64,000 nt of DNA from Amoeboaphelidium occidentale. Taxonomy: Eukaryota; Aphelidiomycota; Aphelidea. Under the pieces are notes generated by a model. It was not told the DNA's origin and made no database searches. It saw nothing but the letters and a program-made list of their open reading frames with translations. This document shows, one piece after another, positions 1 through 64,000 of this stretch. The first letter of the stretch is position 1. The number at the start of each line of letters is the position of its first letter. The translations under genes were made by a program, and so were the position numbers. The DNA is taken from the NCBI GenBank assembly GCA_023515795.1, contig JALGPX010000033.1, positions 1 to 64,000 on the forward strand, in the 5' to 3' direction.

Positions 1-157
1 TCCGCTCACTGTCGCCAAACCGACCGCTTTCTTGACTTGCGAGCGCAGGGGCAACAACAACCGAAATCCGTTAAAATCTCAAAACATTCTGCCCCAATTG
101 TTTTTCTTATCTAAACACAGTTTAGTTTTTTATACTCACAACTTTAAATCGAATTAA

Positions 158-475
<318 letters not shown>

Positions 476-498
476 ATTTGATGACAACTGTGTTCATT

Positions 499-514
499 GG
501 TGTTCTTAAACACC
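499..514 (+). promoter_or_regulatory. Histone-type 3' stem-loop after H4
   Basis: GGTGTTCTTAAACACC forms a perfect 6-bp stem with a 4-nt loop (CTTA), starting 24 nt after the H4 stop. Stem length, loop length, the leading GG and trailing CC, and the position all match the replication-dependent histone stem-loop bound by SLBP. A purine-rich GTGAAGGAAC follows at 545-554 and could be a histone downstream element. An AATAAA at 563-568 leaves ordinary polyadenylation possible. The family rule is established; function in this organism is inferred. Confidence 0.7.
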
Positions 515-582
515 GTCCTCTACGCTGTGTACTCTATTGGCAGTGTGAAGGAACTAAAATGAAATAAATTTTTAATATACAT

Positions 583-1887
583 TCACTGAAACAAGAACAG
601 TTTTCTCACTTTAATCCGATGCTTCTCTGCGGGTGTTTCACTCTCAGTGACCAGTTCCATACTTTCTAAACCATCAGACTCGCAACGTTTTCGCTTTGAT
701 CTAAGAATCCCTCTAACTGATGAACCTTCTCGATTCAATTCTTCTTGAGAACTGGGAACCCACGAGAAAGTTTTCAAGAGAGCCTTCTCGTTTGTTTCAC
801 TCAGAGTCTTGATTATCTCGTCCTTCTTTTCCTCTGAAACATCTTGTTGGGCTAATATATCTGACTCTACTACAGAAGCTGCAGATTTCCAAGTCAGCAT
901 TTCTGCAAACAGAGAACCTAACGAAGAACTTTTTGGCTCCAACTGGGTCTGCTGCAGCATAGATTCCGAGTTATGCTCTTCTTTGGGTTCTTTAAATTCT
1001 GTAAACGTGTTGATTATCACATCTTGAACACTCTTTGAAGGTCTCCGTAGATCGAATGTTGTGATGTACTTTTCTGGATTGAACTTCACTTTGGAAGATG
1101 ATTGTAATGCATTCTCTCTGACGACGTAGAATTCTCCCTTAGAACCCTGAATGGCTGAATTTGAAGATGATGCACTAAAGTAAATGCTCTCGTTATCTCT
1201 ATCTTCATCGTCGCCGCCGTAATTATCATCATAATTGTGAAATTGATCATCGTTATGATTTCCATCTTGTTTCATCCCTTCAAGACCATAAATATTCGCA
1301 AACTCCTCATCGGTCATCAAAGAATGATTCACGTACTCTTTAGCTGCAGCGGCTATCGTCATACCGGTGATATATCGCATGGGGTTTGTGGAAGATCGAG
1401 TTACCCTTTTGTTCTGTAGCTTTTGTTGTTCAGGCTGCATAACTTCAGCGTCTACCTGTGCAGGGCTAGACAACATGGAATCTACTTCTGAAACAGCATT
1501 AGGCTCAGGAGATCCACCAGAGAAGAGCGCATCATCATGCTTTGTATCATTTGGATCAACAGCTTGTTCAGGCGTTTTATCAGCGGCTGCAACACCAGAA
1601 GTCTGTGAATCTGAGTCTTGAGGTATCCTCTGAGGTGGCGTAGCAAATGCTTCAGGTAAAAAGTATTCCAATTCAATATTTTCATATCCAGAGTTCAGTT
1701 TAGTGTTCTTCTTCGTTATCATCATCCACTCCTTCTGCAATTGCTGTTCCAATTTTAAGAGATCTTTCAGTTCCTTCTGCTTAGCTTTTGAGCTTTTCGG
1801 CTTCTTTGCCTTTGGCTTGACTGTCCTTATCGTCTGACTATCATCGCTCTTACTAGTGATGATGCTCTCAGTATCAGATTTTCTCAT
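583..1887 (-). CDS. Hypothetical low-complexity protein
   Basis: Open reading frame of 434 residues from the first in-frame ATG at 1887; the frame opens further upstream but without an ATG. No family recognised. The N-terminus is basic, followed by a predicted coiled coil (KELKDLLKLEQQLQKEWM), then acidic and Ser-rich stretches. A more ordered-looking segment reads MRYITGMTIAAAAKEYVN and DEEFANIYGLEGM, and the C-terminus is basic (GILRSKRKR). Composition suggests a nuclear, mostly disordered protein. Reading on the minus strand, a TATTAAC plus TTTCCTTTTCAG tract lies just before the ATG and looks like a 3' splice site, so a short upstream exon or 5' UTR intron is possible. It lies 53 bp downstream of the WW/FF-domain gene on the same strand. 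Confidence 0.7.
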   Translation of the reverse strand: MRKSDTESIITSKSDDSQTIRTVKPKAKKPKSSKAKQKELKDLLKLEQQLQKEWMMITKKNTKLNSGYENIELEYFLPEAFATPPQRIPQDSDSQTSGVAAADKTPEQAVDPNDTKHDDALFSGGSPEPNAVSEVDSMLSSPAQVDAEVMQPEQQKLQNKRVTRSSTNPMRYITGMTIAAAAKEYVNHSLMTDEEFANIYGLEGMKQDGNHNDDQFHNYDDNYGGDDEDRDNESIYFSASSSNSAIQGSKGEFYVVRENALQSSSKVKFNPEKYITTFDLRRPSKSVQDVIINTFTEFKEPKEEHNSESMLQQTQLEPKSSSLGSLFAEMLTWKSAASVVESDILAQQDVSEEKKDEIIKTLSETNEKALLKTFSWVPSSQEELNREGSSVRGILRSKRKRCESDGLESMELVTESETPAEKHRIKVRKLFLFQ

Positions 1888-1940
1888 CCGACTAGCAGCA
1901 CAAACTGAAAAGGAAATAACACAATAACGGGTTAATATAT

Positions 1941-2999
1941 TCAAAAGTTTCCCATGAATTCATTAAAAATTTCCTTTCTTCTTTGGGCGTCTCGCACTTG
2001 TTCATAACGGTGATCTTTCTTTAACACGCTTTTGGCTTCCTTCCACTCCATGTCTTTGTTTCCGAATGATTCTTCTAACATCTGCCGGAATTCGTTTTCT
2101 GTTCTTTCTCTTGTAGCTTTGATGTATTCCTTGAATAGCTTTTCTCGCTGTCTATGCTCAATGCGTATGAACCACGTTTCTTTCTTGTGTTTCAGTTGAA
2201 ATTCTTCCCATCGCATATCAAAGTTAAATTGGATGATATCCTTCAATTTGTCAATGTACTCCTCTTCAAATGACTTCTTCTTTTCTTCCACGGGTTTCGT
2301 AGGAACCAGCGAGGCGCAGAAATCTTCAAATAACATTTTACGTCGCTTTGGGTCTTCTACTAAATGGAAACGATCATCTTTAGCCAAGACCTTCTGAATA
2401 TCTGCAGAATAGAATGAAACAGCAGTTATTGCTTTAGTATCTTTTAATAGGCTAAGGAACTGTTCTTCGCGTTCTTCCATCGAAGGCCCTGTAACCTCTT
2501 CATGGTCTTGCTCAGAAAACTGATATTCCAGATCGCTTTCTCCAAACTCGTAATCGTCCTCTTCTGCGGGATTGCTTCCCACAGCATGTACGTGAACAAT
2601 TTCAGCTTGTGCTTCTTGTGATATATCGTGCTCCAACGCTTCCTTAACTTCTTTGTTCCGTATCGATAAGATTTCATTAACAATTTCCTCTGGACAGTCC
2701 CATTGACTCTGCTTCGTGACTAAATTAAACCAAAAATGGTTTTCCAAATTCGTGACTACGCATGCCCATTTCGTTGCGCCCACTTTGCGCATTCCTATCG
2801 GAACCTGAACACGATGTAACTTCTTCACCGCATTCTCATAGTCTTTGACTTCTTGCGGTTTCTTGAAGGAAGTTTGCTTTGTAAGTGTATTGAAATAGTA
2901 AGTCTTTGACTCTGGTGCTGGTGTCTTCAAGGATACCCAAAAGTTTATTCTGTCGCTCTTTGCCTCGTTATGATCATCGTCGTCGTGAAATCTGCTCAT
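1941..2999 (-). CDS. WW/FF-domain protein, Prp40/TCERG1-like
   Basis: 352 residues from ATG 2999. Two WW-type domains lie in the first third: one around residues 20-52 with FWVSLKTP and YYFNTLTKQTSF, and a second around 73-103 with KWACVVTN and FWFNLVTKQSQWDCP. At least two FF domains follow, one around 175-230 (EEQFLSLLKD, DDRFHLVEDPKRRKMLF) and one at the C-terminus (DHRYEQVRDAQRRKEIFNEF). WW-then-FF order is diagnostic of the Prp40 / CA150 (TCERG1) group, which links splicing factors and the RNA polymerase II C-terminal domain. The protein is short, since Prp40 usually has more FF domains, and the FF spacing looks closer to TCERG1. No intron is needed. The gene is divergent from the first TALE homeobox gene. 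Confidence 0.88.
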   Translation of the reverse strand: MSRFHDDDDHNEAKSDRINFWVSLKTPAPESKTYYFNTLTKQTSFKKPQEVKDYENAVKKLHRVQVPIGMRKVGATKWACVVTNLENHFWFNLVTKQSQWDCPEEIVNEILSIRNKEVKEALEHDISQEAQAEIVHVHAVGSNPAEEDDYEFGESDLEYQFSEQDHEEVTGPSMEEREEQFLSLLKDTKAITAVSFYSADIQKVLAKDDRFHLVEDPKRRKMLFEDFCASLVPTKPVEEKKKSFEEEYIDKLKDIIQFNFDMRWEEFQLKHKKETWFIRIEHRQREKLFKEYIKATRERTENEFRQMLEESFGNKDMEWKEAKSVLKKDHRYEQVRDAQRRKEIFNEFMGNF

Positions 3000-3301
3000 C
3001 GTTTCAAAAAGAAGAAAGAATGTAATATCAATAGATTCAGAGCAAACGGCTGCGTGTTCAAGATAGTTTTGGCCTGTTTCCGCAAGTTAACGCTGAGTGT
3101 CTAACGGATGTAACTTCATGGCTTCGTGTAAACAGGCATAGGCCAATCAGAACTTGAGTATCATTATCGACCAATACAATTTCACAATTACACGACTCTA
3201 ACTGCAGTGTACGACGTCTTACAGACCAATCAACGCTTGGAGAATACGCTTTCAGTCACACAAGACCGGAACTCGACTTTTTTCACTAAACAAGTTCTTA
3301 C
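3000..3301. promoter_or_regulatory. Divergent promoter with three CCAAT boxes
   Basis: About 300 bp between the WW/FF gene and the first homeobox gene. CCAAT occurs at 3143-3147, 3171-3175 and 3226-3230, all in plus orientation. CCAAT is the core of NF-Y/HAP sites; use here is inferred from clustering. No other gene is seen in this stretch. Confidence 0.45.
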
Positions 3302-3940
3302 ATGACTAGTTCTGGTAATGGTATCAATGGTGATAGCGTGGGGCACAATCTGGGAAGTGCCAGCATTCAAGATTTACAGCAACAAGGGTCTATGGGGCGT
3401 GTCAGTCAGAAGGTGCTTGAAGCAAGAAGAAAACAGCGACGAACGTTGCCGCATTCCGTGTCAACGTATCTGAAACAATGGTTACAAGAAAACAGAAGCC
3501 ACCCGTATCCAACGGAAGAACAGAAAATGCAGTGGTCCAAACAGTTTGATATGACATTGGTGCAAGTGAACAACTGGTTTGTTAATGCTAGAAGAAGGTA
3601 TCTTGATAAACTGAACGCAGGCCGCGAACGGGTTCCTCCAATGCACACTCCACCTGCTACAATGGATCGTCACGGTGATGTTCTGCCTCCGATTTCGATT
3701 ATTTCTCCTAGATCTCAAGGCCCACAAAGCAATCTTCTCAGACTTTATGATCGCACAGACTCTTACTCACAAGGATCTTCAAACTCAGATGTCACAGATT
3801 ACTGCTCATTGCCTCAGCCATCTGCTACCCCATCACCAAGAGATCTTGCTGATCATCGAGTGAGAAGTTTCTCAGAACCTAATACGCTTGAAACACCTAT
3901 CAAGAGAAGAAGGCTATCCGTTAAAGATTTGATTAATTGA
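3302..3940 (+). CDS. TALE homeodomain transcription factor 1
   Basis: 212 residues from ATG 3302, no intron. The homeodomain spans about residues 43-104. Between helices 1 and 2 it carries the three-residue TALE insertion in the HPYP form, and the recognition helix reads VNNWFVNARRRY at about 89-100. DNA-binding residues W, F, N and R of helix 3 are intact. The rest is Ser/Pro-rich and presumably disordered. The C-terminus ends KRRRLSVKDLIN, which resembles the C-termini of the two other TALE proteins in this window. TALE proteins in fungi include mating-type and Cup9/Tos8-like regulators; the specific role here is unknown. Confidence 0.95.
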   Translation: MTSSGNGINGDSVGHNLGSASIQDLQQQGSMGRVSQKVLEARRKQRRTLPHSVSTYLKQWLQENRSHPYPTEEQKMQWSKQFDMTLVQVNNWFVNARRRYLDKLNAGRERVPPMHTPPATMDRHGDVLPPISIISPRSQGPQSNLLRLYDRTDSYSQGSSNSDVTDYCSLPQPSATPSPRDLADHRVRSFSEPNTLETPIKRRRLSVKDLIN

Positions 3941-4054
3941 AAAGGATTTCATACATCAATTCAAAACAATACCAAACAACTCTTTATGTTTTTATTAGCC
4001 TCTATCAGTGGCTTTGTACATCAATAAATGCGTTTTACTCTGAATAGCAACCTC

Positions 4055-4858
4055 TTACGCTTCAATATCAATTGGTGCAGTTTTCTTCGCAGAAAGTACG
4101 CACCTGAAAATGATAAATGTCACAACTTCCAATACGCCAATGGTTCCACCAATTGTATTCACAACCCATATCCAGTAATTCTGTTTCAGTATGCCGTAAA
4201 TTGCCCAAAAGAAACCATTCAATGAAGTTGTAACACTCAATGGCAAAAACAAGTATGCTACGTTTCTTGTCTTGATAACTTTGTAAATTGTTAGCAGAGG
4301 AAACGTGTAGAAGCTTATCAGTATGACATTTGCAAAGATGGCCAGCGGTAATGAAAGCGAAAGTGTGTCCTGAATCGAGAAATACACACAAAGGAATAAG
4401 CTAAGCAGTAACAATGGCGTAACAGCAGTAAGAACAATGAGACCAGTTTTGACTTGACGTACGAACTCACTGTCACTCCAGTCTAATATCTCAGCAGATG
4501 AGACTTGATCTTCAACAACAGAGACAGTATCACGTTTCGCCACTTCGACCTCAAAATCTGACGTAATCCGGGTAAGCTCTTCTGGTGCAGCGTTTCTGGA
4601 AAGCCTTTTTTTGGTTTGCTTCACAATATATGCGCTAAAACCCAGCAAACCAACAAATAGTCCGTAGAGATTAGGCCAAAACAGTAATGCATCTCTCGTG
4701 GCAGTAGCGTAAAAGATCCATGCAATAGTATTAACAATTATCAGCGCGATGGGCACAATGCTAAAGTAAGGCTTGAGCTTGAAAATCCCAAAGAGCGGAG
4801 AAGTGAATAATACAGCTGCACAGATACCACCCAGAATTGGGAAAGCAAGCTCTGACAT
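4055..4858 (-). CDS. SWEET/MtN3 sugar transporter
   Basis: 267 residues from ATG 4858. The frame continues open upstream, but MSELAFPILGG is where family similarity begins. Two MtN3/saliva repeats are visible, each a three-helix bundle: residues about 5-80 (LFTSPLFGIFKLK, ALLFWPNLYGLFVGLLGF) and about 165-250 (FYTFPLLTIYKVIKTRN, NGFFWAIYGILKQNYWIWVVN). Seven membrane segments are predicted, with a charged cytosolic loop around 85-140. SWEETs are bidirectional sugar uniporters, known in plants, animals and some early-diverging fungi but absent from yeasts. The gene diverges from the second TALE homeobox gene. Confidence 0.9.
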   Translation of the reverse strand: MSELAFPILGGICAAVLFTSPLFGIFKLKPYFSIVPIALIIVNTIAWIFYATATRDALLFWPNLYGLFVGLLGFSAYIVKQTKKRLSRNAAPEELTRITSDFEVEVAKRDTVSVVEDQVSSAEILDWSDSEFVRQVKTGLIVLTAVTPLLLLSLFLCVYFSIQDTLSLSLPLAIFANVILISFYTFPLLTIYKVIKTRNVAYLFLPLSVTTSLNGFFWAIYGILKQNYWIWVVNTIGGTIGVLEVVTFIIFRCVLSAKKTAPIDIEA

Positions 4859-5110
4859 GCAGCAACGATTATTTTTGGAAAGAAAAACAACTAGATCTGC
4901 ACTTCGAAGAAACGCGGTAGTTGTACGTGATTCAAGGTAACAAGGATTGAAGTTGTAGCGCTGTAACACAAGGCTGAAACGGTTGGACCAATTACCTTGC
5001 TGTTTCACAGCCAGCAAATTTCTAGACCAATCACAAGTCCCTTGAAGTCCACAAGTATCCCAAAGTTGCACGGGATTCATTTTCACAACCGTAATATAAC
5101 TTACATCTTT
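4859..5110. promoter_or_regulatory. Shared SWEET / TALE2 divergent promoter
   Basis: 252 bp between the two start codons, with CCAAT at 4988-4992 and 5027-5031. Inferred bidirectional promoter; no further gene seen. Confidence 0.4.
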
Positions 5111-5929
5111 ATGTTCTCCGAACAAGCTTTACATGATCCTAAAAAAGGGCAGCAAAATGCAAAGTTAGGGTCTTTGCCTTCCTTGAGTGCCTTATCGCAA
5201 ACTTCTACTAACAAAGAAGCAACACCGCTTTGTTTAGCTTCAGTTCACAGTATCAGTGGCCCAGCATCACAAATACCAAGTTTAGCTTCGATATCGCTTC
5301 AGATGCTATCAACGCATGATAGTCGTGATTTGTCGCGGGAGACAAGTGAGATCCCGCCACTTAAAGCGCTTTCAACTTCAATGGGATACAATTCTACATT
5401 CAACATGCAAAATCCTGCACCAGCTATGAATACTACGGATGGTTTAATGGTGTTATCACGATGTTCTTCGATCGTTTCCCCAGTTGCACAATTGAACAAC
5501 TCTCAATTTTACAGCGCGCAACCTTTAAGAGCAAGATCTGTTAGTTCAAACGAAGGCGAAAGTCATTCACAGATGGCTCGGCGACGCAATCGCTCAAAGA
5601 AATACAAAATATTGTCTGTAGCAGCAACCCAATACTTAAAACAATGGATGAAAAAGAACTATGAGCATCCATATCCCTCAAAGGAAGAAAAGGATTTCAT
5701 TTCCAAACATTTTGATATGACTATGGCGCAAGTTAATAATTGGTTCGTGAATGCAAGAAGAAAGGTTGATGCCCACATTAAACAAAGTAGATTTCTACGA
5801 AACAACGAAGGTGAAGAATACTTGCCTCAAACTGGACCTTATTCTCCATCAGTTTCAGTATCTCCATCTCTTACGGCCTCAGATGACGGACGAGACCGAA
5901 GACACGATCTCAAATTCCTTATTTATTAA
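5111..5929 (+). CDS. TALE homeodomain transcription factor 2
   Basis: 272 residues from ATG 5111 (MFSEQALHDPKK). The frame is open further 5' but begins without an ATG. The homeodomain lies in the second half, about residues 155-220, with the TALE spacer HPYPSKEEKD and recognition helix VNNWFVNARRK. It is closer to TALE1 than to TALE3: TALE1 reads QFDMTLVQVNNWFVNARRR and this protein has HFDMTMAQVNNWFVNARRK. The N-terminal 150 residues are Ser/Thr/Ala-rich without a recognised domain. The C-terminus reads DRRHDLKFLIY, a diverged form of the C-terminal motif in TALE1 and TALE3. Probably a nuclear DNA-binding regulator. Confidence 0.93.
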   Translation: MFSEQALHDPKKGQQNAKLGSLPSLSALSQTSTNKEATPLCLASVHSISGPASQIPSLASISLQMLSTHDSRDLSRETSEIPPLKALSTSMGYNSTFNMQNPAPAMNTTDGLMVLSRCSSIVSPVAQLNNSQFYSAQPLRARSVSSNEGESHSQMARRRNRSKKYKILSVAATQYLKQWMKKNYEHPYPSKEEKDFISKHFDMTMAQVNNWFVNARRKVDAHIKQSRFLRNNEGEEYLPQTGPYSPSVSVSPSLTASDDGRDRRHDLKFLIY

Positions 5930-6321
5930 GCTGCAAAGACATGAAGTCAGCAAATTTTCGTAGACTGTTTCTATTTTTGTTTTTATAATGAAAGTCCTTG
6001 GGTTTTATCAGTTTATGAACGTTACATGGTTTAATCGTTTGGATCTATCGAAACATTAAGCTCCTATGTATGGATCTTCGTTGTGAATGCAAAAATGGAT
6101 GAGATTGCTCCATCGTAATATATAGGAATATCTCCGCTAATGATGTTGAGACTAAGAGGTGATAAAGATTGGATTCTAATCGTGGAAATTCAGCTGTCAA
6201 TCGTGAACGTTCTGGAGGAAGGGGCAGTCTCGAATCAATCGATTTTTCAACTCTTTCCAGAAACCCCAATTAAGCTGCCCCCTTTGAAAATCAAAACTAA
6301 TCAAGCGCAACTAAGATTACT
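5930..6321. other. Intergenic, no gene seen
   Basis: About 390 bp between TALE2 and the GT14 gene, AT-rich with a probable 3' end of TALE2 around 5960-6000. Short open frames lack family signal. Presumed promoter of the glycosyltransferase. Confidence 0.5.
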
Positions 6322-8652
6322 ATGGTAGTTAGTATAAAACATTTATTCTTTGTGCTTTTCGTTCTGTTAGGCAGGAATGCCGCTTTGTTAATAAGAGCCA
6401 AGGATCAAGTGGAGCAACAACTGAAAGCCGAAAGCGACGGCGTCGGCAACGAGTACAGTCCCACGGCTTTTCTGGTGGACTCTCTGGAGAACGCAGATCA
6501 GTACGATGATGAAGGCGATGAGATTTCTATTAGTGGCTACGAGCCAATACAAGTGAACTCTGAGGAACAGTCAAGCAAAGTTGGAGCCAATGGAAAAAGC
6601 AAAGATTCCAAGAGCGATGGAGATGATGGAGTATCGGAATGGCTCAGTTTCTTCAATGGTCCAGATTCTTCATGGGAGTATCCTTATCCAAAGGATGACG
6701 GTCTTCAGCAGATTGTGGGGTTCTCTTATTGCAAACAGCTCAACTTGGCCGTGTTCGACGTCGATGCTCCTATGAATGCTCTCATAGTTGAAGCTATTCT
6801 CGAACTGGAAGACTCAGAGAATGAAAGGTCAAAGAATGGTGGGTTACTGCGCCAATTGGTAATGCACAAGAAGTTGGCTCGAATGTTCTCACCGACTATT
6901 GATCCTGACTCCTTACCAAAGTTTATGAAATCAACAGATAAGGGCAAAAGCTCTATTTTGAATGATACATTTACGCCAGATGGTGATAAGGATGATCCTA
7001 CCAGCTCTATTCCTAAGATCACAATTCGACAATTGGGGCATCAGAATTTTGTCAAGCTTATCGATGCTGTTGCTGAATTACTATTTCATGCTGTCGTGTC
7101 AAAGTACAAACTAATGCCTTTGGAGAAGAACAACATTTTCGATTCTTTTATTAGGAGTCCAGTTGATTCGAATGCTGAAGCCAAGCGGTTTAGTTGTTTT
7201 ATGGCTGCTGATGGTCACAATGACTGGGTTCAGTTAACGATACTCAAGCAGAAGCTTCTGCGATTTGTTGAAGGTCGCTTATACTTTGACAATGAAATCA
7301 GGTATCAATGGCTTGACATGGGCTTGGTTCAGAAAGAAGCTCGGCAAATGCACCGACAATGGGCACAATGTCGCGAAGGCTGTAAACCAGTGGAAAATGA
7401 GCCTGAACAGCAGCCATTATCTACAGTCTCCGCTGACAAGCTATCTGACTATTTCGGTTTCAGAAAGTTTATCACGGCGATAAAGAATAACAAAAAAGGC
7501 GCAGACTCTGAACAAGACTACGTAAAAGTTTCTCCAGTAAGTCCTCATGAAGTCAAGCCTCACAAGCTGGCATACTTTCTTTTGGTGCACAAGGATTATG
7601 ACAACGTAGTCAGTTTGTTGGAATCTATAGTGGATCCTTATGTCACAATACTAATTCACGTTGATGGAAAGTCACCGTCACTGAAAAAGCAGCTTCTGGA
7701 ACTCTTATCTAAAAAAGCACAAGAGGATGAGAATTATAAACGCGTGCGGATTATGAAACGAAGTTTCTGTGGGGTATGGGGTCACTCCACGTTGGTTTTT
7801 GCGCAACTAGCTGGCTTCTTTGAGCTTATGAGCATGAATACCGAATGGGAATATGTTATTAACTTGAGTGGTCATGATTATCCATTGAGAATGAATGATG
7901 TTATTTACAAAGATTTGAAAGCTAATGGAGTCACCAATTACATCGAACATTGGAACTCTATGGATGGTAATTTTTTTAGATAGGAGCTCGCTAATCTTTT
8001 AGCTATTGAACGTGTTAATGATCAGCCAAACCTGTTGTCCACTTCAAATATAGCTGGACAGCCTATGGATGTTGATGAAGACTTGGATATTTATGATATC
8101 TTGCCTGAAGGAGACAAGACCAAACAAATACCGCAAGAAGTTCTCTCTGAGATTACTCAAGTACTCAAAACACAGAAGCTAGGAAAACTTTCCTTTCCAT
8201 TTTCTCACTGGCCAGTTTATAAGCACCATCAGTGGATGATTCTCCATCGTTCTTTTGTGGAGCATATGAGATATTCTCCTACTGCAATTTACCTCGCTGC
8301 ATTCATGGAATTCGCCGTGATTCCTGACGAGAGTTATTTCGCCACTCTTTTACGGAATTCCCCAATAGGTCCAACGAATTCTGGATCAAATGCCGCATAT
8401 GGCAAAAGCAAAATTACAAATGATTTTAAAAGGTTTTTGGTATTCCTTCCTGGAGCTATTCATCCAAGATGGATTACTGAGACTGATTTGGGGGTTCTAG
8501 TTGATGCCGTAGAACGAGGGAAAGCATTCACTAGAAAAATTAATGTCGGAGGTAAAAAGGGAGAATCTTTAAGAAAGGGCATTGAACGCATAAGAGCATG
8601 GGACTGGAATCGGACTTTTGGTAAAGAGTCAAATCTAAAGCTTACTGTTTGA
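6322..8652 (+). CDS. GT14 xylosyltransferase-like glycosyltransferase
   Basis: 764 residues in two exons (6322-7966 and 8003-8652). The 36-nt intron starts GTAATT and ends TTTTAG, with a CTAAT branch-like site. The start is an N-terminal hydrophobic segment (HLFFVLFVLLGRNAALL) that acts as a signal or type II anchor. The catalytic region begins near residue 415 with LAYFLLVHKDYDNV, then IHVDGKS, VWGHSTLVFAQLAGF and INLSGHDYPLR. Exon 2 carries HHQWMILHRSFVEH and IPDESYFATLLRNS. These are hallmarks of GT14 (peptide O-xylosyltransferase / core-2 I-branching) enzymes that act in the Golgi on proteins. The roughly 400-residue N-terminal region is acidic and unrecognised. Acceptor specificity cannot be read from sequence. 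Confidence 0.9.
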
Positions 8653-8712
8653 GGTTTACTCTGAATAGATTTTTGCTATCAAGGCCTCCAATCCTATGAA
8701 ACTGTCTCAACA

Positions 8713-9768
8713 ATGATTGTTCAACTACCAACTGAGATAATTCTCGAGATATTTGGTCACCTAGATGTGGCGAGTATGGCTGCAATGATAAAAGCGTTTC
8801 CAGAACTAGGAGATATCGCGATTAATGTCATACAAAACAAGTTACGCGTTGATATGAAACAACGATGGGATATGAACGCCTTAAAAGTTCGTTTCGATGT
8901 CAATGCTGAGCATTTCTGGCAAGGTCGACTAATGCCGGAATACCTCGCGTTTCATCGAGCACATTCGCGTAAGGATCCAATGTGGCTATCCTTCGATCCT
9001 ATGTTTGATGAAGGAAGTTTCTATGTTCCTAACAAGAGGAGTAAAGATGGCTTGAGCATGCGCATATGCGACCAACTTACGAATACCGCTCAAGCTCAAC
9101 ATGAAACTTTGTTGGAAGGGTCTTGTTGGAAGATTTCGAAATTTTCGGTTTACGACAGTGATGAAGAATCTAGTCTTGCTGTCATTTGTAAGGTATCCTT
9201 AAGGATCGATGCTGTTGTGAAGTTGCTTTACGGGGTGAAAATTGATCAATGTGTGGAGAACTCGTTGTCACAACATAGCAACGCGAACATTTGATATTCT
9301 TGGTAATCTCGTAGAATGCTCAAGAGCGATTCTTCAATATCATGGCAAAGGAAGGGTCGAAGGACCATCCATGAAAATGTCATGGTTTACGACCCTTATA
9401 GCAGCACCTATGGTTTCTTGAAGAACGAAAAGATCACAACCGACCCATTGTTTAGAGTCAAGTTCAAGAGGTTCTTCGGTGATGATCAGATGAGTGATTT
9501 GGATGAGGATTTGAATGAGTTCCCACAGGAGGCGATATCATCTCCAGATGTGGAGGAAGTGAGAGATGAAACCGAAGAGAGGCGAACCACATGTGATGCG
9601 AGCACACAGACAGATGATCAACCTACTCAGACCTCAGAGATCCATTCAGTAGAGCCAAGTAGCATTTCTATGGATCTGGAGTCGATTCTAGCAATGCGAG
9701 AAGCTTTGAAGATACTGATGCAAGAAAAGATTGATAACGACGTCAATTTGATACTTTCATCAGTTTAA
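8713..9768 (+). CDS. F-box protein, gene structure unresolved
   Basis: ATG 8713 opens an F-box: VQLPTEIILEIFGHLDVASM followed by a helical stretch typical of Skp1-binding F-boxes. This frame stops at 9292-9294. The same frame reopens near 9316 and runs to 9768 with KGRRTIHENVMVYDP, then an acidic tail holding STQTDDQPTQT. The segment between contains a different-frame coding-like stretch (TFDILGNLVECSRAIL, about 9284-9331). The likely explanation is one or two short introns between about 9188 and 9354; candidate donors are GTAAGG at 9188, GTGAAA at 9235 and GTAGAA at 9311. A pseudogene or sequencing error is the alternative. The TQT motifs resemble LC8 dynein-light-chain ligands. Substrate unknown. 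Confidence 0.6.
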
Positions 9769-9981
9769 TTTCAATTTGAAACAATAGACTTTTAAAATTA
9801 AGTTTCTGTGCATGATTTGAAGGTAGAAGTGTTTCTCGTGAACGCCTGAGAAGACTAATTGATCAAAGGTGCATGACATTCCTCAAACAGCTTACTCTCT
9901 ACTCAAAGTCCACACATGACGAATTACCTCATGGAAAGATGCATTAATAATTTGCAGTTTTATTTTTTTTGAATACAAATA

Positions 9982-10578
9982 TTAGTTTAATAGAAAACTT
10001 ATAGAAGTCTTGCGTTTAGACGAGACTAAAGCGCTTGTTTTAGCTTCAGACGCGTGAGATTCTTGGTTTGGACTGTAGCAATACGGCACAAGCTGTTCAA
10101 AAGATTTTCGATTGAAAAAGTATGGGCTTCTTGTGTTGCCTTGATAAATACCTGGTGAGTAGAGAGGATTCTGAGAGAAAGGACAAGGTGATCGGGGTTG
10201 TGCATATCGCGATGAAACAGGAGTAGTCGGGCTCAAGTTGTTGTTCCTTAGCTTCTTTACGTATCTTCTCCGTGCATTGACAAACCAGCAATTAACTTGT
10301 TGAAGTGATATACCCAGTTGATACGACATGCAGCGTTTCACTCGCTCTGAGGGGTACGGATAATTGATATTCGCGTCTAACCAAGCTCTCATAATTTCAA
10401 CTGCAGATGCAGGTAGTTTGTCTCGCTTGTACTTGTCAGCATTGACAACATCACTGCTCGAAGAACTGCTAGCTGAAACAGGCGTTGTTGGCTCGTAAAC
10501 TTCAGCCTCGATGATCAAGGGGTGTGGCTTGGATACGGCTGTCTTCAATTTGATGAAATTGGCCGTGTTATCTGTCAT
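9982..10578 (-). CDS. TALE homeodomain transcription factor 3
   Basis: 198 residues from ATG 10578, single exon. The homeodomain is about residues 50-112: KYKRDKLPASAVEIMRAWL, TALE spacer YPYPSERVK, recognition helix VNCWFVNARRRYVKKL. It is the most divergent of the three, with Cys in place of Asn before WF. The tail is Ser/Pro/Tyr-rich. The C-terminus SSKRKTSISFLLN matches the basic-S-[IV]-x-x-L-[IL]-N pattern that also closes TALE1. The minus-strand orientation, unlike TALE1 and TALE2, argues against a simple recent tandem copy. Confidence 0.93.
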   Translation of the reverse strand: MTDNTANFIKLKTAVSKPHPLIIEAEVYEPTTPVSASSSSSSDVVNADKYKRDKLPASAVEIMRAWLDANINYPYPSERVKRCMSYQLGISLQQVNCWFVNARRRYVKKLRNNNLSPTTPVSSRYAQPRSPCPFSQNPLYSPGIYQGNTRSPYFFNRKSFEQLVPYCYSPNQESHASEAKTSALVSSKRKTSISFLLN

Positions 10579-10936
10579 TAATAGAAGAATAAGATAATTA
10601 GATCTAAAACATTCTGCAACCGCAAACTTGCATTGTGTCTAGTAAGTGATTGGACTACTCCAAACCCTGGGTGCCACAGACATATTTGTACCGCAATGAC
10701 CACTCGAGATTGGTAAATATAATGTGTCTTGTGGAGCGTTGTATGTGATATTGTGTCAGATGGATTTTGGACCTGAAAAGAATCGTCTTATAAGTGGAAT
10801 GTATGCCATTCTCTGAATCCTTTACAGTTATGTCACACCCATCAGGATAATTTATATATATCATGTGTGTACTCCGTTGGAGACGATGGTAAAATTGATG
10901 TTGCTCTTACTTCTCACTGCAACTTTATTTGTGAAG
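10579..10936. promoter_or_regulatory. Divergent spacer TALE3 / Mtq2 with TATA-like box
   Basis: The spacer contains an inverted CCAAT (ATTGG) at 10649-10653 and a TATA-like TTTATATATA at 10851-10860. If that box is used, transcription would start near 10885-10890, favouring ATG 10937 for the methyltransferase over ATG 10886. No gene seen. Confidence 0.4.
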
Positions 10937-11629
10937 ATGATCGAGACGCCGAAACTTGATCACATTACAAAGCTGGATTTAAAGCACGTGTATGAGCCGT
11001 CAGAGGACACTTTTTTATTGATGGACGCTCTTGAAAAGGATATCACGTTGGATAAATTCTGTCACATTAGTCAGACTCCGATTGTTCTTGAGCTTGGTTC
11101 CGGAAGCGGTTGCGTGTCAGCGTTTGCGAATGAAGTGTTTCTAAAGAATATCAAAAGGACGTGTCTTTCGTTGTGCACGGATATCAATTATCACGCTGCT
11201 TTACTTACAGCGAAAACTGGTCTGAACAATGGCAACGCTTTGAATAGTATCTGCGATAATTTCTGCGACAGTTTATGCCAAAGATTACAGAATTCCGTGG
11301 ATATTCTTATATTTAATCCTCCGTACGTGGAAACTTCTAAGGAAGAATTGCTTAATGCTAAGGATATTGAATTAAGTTGGGCTGGTGGCGAGCGAGGACG
11401 TGAGCCTTTAGATAATTTGATAAAATCCCAAGTACCATCACGAATATTGAGTCAAAATGGTTTCTTTTACATTATTATGGTTAAAAGGAATAGGCCTCAA
11501 GAGTTTTTAGATTTTGTGACGGAGCACGGGCTGGAGGGTGAAATCTTTATAGAGAGAAAGACTGCATTGGAGCATTTATATGTTATTAAACTGAGGAAGC
11601 GCAACCAGCTTGACAATTTATCAGAATAA
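10937..11629 (+). CDS. MTQ2: Mtq2/HemK2-like eRF1 glutamine methyltransferase
   Basis: 230 residues from ATG 10937, where the protein begins METP-like (MIETPKLDHI) and soon reads VYEPSEDTFLLMDALEKD, as in yeast Mtq2 and human N6AMT1. The SAM-binding motif I is VLELGSGSGCVS and the catalytic NPPY is in IFNPPYVETS. This class I methyltransferase modifies the GGQ glutamine of release factor eRF1, working with Trm112. An upstream in-frame ATG (10886) would add a hydrophobic leader, unexpected for a cytosolic enzyme, so the later start is preferred. Confidence 0.93.
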   Translation: MIETPKLDHITKLDLKHVYEPSEDTFLLMDALEKDITLDKFCHISQTPIVLELGSGSGCVSAFANEVFLKNIKRTCLSLCTDINYHAALLTAKTGLNNGNALNSICDNFCDSLCQRLQNSVDILIFNPPYVETSKEELLNAKDIELSWAGGERGREPLDNLIKSQVPSRILSQNGFFYIIMVKRNRPQEFLDFVTEHGLEGEIFIERKTALEHLYVIKLRKRNQLDNLSE

Positions 11630-11644
11630 CAAAGAGTTTAATTA

Positions 11645-13964
11645 TTACAGACCCATCCTCTCTACAACTTCCAAAAATCCTGATCCAAAATTTAACGATG
11701 AAGTCTCTCCACTATCCAACACGCCGAGACACAATCTCATCTTGTTTAGAGACTCTTCAAAGTACTTCTCGCTACGCTCCAACACTTTTTGGTAAAGATC
11801 AAATGGGGACGACCCTCCAGATTGTATAAAGGGCACAGTTGCATCGACCAACAATGATTTCATAAAACGCTCAGTTTGAACCGAGAACGTTGCACAGACT
11901 CTGAATAAAGTGTGTTGAATGCCTAAAAGAATTAATTATTGCTTGAAGAGATACTAATTAAGTTACCTGCCAACTTCTTGTTGGTGATTAGACATTCTTT
12001 CAAACAATCATCCAAGAACTGATCATGTACAAGTAAAAGCTTATCCAAACTCTTGTCCGAGCTATTAACAGTTGATTTAATGAAATCGTCCTTCTTGTAA
12101 GATAATGGGCCAAATTCACGCCTGTACTCAAAAAGTGTCTTTTCCAACTCAATCCATCCAACTTCCAACCTGTCAGTTATGAAAGCATGCAGACCCTGCA
12201 AAATCGTCGTCATTCTACAACGCAATAACCATGCCTTCTTCATAGTCTTCAGCAGCTCTTTTGTCTTGTTGTCTTTTGTTTTACCTTGAACCAGTTTTCT
12301 GTATCCTGCTTGATGTTCAGTCCATGCAAGTGACAGCAAATGTTCAACGTACTTCAATGTAAACAGCTGTCGAAATATAAGTTGGTACTTCATCATACAC
12401 TTCTTAGATACAACCAGACAAAGTGGAAACTCCAACTCAACTTCAAGACAGAATGCATTCAGACCAGTCAATGAATCTTCGGCTTCATCAACGGCTTCCA
12501 TGGCCTCAAGCAAAGAATCACTGCTATTGTTTGACATGGTTATGATCTTGAACAGCATATCGACCAATGAATACTTGCTCAGTTGCACACTGAACATATC
12601 TTCTACATAAAAATTGAATCCCGCTCCAGGAGCAACAACAGAAGAACTATTCTTCAAGCAATTCTCAAACAGAATCTGAAGCTTTTCTACGTCAATAGTA
12701 TTGACACTTTGACGCAATAAGTCACCCGCCTGATCTAAGAAATTGACCAAGTAGTCGCTTTGAGAACAGAAAAAGTAGTGTTTGATGGTCTTCAATTTGT
12801 AAAACAAATCATTATCGGTGAATAAAACTTTAAGGACCATATTGCTGGCAGAAGAATACTTTTCTTGCAAAATCTTTTGAAACTCAGGCAAAGTGTTGTA
12901 ACTGAATGTAACCGAACCTGTAGAATGAAAGTCAAACAATGTATCCATATGATAAATCCGAAGAATGTTGCAGTACTTTCCTGTCAAGAGAATTTCTTTG
13001 ACGATATCAGTAAGGAAAGCAGGGACAGATTCTTCGGATCGTAAAACCAAACCATTTGTGTACCAATATTCAACCAAAAAGCTTTTCTGAGCAGCAGCGA
13101 CGTTGGAATTTACATTAAGCTTCCTCTTTAAAATGAAAAATTCGTCATAATCATCCCGCAATTCTCCGAACTGAATCCATTCATAGCACATTTTCATTAA
13201 CGGTTTAGACGTTTCATTCAAGAGGAAACGAACAATATTCTGCTGATCTTTCAAACCAATGCAGGCCTTCATTTGATCATTCAAGAAATTTAGTAATTTC
13301 GCTGCATCTGTGTCAATAAGACCCTTCTGAACATTTGCGACCAGCGAGTGAAGAAATGAGACTTTCTTTCCGGTGCTTTGAAGTAAATTGAACAAATTAA
13401 CCAAAAGATTGTCATGACTCTCAAGCGAATTAATTTTGACCTCCAGCTGACCACCAACGAATACGAGATAATCTTCCATGAGCTTTTCGACTGCTGAAAC
13501 GAAAGCTTTTCTAGTTAAAGACNGACCAGCGAGTGAAGAAATGAGACTTTCTTTCCGGTGCTTTGAAGTAAATTGAACAAATTAACCAAAAGATTGTCTG
13601 GACTCTCAAGCGAATTAATTTTTACCTCCAGCTGACCACCAACGAATACGAGATAATCTTCCATGAGCTTTTCGACTGCTGAAACGAAAGCTTTTCTAGT
13701 TAAAGACTTTCCGCTAGCCTTTTCTTTGGCTGCACTATCAAAGTCTTCTTGTGCTCGCTGAATGTAACACTGAATAACTCTGAATTCATTCCCAATTTGA
13801 GAGAACTTGTCCAGAAACGATAGCATGGTTGAGTTTCCGCTAAGATTTGCACTTGGCGCTACTGTAAATCCATTCTGTGATCGATTCATCTTGAAATAAT
13901 CGCCCTCTATGCCTGCCAACATCAGAAGCACATCATTTGCTATCAAATATTCCAGTTGGGTCAT
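11645..13964 (-). CDS. Gamma-tubulin complex component GCP2 (Spc97), broken by assembly join
   Basis: Gamma-tubulin ring complex subunit of the GCP2/Spc97 type. The N-terminal GRIP1 region begins YLIANDVLLMLAGIEGDYF. The middle carries SFLVEYWYTNGLVL, EILLTGKYCNILR and KTIKHYFFCSQSDYLVNFLDQ. The GRIP2 region that contacts gamma-tubulin contains LNAFCLEVELEFPLCLV, YQLIFRQLFTLKYVEHLL and HDQFLDDCLKECLITNKKL. An intron at 11923-11966 (44 nt) joins the last exon, which reads TLFRVCATFSVQTERF. A single N at 13523 sits between near-identical 184-bp copies. With one copy removed the coding length is a multiple of three (about 696 residues) and the frame is intact. The start at ATG 13964 is likely, and the protein is shorter at its N-terminus than animal GCP2. 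Confidence 0.9.
13339..13707. repeat. 184-bp tandem duplication around a single N (assembly join)
   Basis: Positions 13339-13522 and 13524-13707 are the same 184 bp with three visible mismatches, separated by one N at 13523. The repeat ends exactly at the N on one side and starts exactly after it on the other. That is the signature of two overlapping contig ends not merged during scaffolding rather than a biological duplication. Confidence 0.9.
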
Positions 13965-14048
13965 ATTGCAAACTGGTCGCAGTATAACAACACACAAAAA
14001 AGCGAAGGAAGAGCTTGTTTGAACGCAAAGGCTCAAAAGCTAAAAGAT

Positions 14049-15883
14049 CTATTTCCAAGAGCAAACATGGCGATCTTTGTCTACGCTGTATAGAAAACTT
14101 CCACCAGATGGGCTCCATGTGACCGCTGTGACAGGATGCTTGTGTTTTGTCAACACCTTTTCCAGCTTACAATCTTTTGCGTTCCAAATAAAAATGTTAC
14201 CGTTCTGGCTTCCAGCTGCAACATACACACCATCAGAGCTAAAGCAGGCCCTGGAAAAGTTGCATGGAACATGGAATGATTCAGTAGTAAATGTTTTAAG
14301 AATAGCATATGTCCTTATGTCAATGATCTTCAGTGTATTGTCTCGTGAACATGTTAAAATTTGGTAAGTATCTGGACACAGAGATACAGAAGTAACTTGG
14401 CCTGCATGTATACCAGACAATTCTCGAATACAATCGCCTGAATTAATGTCCCAGAATCTCACTGAAGAATCAACATGGCCACTAACAATCCCAAAATCAT
14501 CTGTCATGCACAAGTCATTCACGCTGGAATAAGTAAAGAGCGTTCTTGCGCAAGATCCTTTCTGTATATCCCATACTTTGATTGTTCTATCATGGCTTCC
14601 TGATACTATCTTTGTTGAATCGTTTGAAAACCTTGCTGACCATACATTTCCAATATGGCCTGTAAGAGTGTATTTGGGTCGACCAGTTTCAACATTCCAT
14701 ACTTTTACCGAGTGATCATTACTGCATGCAAGTATAGAATCGTCCGTAACAGAAAACTGAATATACATTACAGACTGTAAACAACCAGATAAACTGAACT
14801 TCAAATTACCAGTGCCACTTTCGAAGATTTTGATTTTCTTATCAGAACCACCCGTAGCGAATAATTTACCATCGTAAGACACAGCAACATGGTTAACTTC
14901 AGACTCGTGAGCTGGAACATAGAAAAGAGGTTCTGTCGGTAAAGATGATGGTTTCAAACCTGGTCGAGGCTTATTCGCAGGATCCTGTGCCGGTAGATTC
15001 TGTAAACCTTTAAGTGAGCTTGATGATGCTTCCCGATGAGCTGTTTGTGAAATTGGTGATGCGAATGCTCCACTTAATAGCGAGGTGAAATTGGAAATAG
15101 CGCTTGTTCCAGCCTCGGCTTGTTTCTTTGCTTTTTCCATCATAGACTCATACATTTGATTTGCTGAATTGACTTTCGTTGCATCCTCATTAACTTTTCT
15201 GAGCCACCGTTCAACAAGAACTCGATTTTCCTCCTCAACGCGTTTCATTGTTTCATCCTTCTTGTCTAATTCTAACTTCACTGCGGAGTATTCATCTTGT
15301 AACAACTACAAACCATTACATGAGATCAATTTAAAATCTACCTCAATAGTCTTCTCCTTTTCTTTCACCAGCATTAACAAATCGTCCCTTTTAATGTTTA
15401 ACAATCGCAGCTGTTCCGTAAGTCGTAGAATCGATTCTTCTTTGCGCTCAATCTCCTGATCCTTCTCGTTCAACTTATCCGACAGCGTTAAAAGTCTTTG
15501 GGCATTTGTAGCTTGCGTTTTGTACATTTTAGTTTCCTGTTCTTTCAGCGTATTTACTTGCTCCTCTAATTCATTCAAACGCTTAGATTTTTCCGTATAA
15601 TCACGAGCATTCTTTTGCATGGCCTGAACAGACTCATTTAGAGTGTAGACTTGTCGCTTCAGCTCTGCGACTTGATTTTCCAGTTCAGCATTGCGGTCCT
15701 GATAATACGAACACTTTGAAGTTAAATCATTGTCTTTACAGTCAGCATGAAACTATAAAACTGACTTTGCTCTACAATTTCCGCTAATTCTGCATTTATT
15801 CCGGACTTCCGCTGGTCCAACTGTTTTTGGATTTCCAAATACCACGGCTGCTCCTTGTAGTTTTCATCCAAAAGACTTTCCAT
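14049..15883 (-). CDS. ATG16: Autophagy protein Atg16 with WD40 propeller (ATG16L1-like)
   Basis: 585 residues in three exons (15740-15883, 15342-15698, 14049-15305). The introns are 41 nt (15699-15739) and 36 nt (15306-15341). The N-terminus PWYLEIQKQLDQR resembles the Atg5-binding helix of Atg16. A long coiled coil follows, ending EENRVLVERWLRKVNEDA, the conserved EN-LV-RW signature. After a Ser-rich linker come seven WD40 repeats with GNVWSARFSNDSTKIVSGSH, ILTCSRDNTLKIIDIRT and VYVAAGSQNGNIFIWN, matching animal ATG16L1 repeat by repeat. Atg16 brings Atg12-Atg5 to membranes for Atg8 lipidation. Yeast Atg16 lacks this propeller. The start codon is 24 bp from the stop of the next upstream gene. 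Confidence 0.93.
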
Positions 15884-15907
15884 CGAATTTATTTGAAATG
15901 AAGAAAA

Positions 15908-16777
15908 TCAATTGGAAGATGAAACTGCCTTTTTCCTCTCAGCGTTCTCTTCACAAATCTTTTCGACTTTTGTGTCGATTTCCGGTAGAAAGTTGTGCGT
16001 GAGCCATGAAACAGTCTGATCCATTCCGGAATCCAAATAAACTGCTCCCACCAGAGCACGGACAGCCTGAGCATTGACAATGTGTTCAAGATCTGCTATT
16101 CTTTCCTTATCATATATCAAGAGATCATTAATCTTGTATTCCTGAGCAATGCTGGACAACAGGACATGATTGCGCATATGACGCTCTCTATACAAAGCGC
16201 TGTCAGGCCAAAGCCTAGGCATAACTTGATAAAGAAATGAAGTGTAAGTAAAATTCAAAAGTGAGTTGCCAATGTACGCCAAACGATCATTCGTCAACAA
16301 GAACATCTTGTGTTTTTTCTTAGGGTGAAGCTCTTGAAGCCTGGGCGTGTAGCTTTTATCCACAACACTCTGTAGAAGTAGGGCCTTAGTGTCAAACTTA
16401 TACTACAAGGAAAAAGGATGTCAATGAAATAGTAGTGAAGAACTTACTTTGATACGATCTTGCAAAGAATACAAAGCATCAAGATACTCTGCAGACAGCT
16501 CCAATGATCTGTACAATAGCGGATTAGGAAGCCATTGTTCATCGACGGTTGGTTTCATTATGAGCTGTGCGTGAGCTTGTGATATCTCATCAGGAATCAC
16601 GTTCTGTTTGTCTGTGGCTGCATCAGATCCTTCCTCAACTTGTCTAAGATTATCGCCCAATAGAAACAACTCCAGAGGCCTTCTCTTATCAATTATATTA
16701 GTTGCACCGGAAATGCTTGAGAATGCGCGGTTTAATAGACGTGTTCCTTCCAGGATTTTGCCCCTGCTTTGCAACAT
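15908..16777 (-). CDS. Mitochondrial RNase III-like ribosomal protein (mL57/mL44 type)
   Basis: 274 residues in two exons (16448-16777 and 15908-16402) joined across a 45-nt intron (GTAAGT...TTGTAG). The N-terminus MLQSRGKILEGTRLLNRAF is a typical mitochondrial presequence. The body is an RNase III fold: DTKALLLQSVVDKSYTP, NDRLAYIGNSLLNFTYTSFL, LYRERHMRNHVLLSSIA and ALVGAVYLDSGMDQTVSWL. The catalytic ENDD-type acidic residues are not conserved (LAYIGNSLL instead of LEFLGDAVL). No dsRNA-binding domain follows. Both points favour a structural protein of the mitochondrial large subunit, mL57 (yeast Mrpl15), over mL44. The start codon is 22 bp from the divergent Naf1 start. Confidence 0.82.
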
Positions 16778-16799
16778 TTTTCTTTAGAAAATTGTTTTG

Positions 16800-18017
16800 A
16801 TGGATGATCTTAAGTATATCGCGCAGGAATTGTTGGCAAAGTACAGCGGTGAACAGAAAGTAACGAAACCTGTTGTGCCTGTCGCAGCTGCATCTGAAAA
16901 ACAGGACGATGAAAAGAAGGAACGTATTTCTATGAAGGACTACTTACAAAAAAGAAAGGAATTAGACGCTATCATTAATGCGTCGCATCCCAAAGACACT
17001 CCAGACGACGCAGATGATGAAAGCTCTTCGTGCACATCCTCTGATGATTCCGTGAGTGAGAGCGAAAGCGAAGCTTTATCAGAAGAAGGTGAAATGGTTG
17101 CTGAAATTGAGTCTGAAAACGAAGAGGATGTGCCTCGTAGTAAGAATGAATTGGTTGAATTGCCGCCTGTTGAGCCTTTGCCATTTTCTGAAGTTCCGGA
17201 AGTGGTGCGTCTGATCAGAGTTGGTTGTGTGTTTGGGGTCGTTGATGAATTAGTTCTGGTTCAGAGTGATGAAACATACGGAGATAATCAAGCGTTAGAT
17301 ATTGGAAGTATTCTAGTTTTCAAAGATCGTAAAGTATTGGGACAGATTTTTGAAACTTTTGGTCAAGTCACTAGACCATTGTATTCCATTCGGTTCAACT
17401 CAGTTGAAGAGATTGATAAGGAAAGAGCTAAATTGGGTGAACCTATTTTTAGAGCCGATTCTGAGGAGTACAGTAAAGTAGTATTGCCTGCAAAGTTGAA
17501 AGCTTTCAAAGGAACTGATGCCAGCAATATTTATGACGAAGAAATTCCAGAGGAAGAACAAGATTACTCAGACGACGAAAAAGAAAGAGAAGCAAAGTCT
17601 AAGAAAAAGGGCAACAAGGCAAGGAGGGAACCAAGATTTAAACCTGATGTCCCAACACCGCCTGTTACGCCGCAAACAAACAATTCAAACCAAATGGGCT
17701 CAAACATTCAACAACAACACTACGGCTCTTTCCCACAAGGGTATTATCCCCAGCAAATGTATTACCCACAAATGGCCTATCCTGGCTATAATCCTGGTTA
17801 CTTTGCAGCTGGCCAAGGAATGCAGATGCCTCAGTACATGCCTGCTTATCCTAATGTTTACGGGCAACAATTCCAACCACAAGGTTACTTCCCTCCACAG
17901 CAAAATATTCAACAGCCAGTGCAACATTCTCAGACAGCAAATATTGCTTTGGCTGATCAAATGGCACAAGTTAAGAGTCTATTAGATAAGTTAAAATCCA
18001 ATGATGATAAGCAATAG
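16800..18017 (+). CDS. NAF1: H/ACA snoRNP assembly factor Naf1
   Basis: 405 residues from ATG 16800. An acidic Ser/Glu-rich N-terminal region precedes the Gar1-like domain at about residues 130-240: IRVGCVFGVVDELVLVQS, LDIGSILVFKDRKVLGQIF, ETFGQVTRPLYSIRF and KLGEPIF. A basic stretch (KSKKKGNKARR) and a Pro/Gln/Tyr-rich tail (YYPQQMYYPQMAYPG) follow. Domain order acidic - Gar1-like - basic - Q/P-rich is the Naf1 pattern rather than Gar1, which has flanking RGG repeats. Naf1 chaperones early H/ACA RNPs with Cbf5/dyskerin before Gar1 replaces it. Nuclear. No intron. Confidence 0.93.
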   Translation: MDDLKYIAQELLAKYSGEQKVTKPVVPVAAASEKQDDEKKERISMKDYLQKRKELDAIINASHPKDTPDDADDESSSCTSSDDSVSESESEALSEEGEMVAEIESENEEDVPRSKNELVELPPVEPLPFSEVPEVVRLIRVGCVFGVVDELVLVQSDETYGDNQALDIGSILVFKDRKVLGQIFETFGQVTRPLYSIRFNSVEEIDKERAKLGEPIFRADSEEYSKVVLPAKLKAFKGTDASNIYDEEIPEEEQDYSDDEKEREAKSKKKGNKARREPRFKPDVPTPPVTPQTNNSNQMGSNIQQQHYGSFPQGYYPQQMYYPQMAYPGYNPGYFAAGQGMQMPQYMPAYPNVYGQQFQPQGYFPPQQNIQQPVQHSQTANIALADQMAQVKSLLDKLKSNDDKQ

Positions 18018-18019
18018 AG

Positions 18020-19464
18020 CTAGATTTTATCCCTTTTTCTTAGTCTTGTTCTCAAGGATCTGTTTCTGCTAAAGTTTCTGGCAAAAACAGTTTCATCAAA
18101 GCTATGAATACTGTCTTCGCTGGTGTCAGCGTTTGAGCTTATCTTTCCTTGTAGCACTCTAGCAAGGAGTGTATCTTCACGACCAACAAAATGAATCGCT
18201 TGACCAGTAGAGCCAGCCCTTGCAGTTCTTCCGAGCCTGTGCATAAATGTAGTAACATTTGTAGCAAAGTCGAATTGAACGACTTTTCCTACTCCTCTGA
18301 AATCAAACCCACGAGCTGCAACATCGCCTGTAATCAAGACATCACAAGTTGATGCATCGGCTTCTTTGAGAAACAAAGAAAGAATTTGGTCTCTTTCTTT
18401 CTTCTTAACTCCTGAATGTAGTTTCATTAATCTTACTTTTGCTGCAAGGTTCGGCAAATCTTTGAGCATTGTTGACTGAAACTCGTAAATTTGATCGATA
18501 TCTGCTCGACTATTAGCAAACACTAGCATTTTCTCTCCAGTTGCAGATTCCCTGAGCATATCAAAAAGCTGAGCATTCTTTCCATCTTTTAGGGATTTCT
18601 GCTCCGTTTCTGTGAAGTTTATCCAATGCTGTTCTAATGTAGTAGCCAGATCGTGAGCTTTGGCAGATGTTGCCCATTGAACTTCTGGAAACAAATTCAG
18701 AATCTGCTGTCGCACAGATTTTGGGCCACGCGGTAAAGTCGCAGCAGAAAAGATAAACTGTTTCTCTACTCCACATTGCTTCAATTTCTTTACGAGATCA
18801 AACGGATTCTTCAAATCTTTACTAATCATTGCTTCACCCAATGTCAAATCTACTTCATCGATGATCACTGTAGATGTATTTCCAAAGAGCTCTTTAAGCA
18901 TCGCGTTTATATTCTCCACTGTCTGTATTGTTGTGATCACGATATCTGCTTCTTTTGGCACAATACACGATCCATAATTACTCAAAAGCAATGTAGATTT
19001 AATATCTGTTCCAAAAGAGAGTTCCTCAAGCATTCTATGCGCTTGCACCGCCAATTCATTCGATGGCAGAATAAGTAAAGAATCGATATTTCGTTTCCAC
19101 GAATGAGTCGATAACAGCGAATCGCTAGTCTTCTTCGCTTCCGCGTTTCTTGATGATTTCCTTTCACTAACTTTAGCCACAACTGGAAGTAAATAAGAGA
19201 GAGTCTTTCCAGATCCTGTTTCTGATAACACGATGGCGTTCTGTCCACTTCTAATAATTGGATAAGCCTACAAGAGATCATTAATCACGTTCATGTGTTG
19301 CTTGATCAGCTTACTTTCGCTTGTATTTCCGTAGGAATGAGTATTTTCCTATTGACTAAATTGACCAGAACGCTCGGCGGTAAGTCCATTCCTCGAAATG
19401 ATCGCAGAACTGTGTCGCTTTGCTTTGCGTTCGCGATACTGAGCAACCTTCGAAAATGCAACAT
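18020..19464 (-). CDS. Mitochondrial-type DEAD-box RNA helicase (DEVD variant)
   Basis: 465 residues in two exons (19315-19464 and 18020-19267) with a 47-nt intron. Motif Q-like region is ILIPTEIQAK; motif I is SETGSGKT, motif II DEVD, motif III SAAT, motif V GDVAARGFDF and motif VI HRLGRTARAG. The basic, acid-free N-terminus MLHFRRLLSIANAKQ looks like a mitochondrial presequence, and a Val in motif II also occurs in diverged mitochondrial helicases such as Mrh4. An alternative start at ATG 19575 would add MARTSTRSYNKCQLLI through a 63-nt intron (19471-19533, GTAAAA...TTTCAG) that stays in frame. The gene is convergent with Naf1, the two stop codons being only 2 bp apart. Confidence 0.87.
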
Positions 19465-19880
19465 GATCAACTGAAAAACGAAAGATTATTCAGAAGATCA
19501 GTGAAACCGCGATATCCTGTCGAATTGTTTTACGAGCTGGCATTTGTTGTATGATCTTGTGCTGGTACGAGCCATGGCATTGTGAAGAGAAACTCAAACA
19601 ACACTTCGAGCTAAACAAAAGCTAAGAATTGCATTTCAGAATGCATTTAACAAATGGAACAATGGTATGAACACGCCTCGACGGTAATCGCTAAAAATAG
19701 ATAGATCATATGAATCATAGTAAACAAAGTCAGTTCTTATGTACAGTTTATTAATCTAAAGCTCTATGAGCATATGAAAGATTTAAAAAGACGTTTGAAT
19801 GCCGCCTTGAAGCCTTTCTTTATACCCCTCCAAGAGGATNNNNNNNNNNNNNNTTATGTACAGTTTATTAATCTACAGCT
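19465..19880. other. Spacer with assembly gap
   Basis: About 270 bp that may hold a 5' exon of the DEAD-box gene, then a 103-bp duplicated segment flanking 14 Ns (19840-19853). No independent gene is seen; open frames here are antisense copies of the C-terminus of the following gene. Confidence 0.6.
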
Positions 19881-19956
19881 CTATGAGCATATGAAAGATT
19901 TAAAAAGACGTTTGAATGCCGCCTTGAAGCCTTTCTTTATACCCCTCCAAGAGGAT
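19737..19956. repeat. 103-bp duplication around a 14-N gap (assembly join)
   Basis: Positions 19737-19839 and 19854-19956 are identical except for one base (CTAAAGCTC versus CTACAGCTC) and are separated exactly by Ns 19840-19853. This is the same unmerged-contig-end pattern as at 13523. Confidence 0.88.
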
Positions 19957-20702
19957 TTTCTTCCATGAGGAGCAGGAGGAGTGGAAGGAGGTTCCAAGAT
20001 GGTTGGAACATTAGGGAGAGCAGTCAAAGTTGTAGATAGGGGAGGCGGTGGAGGAGGATCTTTTGGAGGCATTGAAGCAGCCACAACTTCTTTGATATCC
20101 ATGCTGTTCGAGCGAGCAGAAGAGGCGGCAAAAGAAATCCTTCTTTCTTCGAGATCATCATCTTCCGAAGCGGCGCACGACTCTTCCAACCATTCAGAAT
20201 CTTCATCGATGGGTAAGAAGTCAAACTTTTTAGTTTGAAGTTGCTGATATGGATGGGTAGTGACAACTGGGGCTGGTTTTGTTTCCGGGGACTTGATTAC
20301 CAAATCCCTCTTCAGATCACCCCCGGCGAGGGCTCCCAAGAACTCTTCAATACCCTCCTTCTTTTCCTGTTCTTCTTGTAGCAATGGGTTTTTAAACTCC
20401 CAGAGGTATAGTATCAGCTCTCGGCTGAAACATCCAAATATCGGAGCCAACAATTTTGCCAATTCGTATAGCTTTCTTTTGGCTTCAGGATCATTTTGAC
20501 ATCTGCAACCAAATACAACATCTTTGGAGCAGGAGGAGTAGGCGACAGGAGAGCAGGGCTCACCAAAGAAACAAGGGCAGATCTTGAGCAGGACTTCAAA
20601 CTCCATGCGACAGTCTTGTATGATCTCTTCCTCTGAAGGAAGAGGATCGTAGTCGAGGATTCTTTGCAGAGGGGCTTTTCCTTTAACCTTGTTATAAACC
20701 AT
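19881..20702 (-). CDS. Hypothetical protein with proline-rich tail and basic C-terminal helix
   Basis: 273 residues from ATG 20702, single exon; family not recognised. The first half is partly helical with five or six clustered cysteines (KICPCFFGEPCSPV, DVVFGCRCQND) and LLAPIFGCFSRELILYLWEF. The middle is acidic and Ser-rich. Then come a proline run (DPPPPPPLSTT) and a strongly basic amphipathic end, WRGIKKGFKAAFKRLFKSF, closing with ICS. The C-terminal helix could bind membranes or nucleic acid (inference). A second copy of the 3' 76 bp exists only because of the adjacent assembly gap. Confidence 0.75.
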   Translation of the reverse strand: MVYNKVKGKAPLQRILDYDPLPSEEEIIQDCRMEFEVLLKICPCFFGEPCSPVAYSSCSKDVVFGCRCQNDPEAKRKLYELAKLLAPIFGCFSRELILYLWEFKNPLLQEEQEKKEGIEEFLGALAGGDLKRDLVIKSPETKPAPVVTTHPYQQLQTKKFDFLPIDEDSEWLEESCAASEDDDLEERRISFAASSARSNSMDIKEVVAASMPPKDPPPPPPLSTTLTALPNVPTILEPPSTPPAPHGRKSSWRGIKKGFKAAFKRLFKSFICS

Positions 20703-20826
20703 TGTTCGATTTAATGAGAAGAGGAGGATGATGGATGTTGTGGCTATTTATACCACTGGCACAGTCAGCGCCTTGCAATAGAAGCCTTAGAGTATTTCCA
20801 TCTTATAATTAATAATACGCCTTTAT

Positions 20827-21948
20827 TTAACTAAAAGGTGTGCTGTTTAAAACTGAAGACAACTTATTCTGGCACTCTTGTATTGTTTCCCATTGAGTGT
20901 CTACATTTGATGCATCGCTATGCCTTTCTTCCAAGTCCTTGTTTCTCTTGATTTGAGTTAAAGAACATATACCCTGAATACCAGTCCGTATGCATGATAC
21001 TTTAAAGTAAATTTGATGATCCCTTTCGCTGTATCCGGCAGTGCTCAATAACATCACAGGAATAAATTCATAACCAATTCTGACTGAATTTCTACAGGAA
21101 TCATAAATCAGCGGAATAAATTGAGCTACTAGAGGGAATTCTAGCTTTTCATCCAGGAGCACTTCCATCTTGCCCAATAAACATATTTCTGAATTATAAC
21201 AAACAGAACACTTGTTGTTTGCCAGAGTCTCAATGTCGTCAGTTAGTCCGAATTGCTCCGAAAATTGTAGCTTCTCGAGTGGAGCAACGCACTGTTCGAG
21301 TAACGGGCATGCCGGAGGGGGAAGTGGTGGTAAATCATCAAGCATGATTTCAACTGCTGCCTTTCCATTAACAGTTGTGTTTGTTGTAATCTTCAATGAC
21401 TCGAATTTAGATGCTCTCAAGAATGGAGACTTTGTAATACGCTGCTTAAGCATTGAAACTGTTGGACCATCAACATGTTCGACATGATCATCCTTCAATA
21501 CTTCAGAGTCAGAATTTGCATCGGTGAAATAATCAGAGTCCTCTGTCATTTCGGGATCACCTGCATTTGTGTTGGTATCGATGATATCAAAAGATGTCTT
21601 AGAATCTCTTGCCGGTGTCCCTTTAGACCCTTCCATAAACCATTTACCATGCTTCTTTGCAACATCAGCCAAAACAGAGTAAAGTTCATCCCTTGATTTT
21701 TTGCATGCCCATTTAGATATTTCTTGGAATAAAAGATAATCCTGTTGCGAAGGAGGTGAAGGAAGTGGCATATCAGTCGGTGGAAGGAATGGCGGAGGTG
21801 GTGGCGGAGGAGTGTTAACACTTTCGCGTGATAGAGACGAAAAGCTTATTTCTGAGCTGTGGAATGAGTGCCTCGACGAAGGAGTGAAATAGGAGGCAGC
21901 GTCCAGCGAATGTTCAAGAGATGATATCACGGGAATATTCCTTCGCAT
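20827..21948 (-). CDS. Hypothetical protein with polyproline stretch
   Basis: About 373 residues from the first in-frame ATG at 21948; the frame opens earlier without an ATG. A TTCTCTTTCAG tract just upstream could be a 3' splice site for an unseen 5' exon. The sequence has a Ser-rich N-terminus, a seven-proline run (TPPPPPPPFLPP) and a helical segment YLLFQEISKWACKKSRDELY. An acidic middle and a second proline patch (LPPLPPPACPLL) precede a C-terminal region with CSVCYNSEICLLGKMEVLL and a mixed hydrophobic domain. No family recognised. The polyproline could bind profilin, SH3 or WW domains (inference). It shares proline runs and strand with its neighbour at 19881 but no clear homology. Confidence 0.7.
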   Translation of the reverse strand: MRRNIPVISSLEHSLDAASYFTPSSRHSFHSSEISFSSLSRESVNTPPPPPPPFLPPTDMPLPSPPSQQDYLLFQEISKWACKKSRDELYSVLADVAKKHGKWFMEGSKGTPARDSKTSFDIIDTNTNAGDPEMTEDSDYFTDANSDSEVLKDDHVEHVDGPTVSMLKQRITKSPFLRASKFESLKITTNTTVNGKAAVEIMLDDLPPLPPPACPLLEQCVAPLEKLQFSEQFGLTDDIETLANNKCSVCYNSEICLLGKMEVLLDEKLEFPLVAQFIPLIYDSCRNSVRIGYEFIPVMLLSTAGYSERDHQIYFKVSCIRTGIQGICSLTQIKRNKDLEERHSDASNVDTQWETIQECQNKLSSVLNSTPFS

Positions 21949-22194
21949 GTGTTTTGAGATCTGAAAGAGAATTGAGCGCGATTTGTCGATCGAAAAGTCT
22001 AATCGAAGCTCGTGCTGCGTTTTAAGTACCAAGGCACCACAGTATTCTTACTTAGCCCTCTTAAACTGATTTTACATCGCTGTATATCGGCTTTAAAGCA
22101 TCATTTGCGGAATTTAAGAAGCTGCTTCAAATACTTCCATATACCGAAATCTTTTTCTGCAACAATCAAAAGGATCTCATAAACTGAAACTCTG

Positions 22195-22479
22195 ATGGAC
22201 TTTGAGGGACAGAAATTAGCAGAGAAACTTTACCACTGGATTTTAAATGGATTTGGGGTATTTTTTTTGGATTTACTTTCGAAGCTGATGATTAACCATG
22301 TGAAGGTTCTGGCATTGCTCGTGGGTTACGGCGCAGAGAATGTTTATTATATGTGGTACACTTTTCTAGCGGGAATAGTGGTCAGCTGTGTTGCATGTGT
22401 ACCACCTTGGCCTTTTTATAGCAAGAACCCGTTACCATGGCAGACTAAAGTCAGTGACTCTGAAAAGAAGAAGAAATAG
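22195..22479 (+). CDS. SPC1: Signal peptidase complex subunit 1 (SPC12)
   Basis: The start MDFEGQKLAEKL and the end VPPWPFYSKNPLPW match SPCS1/Spc1, a small two-TM subunit of the ER signal peptidase complex. The unspliced frame (94 residues) has 16 extra residues relative to the family. Removing 22258-22305 (48 nt, GTATTT...GTGAAG, with a GATTAAC branch-like site) gives 78 residues. The distance from GQKLAE to PPWP then equals the 47 residues of the human protein as I recall it. The intron is a multiple of three and has no stop codon, so both forms are translatable. The C-terminal lysine run is typical of an ER-resident protein. Confidence 0.9.
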   Translation: MDFEGQKLAEKLYHWILNGFGVFFLDLLSKLMINHVKVLALLVGYGAENVYYMWYTFLAGIVVSCVACVPPWPFYSKNPLPWQTKVSDSEKKKK

Positions 22480-22676
22480 TTCAGAAATAAAGATTTTTAT
22501 GCTTAAATAGTATCTTTGTGGTATCGCGATAAATGGCAGTTCAAAAGATGTTCAAGATTGTCATTCTCGCTTGTTCTGAAAGAGTTTCCGTGCTACAGCA
22601 TCGTATGCATCTAATCAAAATCTCTAATCAAACTCTAAACTACTCGACATGTTCACGTTTCAAATCGAATACATCT

Positions 22677-25600
22677 TTATTCTTTTATGTCATCCAAAAT
22701 CTTTTCTGTATTAGCCCGTAAAACCTTTTCGAGAATTAACAAGAACTCGTTCTTTTGTTTCTTTTCTGTAAATTCAATTATAAACGTTTCTGTAACTGTT
22801 GTGGCAGAGGTGGCTGTTTGCTCTTGTCCTGTAGGAGATAGAGTCTTCGAGAATGATGATGATGAGCTTTTAGCCAGACCTTGTGTTTGGTTCTTTGTAG
22901 TTGCAGAGTTCATTGACTCTAGGGAAGTTTTTGATGCACTCTCTTTCAAAGTTCCCTCGTTCACGTTACCTGTTTCAGCAGAAACATCTGTCATTGCAGT
23001 TTTTGCCGCTTGATCAAGACTGTCGATGTCTGTGTACATGGCCAGAGAATCCATTGATATCAGCGGAGAATTCTTGGATTCATCTTGTTCTTTTATGTCC
23101 AAAAAACTCTTGGTACTTTGAGAGTTGTTCTGAGAAGGAACATCAGGCAGTGGTTTTGTTGGAATACTGCTCGGCATCTTGGTGATAACACCCTTGTCTT
23201 GAGATGTGATCGCAGTGTCAAAAGTCATTTGTTCCAATAAAGAGGCAAGATTTGGATTGCCAGTAGTTAACGATGCGTTTCGAGGAGTAGGCGAGCGAGA
23301 AGCGATTGTAGAAGCACGTTGAACTTTCTTAACGGCTGGAGACCGACTAATAGCTGCAGGATCGCCAGAGAGATTCCTCTTGACAGTCGCCTTTGAAGAT
23401 TCGCTAGACTCTGAAGCCCTAATCCTTTCCATAGCCAGCTTTTCGATTTCTTCTACCGTTATATCTCCAGATTCGGACACTTTTGCATCTATCGGTAAAT
23501 CTTTCTTTTCTACAGGCATAGAAGAAGCCGGTGTGGACAAGTTCGCAGGACTCGACGCCACACTGTCTGATCGCTTCAGATTTTCATTTGTACTCTTCAT
23601 CGATGACACTGAGGACCGTTTCCCTCGACTGAGTGTCGAAGATACAGCAGCGTTATTTGCCATCGCAAGCTCCGTCCAGAACCGCTTCCTTGTAGAAGCG
23701 CTTTGACCGTCTGAATTATAAAGAATAAGTTTCACCAAATTTTTCATATTTGCAGTATTTCTGGAGGAGCCGCTTCCATTAGACCGCGGAGACAGTAAAT
23801 CTTCTTCGATATCAACGCATTCAATGTCCTTTAGCCAGCTCAGTCTAAAAAGTGCAAGCTTTTCTTTTTTCGAACTAGAATCATGTCCACTTCCGAGTGA
23901 AATACTATTCATGTATTTAGAAATAGATTTCTCTTTCTTCTTTTTTGACTTTGGTTTGGCAAACATGATCAAATCGGTGAATAAGAATATCCGAACAATA
24001 GAAACAGATGTCTCCGCAGCCAGATTAAGCGCTGGCATAGTAGGAACAACAGATATTCCGGATATAGTGACAGGACTTAGAGCAAGATGTGAATAGTCCT
24101 TTGTTACGTCGTTGGAATCGACTTCAAAAAGAATTCTTCGTTGCGCTGATATTATTGTTGGCGGACAATCTTCAACACTTCGCACAACATGAAACATCCT
24201 GGTCATTTCTTCTTCCCTTCTTTTCACTTCGTTCACTGTATTTGCGAGCTGGCGCATTTCATCTAATGCAGCGACAATATTAGCATAATCAGGGTGATCA
24301 TTTGGGGTATGCTTTTTCAAATCTAAGACGTAAGATGGCTTAAAAATAATAATCTAACCTTGAAGAAGCAATACATATCGAGTTACACGTTGAACAGGTA
24401 AAATCAAAAAGTCGCTAATACCTTGTTTTTGACATTCTTTGCTTTTGAGACAATCTAAAATGAACTGTCTGTAACTCGCGCTATTTTCCTCGCTTCGCCG
24501 GACGGCTTCTTTTGCTGCAGAGTAGTTATCGACGAACTTCAAGTAAACGCTAAAATGCTTGATCTAAGAGATAAGAGTCGCCGCAGCAGAATCTTACATG
24601 ACTAATGAACAATTCTCCGATACTTTTCGGTTCAGGATCTCCATCCTTTTTCTCGTAATTCTCTTCTTTTTGTAACTCCCAAATATGTTCGCTTTCTTCC
24701 CAGTTCTGAACGACAACTTCTAGTTCTTTCGCAAATTCTTTGTTGAACTCCCATAAATCGTCGATGCCTCCAAAAATGAGCTTGATATCGACCATAGGAA
24801 TAATTGCTGTGTGCTTTGAATGATGTCCATGAACTGAGTCGTGCCTATGTAAGCCAGTTGAACCAATATCATTGACCGAAGTAAACATGGTGCTATTTCC
24901 AACGCCAGAGGTAGTAGATCCGAGTTTTTCTCTGTCTCCCTGAGCAGCTTTTAACAATGGAGCTTTGAATTGATTTAAGACTATTTCAAGATTTGTAACA
25001 TAGTTTTTCTCAGTAGAAAGCAATTCCCCTAAGATGTACTTTCGCACTTCCACATACTTTTTTCTTTTTTCGGGAGATATCATAGCTGTAGATGGAAGTC
25101 CTTGTCCAACAGCGACATCTGGAGCAGGTTGAGATGTAACAACCTGAACGCCTTGAGTAGTATTCGCGGAGACAGAACGTCCCAATGTGACACTACGACC
25201 TTTCGGTATTGTAGAAATCTCTGGTAATGTAGGACTCAGTTCATCTGGTGACGTGGGAACAGCTTCTAATGATTCAAAATATGGAGAATCACCAAGAATT
25301 GTGTTCTGAGAAGGAGGTGTAAATGTGCCAAGGAAAGCATCAGACTTTGGAGGCGAACTACTCTCAACAAGATCCGATTCACTATCTCCACCTTTAATAC
25401 TAACCGATAGTCCAGTCTTTGTCCGATTACTACTTTTACTGTTGTTCCCACTGTGTGTAAGCTTCCAATTACGCCCGAGTGTTATCCGGCGCTTCAAATC
25501 GGAATACATTGATGACGCAGTTGTAGCAATAGATGACTTATCATGGCTGACGTTCGATGCGATTTCGCTCTGATCCTCATTCATGGAATTCATAGAATGA

Positions 25601-26094
25601 CCCGATATTGCCCTCTTAAGTGCATTCAGAACCGTCAATCGTTCGACTTCTGATGGACTGTCGCTAGAAGCTGAACTAGAATTGGTTTCCTCTGGAACAA
25701 CAGAATCCATAAGGATACTAACGTGTGTCCTTCCAGCTCCTGTAGCGTATCCATCCTCTGACTTGGTGCCTCGAACAAATCCTCCAAACCATTTCTTCTT
25801 TGATGAACTTGTAGTGACTGAAGATGTATCTGATGCTGCCGTAGTAGATTCTTTTAGCGCCTTTGCCAGGGCTTCCTGAGCGATAAGATCAGCTTCCTGG
25901 CTTTCAGGCGGAGAGCCAGTTAGAGAGGATGATCTAGGCGGTGCAGTTCGCTTGGAAGGGTTGCTCGCTGATTGTCCGGGCGATGGAGGTCTAGACGATG
26001 ATTTTTGTTCATCCAAGTCGTAATGTAAGTTCTCTTGTGATGTACCATCTTTTGTGGGTATAGGCGGAGGAGGTGAATCTGTTTTTGATGCCAT
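22677..26094 (-). CDS. Rho guanine-nucleotide exchange factor (DH-PH)
   Basis: 1115 residues in three exons (24598-26094, 24359-24563, 22677-24322); introns are 34 nt and 36 nt. A long Ser/Pro-rich N-terminus leads to a DH domain starting near residue 350 (YVEVRKYILGELLSTEKNYV). It continues with KLIFGGIDDLWEFNKEF and, across the introns, FSVYLKFVDNYSAAKE and GISDFLILPVQRVTRYVLLL then LKKHTPNDHPDY. A PH-like region follows, interrupted by a long low-complexity insertion, and ends FIIEFTEKKQKNEFLLILEK. DH domains activate Rho-family GTPases. The DH loop contains an unusual insertion rich in Gly, Ser and His (about residues 390-430). Rho-type specificity cannot be assigned. Confidence 0.9.
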
Positions 26095-26267
26095 TAGGAA
26101 TGCGATATCAATTTTGAGTTGCTAACAGTCCACAGTATACAAAAATAACTAAATTTATCAAAACTAATCCTCAATGTCGTTTTTCACTATCCACCGGTGA
26201 TGTAGAGCGTCACTGAGGAAGAGTGCGTTGTGGTTGAAAAAGATCAGCGCGCAGAGCTTTTTCCATT

Positions 26268-29200
26268 ATGACGGTAATTCAGCACAATTTGGTTGAAGTT
26301 TTAAGGCAGGTCTTGTCACCTGATGCCGAAATAAGGAAAGTTGCCAGCAATACTTTATTGGCTATGGAGCAACAGCAGCCTGATATTGCCATGTCGCTTC
26401 TGCAGTTGATTGCATCGAGACAACTTGCGACTGCAGAACGACAATTGGCTGCTTTAACTCTTAAAAATTACGTAGACACGCACTGGAGCCAAGAAGATTG
26501 TGGAGAGAATTTCAAAGGACCAGAGCCGCCAATGGAAGTTAAGCAAGCTGTGAGGCAGAATATTCTTGGGATGCTTTCTGAATCTGAGCACAAAATTAGA
26601 GTCGCATTGGCTTATTGTGTTTCTAGAATTGCTCATTATGATTATCCGGAGATGTGGCCCTCTTTTACTCACGAAATTCTGGAGCTGACAAAATCCTCTG
26701 ATGCGAATGTGGTCGATGGCGCTGTTAATGTTTTGCAAGATTTCGTTAGTGAAGATTTAAGTGACGAACAGTTTCCTCAAATAGCTCCCGTTCTCTTCCA
26801 AGAATTATTCAGAGTGTTTTCTGGTGGCCATTTGTCTACACGAATTGCTGCTCTTACTGTTTTCCGTAATGCTTTGGAACTGTTGTACATGATGAGCTCA
26901 AGAATGAAGGAAGCATGTGATGCTTTTCTAGTACAAGTATGTCAGGAATGGCTGCCTGCATTCAAGAGAATTATGGATCGTACTGCTTCAGCTGGATTCT
27001 CATCGAGATTTGATGTTGTCCTCGTTGCAGAGATATCAAAGTGTTTGGCACAGATGTTTGAACAGTTCAAGCATGTCACTTCTACGCACGCTGGAGGTTT
27101 TGTTGATAATACAATCAATTTGACCTTCAAACTTGTTGACGTTTTTATTGCTGAACAAGTGCAAGACAAGACAGTTTTCGCTGATGATGCAGAAGAAGCA
27201 CTTTCCGGAGTTTCAACTTGCACTCGTGTAGACTATGCTTTGTATGCATTTTATGAATTCATATTGATTTTATGCAAAGTTAAGAAAGTTAGAGCGACTA
27301 TTGTCAAACCAGATTCAGTGCTCTTCAAGGAATTAATCCGAAAAGTGATTCTGTCATTGCAAGTAACTATCGAGGATAGCGACTCATGGGAGAGTGATCC
27401 TAATCAATTCGTTGCTGATGAAGATGATGAAACCTTTTCCATGAGTTTAAGAATTGCAGCAGATCAATTGATAACGTCTTTGGTAGATCTGGATCCCAAA
27501 GTTTGTGTTTCTTTAGTTTCCACGACTGTGCAAGAGATCATTTCCTCTTCATTATCTAATGTTTCGGAAAATTGGAGGCCGTTAGAAGCTTGTTTGTTCT
27601 GCTTGGGCAGAATATCCGATGAAATAATTACAGCAACGCAAGACGGTCAGATGCAGTTCCCTTTTACAGAAATCTTGAGGCTTGTTGTAGATCCGATTAT
27701 TGGAAGCCAAAACAATGCCTTACTAAGAGGCAGATGTATATGGTTTGCCAGCAAATTTGTCAGTATCGCACCTGCTGATGTAAGTAGAAGCTACTTTGAA
27801 GCTGGCGTAAAGGTTCTTATTGCACCTAGAGAACAAATTGCAGTGAAAGTCTTGGCAATCAAATCTTTGCAGAACTACTCTGAGCGCATGGATTCAACCT
27901 CCGTTAGTCCTTATATTCAGTCTATACTGCAATCGCTTTCTGAATTAGCCTTGGTTGCATCCGAAGAATTCTTGATCCTCATTATGGAAACTTTGAGTTT
28001 GTTGGTGAATGCTCCGAACTTGGAAGCATTATCTCCTTTCGCTCACGGACTAGTCTCGCTTGTTGTCCAGGTTTGGACTAAAAACCCTGCTGATCCTTTG
28101 ATTGTGAGTATTGTCGAAGAGATGTTGGGATCTTTTGTAAGTAACGCGGCCTTTCATAAACCCATCCAAGAATTGGTTATGCCTGTTTTGATTGATTGCG
28201 TTCTCGAGCGGGACGTTAACGAACAGGGAAGTCTGATTGCTACAGCCTTGGATATTGTAACTGAATTGCTAGCTCGCGCAGAACCTTCTGTTGCAGAAAG
28301 CCTTGCGATGATGACTTACTTGCCAGTGATGAAGCTTTTGCTATCAAGAGATATGGAAGATTCTGCAATTTTACAGAGCGGCCAACTTTATTTAAGGCAA
28401 GTTGTTGTAAAATGCCTTATGTCCGTCGCTCGATGGAACTTGTCCGAGAATGAAGTTCAGTTGTTTGGTTTAACTGGACCGAAAACGGCTTTAGACTTAT
28501 TTATGATCTTTTTGGAAAGGGCCTTGGATCCTGAAAGAACAACAGAAAGCGGAGCTTTATTTATAGGAGACGTTGTATGGAAAATGGTTCGTGTTGGAGG
28601 TGATTCAATGAATCCAATTTTGCCTTCTTTAGTCACAGCAGTAATCAGGCGTATGGAGCAAAGCAAAACAAGCTCTGTTATTCAATCTCTTGTTATTGCA
28701 GTTGCGCAACTTATTTTGAAAGATTCTGTTGCTACTTTGAATGTTTTGAAGGCTGTTAACATTGAGGGTAAGTCAGGCCTGGACATTCTTCTGGACTCCT
28801 GGAGTGATAATTTCGAATACTTCCATGGACATTTTGCTATGAAACTGAATGTGTCTGCCTTAACTCAAATGCTTCTATTAAATGATGATGCCATAAATAA
28901 CAAAATGGTGAAGGACAAGGAAATTATTGATCAAAACAGCACTGAGATTCTTACACGCTCCAAAGCAAAGAAAAGGCCGATCCAGTTTTCATACATTAAA
29001 TTCCCTCTAAAAGCACTTCAGTCGCTTGTTACTCAACTGAAGTATGACCACGATGCAGAGATAAACGAATCCTTGGTAAAAGCTGCTGCCTCAGGAAACA
29101 CTAGTTTCGATCACGATGTTGATGATAGCGGAGAGTGGGAAGATGAAGGCGGTCTGATGTTAGACGAGGCATATGCTTTGGGCAATGCATTAAATGATGA

Positions 29201-29378
29201 AGATACTTTACTTGAAGACGACGAAGAACTGAAGAATGATCCGTTGTATCAGCTAGATACCAAGAAGTTTTTATGTGACTTCTTTGTTCACGTCAGGCAA
29301 CAAGATCCTTCCATTTTCCAAACCTTACCACAAGAAGATGTGCGTAATCTAGCTTTGATAGATGCAAGGTTGCGTTAG
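26268..29378 (+). CDS. Importin-beta family karyopherin (importin-9/Kap114)
   Basis: 1036 residues from ATG 26268 in one uninterrupted exon, the longest intronless frame here. The N-terminal HEAT repeats include the importin-beta N domain (ASNTLLAMEQQQPDIAMSLL, AALTLKNYVDTHW) and ALAYCVSRIAHYDYPEMWPSF. Helical repeats continue to an acidic loop, WEDEGGLMLDEAYAL, with DEDTLLEDDEELKNDPLYQL near the end; the acidic loop and the NDPLYQLD motif point to importin-9/Kap114, importer of histones H2A-H2B and TBP. The 173-bp upstream spacer is shared with the RhoGEF gene. Confidence 0.92.
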   Translation: MTVIQHNLVEVLRQVLSPDAEIRKVASNTLLAMEQQQPDIAMSLLQLIASRQLATAERQLAALTLKNYVDTHWSQEDCGENFKGPEPPMEVKQAVRQNILGMLSESEHKIRVALAYCVSRIAHYDYPEMWPSFTHEILELTKSSDANVVDGAVNVLQDFVSEDLSDEQFPQIAPVLFQELFRVFSGGHLSTRIAALTVFRNALELLYMMSSRMKEACDAFLVQVCQEWLPAFKRIMDRTASAGFSSRFDVVLVAEISKCLAQMFEQFKHVTSTHAGGFVDNTINLTFKLVDVFIAEQVQDKTVFADDAEEALSGVSTCTRVDYALYAFYEFILILCKVKKVRATIVKPDSVLFKELIRKVILSLQVTIEDSDSWESDPNQFVADEDDETFSMSLRIAADQLITSLVDLDPKVCVSLVSTTVQEIISSSLSNVSENWRPLEACLFCLGRISDEIITATQDGQMQFPFTEILRLVVDPIIGSQNNALLRGRCIWFASKFVSIAPADVSRSYFEAGVKVLIAPREQIAVKVLAIKSLQNYSERMDSTSVSPYIQSILQSLSELALVASEEFLILIMETLSLLVNAPNLEALSPFAHGLVSLVVQVWTKNPADPLIVSIVEEMLGSFVSNAAFHKPIQELVMPVLIDCVLERDVNEQGSLIATALDIVTELLARAEPSVAESLAMMTYLPVMKLLLSRDMEDSAILQSGQLYLRQVVVKCLMSVARWNLSENEVQLFGLTGPKTALDLFMIFLERALDPERTTESGALFIGDVVWKMVRVGGDSMNPILPSLVTAVIRRMEQSKTSSVIQSLVIAVAQLILKDSVATLNVLKAVNIEGKSGLDILLDSWSDNFEYFHGHFAMKLNVSALTQMLLLNDDAINNKMVKDKEIIDQNSTEILTRSKAKKRPIQFSYIKFPLKALQSLVTQLKYDHDAEINESLVKAAASGNTSFDHDVDDSGEWEDEGGLMLDEAYALGNALNDEDTLLEDDEELKNDPLYQLDTKKFLCDFFVHVRQQDPSIFQTLPQEDVRNLALIDARLR

Positions 29379-29397
29379 TGATAATAGTTTTCCTTAA

Positions 29398-30649
<1,252 letters not shown>

Positions 30650-30742
30650 AAAGCCGTTAACTTACCAGCAGAAAACATGTAATTACGACTATGTGATAAT
30701 CAAATTTACTCAAAGATAAAGATTTTATTTCTTCAATTCAAT

Positions 30743-31138
30743 TTACATCATCGTGAAAATCGCTGCAACGCCAAATACAGCCAAACCAGCACCATTCTTA
30801 TAACTTGTCATTTTGGAGCCGTTGTTACTGTTACCGTTAAGTGAAACAACTGGTTTTGATGTTTCACCAGGATTAACGTCTGGCGGAGGTACAACCTGTT
30901 TAGGAGGCAAAACAGACTTTGGGTCATTGATTATTCTTGCAACAGTTCCAGCCGTGTCATTTCCACCATCGACAACAATTATAGGCGGTCTCTTGGCTAA
31001 TTTCTCGCCTTTTGGGCCAAGACGACGCGGTGCAGCCCCAGCTTCAGAATCAGGATCAACTTGAGGCGCGGTCAAGATGGTTTGAAACAGCAAAACTGCA
31101 GCCAATAAAACAATAATTAACAAATTTCTAGAAAACAT
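30743..31138 (-). CDS. Small secreted protein, probable GPI anchor
   Basis: 131 residues from ATG 31138. N-terminal signal peptide LLIIVLLAAVLLFQTILTA, then a short Pro/Lys-rich mature part (VVPPPDVNPGETSKPVV) with several N-glycosylation sequons (NDTA, NGSK). The hydrophobic C-terminus GAGLAVFGVAAIFTMM is preceded by small residues, fitting a GPI-attachment signal. A dibasic KR lies at LAKRPP, a possible Kex2 site. No family recognised. It diverges from another small secreted gene at 31449. Confidence 0.75.
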   Translation of the reverse strand: MFSRNLLIIVLLAAVLLFQTILTAPQVDPDSEAGAAPRRLGPKGEKLAKRPPIIVVDGGNDTAGTVARIINDPKSVLPPKQVVPPPDVNPGETSKPVVSLNGNSNNGSKMTSYKNGAGLAVFGVAAIFTMM

Positions 31139-31448
31139 TTATCTATCTAATTAGTGTATGTTACAACTAAGAAAACATGAATTATTGTCTTTGTGTCGCA
31201 CTGAAGTGTGCGAATCATGAGCACAATACGGTGGCCAAGAAAGCACAAGAATATGTGATCACGTTGTTACACCATCTGTGCACTGGATCGCTGTGTAATT
31301 ATCAGCTGCGTAGACGGGAAATGCGATTATGCTAATGACTACGATCTAAGATCAATTGACAATCAGCTAAGATCTCCTTCAGATCAAGATCTTATCTTTC
31401 GCATAAAAGGCTAGTAATTCTACACTGACTATTATTTTTTGTCTCCAC
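31139..31448. promoter_or_regulatory. Divergent promoter with repeated CTAAGATC elements
   Basis: 310 bp between two secreted-protein genes. GATCTAAGATC is at 31343-31353, CTAAGATCT at 31367-31375 and AAGATCTTA at 31386-31394. A TATA-like ATAAAAGG follows at 31403-31410, about 40 bp before ATG 31449. The same element recurs upstream of the 33638 gene. A common regulator is an inference. Confidence 0.5.
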
Positions 31449-31667
31449 ATGAAACTTTTAAATTCAGTATTGCTTATTCTGTTCGTCCTGTTCGCGCTTG
31501 CCAATTGTTCTCCTAATGACCTGAGCGGAAGATGTTCAAGTTGTTCGAAACAGAATCAAACTGCACCTGTTACCCCACCTTCACATCATTCCGATACAAA
31601 ACCATGTGGCTGCAAGAAAAAAGATCACGGACTTGAAGTTAAGCCAGCATACCCTGTTGCAGCTTAA
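31449..31667 (+). CDS. Small cysteine-containing secreted protein
   Basis: 72 residues from ATG 31449. The signal peptide LLNSVLLILFVLFALANC is followed by a short mature region with cysteines in CSSCSK and CGCKKK, two Pro/His-rich stretches and one sequon (NQTA). No GPI signal at the C-terminus. Small, secreted and Cys-bearing fits a broad class of fungal effector-like or cell-surface proteins, but no family is recognised. Promoter elements match those of the 33638 gene. Confidence 0.7.
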   Translation: MKLLNSVLLILFVLFALANCSPNDLSGRCSSCSKQNQTAPVTPPSHHSDTKPCGCKKKDHGLEVKPAYPVAA

Positions 31668-31728
31668 CTGAATTTTCGTGATGCTACTAGAGATTTAAAA
31701 TTTGATAAATAAATAGCGTATATTTAGT

Positions 31729-33393
31729 TTACGACTGGTTGTAAAAGAAGGGAAAGAACTGCATACGCCCATTGCTCCATGATATAAGTGCTAACTCGCC
31801 TTCAACTGAACTTTCATTTTGAAATTGCAGAAATTCAGCTTGTGGCGGCATTGAAGTCGTAGATTCCCATTCTTCCATTGTCATTGGTAACGGTCCATGA
31901 ATGTAACCTAAGTTAAGAAATATGTCACTTGATAATCCAAGTCTTGAGTTGAACTGTGTTTGAAACACGGAAATGTATTCAGAACCATTCATGAACTCAT
32001 CTTGTTCGAATGAAACCAATAATCTTCCTCCTGAAGGACTAAGAACCATATTGCGAATTTTCCCATTAATTCTTAGAGTTTCATTTTCTCTTTCGAATAT
32101 TTCTGGTTGAAGGATGTGGACGCAGTGAACATCAAACTGGACTGAAGGAAACACTTTGACCAATTGTACACTATGAATTTCACACTTATCCTTCAGCGTA
32201 AATAAGCCGCCAGAATTATCAGGGAACCAGTTAAAATTTTTGACATCAGTATCATATTCCACGAAACGATCTTTCCAAGTACTGGTCTCAATTATTCTCA
32301 ATTTTGGGCCTTGGCACAGCGCGATGTACAAACCGTCTGGACTAAAATGAATTTCCTGTGTGTACTTGGCCCTTCTCTTCAGTAAAATTCCAGGCCCTTC
32401 ATCAACCATGGAAAAGATATAAACGTTTCCATTATCATGACTTCCTGAAACGATAAATCTTCCGTCTGGAGACCATTGGATACAAGACACATTCTGAAGC
32501 GATGGACAATCTAACTTTACAGTCTTGAGATCTTTCAAAGCTGATAAATGAGATTTATCTTTCACATTTCCATGATCTTGATGTTTCCTAGTTGCAGGAA
32601 GACTTACATGGCCCAAGTAAACACCAGTCGCACAACCCACAACTAATTCATCATCTGAAGTTGGATTCCAGTCTAAACATGTAATTCCAACCAGATTCTT
32701 TTCATGTAAATATGATCGCAACCAAGTCTTTCCTTCATAATCATAAACGTAAACAGCATTTTGACGATGTGCAACAGCGAAAACATTCCGTTTCTGATGC
32801 CACTTGACAGCAACTACAGGACCTTCGACATTCAAAGGAGGCTCCACAAGCAAAGGCTTCTTGGCCAAGAAATAATTATAAAAGCTTTCGGCGTAGGCCA
32901 CAACTAAGTCTGCCCTCTGTTTGTCACCCAAAACATTTAATAAACCGCTATAGATTTTATCGCCGCCTGCTTTAAGTAGCATCCCTAACTTGGCCAATAC
33001 AATTGCCCGTGGGTTACTTGTATCAATAGAATCCGATTTAACGCCATGAACAGGAACAGTAGGCAAAGTAGTAGGTCTTTTAACGTGCGAATCCGCTTCA
33101 CTTTCTGGTTTACCCCCAACAGAATTCAAATCGACATTTAAGGGAATCGTAATGTTCTGCCAAATGTCTGTATTTCCGGTAAACTCTACCAGTTGCTCCG
33201 CTTCAGCTGCTGAGCTGCAAGTTCCTTTAAGTAAATTCAGTTTCTCTTGCAGAAGGACTTACGAAGAATTGCGAAATGCTCAAATATTGTCCACGAATTA
33301 TTAGCAGGAGGATCTCTTAAACGCTCTATACTCAGTTAATGAGAAGTTAAGTGGTAAAACTTTACGACCAGAGTTTCGGCTCAAAAAGCTCAT
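31729..33393 (-). CDS. Nucleoporin Aladin (AAAS-like WD40 protein)
   Basis: 528 residues in the proposed three-exon model: 33366-33393, 33263-33325 and 31729-33224, with introns of 40 nt and 38 nt. The exon phases fit and remove every stop. The long exon holds an Aladin-type propeller: VVAVKWHQKRNVFAVAH, VGITCLDWNPTSDDELVVG, SCIQWSPDGRFIVSGSHDN and NFNWFPDNSGGLFTL. Aladin is a peripheral nuclear pore protein anchored by Ndc1. The N-terminal model (MSFLSRNSGQRLRDPP...) is inferred from splice-site phase only and has a weak AAAG acceptor at intron 2. Any generic WD40 protein is the alternative. Confidence 0.8.
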
Positions 33394-33637
33394 CAAATCA
33401 CAAATGAAAGTTTCAGAAGAGAGTACAGTACTTCATAGAAGCGTACACACCCATAAAGCGCTCTGTCAACTCCGGCGACTATTTCACGAGCGATCTAGTA
33501 CGAATCGGGTGCTAAGATCTTTGCTCAAAGAGATCTTAGATCTTTACACCTGATTGGTTCATACTTCTGCACACATCTTGATCAACAGAATTTAAATAGC
33601 AGTCCACGCGCACAGACTTTCTTTAGTTACTCTTCAT
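33394..33637 (+). promoter_or_regulatory. Promoter with AGATCTTAGATCT palindromic element
   Basis: CTAAGATCT is at 33512-33520 and AGATCTTAGATCT at 33531-33543. ATTGG (inverted CCAAT) lies at 33553-33557 and a TATA-like TTTAAATAG at 33591-33599, 40-45 bp before ATG 33638. The element matches the 31343-31394 cluster. Confidence 0.5.
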
Positions 33638-34210
33638 ATGAAACTGAGAATTTTTAGTTTCGTGGCATTAATATTTGCCTCGAATTTCTATTGCGCTCCT
33701 GTTGAGAGTGAAACAGAGATCAGCCTGGCAAAGCGCGAAGCGAGCGATGATTTGTTAGAACCTATAAAAACAACAGAACTAGAAAAGAGACAGTATGGTG
33801 GCTATTATGGTGGTGGCTACTCAGGAGGATATGCTGGTGAAATGATTCCTGGCGGTCTTGGACTTGATGGTATGGGGTATGGTGGTATTCCTTACGGTGG
33901 TATCGGCTATGGTGGTATCGGCTATGGTGGCTATGCTGATTACGGTTTGAGCCCATTCATGACTCCAGGTGGTGGAATACTGACAAGTGGTGATGTTATA
34001 CAAACCATGCATGGTCCCGTTTTGAGGACGATTGCCAAAAGGCCTAGACCAGTGGCTCCCGCAATAGCTCCTGCAATCGCACCCGCTCACGGCGTGGTCG
34101 CTGCAACATCTGCAGGGCCTATCCCGCTCTCCTCTGGATTCAGAAACTTGCCTACCACACACTATGGTACTCTATTAGCTGCAATAACGCTCGCAATGTT
34201 TTTAGCGTGA
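33638..34210 (+). CDS. Secreted Gly/Tyr-repeat protein with GPI-like end
   Basis: 190 residues from ATG 33638. Signal peptide IFSFVALIFASNFYCA; two dibasic KR sites (SLAKREAS and LEKRQYGG) shaped like Kex2 sites, the second directly before a Gly/Tyr-rich region. That region repeats YGGI(G/P) units: YGGIPYGGIGYGGIGYGG at about residues 85-102. An Ala/Pro repeat (APAIAPAIAPAHG) follows and a hydrophobic C-terminus (TLLAAITLAMFLA) suggests a GPI signal. Structural wall or coat proteins with Gly/Tyr repeats are known in several groups, but no homologue is named here. Confidence 0.78.
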   Translation: MKLRIFSFVALIFASNFYCAPVESETEISLAKREASDDLLEPIKTTELEKRQYGGYYGGGYSGGYAGEMIPGGLGLDGMGYGGIPYGGIGYGGIGYGGYADYGLSPFMTPGGGILTSGDVIQTMHGPVLRTIAKRPRPVAPAIAPAIAPAHGVVAATSAGPIPLSSGFRNLPTTHYGTLLAAITLAMFLA

Positions 34211-34450
34211 GCGAACATCTCACAGAGCCAACTTACAATACATAATAAAATCAATTAGAATTTAATTAGTTTTAAGTCTTGGAATGGCTCATATCATCAA
34301 GATCTTTGTTGAAGTAGAGTCTAGTTTCAATGTGACCATAACATGAAACAAGGCATTTCTGAAGACAGATATATGTTCAAATAAGCGATTTTTCAAACGC
34401 ACTTAATCCAAAGCTATGCTTATTGCCTCTAAGTGTATTGTTTCTGCCGC

Positions 34451-36923
34451 ATGTGTGACAAGATCATTGTGAATCGCTTGGCTGTCCGAAACATCACAGG
34501 CGTCGACAATTGGGAGCGTGTCAAGCGCCAGCCAATTTACGTTACCGTGACAGTTTACACTGATATACGCGAGGTATATTTTGAAGATTCCTTCCGGGCT
34601 TACCTTCTAGGCTGGAAAGAAAGATGAGCTAAAGTGTTCGGTGCATTACGGAATTCTGTGCAAGCATATCATGGCATTCTCCGAAGCTTCGCATTACAGA
34701 ACAGTAGAGGCTCTTGGTTTGGGTATCATCCAGCATATCTTTCAAAGCTTTAATGAAGTTAATTTGGTTACTGTCAAAGTCGAGAAGCCAAAAGCATTGT
34801 TGCAAGCAAAGTCTGCTGGCGTTGAACTCACAAGACGTAGAGGTCAAGGAGAAGACAAGTCGCCAGACTCTCCTAACTTCTTGTATCCTTCAAATCCTGT
34901 TGTTTCGATGGTTAGAAGCTTGGATCATCAGGATGTTATATTTGTTAATCAGTTGGAAGCATTTGTTATCCTTGGTGTTAATCCATGGGAGCGCGAAGAA
35001 AAGCAAAGGATTACCATTGACTTGGTCATTTATCCCGAAGGAAGTTTCGAAGATTTAGGCGATCATGTCAAGAGACAGCACAATTACAGAACCATTTCTC
35101 GTGTGGTTCTGGATCTGGTTGAGGTTTCAAGATTTAAAACTGTTGAGGCATTGGTATCTTCGATAACAAATGTCTGTATTAAGACATGTCATGTTAAGAA
35201 AATCAAGGTTCGCGTTGATAAACCGAGTGCTCTCATATTTGCTGATTCCGCCTCAATTGAAGTTGTGCGTGAAAAGGATGAGACAAAGAATGTAAATACT
35301 TTGGAGAATAAGGTTATGAGCGACTGGCATGTATCATATATTGCATTTGGCTCTAATGTTGGAGACAGAGCTGCAAACATATCTAAAGCGATCGATTTAC
35401 TAAATGAAAACAGTGAATGCAAATTAGTGGATACTTCGTTCCTCTACGAAACTACTCCAATGTATGTTACTAATCAAGATACTTTTATAAATGGCTGTTT
35501 GAAGTTACTGACCAAGTTAGAGCCATTAAACCTGCTGAAACTTCTAAAAGATATCGAAAAGAAAGTTGGTAGAATTGAAAGAGAAAGAAACGGACCAAGA
35601 GAAGTGGATTTGGATATTTTACTGTATGATAATGTAGAAATGGACGAAACGGAATTGAAGATCCCTCATCCTCTTATGAAGGAAAGGGTGTTTGTTTTGC
35701 AGCCTTTATGTGACATTGCTCCTTTTGTTGAACATCCCTCTTTTCATAGACCATGCTCGCATTTATTAAAGATGAAATTGGAAAGCTTGAGAGATGTTTC
35801 CAAAGATAAGAAAGAGCTTGTAAAGAGAGTCACGCCATTAAAGAATGGCAATTTTGTTCAATGGGGTAATAGGACATTGGTAATGGGTATTATTAATGTT
35901 ACACCGGACAGTTTTAGCGGAGATGGGCCTCAATTTTTCGTTTCGCCTGAAAATCAGCGTGCTGCGGATGCTAGTTATGACTTTAATCGAATGCCTTCAC
36001 ATGTTAATGTTCCTCCATTACCTGCGGCCGATAAGGACAGAATTATAAAGCATATCAAAGAACTTGCTGCAAGCGGATGCGACATAATTGATATCGGTGG
36101 TTACTCAACAAGACCAAATGCAGCAGAAGTTTCCGTCGAAGAGGAATTAAGAAGGGTCCTTCCGATTATTCGATGCGTTGTGGATTCAGGAGTCAATATT
36201 CCAATATCCATCGATACTTTTAGAGCCAAAGTGGCGGAAGAAGCAGTTAAATGCGGAGCATCTATGATAAACGATGTTTCAGGAGGTAATTTAGACAACA
36301 AAATGTTGTCGACTATGTCCGAACTTGATGTTCCTGTTTGTCTAATGCATATGCGCGGAACACCAGAAACAATGACCACTCTCACAGATTACTCCATGTC
36401 ATCAACTGATTTGGGAAGACTGCATGTAATTGCTGGATCAGCTTACGACGACGAATCACTACCAGAACATTTGTCTCAAGACGATTTGAATGTTATCCGT
36501 GGAGTGAAACAGGAGCTTAGTCTTTCAGTAATGAATGGTTTACTAAGTGGCATAAAGCGATGGAACATTATCATGGATCCCGGTATTGGATTTGCCAAGA
36601 ATGCACAACAAAATATTGCTTTGTTGAAGCACTTTGATTTGCTGTTAAAAGAGCACACAGATTTTGTGTTTTCATCAAAATCAGATAATAATAATGAACT
36701 TCCTTACTGGAATAATTTGGCTGGTTTTCCAAGTTTAATAGGAGCATCTAGAAAGTCATTCATTGGAAAAGTAACTAACAAACCAGATGCAAAAGATAGA
36801 CTTTTTGGCACCGCGTCTGTCATTTCAGCAAGTGTATCTGTCGGTTCATCAATTGTTAGGGTGCATGACGTAAAAGAAATGGTAGATGTGGTAAAAATGT
36901 CAGATGCGATTTTCAGGGAATAA
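34451..36923 (+). CDS. FOL1: Trifunctional folate synthesis protein FOL1 (DHNA-HPPK-DHPS)
   Basis: 811 residues in two exons (34451-34573 and 34611-36923, 37-nt intron). Two tandem dihydroneopterin aldolase domains come first: MCDKIIVNRLAVRNITGV with SVHYGILCKHI, then VIFVNQLEAFVILGVNPWE from about residue 145. HPPK follows near 284 (YIAFGSNVGDRAANI, GPREVDLDILLYD). DHPS runs from about 463 (LVMGIINVTPDSFSGDG, DIIDIGGYSTRP, INDVSGG, IMDPGIGFAK). The motifs bind pterin-pyrophosphate and p-aminobenzoate. The order FolB-FolB-FolK-FolP is the fungal Fol1 architecture, seen in Pneumocystis and yeasts. It implies de novo folate synthesis and argues against an animal. All catalytic motifs appear intact. 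Confidence 0.95.
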
Positions 36924-37462
36924 AAGTTTATTTCATCATTCTAGTTCCTTCATTACCGTATTTGTCAAGAGGGTTAAAGCACATTGGGCAATTCTAAGAA
37001 GTTCAAAATCTCTGAGCAACGATGGCCTAAGTATATATCATCCAATGAATAACCCCTCGTAATATAAACAACTCAGTGCCCGTGTCTGTGAAGTTTTAAT
37101 CCATCTCTGTGTGAGTGGATCAATATTGGGTACAATCGCAGAAAAAAGCAGCAACAACGATATTCTCAATGATTGCTATGGTCCTTTCATAAAGCTGACT
37201 GACTTTTGTGAGTGTCCTGTGGTCTCCCCTAAAGTTATTCTTGGGGTTCTCCTTTTGGGTGCTGCTAATAACTTGATTCTTGTAACAAGCGAAATTTGAT
37301 TCTTCTGACAGTTACAGTTCGCATGACCAGAATTCTATTCAGTCATTCAGTAATTTTACCTGTGCAGGTTGGTATTTTTATTTGAATTAAAAATTCAGTT
37401 TTGCCTTGACCGACCGGTGACCAGTCCAGGTTTCGACTAATTGTTTGGGTGACCAATAAAGT
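36924..37462. other. Convergent spacer, no gene seen
   Basis: About 540 bp between the stops of FOL1 and the TBC gene, unusually long for this window. Short open frames begin without ATG and lack family signal. No tRNA or recognisable snRNA was found; a partial B-box-like GGTTTCGACT near 37429 lacks the rest of a tRNA. A non-coding RNA cannot be ruled out. Confidence 0.5.
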
Positions 37463-39591
37463 TTACTTTAAGAGGTCCTCTAATTGTTTCGAACGTGCCT
37501 TGTACGCACCAGATGAATATGTGCTAGTAGCAGGGGATGCAACAGTTGAACGCGGAGACAACGTGGATGAAACAGGTAAACTGAAAGATTCCACTTCAGA
37601 CATGAGTTGATCGACTGAAACTTGCTTCGAAGAGGCAGTACTTCCGCGATGACTGCTGATATCTTTTCCATTAGAAACATTTAGAGCTGCGTGCTGTAGT
37701 TGAACTTGTTGCTGTTGTTTTAAAGCTGAAATGCCTTGCGTCATGTACAATCCAAAATCTTCTAGTCTCGTGACCAAGTTATCAAGTTGTTCATCCGCTT
37801 CGTGTAAGCTCTTTATCACTCTATCCCTTGAGGCCTCTGATATAGATCCATTTTGCTTCGATGACGGCAACAACTGATTCACTGTAGGCATATCTGGGGC
37901 TGACACGACAGATGGCTGCGATGACCAGGGGTTGAGTATGTCTTTATCCAGTTCAGAATCCATCCCACTTGTCATCAATACAGGCGTATTTGACGTAAGG
38001 CTTGTTTGCATCAGAATATCAGCTGCGTGGCCGTTACTAGCGACAGATAATTCTCGTATCTGCTTGATTGCGTCCTGTACATTTCGTTGAATGCTTCGAA
38101 CATGGTATATCTCTCCCTTTAATCGCTGTTGGATATCCTCTTCTTTAACCATATTATTTTGTTCAGATGTTTTAAACGATGAATTCGATGAAAAGATCTT
38201 GTGCGTTTCTGATGCTGTTTGATTGGGAGAAAAAGAACCACTCAAAGTGAGCGAAGTTACACCCTGCGCTGAAGTCGCAATATTCTTCAGCACGCTTTTC
38301 AGGAAAGCATTGGGACTTTTTCTGTTGTTTACACTAAGATCATCCCTGCTCAAACTCTTTGGTGTTTCTACAAAGTCAATATGACTTGGTTCAGCATTGG
38401 CATATCTGTTAAATATATCCTTGGCTTTGCGAGCAATATCAACAGGATCGTAATCCCGGGGGTATTTCATGAGAGTACGTAAAACCATACTTGTATCAAG
38501 GTCGTCCTTTAAAAGCTCTTGTTTCAATTCCAGCAAAAGTACAACCGAAACGCATTCAAGATAAAACTCAAAATTGGGCCTTGTCTCTTGTGCATAAGAA
38601 AAAACGTTATCCCATAATTGATAAATGTGTTTCAATGGATGTACAAACTCTCGCGAGAACAAAAGCCTTATCCATCGAATGCCGTAGATTTGAGGTTCAA
38701 TATTATCCTTTGTAAGAAAAGCAGACAATTCTGAGTCTACTCTCTTCAGTAAAACATTTTGAACATTTCTCAGTATTTTTGCAAGTGGTGTATTTTGTCT
38801 AGATGAATCTTGAGAAGATTTAAATAGAGCAGACTCATCAAATAGCTTTTTAGGCGAAGCTAAAGAACCTGTAGAGTAAAATGGCAGAAGCAGCTTGATA
38901 ATCTGTGTAAAAAGGTAAAATGCATCATGCTCAATGAATTCAGGCTGAAACAAATCGTGAACACATTCCAAGTCTTTTTCTTTGGGAACCTTTGAAGTAG
39001 ATTGCGACGCACTGTAGACGAGAAATATAAGAATTCCCAATATTTCGTGAAATCCCTGCCTGTAAACTGAGTCTTCGTTATCATTACTTCTGAGTTGCTG
39101 CTTGCAATATACCAAGAGAATATCGCACATCATGTCTTGCACCTCAGAAGTACCTTCAACCTCTTCGCCCTCTGAGTAAGTGCTCCCATTCTTACGAAAA
39201 AATGCTTCATCCGGAAATGTTCTTTCTACATCTTGCCTTATCAGCTTTTTCAATTCTTCGTTCCCAGCACCATCTTCATTGAAGCTAAGTGGATCCAAAT
39301 CATTTTTTATGGTGTTCTTATCTGGTAAGTACAGCCTTTTGTGTGAATTGTAATTGTAGCGCTCCTTTTTAATCAAATCTGTTGCTCCGTGAAGGCTATT
39401 GCAACCGGGGCTAAGATAACAGGTCCATAAAAGCAATCGCGACTTAAAACTCGTAGGTGAAAGCTTCCCAGAGTCCGTTAAACTACGCAGGTCTTCAATA
39501 CAGGTTATCTTCAAGAGATCTCGTAAAAGCCTACAAGAATTAAGTGCAAAGGCATTGGCGTGTATTACTTTAAATCTCCAGGGTCGTCCAT
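37463..39591 (-). CDS. TBC1D5-like Rab GTPase-activating protein
   Basis: 696 residues in two exons (39569-39591 and 37463-39530) joined across a 38-nt intron (GTAATA...TTGTAG). The spliced start reads MDDPGDLKLLRDLLKIT. The TBC domain shows the arginine finger LIRQDVERTFPDE (IxxDxxR), the glutamine finger YRQGFHEILG (YxQG) and IEPQIYGIRWIRLLFSREF, the last strongly like TBC1D5. The C-terminal half is Ser-rich with coiled-coil patches. TBC1D5 acts on Rab7 with the retromer and in autophagy; an assignment to Rab7 here is inference. The gene diverges from the sulfotransferase-like gene with 173 bp between starts. Confidence 0.9.
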
Positions 39592-39764
39592 CGTTTTGGG
39601 AAATCAAGATGCAGTTGTTTCAGCCCTAAATCGTTGGGTTGCATATGCATGTTACGCTTAAACATATGCGTTTGCACGGCTATTGGCTATTCGGAGACAC
39701 TTTCATGGCGTTGCATTCGTAATGAGGTTCAGCGAAGGTTTTGTTTAACACATGTTCAGCCGAT

Positions 39765-41603
39765 ATGTTTCAGCGAGAACACAATAATGAACATTCAGTT
39801 TCCAAGCACAGAAACAACCGTCTGTATGCACTTGTCTTTATAATGCTTTTGATCATTGGGGGGTTTGTATTACATACTAAATTGATGCAAGACTCTAAAG
39901 ATGGTCAAGTTATTAAACATGAACATGATCATTCGAGTAAAGAAGATCAAGTAGAAGTGGTCGAGTTCTCTTCGGAAGAGTTGCCGTTAAACTTTCAGTT
40001 GGAAATGCTGGACAAAAAGAGTGTGAGCTTGAAGAACATTGATAAACTTCCAAATAGCGAAGGGGAAATATCGTATGATTTCATGGCGCTAGCTGACAAG
40101 TATGAGCCAGAACAAGCAGAAGAGGAGTACGAGCAAGGGTCTGAGTTGGATGAGCAGATGTCTGCATTCATGAAAGGAAACAGAAATAATCAAAGGCGAG
40201 GTATACAGGTTGGTGCGACCATATATGATAGCAACCCAATTGGCATTATAAAACACATATTTGAAGGTCTTCAAGCGCTTGATACTTCATTAGAAAATAC
40301 TCTGAGCATGTCAAAGTTCTTGCATTGTCTGCCGTCTCATTTAGTTTTGGGTGATCGGGAAGCGTTAGAACAAATCAGACATCTTATGAGACAAGTTTCA
40401 CACAAATTGAATCCAGATCAAGGCAAAAGAAAGCAAGTCAAATACGAGTATGATCACTCTGAATCAAGAGAGGACGAATACTCTGTTAATTCTGACTCTG
40501 AAAATTCGAAGGGTGAAAAATCGGGTCCAACTCGCAACATTCTCCAGGTTCCAAAAGAAGAAGTTCCATTCTTCACAGAAAAGGTCCCGTTTTGGCTAAA
40601 ATGGAGATCGAATCTGAAGCTGCCTAATTTATCATTGGTTGGCGTGTCTAATGCCATCATGAGACAATATGTCACGCAGAAAACTTTGAGCTTGAAGGAT
40701 AAAAGAGAAGGACTGGATGATCTCCCTCCCTCCATGGTAAGTCTAAGAGAATTGCTGTACTGGTATCAAGTTAAGTTCAGCGAGTATGACTTGTTCTTTG
40801 GCGATTGCGGAAGCCTTGAAGTAGGACGCCTATTTCGGGTCGATATCAACTCGAATTACTTGCATAATCCTTTAGCACCGTTCCTCGTTAAACTCTTTCT
40901 TTCGCCTTACACAAATATTACAATTATACTGAGAGATCCGTTTGAAACTTTGATTAACGACTACTTGGACGAACTGTGCGAAACGGATTGTTTGAAGAGT
41001 GATCAAGATTATATCATGGCAAGTCAAGAAATTCTAAAACGAATCAAGAACGATACATCACATATCTCAAAGTGTCTGCGGAGTGTTTCTATTAACGCCA
41101 CGCTGAATGTTAATGGTTCCGATTTTCTGTTTACGAAAACAAGCGTTAAATGTCTGTTTCCTGAAGATATTATCAAAAGTGATTACTTGAGCACTGAAAA
41201 TTTAAAGAAAATGTTGAATTTTGACGCCATACGTAGGAGCCTGCACGCTTCACTTATCAGATTGTGGACATTTTACTTTAATTCAAACCATATAACCTTA
41301 TTTTACATCTCTTCCAATGAAGTTTACAATCAGAAGCTACTTCATCTTTTTTCAAGTTCGTTTGGAATTGATTTCTCTGGTTACGAGTTCGGCCTGAAAG
41401 ATTTGAATAGCATGAAACAATCTCTTTATGATACATTAAGTTCGAGCGAAATTCCCCAAGTCAAATCGGCACTCAACGAAGCTCGGGAAGTGTTCAGCGA
41501 GCTCTTCAAATTTCAAATGGAAGAACTGGCCATAATTTTGACTAATCAAGTACGTTTCAATGTGGTCATGGAAGAATCTTCTACGCGCAACGTTGGATGC
41601 TAA
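39765..41603 (+). CDS. Type II membrane sulfotransferase-like protein
   Basis: 612 residues from ATG 39765 (an earlier in-frame start is TTG). A short basic cytosolic tail precedes one TM helix, LYALVFIMLLIIGGFVL, the usual Golgi type II layout. After an acidic linker, a segment from about residue 290 resembles sulfotransferases: LKLPNLSLVGVSNA where a PAPS loop should be, SNYLHNPLAPFLVKLF and ITIILRDPFETLINDYLDEL, the latter like the 3'-phosphate-binding LRNP...RAYSHY element. The usual KCGTT loop is not conserved, so activity is uncertain and the link is tentative. Alternative: an unrelated Golgi enzyme. It is followed by three single-pass surface proteins. Confidence 0.6.
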   Translation: MFQREHNNEHSVSKHRNNRLYALVFIMLLIIGGFVLHTKLMQDSKDGQVIKHEHDHSSKEDQVEVVEFSSEELPLNFQLEMLDKKSVSLKNIDKLPNSEGEISYDFMALADKYEPEQAEEEYEQGSELDEQMSAFMKGNRNNQRRGIQVGATIYDSNPIGIIKHIFEGLQALDTSLENTLSMSKFLHCLPSHLVLGDREALEQIRHLMRQVSHKLNPDQGKRKQVKYEYDHSESREDEYSVNSDSENSKGEKSGPTRNILQVPKEEVPFFTEKVPFWLKWRSNLKLPNLSLVGVSNAIMRQYVTQKTLSLKDKREGLDDLPPSMVSLRELLYWYQVKFSEYDLFFGDCGSLEVGRLFRVDINSNYLHNPLAPFLVKLFLSPYTNITIILRDPFETLINDYLDELCETDCLKSDQDYIMASQEILKRIKNDTSHISKCLRSVSINATLNVNGSDFLFTKTSVKCLFPEDIIKSDYLSTENLKKMLNFDAIRRSLHASLIRLWTFYFNSNHITLFYISSNEVYNQKLLHLFSSSFGIDFSGYEFGLKDLNSMKQSLYDTLSSSEIPQVKSALNEAREVFSELFKFQMEELAIILTNQVRFNVVMEESSTRNVGC

Positions 41604-41632
41604 AAATAGATTTTTCAATAATCATTTCCAAT

Positions 41633-42694
41633 ATGGTTCCCCGCTTCATTAATTATCTATTGGCACTATTATTAGTCTCTTGTGCAGTTAGTGGTGTTGG
41701 GTGTACTGAAACCCCATCTGCCACAACTGAGTTGAGCACCGATGAAACAACCTCTGCTCCAGTTACAACCATAATCGATTACTACTACGATTATGATAAC
41801 GCAACAGAGACAACCGCGAATTCAACAAGAATAAGAAGCACAAGAAGGAGGCCATCTACAACAAGATCGGTTGCTCTACCAACAACTACTCTTCCACCTC
41901 CACCGCCATCTGATTTTCTTGATCAAGCGCTGGAACAAGCTAAGAATCCCATAATTCTATATGGTGCAATTGGTGGAGCTGGTGCATTTCTATTCTTGGC
42001 AATTATTCTATGTTGCTGCTGCTATTACCGCTGCAGAGACCGTTACGGTGGGGATGATGATGAAGCAAATAAGAGTCAAAAGAAGCTAAAGAAGTTAAAG
42101 ACGAAAGTTGACAAGAAGCCTGAGGAAGATAATTCAATGATGAAGTCTTTGCCTTTACCTATTATGGTTGGCACGTCAAGCTTATCGTCCACACCGCCAC
42201 AGAATCAGTCTTCGCCGTTATTGAAGTCGTCATCCAGAAACTTGGGAGACATGCTGAAATCACCTTCATCAAATCTCGACAATTCAAAAGTTTCCAGCTC
42301 TTTCGGGTCACCTATGAGACCATCTCCGTTAGGAAACCCTTACAACAAAGCTCGTAGCGCTTCGACTGCATCCCAAACACGTCGACCAGGAGACGAAGAC
42401 AGAGGTTACAATGCTATTATGGATATTTTAAAGAAACAAAATGACACAGAATCTCCTGCTAATGGTCAGGCAACTGAGAATAAGGCAAGTGCTCCGGCTA
42501 AACTGGCTGTTCCTGAACCATCTATGACGAAATCTGCTTCAAGCGCATCAGCGGAATTTTCTGCTCCTACCACTAATGCACCTGCACCTCCTCGCCCTCA
42601 AACACGTGCTAGATCTTCCAGCGTTAAGCAGGATGTTAAGCAAATGGATGATATTCTTCATAGTCTGGATGACATGTTATCTGGCTTGAAGTAA
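41633..42694 (+). CDS. Mid2-like single-pass membrane protein A
   Basis: 353 residues from ATG 41633. Signal peptide FINYLLALLLVSCAVSGV, then a Thr-rich ectodomain of about 90 residues with an acidic Tyr patch (IIDYYYDYDNATE) and a basic patch (RSTRRRPSTTRS). One TM helix (ILYGAIGGAGAFLFLAIIL) leads into CCCCYYRC, likely palmitoylated. The cytosolic tail of about 200 residues is Lys/Ser/Pro-rich and disordered and ends DDILHSLDDMLSGLK. The layout fits fungal Mid2/Wsc-type wall sensors, but there is no sequence identity to them that I can claim. The gene at 42727 is its paralogue. Confidence 0.82.
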   Translation: MVPRFINYLLALLLVSCAVSGVGCTETPSATTELSTDETTSAPVTTIIDYYYDYDNATETTANSTRIRSTRRRPSTTRSVALPTTTLPPPPPSDFLDQALEQAKNPIILYGAIGGAGAFLFLAIILCCCCYYRCRDRYGGDDDEANKSQKKLKKLKTKVDKKPEEDNSMMKSLPLPIMVGTSSLSSTPPQNQSSPLLKSSSRNLGDMLKSPSSNLDNSKVSSSFGSPMRPSPLGNPYNKARSASTASQTRRPGDEDRGYNAIMDILKKQNDTESPANGQATENKASAPAKLAVPEPSMTKSASSASAEFSAPTTNAPAPPRPQTRARSSSVKQDVKQMDDILHSLDDMLSGLK

Positions 42695-42726
42695 GAACAT
42701 CTATTAATAGAAATTTTCAACTTTCA

Positions 42727-44010
42727 ATGAGGTTGTTAGGCTTACTTGGAACACAATTATCACTTGCATTAATCGCGATATGTCTGTACGCCCCGGTAGG
42801 CTACACTACTGAAACAACCGCTTCTACTAAATTGGGCCAAACGACAGTCATTGAATATTACGATGAAACGACGGACACCACGAAGCCAACCGCAACCGAA
42901 AGACAAGTTATTACAAGAAGGCGGCCGAGGTCGACAATGTCCAATTCTGTGGCCTCTTCTCAGTTAGAAAGACTTCCCACAACATCTCCCGCGTTTGGCG
43001 ACTCGGTTTTTGATCCTCTCACAGATCAATTATCAAACTTTGAATGGTGGTGGTACATAATTTTTGGAACAGCTATTGCTATATTGCTACTTTGTTGCGT
43101 TGTGTGCTTAAGAAGTATTTGTAAATCTAGAGATGATTATGATGGCGATAAACCTCTGAAACTACAAAAACAGACTAGAATAAGAGCAAAAATGAAAGCA
43201 GAAATGCGCGCGAAAGCAGTACAGAAGATCAAAGCTTCATCTGCTGCTAATTCTAGGCAAAACCTAAACACCACAACTGATCAGAAACCTATTGTTGGAA
43301 AGAATCCGTTGACGCAAAGTTACTCAAAGTTCGAAGCTCCGGTTTTTGATAATCTTGATACTCTTCCATTTGGCAAACACAGCGGTACTGTAAGAGATGG
43401 AAATGCTCAGTCTTCGAACGAAATTGATAGGCCTCAAACGCCAACATCTGAACAAAGTAGCTCAAGGCGTACCTCCATGATTTTTAGCGTGGAAACAGAA
43501 ATTGATGGATATCGAAAAAATATGGCCACTGGTTCTGCATTTAGGCCTCGAGGGCAAAGTTCGTCATTCTCCGCTAATAACGGCACGGGACTTTTGTTAA
43601 GCAAGCCTGAGCCAAGACTGAAAAAATACAGCGTGTCTACAACACAACATGATCCATTCACGGCTAGAATTTCAAGATTAAGTCAACTCGAGCCATTGGT
43701 GCAGATAAATACTGATGCTCGCAAAACAGAAGAAACATTCGAGTCGTCTAGTGCTCTAGTCAAGCATGATATTCAAGGGCAACAAGAAAGCTCTAGTCAG
43801 CAAAGCCATATCCTGTCAGTAGAGCATACACAGCCGGTGGACGAGAGAAGTGCTAATGTTGATACCGCAGAAACACAGCAGAATGCACTAAACGTGTCAA
43901 CATCATCCTCACCTGAACCTGTGGTAATCGACGAAACAAATACTCAGCAGATAGAGCAGACTTTTGATGATATCTTCAGCCAACTAGATGAGCTCACGAA
44001 AGGATTGTGA
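42727..44010 (+). CDS. Mid2-like single-pass membrane protein B (paralogue of A)
   Basis: 427 residues from ATG 42727. It shares with protein A a signal peptide, a Thr-rich ectodomain with an acidic Tyr patch (TVIEYYDETTDTT) and the basic patch TRRRPRST. It also shares a single TM ending in a Cys cluster (WWWYIIFGTAIAILLLCCV) and a C-terminal end FDDIFSQLDELTKGL that parallels DDILHSLDDMLSGLK. The gene starts 32 bp after protein A stops, consistent with a tandem duplication. The tail is longer and Gln/Ser-rich. Function unknown; a surface sensor or adhesion role is an inference from the architecture. Confidence 0.82.
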   Translation: MRLLGLLGTQLSLALIAICLYAPVGYTTETTASTKLGQTTVIEYYDETTDTTKPTATERQVITRRRPRSTMSNSVASSQLERLPTTSPAFGDSVFDPLTDQLSNFEWWWYIIFGTAIAILLLCCVVCLRSICKSRDDYDGDKPLKLQKQTRIRAKMKAEMRAKAVQKIKASSAANSRQNLNTTTDQKPIVGKNPLTQSYSKFEAPVFDNLDTLPFGKHSGTVRDGNAQSSNEIDRPQTPTSEQSSSRRTSMIFSVETEIDGYRKNMATGSAFRPRGQSSSFSANNGTGLLLSKPEPRLKKYSVSTTQHDPFTARISRLSQLEPLVQINTDARKTEETFESSSALVKHDIQGQQESSSQQSHILSVEHTQPVDERSANVDTAETQQNALNVSTSSSPEPVVIDETNTQQIEQTFDDIFSQLDELTKGL

Positions 44011-44263
44011 TTATAGAAACAGAATAAACTTCGATCTGTTTATGAATGCAATTCAAGCAAGCTGTTTCAACATGGCTTCATGACAACATAGACTAGACGG
44101 TTTATCTGGAATAATGAAAGTAATACAAATTGCTGCACCACTTGTTTATTACGCGGCGAGTCAAAAGAAAATGCGGATACAGCAAGTGTGAGCCTTGTCT
44201 CGAGAAAATCTATTTATATCACATCATCTGCAAAGTGTTTGGTGTTCTCCCTAATCTACCACA

Positions 44264-46972
44264 ATGAATATGATAAAATATTGTCTTTGTATTTGGCTTT
44301 TAATGTACGTACAGATATGCGTGGGGCAGACTGTGTCGTCTAGAAGGCCTGCTCCTACTACAACACCTTCAGGCGATGATTCTGGAGGTGGATCAAGCAA
44401 CCTGTTTCTAGTAACTGCAATAGCGGGAGGTAGTGTTGTGCTCTTTGCCTTGTCCGGTTTGATATTTGCTGTTGTTATGATAAGAAGAGCGAGAAATAGG
44501 AGGTTGATCGAAGCTGGTCTCGAGCCTGTATCAACTGGTTTTAACCTCAAAATCCAGTCACCGTTCTCAAAGTTGATGGATAATGGCGATCTGGCAAAGA
44601 ATGAATGGAATGAAATTGTAAAAAAGCATGGAGGTGCTCCTGATAAGAGGAAGAAGAAAGATGCATTTTATCAACCTGATACTGCTGCCAGCGATGAGAA
44701 CCTTGCTGCTGTTCCAAATCAGTTCTTGAACCCGCTTGCATCGCATGAGTTGGAACAAAATGGCACTACGCGTAACTCTACCAATAATTACCAGGAGAAT
44801 AGTTCTGGAAATACCAATATGAACGGATCTGCTGGCGCATACGACGGCAACTATGGCCAAACGGAAGATGCACAACAGAGCCAGGCTAACCAATATTCAA
44901 ATCAAGGCAACGATCAGTATCAGCCTGATAACCAAGAATATCCAGAAATGACCGCCGACCCTGATATGCCGCCTCAACCTGTCGCAAGACCTGTTGAACC
45001 CGTTTCAGCGCACAAATTTATGGAATCAAAGAAGCCTGAACAAAACAATGAATTTTCTGGCAATTCAACTGGTCCGGTGGATAATGTTACAGGCTCAGGA
45101 GTAAATGAGGAACAAAACGTTCCTGATCAGATTCAAGAGTACCAACCAGAGCCGCTTCAAGCTGATGGTCAGAATTATCAGCAAGACCAAGCTTACGCAG
45201 ATCCAAACTATGGTTACGATCAGCAGCAACAAGGATATGACGAGCAACAGTATTACGATCAACAGCAACAGCAGCAACAGCAGCAACAGCAATATGGAGA
45301 GGAAGGTGCTCCAGTTGACCAAAATTACGGATATCAAGGCGACCAAGGCGATCAAGGCCAGGTGCAAGATATCCCATATGTCGGTTCTGGAGAACCAGAT
45401 GCGAATTATTACGACGCGCCTGATCAGAACTTAAATCCTGACTTGCGCTACGACCCTAATGCATACACGATATCAAAAGTCAAAAAACCACCTGCTCAAG
45501 AAGACGCAAATAATTATGGACAAGATCCTGCTAGTTACGGAGAAAACCAAAACTACGATGAAGCGCAACAAGGCGATCAAGGTCAGCAATTACAGCCACA
45601 AGAGGAGTATAACAATAACGCACCCATTCCTGATCAACAGGCAGCTGGGATTCCTCAAACTATTCAAGAAGCAGAAGAGGCTCAGAACAATGAATCTAGT
45701 TTGCCAAAATTTAGGCCAAACTTGGTCAATGAAATCGATGGTAAAGTCGCATATGAAACAGTACAAGACCAAGCTGTTCTCAATAATGCAGCAGATTCGG
45801 ATGATTTGAGAACTTTAGCAAAATTCCAGCCACAGAGTGTACAAAATACAAATGCAAGATTCGGATCTAACCCTGTCAGTTGGAATCGTGTGCCTGGAGC
45901 TGATCCTTCGTCTGCAGTTGGCCCTGGACCTGCATGGGACGGCCAGCTGACACACGGCTCCTATGGTCATAATTCACATCCACAATCTATGGCAAGCACT
46001 GATCAACGTTTCCCGCCAGGACAAAGAGCTTCTCCAAAACCAGATTATTACGATGCTGCACCATACTCAAATGATTATAATATGGGCGCGCAAAACTATA
46101 ATCAAGGTCCTGGATATCGTCCAGGTGTCAATCCGCAGAACAATGGTCCTAATTACCCAGTTAATAACCAGGGAGGGTACAGACCTATGCCTCAGACTGC
46201 TGGTCCACCCAATGGATACAATGGGAACGAATACGATAACTACAATCCAAACAACTTTTATAATAACCAACAAAACTATGGACCTAATTATCAGAATTAT
46301 GGCCCACCAAGACCGGGACCTGCACCTTACGGTAATCAACCAAGACCAATGGTTATTAATGCAAGACCACAGCCTGTTAATGTTGCAGGACCGATGAGGC
46401 CTCTAAATGTTGTCGCAGTGAATCCGCGTCCATTTACATCATCCCGACCTCCGTTTAATGGACCAAGACCAGGAGGATTACCCCCTGGAACATTCAGGAC
46501 ACCACAATATTTGGCCAGACCTCCAAATGATATGTACGGTGGTGCTCCAGGGCCATACGGACCAGCTCCACCACGAGGATATGGATCGCCATACACTCCA
46601 GGGCCTCCTCCACCTCATCAACAACACCAGCAGTACAACAACAATTACCTGAGTCGCCAGCCATCTATGGGTAATAGTTATCCTCGGCCCGCTCCACGAC
46701 CAACAGTTGCAAGACCAGCACAAGCAAACATGAGTACTTTAATTGATGAAGCCATTGACTCTGGTCCAAGCTATTCTGCATACAACGCTGGACAAGCTGT
46801 TGCGTCCCGTGATAACCTGAGATCATCGAAGCCAATTGGAGTCCAGGCCTCAACACTTATTGAGGAAGCCTCTGTTCAACCTCCTAGATTTACTCAAGAC
46901 GCTAGATCTGCGACTGGGGGATACTACGACTCAGATTTAAATCAAGCAATGGACTTTTTAGATCCAAAATAG
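44264..46972 (+). CDS. Single-pass membrane protein with large Q/N/P/G/Y-rich cytosolic tail
   Basis: 902 residues from ATG 44264. Signal peptide IKYCLCIWLLMYVQICVG, a very short Ser/Pro/Thr ectodomain (about 30 residues, RRPAPTTTPSGDD) and one TM (TAIAGGSVVLFALSGLIF) followed by RRARNRR. The roughly 830-residue cytosolic tail is dominated by Gln, Asn, Pro, Gly and Tyr, with a polyglutamine run near 45270-45295. It has short stretches of order such as MDNGDLAKNEWNEIVKKHG. It ends NQAMDFLDPK. Composition is prion-like. The layout matches its two upstream neighbours but the tail is unrelated. A TATA-like sequence (TATTTATATC) lies at 44210-44219. Confidence 0.8.
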   Translation: MNMIKYCLCIWLLMYVQICVGQTVSSRRPAPTTTPSGDDSGGGSSNLFLVTAIAGGSVVLFALSGLIFAVVMIRRARNRRLIEAGLEPVSTGFNLKIQSPFSKLMDNGDLAKNEWNEIVKKHGGAPDKRKKKDAFYQPDTAASDENLAAVPNQFLNPLASHELEQNGTTRNSTNNYQENSSGNTNMNGSAGAYDGNYGQTEDAQQSQANQYSNQGNDQYQPDNQEYPEMTADPDMPPQPVARPVEPVSAHKFMESKKPEQNNEFSGNSTGPVDNVTGSGVNEEQNVPDQIQEYQPEPLQADGQNYQQDQAYADPNYGYDQQQQGYDEQQYYDQQQQQQQQQQQYGEEGAPVDQNYGYQGDQGDQGQVQDIPYVGSGEPDANYYDAPDQNLNPDLRYDPNAYTISKVKKPPAQEDANNYGQDPASYGENQNYDEAQQGDQGQQLQPQEEYNNNAPIPDQQAAGIPQTIQEAEEAQNNESSLPKFRPNLVNEIDGKVAYETVQDQAVLNNAADSDDLRTLAKFQPQSVQNTNARFGSNPVSWNRVPGADPSSAVGPGPAWDGQLTHGSYGHNSHPQSMASTDQRFPPGQRASPKPDYYDAAPYSNDYNMGAQNYNQGPGYRPGVNPQNNGPNYPVNNQGGYRPMPQTAGPPNGYNGNEYDNYNPNNFYNNQQNYGPNYQNYGPPRPGPAPYGNQPRPMVINARPQPVNVAGPMRPLNVVAVNPRPFTSSRPPFNGPRPGGLPPGTFRTPQYLARPPNDMYGGAPGPYGPAPPRGYGSPYTPGPPPPHQQHQQYNNNYLSRQPSMGNSYPRPAPRPTVARPAQANMSTLIDEAIDSGPSYSAYNAGQAVASRDNLRSSKPIGVQASTLIEEASVQPPRFTQDARSATGGYYDSDLNQAMDFLDPK

Positions 46973-47011
46973 AGACTGCGCACGGAAACGAATAAAGAAT
47001 ATTTACTACAG

Positions 47012-48782
47012 CTAATCTAGAACAATAAGCTCACAATCATCTTCCTCTTCCACTGAGGACTTATCATATTCGACCTCATTTGAATTTTCAATAGTTTTCA
47101 ATGTTGCGCAAAATTCAGCTACTTTGGCATTGACTTGAACCTTTGCTGGATGAAAGCCTTTCATTTCAATAGTTTCTAAGGAAACAGCTCTGGAGAGAGC
47201 TACGTAAACTTGGCCAGCCTCAAATGATCGCGATAAATCAAGTTTCAGAACAGGGATAGTTTGTCCTTGAGCTTTGTGTATTGACATTGCCCACGCCAAG
47301 ATCAAGGGTATTTGAGATCTAACAGCGACCCTTTTCCCATTCTCTAAGATGTCCCAATCCTCTTTTTTAACAGCAATTTGAACAGGATGGGGAGATCCTG
47401 CGACTTTAAACGCAACGATAGGATTATTTGACGAATCGAATCCAGCGACAATTCCCAGAGTTCCATTAAAAAGACCAATATTGTGATCAAGATTCTTGAG
47501 CAGCATAACCTGTGCACCTTTCTTCAACTCTAGCATAAAAGGAGCCTGACATTGGCCATCTAGAGCTTTCTTTAACCTTTTAACTGTTTCTGCCGCTCCT
47601 GATTTAAACCAATCGGTAGTTTCATATTTGTGACTTTCTTCATTTAGGCTTTTAAGCCTGTACGTGTTCGCATTTTCAACTTCTCTCCTGGTTGGATACA
47701 ATTCAATTGGTGCTAAAGAGTAAGGTTCATTCAAGTGGAAGAATACAGAAATCGCCAATTTTTACAGGCCTATTCAAACTTTTGAGAACTTTAATACTTT
47801 CAGCAGATAATTTGTTGAGACGTAGTTCGTTAAGAATATTGATAAATACAGGATCTGTTTGACGGAATGCATGTGTCAACATTACAGTTTCTTCAATTGC
47901 ATTCTTCCAGGATTCTGTTTCAAAGCAAAAAGCTGGAACAATCTTCTTGCCATTGTTATCTCTTTCTGGAACAGGAGGAAGCTGAAAGAAATCGCCACAT
48001 ATGACCAATTGAATTCCTCCAAAGGGCTTTTTGGAATCCCTAACTATGCGTGCACATTGGTCAATAGAATCAAACAAGTCACCATCGATCATTGATATCT
48101 CATCTATGATCAAAACTTCAGTTTTTTGCCATCTCGCAAGAGCATACTTGTTCTTGATCACTCTTCCAGCCATTTGTGAAGGATGCATTCTCACGATACC
48201 GCAACCAACAAATGAATGCAATGTTTTACCGCCAATATTGCAGGCCGCGATTCCGGTGCTAGCACATATCTGTAAAGCTTCACCCGACTTGATTCTTTTA
48301 AACTGTTTGATAATTTCTCTGAGTAGGAAAGATTTGCCCACTCCTGCATTGCCAGTAAAGAAGACACTTTTCCCTTGGTTGACCACCAAATCCAGAACGT
48401 ATTGTTGCTCATCTGAAAGCTTAACTTCTTCATAGCCAGCGCTATTTGATTTGCCCTTTTCTTCTCGAAACAGCTGATGCTGCTTCATATCTTCATCACC
48501 ATCCAATAAGACTTGCTCGTAATTCCTCTTCGGTTGCTTCGGTTTTTGAAAGTAGTTAAAGCCAGCTGAAGCATCAGCATTCTGCATCCTTTTAATGGTA
48601 TCGACTGGTATTGAGTTCAGAACTGATGACTTATCATTCGATTGTTTCGGCGGCATGGCTTTGGCTGGCATGGGCGTGATAGTTGATTCTCGCTTGATTT
48701 CACTGCTTGGAGTGCCTTTCTTTGACGAAGATTTAAACGTAAAGTAGTCTTTTAGGGACGTCTGCTTCCCGCTACTCTTCAT
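47012..48782 (-). CDS. PIF1: PIF1-family DNA helicase with N-terminal PIP box
   Basis: 578 residues in two exons (47747-48782 and 47012-47712) with a 34-nt intron. The N-terminus carries QTSLKDYF (residues 7-14), a canonical PCNA-interacting PIP box. Helicase motifs: FFTGNAGVGKSFLL (I), ASTGIAACNIGGKTLHSF (Ia), LIIDEISMIDGDLFD (II), VICGDFFQLPPV (III) and TLTHAFRQ-like MLTHAFRQTDPVF. After the intron come the PIF1 motif APIELYPTRREVENAN, WAMSIHKAQGQTI (V) and VYVALSRAVSLETIEMKGF (VI). PIF1 is a 5'-3' helicase of telomeres, G-quadruplexes and lagging strands. Its ATG is only 3 bp from the stop of the upstream helicase gene. Confidence 0.95.
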
Positions 48783-48785
48783 AGT

Positions 48786-51150
48786 CTATTTAGTTGTTCG
48801 TTTCAGAAGTTTCGCAGAAACAAAGGCGCTGTTTGAAAATGTTGAGGAGCGTTTCACGCCTTTGTGTTTGTAAGAACCTTCATTCGTGTCTTTACTAGTT
48901 GATTTTTCATTGGAGCCCTGCAGCTTTTGTAAGTCTTCTAAATCCATTGACTTCTTCTTGAGCTCATCAATATCAAAAGTCCTGCCAAGTTGCTTAGCAA
49001 TGTGTACAAAATCGTCAACTTTCACTCGAACCATCAGAGTATCGCCTCGACTTTCTACTCTTACATCTTCTCTCTTTTGTAGTAACACTCCGACAAAAGG
49101 ACTCCAAAATGCATCACTGTCGTCATAATAACTGAGCTTTTCATGATTAAACGCCAAAACTAATGAACACTGGGCCCTTGTCATACCAACGTACAATAAA
49201 CGACGCTCTTCTGCTGTTTTTGGATTGAGTTTATGAGGAATGCAGCCATATCTTACATTCAAAATCCATACAAAAGGAAACTCTAAACCTTTTGAAGTAT
49301 GCAAAGTCATTAGAGAGATTTTAGGTTCTTTCTTTCGATCTAAAGAATGAGCTGTTACACTTCAAGGCTTACCAGATTTTAATGCATCGGGCGCGGCATC
49401 TAACGTTACTTTTTCGAACAAAGTTTCAACAAGCTTCGTCGTTGAGAGCTCTTGAGGTAATGTTGATGGATCGAGTTCAGTCACAGTTTCATCTTCCTCC
49501 TGCAACATTCTAAAATGAGTTTCAATCTCACTTCCTCTAAATCCAGACTCAAAATCTTTCAAAAAAGCAATTAATTCTTCAATGTTCTTTTCCCTGTTTG
49601 TTTCGTCTTCTGTCTCTGTGGCAGATATCACAGTCTTCTTTTTTTGAGATTTATCTAAAGTTCGAACATAAGCGACATATTCTAGAGCTTCTAAACAGTA
49701 TAGCAATATCTCCTCCAATGTACAGTTATTTTTTATCATGGATTGAACTTCCTTGATCATATTCAAAAATTTAATAATTTTTGTTTTACCCTTAGCTCTA
49801 CTCCTCACATGTTCATACAGAGAGCCTTCATCAGAGTTGTATCCATCAACTAATTGTTTAATGGTGGCAGCACCTACTCCACGCGGTGGAACATTAATTA
49901 TACGATCAAAAGAGAAGAAATCATAAGGATTATTAGCAAACTTAATGTAGCAAAGAAGGTCTTTGATTTCTTTTCTATCAAAGAAACTAACACCGCCTCT
50001 AACTCTAAACGGTAAATTCTTCATCAAAAGCGCTTGTTGCAAAGCGTTTCCTTCCTTGTTTGTTCTGTACAAAACTGCAAAATCATTATAATTCAAAACA
50101 CCAGCAGAAGAATCATGGAGCATTTCTATGTTACGAGCAATCATTTCAGCTTGTTGCCTTCCATTCTGGAACTCCTGCATAACTACGGGAGTTCCTTCCC
50201 AATTCTCGGTCCACAAACCCTTATCAACACGTTCCTTATCTTCTCTGATTACAGACAAGCTAGCTGATATGATGCTTTTAGTAGATCTATAATTCTGCTC
50301 TAAAAATATACTCTCAGAGTCCTCTTTAAACTTTTCCTGAAATTTAATCAAATTGGTAACATCAGCATTTCTCCAAGCGTAAATACTTTGGTCAGGGTCA
50401 CAGACAACAGTGAACTTCTGACACGCGCTCGCAAAGCGTTCCATCAGCATGTACTGAATAGCGTTCGTATCTTGGAACTCATCGATAATAACATGCTTAA
50501 TAGAGCTTGATAAGTGTGGCCACATCTGGAACAACTTCAGAGTAAACACTAACAAGTCGTCAAAATCTAAAGAATTGGTCCTCCTCAGCTCGCGATTATA
50601 CTCGCGGAAAACTCCGACTGCTAGTTGCTTAAGTGGGTCACCATCACCATATGATGCTTCGATTTCTTTCTCGGTCCAATTCTGTGCTTTTGCATTCGAT
50701 ATAATTGATCCAAAATTGACTTTTAACGTGGCAGCCATAGGAAAGTGTTCCTTAACAACCATATTCAATATCTTCTTACTGTCCTCGGAATCAAGAACTT
50801 GGAAGTTGTTCTTTAGGCCAACAACTGTTCCGTACTTTCGAAGATACAACGCTCCAATATGATGAAAAGTCCCCAATATCAATTTATCAACAGAGGCAAT
50901 ATCATGTGGTGCCATTTTGTAGAGTCTTTCCTTCATTTCTGCTGCAGCTTTGTTCGTAAAAGTGGTCACAATGACCGTCTCTGGAGGAATCTTTTCCTGC
51001 TGCAAAAGGAACAGAACCCTGTGGGTGATGACCCTGGTTTTACCTGAACCTAATTGATAAGCTATGTAAAAGAAGAAACATACCTGGGCCGCTGAGAACA
51101 ATGACTCTGTTCTTCTGGGAAACCACAGCTTTCTCTTGCGCTGGGTTCAT
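48786..51150 (-). CDS. Srs2/UvrD-family 3'-5' DNA helicase
   Basis: 765 residues in three exons (51084-51150, 49373-51049, 48786-49339); introns are 34 and 33 nt. The first exon reads MNPAQEKAVVSQKNRVIVLS, and splicing restores Walker A GPGSGKTRV. Further motifs: TFTNKAAAEMKERL (Ia), HVIIDEFQDTNAIQY (II), VVCDPDQSIYAWRNA (III), EQNYRST (IV), TLHTSKGLEFPFVW (V) and RLLYVGMTRAQ (VI). This is superfamily 1A, closest in layout to Srs2/PcrA anti-recombinases. The C-terminal 100 residues are basic and lack an obvious PIP box. Strand and position place it directly upstream of PIF1, stop to start in 3 bp. Confidence 0.92.
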
Positions 51151-51172
51151 CTGATTATTAAAAATTTTTGTT

Positions 51173-52843
51173 CTATTGCATTACGACACACTTAGCCAAT
51201 GCATTCAAACAGGAGCTGTTTACTTCTACATCGTCTCTAAAGCACCTCAATAACTCGTAAACATCGTCAGAGGTTTCTGGTTTTACATACGACAACAAGC
51301 GTTTCACGTCCTTCTTTACAACTGAACTGTCAATTAGATTCAACCGTAGAATATTTAAAAGCATATCAAGCGCCTGCTTGTAGTTGCCATCTTTTTCGAA
51401 GGACTTGCTCCTCCAGAAAGAATGAATTGCATCATTACGACTGGCAATTGCCTTCAGCTGCTCATCAGTTCCATGTAGAATAACATCCTTGATCAAGCCA
51501 TCACTAAGTTCCCGAAATGTCCGCATTAGATCTTCGTTCATGGTATTTAAAATAAGAGATGTGCCGTTCTCCGGAAACAAGATACCAAAGCATTCAACGT
51601 ATTTTCTTGTTCTTCTCAAGTTCTGAATGAAACAGATTTGCAGACTTGAAACATCCAACTTGTACTTGTGACATACTTTCATAACCTTATCGAATTCTTC
51701 AGTGGTATTGATAGGCCTCTTTTCGACAAGCAACTGAATAGCTTCTTGTTTACAAATGTATTGTAAATAATCAAGAGCAGTCAGGAACATGTCATAATTT
51801 CTCGAAGCATATAACATGAGGGCATAGTCAAAATAAATGTAATTCCTAAGATCCAATGCTAAACGCTGATCAATACCATTCCCTGCAGACAACAATCCAA
51901 GGTTATACAACAAATCAACAAAAACACCAGCAAAGGTAACATGGAAATGCTCTGTTACGGCTCTAGCCAAACCCAAGTAGTCTCCCTTAAGGAACAGTCG
52001 AAGAATTCTATCATACTCATTAACAACAGGAGATTCTTTGACCTTATCATAGAATTGGTTGATAATTTCTGGCCATCCGTTAGTCATGACTTGATCATTG
52101 TATGAGTGCAACACTTTTGAAAGCAGCTCTAGTCTCCAGTTACCACCAGAAACAAACTCAATCGCATTAAAGTCATTCGCCAATATCAAATAAATGCGCT
52201 TCAGTTTCTCCTTGGAACTGTTCTGAGCAATTGTCATCATTTCCTTTCGGAACAAGAGCTTTGCTTCCGGCTTGTTCTGCTTCTGCTGCAAAATGCATCT
52301 TTTCAAACTTACAGTCAACAATTTGCTTTCGTCGTCAGATGTATCTGCCGTGCGCTCCAACAATGCAATGGCCTCGCTGTAGTATCCCTTCAGAACCAGC
52401 TTTTCCAACAGAACAAAATAAGAACTGTGCTGATAAGGGACAGCGCACTTGAGAATATCATCCAACATTTTCTCTTCTAATTTAATTTCGTTGTAAGCTT
52501 CTTCTGAAGGGTCGTTCTCAAGCCATTCGAACAGATCGGAAATCAACAAGTGAGGCTTCGTAACAAAATTCAAGTAATGCAAAAGGTACGATTCCTGCTT
52601 TCCAAATAAACTTAAATAATTCTCTACTTTCAATGGTTTCGTATTATCCTGAGTGCCAATTAGTAGCTCGTGACATTTTCTGATCAAATCATTCGGTGCT
52701 AATTCCGGAACTGTTCGTACTACAACGATTTTCTTGTTGGCATTCGAAGACAGCAGGAGATCGCTTTCCGGTGTAAAAGTCTGCGTTAGTCTCAGTGAAG
52801 GAACTTTAAGAGGTTGTTTTTGGTTTCGACTTTGAAAGTTCAT
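51173..52843 (-). CDS. NUP85: Nucleoporin Nup85
   Basis: 556 residues from ATG 52843, single exon. All-alpha protein of the ACE1 type with the Nup85 signature region FAGVFVDLLYNLGLLSAGN, then LDLRNYIYFDYALML, FLTALDYLQYICKQEAIQLL and RPINTTEEFDKVMKVCHKY. Nup85 is a scaffold subunit of the Y-shaped Nup84/Nup107 nuclear pore complex and contacts Seh1 through an N-terminal beta blade, here poorly defined. The family call is based on the helical pattern and the IPLNTTE-type motif. It diverges from BLOC1S1 with 54 bp between start codons. Confidence 0.85.
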   Translation of the reverse strand: MNFQSRNQKQPLKVPSLRLTQTFTPESDLLLSSNANKKIVVVRTVPELAPNDLIRKCHELLIGTQDNTKPLKVENYLSLFGKQESYLLHYLNFVTKPHLLISDLFEWLENDPSEEAYNEIKLEEKMLDDILKCAVPYQHSSYFVLLEKLVLKGYYSEAIALLERTADTSDDESKLLTVSLKRCILQQKQNKPEAKLLFRKEMMTIAQNSSKEKLKRIYLILANDFNAIEFVSGGNWRLELLSKVLHSYNDQVMTNGWPEIINQFYDKVKESPVVNEYDRILRLFLKGDYLGLARAVTEHFHVTFAGVFVDLLYNLGLLSAGNGIDQRLALDLRNYIYFDYALMLYASRNYDMFLTALDYLQYICKQEAIQLLVEKRPINTTEEFDKVMKVCHKYKLDVSSLQICFIQNLRRTRKYVECFGILFPENGTSLILNTMNEDLMRTFRELSDGLIKDVILHGTDEQLKAIASRNDAIHSFWRSKSFEKDGNYKQALDMLLNILRLNLIDSSVVKKDVKRLLSYVKPETSDDVYELLRCFRDDVEVNSSCLNALAKCVVMQ

Positions 52844-52897
52844 CTCTTTGCAAGGAAAGAAAGGCGAGTTTCATTATCGTATTCAATTCGCTACAGA

Positions 52898-53386
52898 ATG
52901 TTCCAGTCCCTTCTGAAACACCATCTACAGAATAAAGACGAAGTTCAACGGCGGTTAGGTAGTTTCGTTTATGGAAAAGATTCTTAGGGTTTTGTTTAAG
53001 ACACATTGAAGCTCGACGCTGATGTTGCAATTAAAGAGTACACATCCAGACTAGCGGTTGATCTTAACAAAGAGTGACTCTACTGAAGTAAAATTTAACT
53101 TGATAGCGTGGCTCAGCTGTTCTTGAACCAACAAGATATCGAACATCAGGTGTTGAAGCATGATTTGCTATTTCTTAGTAAAGAGCATCAAAAGCAGCTC
53201 AAAGAATGGCATCAGACCTTCTTTAAAGATTTCTCTGATGTATTTCGAGAGCTTGGTGATGTGGGTCGATTGAGTGAAGTTATAGGGAATGATATGCAGA
53301 TTATTCTGAAAGTTCTGGAGAGAGTTCAAGAGCAACGAGCAAAGGCCAAGGATGAAGCTATATCTAATTTATTGAATAAAGCCTGA
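52898..53386 (+). CDS. BLOC1S1: BLOC-1 subunit 1 homologue (BLOC1S1/GCN5L1)
   Basis: 137 residues in three small exons: 52898-52958, 53001-53073 and 53107-53386; introns are 42 and 33 nt. The start MFQSLLKHHLQNKDEVQRRL parallels the BLOC1S1 N-terminal helix. The splice to DVAQLFLNQQDIEHQV restores the conserved VAQ...NQ segment, and FRELGDVGRLSEVIGNDMQI matches the conserved LKEIGDVENWA... region. All-helical coiled coil. BLOC1S1 is shared by the BLOC-1 and BORC complexes of endosome-lysosome positioning. Both splice junctions are phase-consistent, and the total length is a multiple of three. Confidence 0.87.
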
Positions 53387-53460
53387 AACGCGTTCAGAGT
53401 CTCAGATGTTGCTTTGTTACGAGACATGCCTGCAAACGCAACTTCTTCGAGATCCTTCGC

Positions 53461-55237
53461 TCAATGTCTAAGCTCTTGTAAAACTTCTGCGACTTGATGA
53501 AGACCTTCTTTATCAGAAAAATAAATCGAGTCTTTGATAGCCTTCTTATAATGGGGTTCTAAATTCTTGATAGAGCCCTCTGCAACCTGTTTGAGTAATT
53601 CGTTTCTGTGTCCTTTTAAGACTGCTTTACCTTCATAAGCCATTTCCATAAAAAATGTCGCGTAGTCTTTTACATACTGCTTTTGCTTCTCTTCTGCAGA
53701 TTTTGAGAATAGCCACGAAGCTTGGCTTTTGAACCAGTACCATGTTCTGTAAAACACAGATCTTTGAGAATTGACTTCCTTGTTCAACTTTGATAATACG
53801 TAATCCAGTAAAGCCATTGAAAAAGGATCATTCTTGATACTTTTGTAGCTTTCTGCGATATGTTTCTTTAATTGCTCAGGACTCTTCGTTGCCATATCTC
53901 CTAACTTACTGAAAGCCTTCTTCAGCACACCAACAAACTTTTGCGATTCTTGCTCTGCAAGAGGTTTTATCATAGATTCAGATGCAGAAAGGTACTGCAT
54001 AATGTTATTTGTGACGTCTTCAAGAGACATTTCACTCTCTGCTAAAGTGGTCGCTGAGTTCGCGTTGGCTCCTAGCATTGCTTGTTCAGTGTTTGCCTGC
54101 TTTCCTGCGGCTACTTTAAAATCACTCAAAGCAGCAATCATTGCCAGTTTTTCGAAGCTTATCAGATGAAATAAAGAGCTTTGAGGAGCCAGCTCTGCAA
54201 AAACAACTTCAGGCAAGTAAATTTCCCCTGAACTCTTGGTAATCTTATCTGCGTACTCTTGGTTCTTCGAAATGAGAGGCGATCTGTGGAAACGCGACAT
54301 GCGGAATGAACATGCCTGCTCTCTTTTGCATACCATTTCTTGCACCTTAAAAAACCTAGATGCGAATGTTGCTAATTCTTTGTAAGGGCCTGTTTGTAGA
54401 ACCTTATTCGTTTCAATCGCTCCAGAATCTTTCATGTAAGCTGCAATTGTGAAGAATCTCGCTCTTGCCTTGTCTTTCGGTATTTTTGAAACAATATCAA
54501 TACAGCGACGGTCGTCGCTGCATTCTTTTTCCAAGACTGGCAAATAATCCAACATATTGAATTCTTTCGTGCAGTGCTTTCCCTCAGCTTCAACGGTATT
54601 CCCAACATGGAGACCATAATAACATACTTTTCTAGATTCTTCAACCAACTTATCGTAGTAAGTAGCAAACTTTGCGGTGCTAAGCAAGAATTTTCGAGTA
54701 CTATCTTTTTCTGTTCTGTAGTTGAACAAACCCAAATTACGCGAGGCACGAGTGTTTCTTAGTTTCATCGGGTACACTGATATGAACATCATTTGAGGCG
54801 CATTCAAGGTCTTGTCCCGCAAGAACTCCTGATAAGTCGCCTCCAAATACACGAGCTCTCTCATAATATCCTGAAACTCTGCCAAACCGTTCGCATCAAG
54901 TTTCGCAGCAATATCATCAGATGATGTTGTCATTATTTCATCAGTATCTTCTCGGATCAAGTCTTTGTATTTATCATAGTCTTCAACGTGTATGTTATAC
55001 GCAAGATGCTCCCATGACTTGTGTTTCTCCATCTTCTTGAGCATATGAGATAGAATATTATCATAAGTGCCTCTTACAGAAAATGCATCAGATCCAACTA
55101 AGCAATTAGTCTTTGATATTTGACAAGATTGTGATTTTACCCGAATAAAACTCGCTCGAGCTGCGACTGTTGCTCAATACCAGAGTGAAGCCACAGATGA
55201 CGAATACCAAGAAGATTTTATCTAACGCGCAGACCAT
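53461..55237 (-). CDS. Secreted or lumenal hypothetical protein (577 aa)
   Basis: 577 residues in two exons: 55141-55237 encodes MVCALDKIFLVFVICGFTLV, a clear signal peptide, and a 43-nt intron (55098-55140) joins 53461-55097. No family recognised. The protein is mostly alpha-helical, with about eight cysteines concentrated between residues 190 and 320 (VCYYGLH, EGKHCTKEF, KECSDDRRCID, VCKREQACSF), which may form disulphides. A Trp-rich stretch YRTWYWFKSQASWLFSK lies near residue 485. There is no C-terminal GPI signal or KDEL-like end. Secreted or lumenal location is inferred from the leader. Confidence 0.75.
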
Positions 55238-55347
55238 TACTTCGATTTAGAAAAAAGCTAAGGAAGAGTTCACGTGTTTTGCCCCTTGGCTGGCTCGAAT
55301 CAAAAATCTGGCGTCCGAGCTTGCGTTTCTATCTCGAAACATAGAAC

Positions 55348-55868
55348 ATGGTATTGAACCTATTCCCAAAAGCAGATTATCCAGAAGACCAAAGATTCCC
55401 TCATACCATTCTATACTTGCACGGAGCGATGAAAGGAAGCCAAGCTGGTTCATTTCTTGGTCTTGGGATTGGATCTTTAGTGTCGCTAGCGAAACATCGC
55501 AAAATTGTCCTTCAAACCGTGGCGCAGGGAGCCGGCATTGGATTGCTTACTGGCACAGCGTTATTGTTTCCTTTAATTGCTTCCAAAATGCACGGCAAAG
55601 ACGAGATTGAATGGAAGGATAGATCTTGGCGATTGCAGAGGAACCAAGGACAAGTCGTAAGTTCAAGAAATAATCGAATAACTTTGCAACTTTGTAGAAG
55701 ACTGATTCTATTGTTGAAACCAGCATGGTTAGCGGAGCAATCTTGGGTCCAAGTTTGGGATTGACATTGCTTCAGGGCGCTGGACTGTTTGGAGGCATCA
55801 GTGTTCTTCTGGTTGGTACTTACGCGTCAATATTTTCCAAAAGCAAGCCAAATGTTTCAAGTATGTAA
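55348..55868 (+). CDS. Small Gly-rich membrane protein, possibly Tim17-like
   Basis: 159 residues in two exons (55348-55656 and 55698-55868, 41-nt intron GTAAGT...TTGTAG). Splicing replaces the intron-read-through C-terminus with VSGAILGPSLGLTLLQGAG and GLFGGISVLLVGTYASIF. Four glycine-rich hydrophobic segments are visible, including GSFLGLGIGSLVSLAKHRK and VAQGAGIGLLTGTALLFPL, a pattern seen in Tim17/22/23-like and related mitochondrial inner-membrane proteins. There is no cleavable leader. The identity is tentative; it could be any small multi-pass protein. Start ATG 55348 lies 110 bp from the divergent gene. Confidence 0.65.
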
Positions 55869-55947
55869 ATAGAAACTGTGAGGTCACATGGAAGAGCATA
55901 TGGTGTGCAAAGCCCCTTTTAACACTTTTGATCAGAATCACCACATA

Positions 55948-56502
55948 ATGATACTTAACACCTTGCCAATAATGATATTCATTTGCCTACTACTTCAAAT
56001 ATGCCTCAACGTTGTTGCAGCGAAAGATACTTCATCCATGGGAAATATACAGATTATACGTCCTGTCCAAAATACCGTGATGGTTGCTACTCAACGACTA
56101 TACGTCGAGTACAGAGTCAGCTCGCCTTTGAAGAACACGAAAGTGCAATTGACTTTATTCAGAAGATCATGGCGTGGGAAAAAGGTGAAGATTATGGAAT
56201 TTGAACCGCTGGATTCCGGTGTTCAGAAGCATTACTTGGATACGATTGATATGAAGACAAGTTTTGATTACTTTCTATTCGCCACGCTCATTGACGCTGA
56301 TGGTAAAGAAGTCCCAAACAGCGAGACGCAAAGTCCTGCCTTCTCAATTTATTCAACAGTGGACGCAAAGCGACATGGATTTCCTGTCAATGAACCACGA
56401 CCATATCAATTGTTTGATAGTGGAGCGTCTCTCAGTTACTCCCAGGGCATCTTAACGGGCTTGGGTGCAGCGCTTTCATTTAGCTTTTATGCGCTTGTTT
56501 AA
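55948..56502 (+). CDS. Secreted Ig-like protein, GPI-like end (Kre9/Knh1-type?)
   Basis: 184 residues from ATG 55948, where MILNTLPIMIFICLLLQICL forms a signal peptide; earlier in-frame ATGs at 55888 and 55900 would extend it with a non-hydrophobic stretch. The mature part begins IQIIRPVQNTVMVATQRLYV and continues as a beta-sandwich-like stretch (VQLTLFRRSWRGKKVKIMEF, LFATLIDADGKEVPNSETQS). The I-x-x-P...V opening and domain size resemble the Kre9/Knh1 N-terminal domain of fungal wall proteins, a tentative match. The hydrophobic end ILTGLGAALSFSFYALV suggests a GPI signal. Confidence 0.65.
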   Translation: MILNTLPIMIFICLLLQICLNVVAAKDTSSMGNIQIIRPVQNTVMVATQRLYVEYRVSSPLKNTKVQLTLFRRSWRGKKVKIMEFEPLDSGVQKHYLDTIDMKTSFDYFLFATLIDADGKEVPNSETQSPAFSIYSTVDAKRHGFPVNEPRPYQLFDSGASLSYSQGILTGLGAALSFSFYALV

Positions 56503-56513
56503 TAGATTAAACT

Positions 56514-59020
56514 TTATTTTGCCGACTTCAACAACTTCGATATCAGCATTGCGAGACTGAAAGTATCACCAGCCTTTAGAGCTTCCAAAGTCTTAAATTT
56601 GACAACATCACCTCTCAAGGCCCTGAATACTTCAGGAGCAACAAAGTTTGCGCTCTTAGCATCAATTCGATATAAAGGAAAAGCAATTGTAGCATCCTCA
56701 TCAGTGAAACATTGCTGCAAACATCCAAACCCAGATAAGTACCCAGTGATAGATCCCACGGAGTTCCTCTCAATGTAAACGTTTCTCAGTTTTACAGTGC
56801 GATGGACATATCCGTTATCATGGAGATCCTTGAGAGCGTTAGCAACATTTGTAATAATGTTGTGCAGATCAGATGATTTCATCGGGGATACTCCACTCTG
56901 TGAAAGATACGTTTCTAAAGTACCTAATGAGTAGTAAGGAAAAATAATCGTGAATGGATTAATTGAAAAATGTAGCATTTGAACGATGCCTTTTGAGCTT
57001 GAAAGGGCCGACAATACTTCGACCTCCTCCCAGAAGGAATCCTCAACTCCAGCTTGAAGTTTGTTCATAGATGATCCAAAAACTTTAACAGTGACCTTAT
57101 CGACCGATCCGTCATGTTTCTTAAGTAAACCATTGAACAAAGGAACACCATTTTGAGTACCAATTTGATTAATAACATCGATGAGTTGACCATCAATTTT
57201 CAAAGTTTGAGGAGCGTTGTCCTTGGCCTTTTGCACACTAACAGAACTGTACTTCACTAAAGGAGTAGGCACATTGATGGCACTGAATTTGTCCGAGTTG
57301 CTGGAATTCATTGTCGCCTGATCTGGTTTGCTAACATCAGCTGTGGTACCCTGAGTATCCTGTGGTGTTGCAGCAAATATCGCCTCCTTCAAGCTTTGTC
57401 TTCGAATATACTGTAAGAGAATTAGGACCAGAACTACAACTAAAAGAGATGCGCCACCAGCAATTCCAATAATCGCCCCAGAAGGAAGACTTTGCTCAGT
57501 CACAGGTTCTTCCGCAGCAAACAGCGTTCTTGTTCCTTGTTGGATTGATGTTGCTGCTTGAGTAGTCGTCGACGAAGTTACTTCGACCTCGTCCTGCATT
57601 AATTCTGGATCTTCTACATCGTCTTCAAATAGCCAAAAATCGTTCATGATCGCAGAATCGGCCTTAAACCCCCCATGAAAATACATGATTTTTGTTTCAT
57701 TGTTGTAAATATATCCAGCGTTAGACTTGGCTGGCGGATAATTAGAGCTTGATACGGAACCTAGTATAAGCAGTTAAAAAAAGCAATTCTTACCTTTGTT
57801 TCCGTAAGATCCTTGTCCGTTTGGCTGCGTGCTTCCACCAACCCATGCAAACTTAAAATACTCTAAGCTGAATACCCACAAATCACTCATGTATGCACGA
57901 GTAGAGCCTCTGATGGACAGGCCTCCCATAAGATATAGCCTCTTCTTCTCTGTATTCACGTAAAGAACACCTCCAAGCCTTCCCCGAGGAACAGCCAATG
58001 ATGTATAAGTATTTCTAGGCGGAATCCTACCTAAAGAGCCTATTTCTCGTGTTCCTCCTATCCAAGTCCAGGTGGTATTCGATAAATTGAAACACCAAAC
58101 ATCATTCAACACTCCTTCGCCCAAAAACGTTATTCCTTCCCCGCCAAACATGAACAAAGCCCTTTCATTAACGTCGTAAGTGAAACAACTTTGCACTCTT
58201 CCTCCTGGATAATTTTCTGCAGCACTTTCGCGTACTTTTCCGTACTTGCCAGCAGAGTTTTTGACACCAGGACCGTGAATCCATGTCCAATTTCCAGATG
58301 TCACGTTGTAAACCCATGTGTCAGAAAGGCGCAATATATCACTGGACTGAGGTTCATAAGTTGCTCCACCCCAGAAGTAAAACGACCTGGTGTCAGGATC
58401 ATAAAAGTGGACAAAGCCATGCACAGCAGGCGGCTCATTTGTTGTAGCGGGGACGTTTTGAATTCCATAGTTGCCTTGAAAATTCGTAGCAATAGTTCCT
58501 CCAACGTAGGTGTAGAATAGTGACTGAAAGTTGAAAGAAAATATCGTATTTGTGACAATACTCCTCGAGAAAAGACCACCAAATATGAACATGTTTCCGG
58601 TGGTTCTATCAATGAAGCTTCCATGCTGAGTACGACCACCAGGTTGCACTGAGAAGTGAGGGTTTCCTCTTCTGACTGCATTCATCGGTGCACTAAAACC
58701 TGTCCCATCACCTCCGTACCAAGTATAATGATAGTTGGTTAGATCAAAAGACCACATGTTGTTGGAGTAAGATCCAGTTTCACCTGCATAACCTCCGAAC
58801 CAATAGATCCTCTTCTTGTAGTAGATCATATCATGGTCCGTTAACCCGGTAGTGTACAGATCTGGACTGCTTACATTCCTGGTACCTGAAGGTCAAAAGG
58901 CTTATGATATATATTACCGAATTCTCCATACGTTGCGGCTGGCGAAGATTGCCCTGATATCCAAACGAATGCCGTATTCACAGTGGAACAAAATGCAATG
59001 AGAAGGATGAATAAGAACAT
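56514..59020 (-). CDS. Kelch-ectodomain receptor with transmembrane pseudokinase
   Basis: 813 residues in three exons (58918-59020, 57794-58885, 56514-57760) joined by introns of 32 and 33 nt. Signal peptide MFLFILLIAFCSTVNTA, then about six kelch blades with the W-x-W-x-x-G / N-P-x-x-R pattern (FVWISGQ, YTWYGGDG, WTWIHGPG, WTWIGGTRE, FAWVGGSTQPNGQGSYG). An acidic Ser/Thr linker and one TM (AIIGIAGGASLLVVVLVLIL, about residues 495-520) follow. A protein-kinase-like domain covers about 590-813. The VAIK-type lysine is present in VTVKVFG and the APE-like VAPEVF is intact. However, the catalytic HRD is HRTVKLRN and DFG is SGFGC, so both key aspartates are missing. It reads as a receptor-type pseudokinase. 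The MAP3K gene lies 99 bp upstream on the same strand. Confidence 0.88.
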
Positions 59021-59119
59021 CACAATGTTGATTGAAACAAGAACTCACAAACTTGTCTCTCCTGTGACTCGACAGGACTTGGTCAATTTCTATTTTATTA
59101 CAATATTGGTCATACCTTC

Positions 59120-62100
59120 CTATGGCGGTGTATTGTCAGTGTTAGAACCTCCTAGAGTTGCTCCACTGAAATAAGAGCCAAGCAGTTCTCGTGTTCCTAT
59201 ACCGACATTTACGCTTGTTAATGAATTGAATGAGAAACCAGGCGAATAGAGTCCTGTGATAAATCCAGACCATGCATTAGGGAAGGATGATTTGTTATTC
59301 ATGCGGTATTCAGCAAGCTTCTGTTCCAGCTCTTCAAACCAAGGATCAAAAAGAAGCTGCGAGGCAGTGGCTCTTTTATCTGCTGGTTTAAAACACTTTT
59401 CCAAAAAGTCGCTACATTTTTTAGATACAGTGACCGTGAACGATGTAATATTCTCATCTGATGATGATTGCGTTTCAGAAATACTTGCTCTTGTAGAATT
59501 AGATGCAGCTTGCGGGCTGGCCAAATGAATATTGAAATTATTGCTGCTATCAGAACCGTTAGCACTAACAGGAGGAATAGGCGGGTGTTGATTAGATATA
59601 CCGATCTGGTACATAATTGCCCAGTCATTATCTAAATGGGACCACGGACGTTTCCCAGTAATCATCTCCAAAACCACACAAGCAGCACTCCATACATCTT
59701 GCGAACCAATTGGAGCTGAGCTTTTCTGTCCGTTAATTATCTCAGGCGCCATATAATTCGGAGTTCCAACTAAACTGTTCTTATTGTTCTTGTTCAAAGT
59801 GCCTTGATTAACGATCATCTTGGCGGCACCGAAATCGACCAACTTGATAGTTCCCGATTTATCTAGAAGGATGTTATCAGGTTTGATATCTCTGTGGACA
59901 ATATCCTAAAAGATCAATCAAATTAAAAAGTAAATAACCTTTGAATGTAGATACTGCAGCCCATTGTAAAGTTGATAAGAATAAAGCTGGATAATCGATT
60001 CATTTTCTATGCGGCCATTTTCCAATAGAGACGAAAGAGATCCACCAGAGCAAAACTCCATGAATATGTAGCATTTATCTCTGTGAAGTTCGACGCCATA
60101 ATAGTTAACAATATTGGGATGGTTTAGAACTTCAAGGACTTTCATTTCTTCCTTGATGGATAGAATCATTTTAGAGGAAGCGTTCGACTGAAACTTGATT
60201 TCTTTTACGGCCATAAGATCGCCAGATTCAAGATTAATTCCAACATACACCGATCCGAAAGTTCCGCCTCCAATAAACTTGCCTTGTTGCCATCTCATAG
60301 AGACTTTCGAATTAGATACTTTTAACAAAAGATTAAGATTCTGATTAGCAGGCTCAGTATGGTCGATGATTTTTCCAATTCTCTTCTGTTGAGAAGCTTT
60401 CACGTCCAATACTTTATCTATATTGAGAACTTTTTGCAGTCTCATCTCAGCAAGTTTAGCAACATCCTCCGGAGTTAACGACTCTGTCACTTTCTCATTC
60501 TTCTTTTTCGACATACCATGATCAAGATGCTCTGCAGAATTGAGGCCTCCAATGATTAATGCCATACAACAAGCAACTTTTCTTTTAATGTCCAAGAAAG
60601 CTTCATTGGATAACACCAAGATGTTGTTGCCTTTGATAACCCACATGACAAACTCAAGTGCCAATAGAGCCCATCTTACAGTTTTCGGATCCGTTGGCAA
60701 ACAGTCAGAACATGTAAAAGAAATCCACTCAATAGCCAATTGTAACAAATGTCTTGTCAATATTACTCTTAGTGGTTGCGGTAAACACGATAACGCTATC
60801 TTGCCAAATGATGAAGCAAAGGTAAAATACTCCTCGACTAAATCTACAGGTAACAGCATTCTTCTGATGTTCTTTACGCCTTGAACCAAAATGACGGCTG
60901 TCTTAAGAACTGTTTTCTCCATTCTCAGCAACCATGATTCTACCCTCTTATTAGCTGAACATTTATCAAAGACAAAAGAAGTTTCATGGTATTTTTTCTT
61001 GAGAAACTCTCTGAAAGCATCAAAGCCGTTGTCGCTTGTTCCAGTTATCATAATCTGATTTTTAGAGAGCAACTTTGGATATGTCGCAGCGCAATTTCTT
61101 GAGTTCCACAAACTTTGTTTCGTAGTCAAAAATGAAGCAAAATATTGCTTATCTTCAACTGAAACTCTCGTTGTGACCATGAAAACGGCCGGTGGCGACT
61201 CAGCTCTGGGTTTGGATGTTTTTGAATCCAAATCTTGTTCAAGAATGTACTCGACAAAGGATGGAAACGATGATTCATTGCATGAAATCAGTAAAGATTC
61301 TTCGAGCTCTTCTTTAAGCTGTCTCGCGTATTGTAACACTTTGCGGGATCTGATACGAACGTTAAACAAAAGCCTTGTGAACCACTTTTCGCGACTAGCA
61401 TTCTTATCGGATTTCGTGGGATCATTAATTCTGATCGATTGCTGATAATAGAAAAGCAACGATTCAAAAAGTTTCTCAGTCATGAAGCAAAACTTTTCTG
61501 CAGCAAGTGTTCTCAGTTCCTGAAAATCTTTAGCTTTAGAGTAAACATTCTTCTGCAGGAAATCCCATTCCTTCTCTAAGAGCTCGGCATTTCTAAACCA
61601 AAGCTGTTGATTCTTGCTGGAAGATAACTTTCGTTCAAGAATTTTTAAATACAGCCTAACGCCTTGGACTATTGTTTCATTATCAAGAATATTTTCGTTA
61701 TTGCTGCCTAGAGCACTGAGAAGTCTCCTGTAGTTCTGACGAGTGTCGAGTGCTGACTGAATGCAAACCTTGTAATCTTCCAACAAAGCATCCAAGTCCA
61801 TCGTGATCTCGTCAGATCCCGCACTTGATGTCTTTTTCTTTGGACTTTCGGTTTCCGAGGGTTCGCCAGCGTTCTCACTTTTTACCCACCACGTTACACA
61901 TTTTTTGATTATTTGGCCAGGGAAAGATCCGACAAGAAGTAAATCATCTTCAAATATAGGGAGCCCTAATTTTTTTGAATCTTCAGAGTAAAGAAGCTGA
62001 AGTGAAGCGATAGCTTTATCGACCATGAGATTAACAGCGGCAATAACGCTGTGATTCGTGAATAACTTTGGAAGTCCTCCTTCTTTCAAAACAGATTCAA

Positions 62101-63270
62101 TAAACTCATCAGGTAAATCAGCTGCTAAATCTTTAACATTAGCCCACTTCTTTACTATTTCATGTAACTGTCGTATCGTTTCAAAGAGCGAATTCCAAGT
62201 CCGCATGATGTCTAATCTGCGTTGAATAGTTTCGAACACCGGCTGATCAACACAAAGCTTCTTGTAAGAAGGATACATCGACTCCACAGCGTCGACCAAA
62301 TGAAGAATACCTTTTAATTGCTCATTAAATGCTGTGAAATCACCGTTGAAATTTCCTTGAAAAGTCACGACAGCAGAAACCGCATCGTTAACAAAGTCGC
62401 TTCTCAAAGCACTTAACCATGCAGGAACTAAAGCTATCGGCTGAGAATATAAATTTCCAATTATCCCGAAGTATAAATGGTCCCTGAACTTCTGGTGCTC
62501 CACGGAATCTTGAACAGAATGATTCTGTATGCGACGCTTCTCCACAGCAACGTCTTCACCGGTCAAGTAACTTGTTAACAGTCTTTGCCATTCTAAGCGC
62601 GCATCTGCATCGGCTACAGAGCTGAATGGAAGCAAAATGCTTTTCACGCCAATCTCCTCAGACAATCCAGATTTATCCTCATTCTCCCCGTCCAGCGCAT
62701 CCTCAGAGGTTGTAACATAAAACTTCTTATCGAATTCAACAAAATCTTTATCATTGGAAGATATTGCTAATGAAGGCGTCGCCATGTCCGTAGCTGATTC
62801 TTCCCCAAACTCAAATCCACTTCGCTCGACATACGGTGTCACATTAGAAGACTGTAACCCAGAAATGCTCTTCTCAGATCCCGGACTTAAAGAAAGCCTG
62901 TGCACATTCAGAGAGCTGTCGAGGCCTAAAGCATGAGATTGCAACTTAATTAAAGATTACCAGCACTCGATCTTGTGAAAGTAGCTTGCCAGATGAACGA
63001 TTCTGACACAACCGGAACCCCGAAATCTATGGCTTCTCTTATGCTCATACTATTCTTCTTAGACTCTTCGGGTGTAGTAACCACATAAGTAGTTTCAGAC
63101 GTAAGATTATGCGTTACGGTACCTCCAAAAGATTCTATAACCATTTTGATGTCCTTCGCCTTATCATTGTCAAAGCCAAGAACGTAGAATATTTTCCCTT
63201 GAAACAGAACGTTTTCTTCCTGCTTAGGCAGCGAAATGAAGTGCATTTGGCCCGAGTCCTTTGACGTCAT
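59120..63270 (-). CDS. Ssk2/Wis4-family MAP kinase kinase kinase with N-terminal BRCT domain
   Basis: 1360 residues in three exons (62961-63270, 59939-62925, 59120-59905); introns are 35 nt and 33 nt. The first exon encodes a BRCT domain: VLFQGKIFYVLGF, SFGGTVTHNLTSETTYVV, ESFIWQATF. The long central region has the helical Ssk2/MEKK4 N-terminal domain (WFRNAELLEKEWDFLQKNVY, FVMWVIKGNNILVLSNEAF). The C-terminal kinase starts near 980 with FIGGGTFGSVYVG, MAVKEIKF, VHRDIKPDNILLD, VDFGAAK and GTPNYMAPEI, all intact. This class feeds the HOG/p38 stress pathway. The BRCT fusion follows from an in-frame, phase-matched intron and is not a feature I know from Ssk2 or MEKK4. Start ATG 63270. Confidence 0.9.
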
Positions 63271-63612
63271 CTCTGCACAACACTTCAAGAAAATCTCCGA
63301 TCGTGCAGTAACTAGTCTGGTTTAAAAGGCTATTGTACCAGACAGAGGACAAGAAAGGTTATTACCACAATAGCGCTTTCTTAAGTTCATACAACGTGAT
63401 ATGCTGACTTCATTTTACAGAGCATGCACTCGTTCTGAAACGTTAAGATTACGCCGCATGCACGAACTTTATAGTACTGACACGAAATATCAATACTAAA
63501 ACACGATTAACCTCACAAGATATCATGTCTGATGTTTACGAGGCGTCGTTTGATCTTGAGCTTTTTTGTAGCATCGGTTTCAAGGCTTGTTTCAATTACA
63601 ACAACGCAGGCT

Positions 63613-63965
63613 ATGGACGATGAGGATTTCATTGGTGCGTTTATTGGGTGTGCCTCAGACGATAGTGAAGGAGAAAGTGAGCAGGATGTGGCTAAAGTCA
63701 TTGTGAAGCCTAACGACGAGGTTGCTTGTGACAAGGACAAGAAGTTACAAGAGCATTTCAAGGAAGCAGCTGCTCAGAAGCACCCACAAAAGGCTCCAAG
63801 AAAGCCATCTGTTGAGAAACCTGAGTTGTTCCATATTCCGAAAGGTTGCTTTGACTGAATCTCACTTACCTTGAAGATTTGGGCGCGAGCGAAGAAGTCG
63901 ATATTAAGTTTCTTACAGGAATTATCAGAAAGGCGGAGAAATTTAAGTATAACAAAGGCAATTAA
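63613..63965 (+). CDS. Small acidic hypothetical protein (two exons)
   Basis: 106 residues if started at ATG 63613 (MDDEDFIGAFIGCASDDSE); an in-frame ATG at 63532 would add 27 basic, hydrophobic residues resembling a presequence. A 32-nt intron (63845-63876, GTTGCT...TTGAAG) connects FHIPK to DLGASEEVDIKFLTGIIRKA and a stop at 63963-63965. Without splicing the frame ends at 63858. The protein is acidic at first and basic at the end, and no family is recognised. The splice model rests on phase and on coding-like sequence continuing after the stop. Confidence 0.5.
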
Positions 63966-64000
63966 TTCATGGGATGTAATTTATTGGTAGAATACGTTCT

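Follow-up and report, generated by a model that had tools for sequence, protein, structure and literature searches.

A predicted kelch-propeller receptor pseudokinase with a shortened kinase domain in the aphelid Amoeboaphelidium occidentale

Receptor kinases are characteristic of animals and plants. In the animal receptor pseudokinase HER3 (ErbB3), the HRD motif reads HRN, and the activator face used in EGFR/HER3 activation lies on helix H. A few kinases that lack canonical residues stay active. The plant receptor-like pseudokinase DRIK1 has a full kinase domain, and the RIO kinases are soluble and active. Among kelch proteins, the propellers of LZTR1 and KLHDC2 are intracellular, and attractin is a membrane protein without a kinase domain. 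The title of the DRIK1 report names the absence of ATP binding (PMC7158045), and the excerpt of PMC2564912 describes a RIO fold trimmed of subdomains X and XI and also of subdomain VIII. The general view is that fungi have no tyrosine kinases (excerpt of PMC2838846), and aphelids are the sister group of Fungi (excerpt of PMC10608142); NCBI taxonomy lists A. occidentale under Fungi, Aphelidiomycota. Aphelid receptor-like kinases as such are already known: a sentence in PMC10608142, our source for this work on the same organism group, cites Mikhailov et al. (2022, Curr Biol) for receptor-like kinases that differ between aphelids and fungi. We found no description of the genes analyzed here, or of the shortening of their kinase domains, in the open-access literature, which misses most subscription journals; the excerpts of PMC8657485, PMC2564912, PMC10608142, PMC10406608, and PMC2838846 do not describe these genes, and kelch, WD40, and metalloprotease are absent from that of PMC8657485.

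The receptor reported here resembles HER3 and other animal receptor pseudokinases in that it is predicted to be a single-pass receptor with a kinase-like fold in which the HRD aspartate is replaced. Unlike HER3, it has a kelch ectodomain, has also lost the DFG aspartate, and lacks helices G to I. Its ectodomain is unrelated to that of DRIK1, which belongs to the plant receptor-like kinase group. The trimmed fold recalls the RIO kinases, but the aphelid domain retains the APE segment (subdomain VIII), and no RIO family was among the 12 Pfam matches listed.

The gene lies on contig C74 at 59020-56514, minus strand, of the window (the whole stretch of 64,000 nucleotides that was analyzed). An earlier note, made from the sequence alone, had proposed a single gene with introns of 32 and 33 nt that encodes a signal peptide, a six-blade kelch ectodomain, one transmembrane helix, and a cytosolic kinase-like domain. 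Splicing at two GT...AG introns bore out the coordinates, the strand, and the intron lengths, and it yields a protein of 813 residues. Exon 1 (58918..59020), which was defined by splicing, hydropathy, and register with intron-less paralogues, encodes the signal peptide (approximately residues 1-17, 59020-58970) and the first propeller strand. Intron 1 (58886..58917, 32 nt) is followed by exon 2 (57794..58885), which encodes the bulk of the propeller, and intron 2 (57761..57793, 33 nt) is followed by exon 3 (56514..57760), which encodes the end of the propeller, a Thr/Ser-rich stalk, the membrane helix, the juxtamembrane region, and the pseudokinase, and contains the stop codon. Hydropathy exceeds 1.6 only at residues 1-19 and 495-513, in agreement with the proposed signal peptide and single membrane helix; the second peak reaches 2.92 and marks a helix at approximately residues 491-515 (57411..57485), which is followed by RR. 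Both kelch families (PF24681, 5.4e-24; PF24981, 1.5e-17) and kinase families (PF07714, 1.1e-15; PF00069, 4.4e-13) scored above the Pfam cut-off, and the predicted protein thus combines a signal peptide, an ectodomain, one membrane helix, and a cytosolic kinase domain. The kelch assignment of the ectodomain therefore stands, whereas the count of six blades comes from the strand list of a structure model of the paralogue P0001 and not from the window protein. Three intron-less paralogues from contigs C96 and C123 read the kelch part, the membrane helix, and the kinase part continuously in one open frame each (827-863 codons), which indicates that both parts belong to one gene and rules out separate kelch and kinase genes.

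The pseudokinase domain occupies residues ~597-813 (56517..57167), as delimited by the PF07714 match, which begins at residue 597, and by a structure model (pLDDT 86.8). The kinase fold is present in part: it comprises a five-strand N-lobe with alphaC, and in the C-lobe alphaE, the activation segment, and alphaF. Sequence matches of the domain in the PDB include tyrosine kinases (EGFR, JAK2, TYK2) and B-Raf alike. The earlier note had reported that the VAIK lysine and the APE motif remain and that HRD and DFG are altered, and all four motifs read as it claimed. The lysine is K624 (VKVFG, 57084..57086), the HRD position reads HRT (HRTVK, residues 718-720, 56796..56804), the DFG position reads SGFG (residues 741-744, 56724..56735), and APE is at residues 773-775 (56631..56639). 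The alphaF aspartate, identified by translation and alignment, is also retained (D797, 56565..56567), and the protein ends 16 residues further on. A kinase domain that has lost the VAIK lysine, the HRD aspartate, or the DFG aspartate is classed as a pseudokinase, and HRT and SGFG place the domain in this class. Judged from these motifs, it is unlikely to be active.

Searches of the genome with exons 3 and 2 recovered relatives on contigs C123 (an array of five genes), C96, C186, and C45, and together with the window gene these make up a pseudokinase branch of nine genes. The HRD/DFG motifs are HRN/SGFG in the C96 gene, HRN/AAFY in the C186 gene, and HRN/TGFG, HRN/TGLG, HRN/TGFG, HRN/TGMG, and HRN/SAFN in the five C123 genes. 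Both catalytic aspartates are thus gone from all eight members with a readable catalytic region, and they are also gone from two environmental proteins, P0002 and P0003, which are orthologous to a C123 gene and to the C96 gene, respectively. The recurrence of altered motifs in paralogues and environmental orthologues rules out a sequencing error as the source of HRT and SGFG, a check that the earlier note had called for. Other conserved positions of the kinase domain have been retained: the VAIK lysine and the alphaC glutamate are present in 9/9 members, and the HRD histidine, APE, and the alphaF aspartate are each present in all eight readable ones. Retention of the lysine, the glutamate, and the catalytic-loop lysine, together with the occurrence of HRN in HER3, would fit a divergent kinase in which nucleotide binding or weak, nonstandard catalysis persists. 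We regard such activity as improbable, because the HRD and DFG aspartates have both been lost and the glycine-rich loop reads GTQNG, as against mostly GGGGE or similar in the intact relatives with which the domain was aligned.

In a tree, the ten pseudokinase rows (eight from this genome, including the C45 member and excluding C123b, and two environmental) formed one clade (100/100) whose stem measures 2.8 changes per column, and in which the window gene was closest to the C186 gene (99/98). Nine outgroup proteins were tried, of which four without the motif were dropped; the family was separated from the outgroup at 98/99, and at 100/100 in a second tree without the long plant row; this second tree also omitted P0147. 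The long stem might be taken as a sign that the window gene, once a receptor kinase, is now decaying as a pseudogene, and the homologue search yielded neither a protein identical to the window protein nor a public model or transcript for the gene. We give this explanation almost no weight, because the frame is open, the introns are clean, there are nine members, and the two paralogues with environmental orthologues have kept the altered motifs at a pseudokinase identity of 96.3% (209/217) and 95.9% (209/218). The corresponding ectodomains are 97.4% and 98.3% identical, and the one pair of active kinases examined in the same way is 96.1% identical in the kinase domain (219/228) and 96.6% in the ectodomain. 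As the pseudokinase values are close to that of the active kinase, the dead domain appears to be about as constrained as an active one. In both orthologue pairs it is slightly less conserved than its own ectodomain, which would argue against a signaling role.

The C45 member has a different ectodomain. Its single open frame (C45:19136-22183, plus strand; L037:2136-5183) encodes an ADAM/reprolysin-like domain (HELGHNFGSNHDD; Reprolysin_2, 5.6e-16), a membrane helix, and the pseudokinase module, and its cytosolic part has the GTQNG loop, the lysine, and the glutamate before the end of the contig cuts it. The clade therefore carries swapped ectodomains, a kelch propeller in some members and an ADAM-like protease in another.

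The earlier note had confined the changes in the kinase domain to HRD and DFG. Both motifs are indeed lost, but the C-lobe is also cut after alphaF, and this is true of the relatives with intact motifs as well. In the window protein, the domain stops ~70 residues past the DFG position without helices G to I (subdomains X-XI); the last element of the structure model is a helix at 262-288 of 289, in the place of alphaF. To describe the relatives, we drew a family of 88 proteins by hand from the match lists (P0001-P0012 and P0068-P0143), leaving out 63 other listed kinases. The motifs could be read in 82 of these proteins, and 80 of the 82 were cut, ending 67-76 residues after the DFG position, with PW, QW, or AW in the last 12 residues of 76/80. 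The exceptions were P0122, a short model that ends after 20 residues, and P0142, which continues for 145 residues. The six proteins in which the pattern found no motif were P0125, which ends at PWY like other family members, P0132, which has HCDLN and is divergent near its end, and P0109, P0133, P0139, and P0143, which stop before the catalytic loop. Outside the pseudokinase branch (79 of the 82 proteins), the HxD aspartate was kept in 79/79 and the DFG aspartate in 78/79. Kinase frames at the fetched loci, whose genes partly overlap the family set, gave the same result: 24/25 end after 69-77 residues, the remaining one being an ordinary kinase, and three more cut frames (two at L038 and one at L040) were missed by the motif pattern. 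In the window protein the PF00069 match stops at profile position 192 of 263; in 9/9 cut family frames it stops at 191-199, and in P0142 at 259.

P0142, an environmental protein of 653 aa, is a related membrane kinase whose C-lobe is complete; it is possibly close to the state that preceded the cut. Its ectodomain matched no Pfam family at E 0.01, and beyond the kinase domain and its flank BLAST gave chance matches only. The best tree in which all cut rows were kept together was 5.0 log units worse (p-AU 0.284). P0142 is long-branched and its placement is unsure, and a single origin of the cut and several origins are both compatible with this result.

The missing C-lobe might instead be encoded in an unrecognized exon, since introns of ~32 nt are easy to miss; moreover, a C-tail HMM missed two of its controls (the MAPKKK-like gene of the window and the L040 kinase) and found P0142, which was itself in the training set. 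We consider a hidden exon highly improbable. In the window, only 11 nt separate the stop codon of the receptor gene from that of a convergent frame ending at 56502, although this frame has no Pfam match and its status as a gene is unproven. Up to 420 nt downstream of 21 frames, with three frames read by eye, we found no further kinase sequence, and ten NCBI-named models end at the same place as the cut. A Pfam search in which 123 of 318 candidates were scored found no separate C-terminal kinase piece near 17 cut frames picked by eye; the same search found such pieces for at least six other kinases (on C2, C188, C100, C151, C198, and C7).

The interpretation to which we give about even chances is that the window protein is a type I cell-surface receptor pseudokinase whose propeller binds a ligand or surface and whose dead kinase domain signals by binding. 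The ligand or surface could belong to the host alga, to the organism's own cells, or to matrix, and the dead kinase could associate with sister receptors that are catalytically intact, or with a downstream kinase, serving as their partner or scaffold. RAF and KSR pair side to side through the N-lobe and alphaC, and the JAK kinases likewise use N-lobe/alphaC contacts. With no helices G to I, the domain would offer no EGFR-type activator face, and contacts through the N-lobe and alphaC, like those of the RAF/KSR pairs, would be the likelier route. Active sister receptors would be the obvious partners, and one of them sits in the same array. Alternatively, the protein could be a receptor for adhesion or uptake, in which the propeller grips the algal wall or prey material while the kinase fold serves solely as a structural anchor in the cytosol, with no kinase-type signaling. 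That the genome also encodes kelch membrane proteins with no kinase domain in the open frame (L039:2996-4741, L041:756-2471, and L025:2273-3376) is consistent with such a function, and the ADAM-like protease of the sister receptor suggests activity on surfaces. However, the lysine-glutamate pair, the histidine, APE, and the alphaF aspartate persist in every readable member, which is more than would be expected of a plain anchor, and we consider the adhesion receptor rather unlikely.

A broader arrangement can be put forward tentatively: Amoeboaphelidium may have evolved a receptor-kinase class of its own that ends after alphaF and comprises dozens of kelch and WD40 receptors with the catalytic residues intact, together with a dead branch that pairs with them. 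Since helices G to I are missing from almost every family member, even those whose motifs are intact may not phosphorylate anything. If the class exists and its intact members do phosphorylate, a receptor kinase would not need helices G to I, and the dead branch would have arisen as an N-lobe activator independently of HER3 and KSR. The near-uniform cut would allow one to test how much of the C-lobe a signaling kinase needs, and to ask whether a pseudokinase works without the helix-H face used by the EGFR family. The wider interest of the locus is that nine receptor pseudokinases with swapped ectodomains belong to a family of cut receptor kinases that is specific to the lineage. A propeller-based receptor set in the sister lineage of Fungi would represent an independent evolutionary trial of receptor signaling, and its members are candidate host-recognition or uptake receptors of a parasitoid of algae.

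The intact part of the family includes kelch receptors on C143, C76, C162, C73, and C123 (L028, where the kelch match sits in a separate upstream frame). Two kelch receptors on C188 (minus strand, L038:90-2462 and L038:2638-5091) have the motifs HCDVK/SDFS and HCDIS/TDFR and are possibly drifting separately toward pseudokinases. The kelch protein at L025:2273-3376 has a Pro/Met-rich tail. Many more relatives have WD40 repeats together with a membrane helix and a kinase domain; this set runs to dozens, with intact but shortened kinases (L034, L035, L042, L045-L049, and many of P0068-P0140). A hydrophobic N-terminal peak was found in 5 of the 14 NCBI-named WD40-type models tested, and in at least those five the WD40 part is therefore probably extracellular.

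The earlier note had called receptor kinases rare in fungi. The size of this family (at least 23 NCBI-named A. occidentale proteins) qualifies that statement, as does the fact that the organism belongs to the aphelids and not to the core fungi. Among 5.8 billion proteins, strong matches came only from A. occidentale and environmental sequences, and weaker ones (≤96 bits) were to other kinases, including those of bacteria, brown algae, a ciliate, a sponge, and a plant. No named homologue from other aphelids or from fungi was among the matches listed. The search method requires shared five-letter words, and in the search for homologues of the window protein the best 7994 candidates were scored; it does not follow that A. 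protococcarum or other aphelids lack such genes. The genome searched (11.3 Mb, 204 contigs) is smaller than the published assembly, and our gene counts are therefore lower bounds; for that assembly, the excerpt of PMC10608142 reports a size of 13.56 Mb, with an N50 of 73,507 and a length of 366,412 for the largest scaffold.

Two neighbors of the receptor gene were also noted. Directly upstream on the same strand, from 59123 to ~62956, lies a MAPKKK-like kinase gene that we take to be of the SSK2/MEKK4 type; its kinase domain extends over two open frames, which a short intron probably separates. Its adjacency alone is no evidence for a common pathway. The convergent frame on the plus strand (55882-56502) has hydrophobic stretches near both ends and, judged by eye, looks like the precursor of a GPI-anchored protein.
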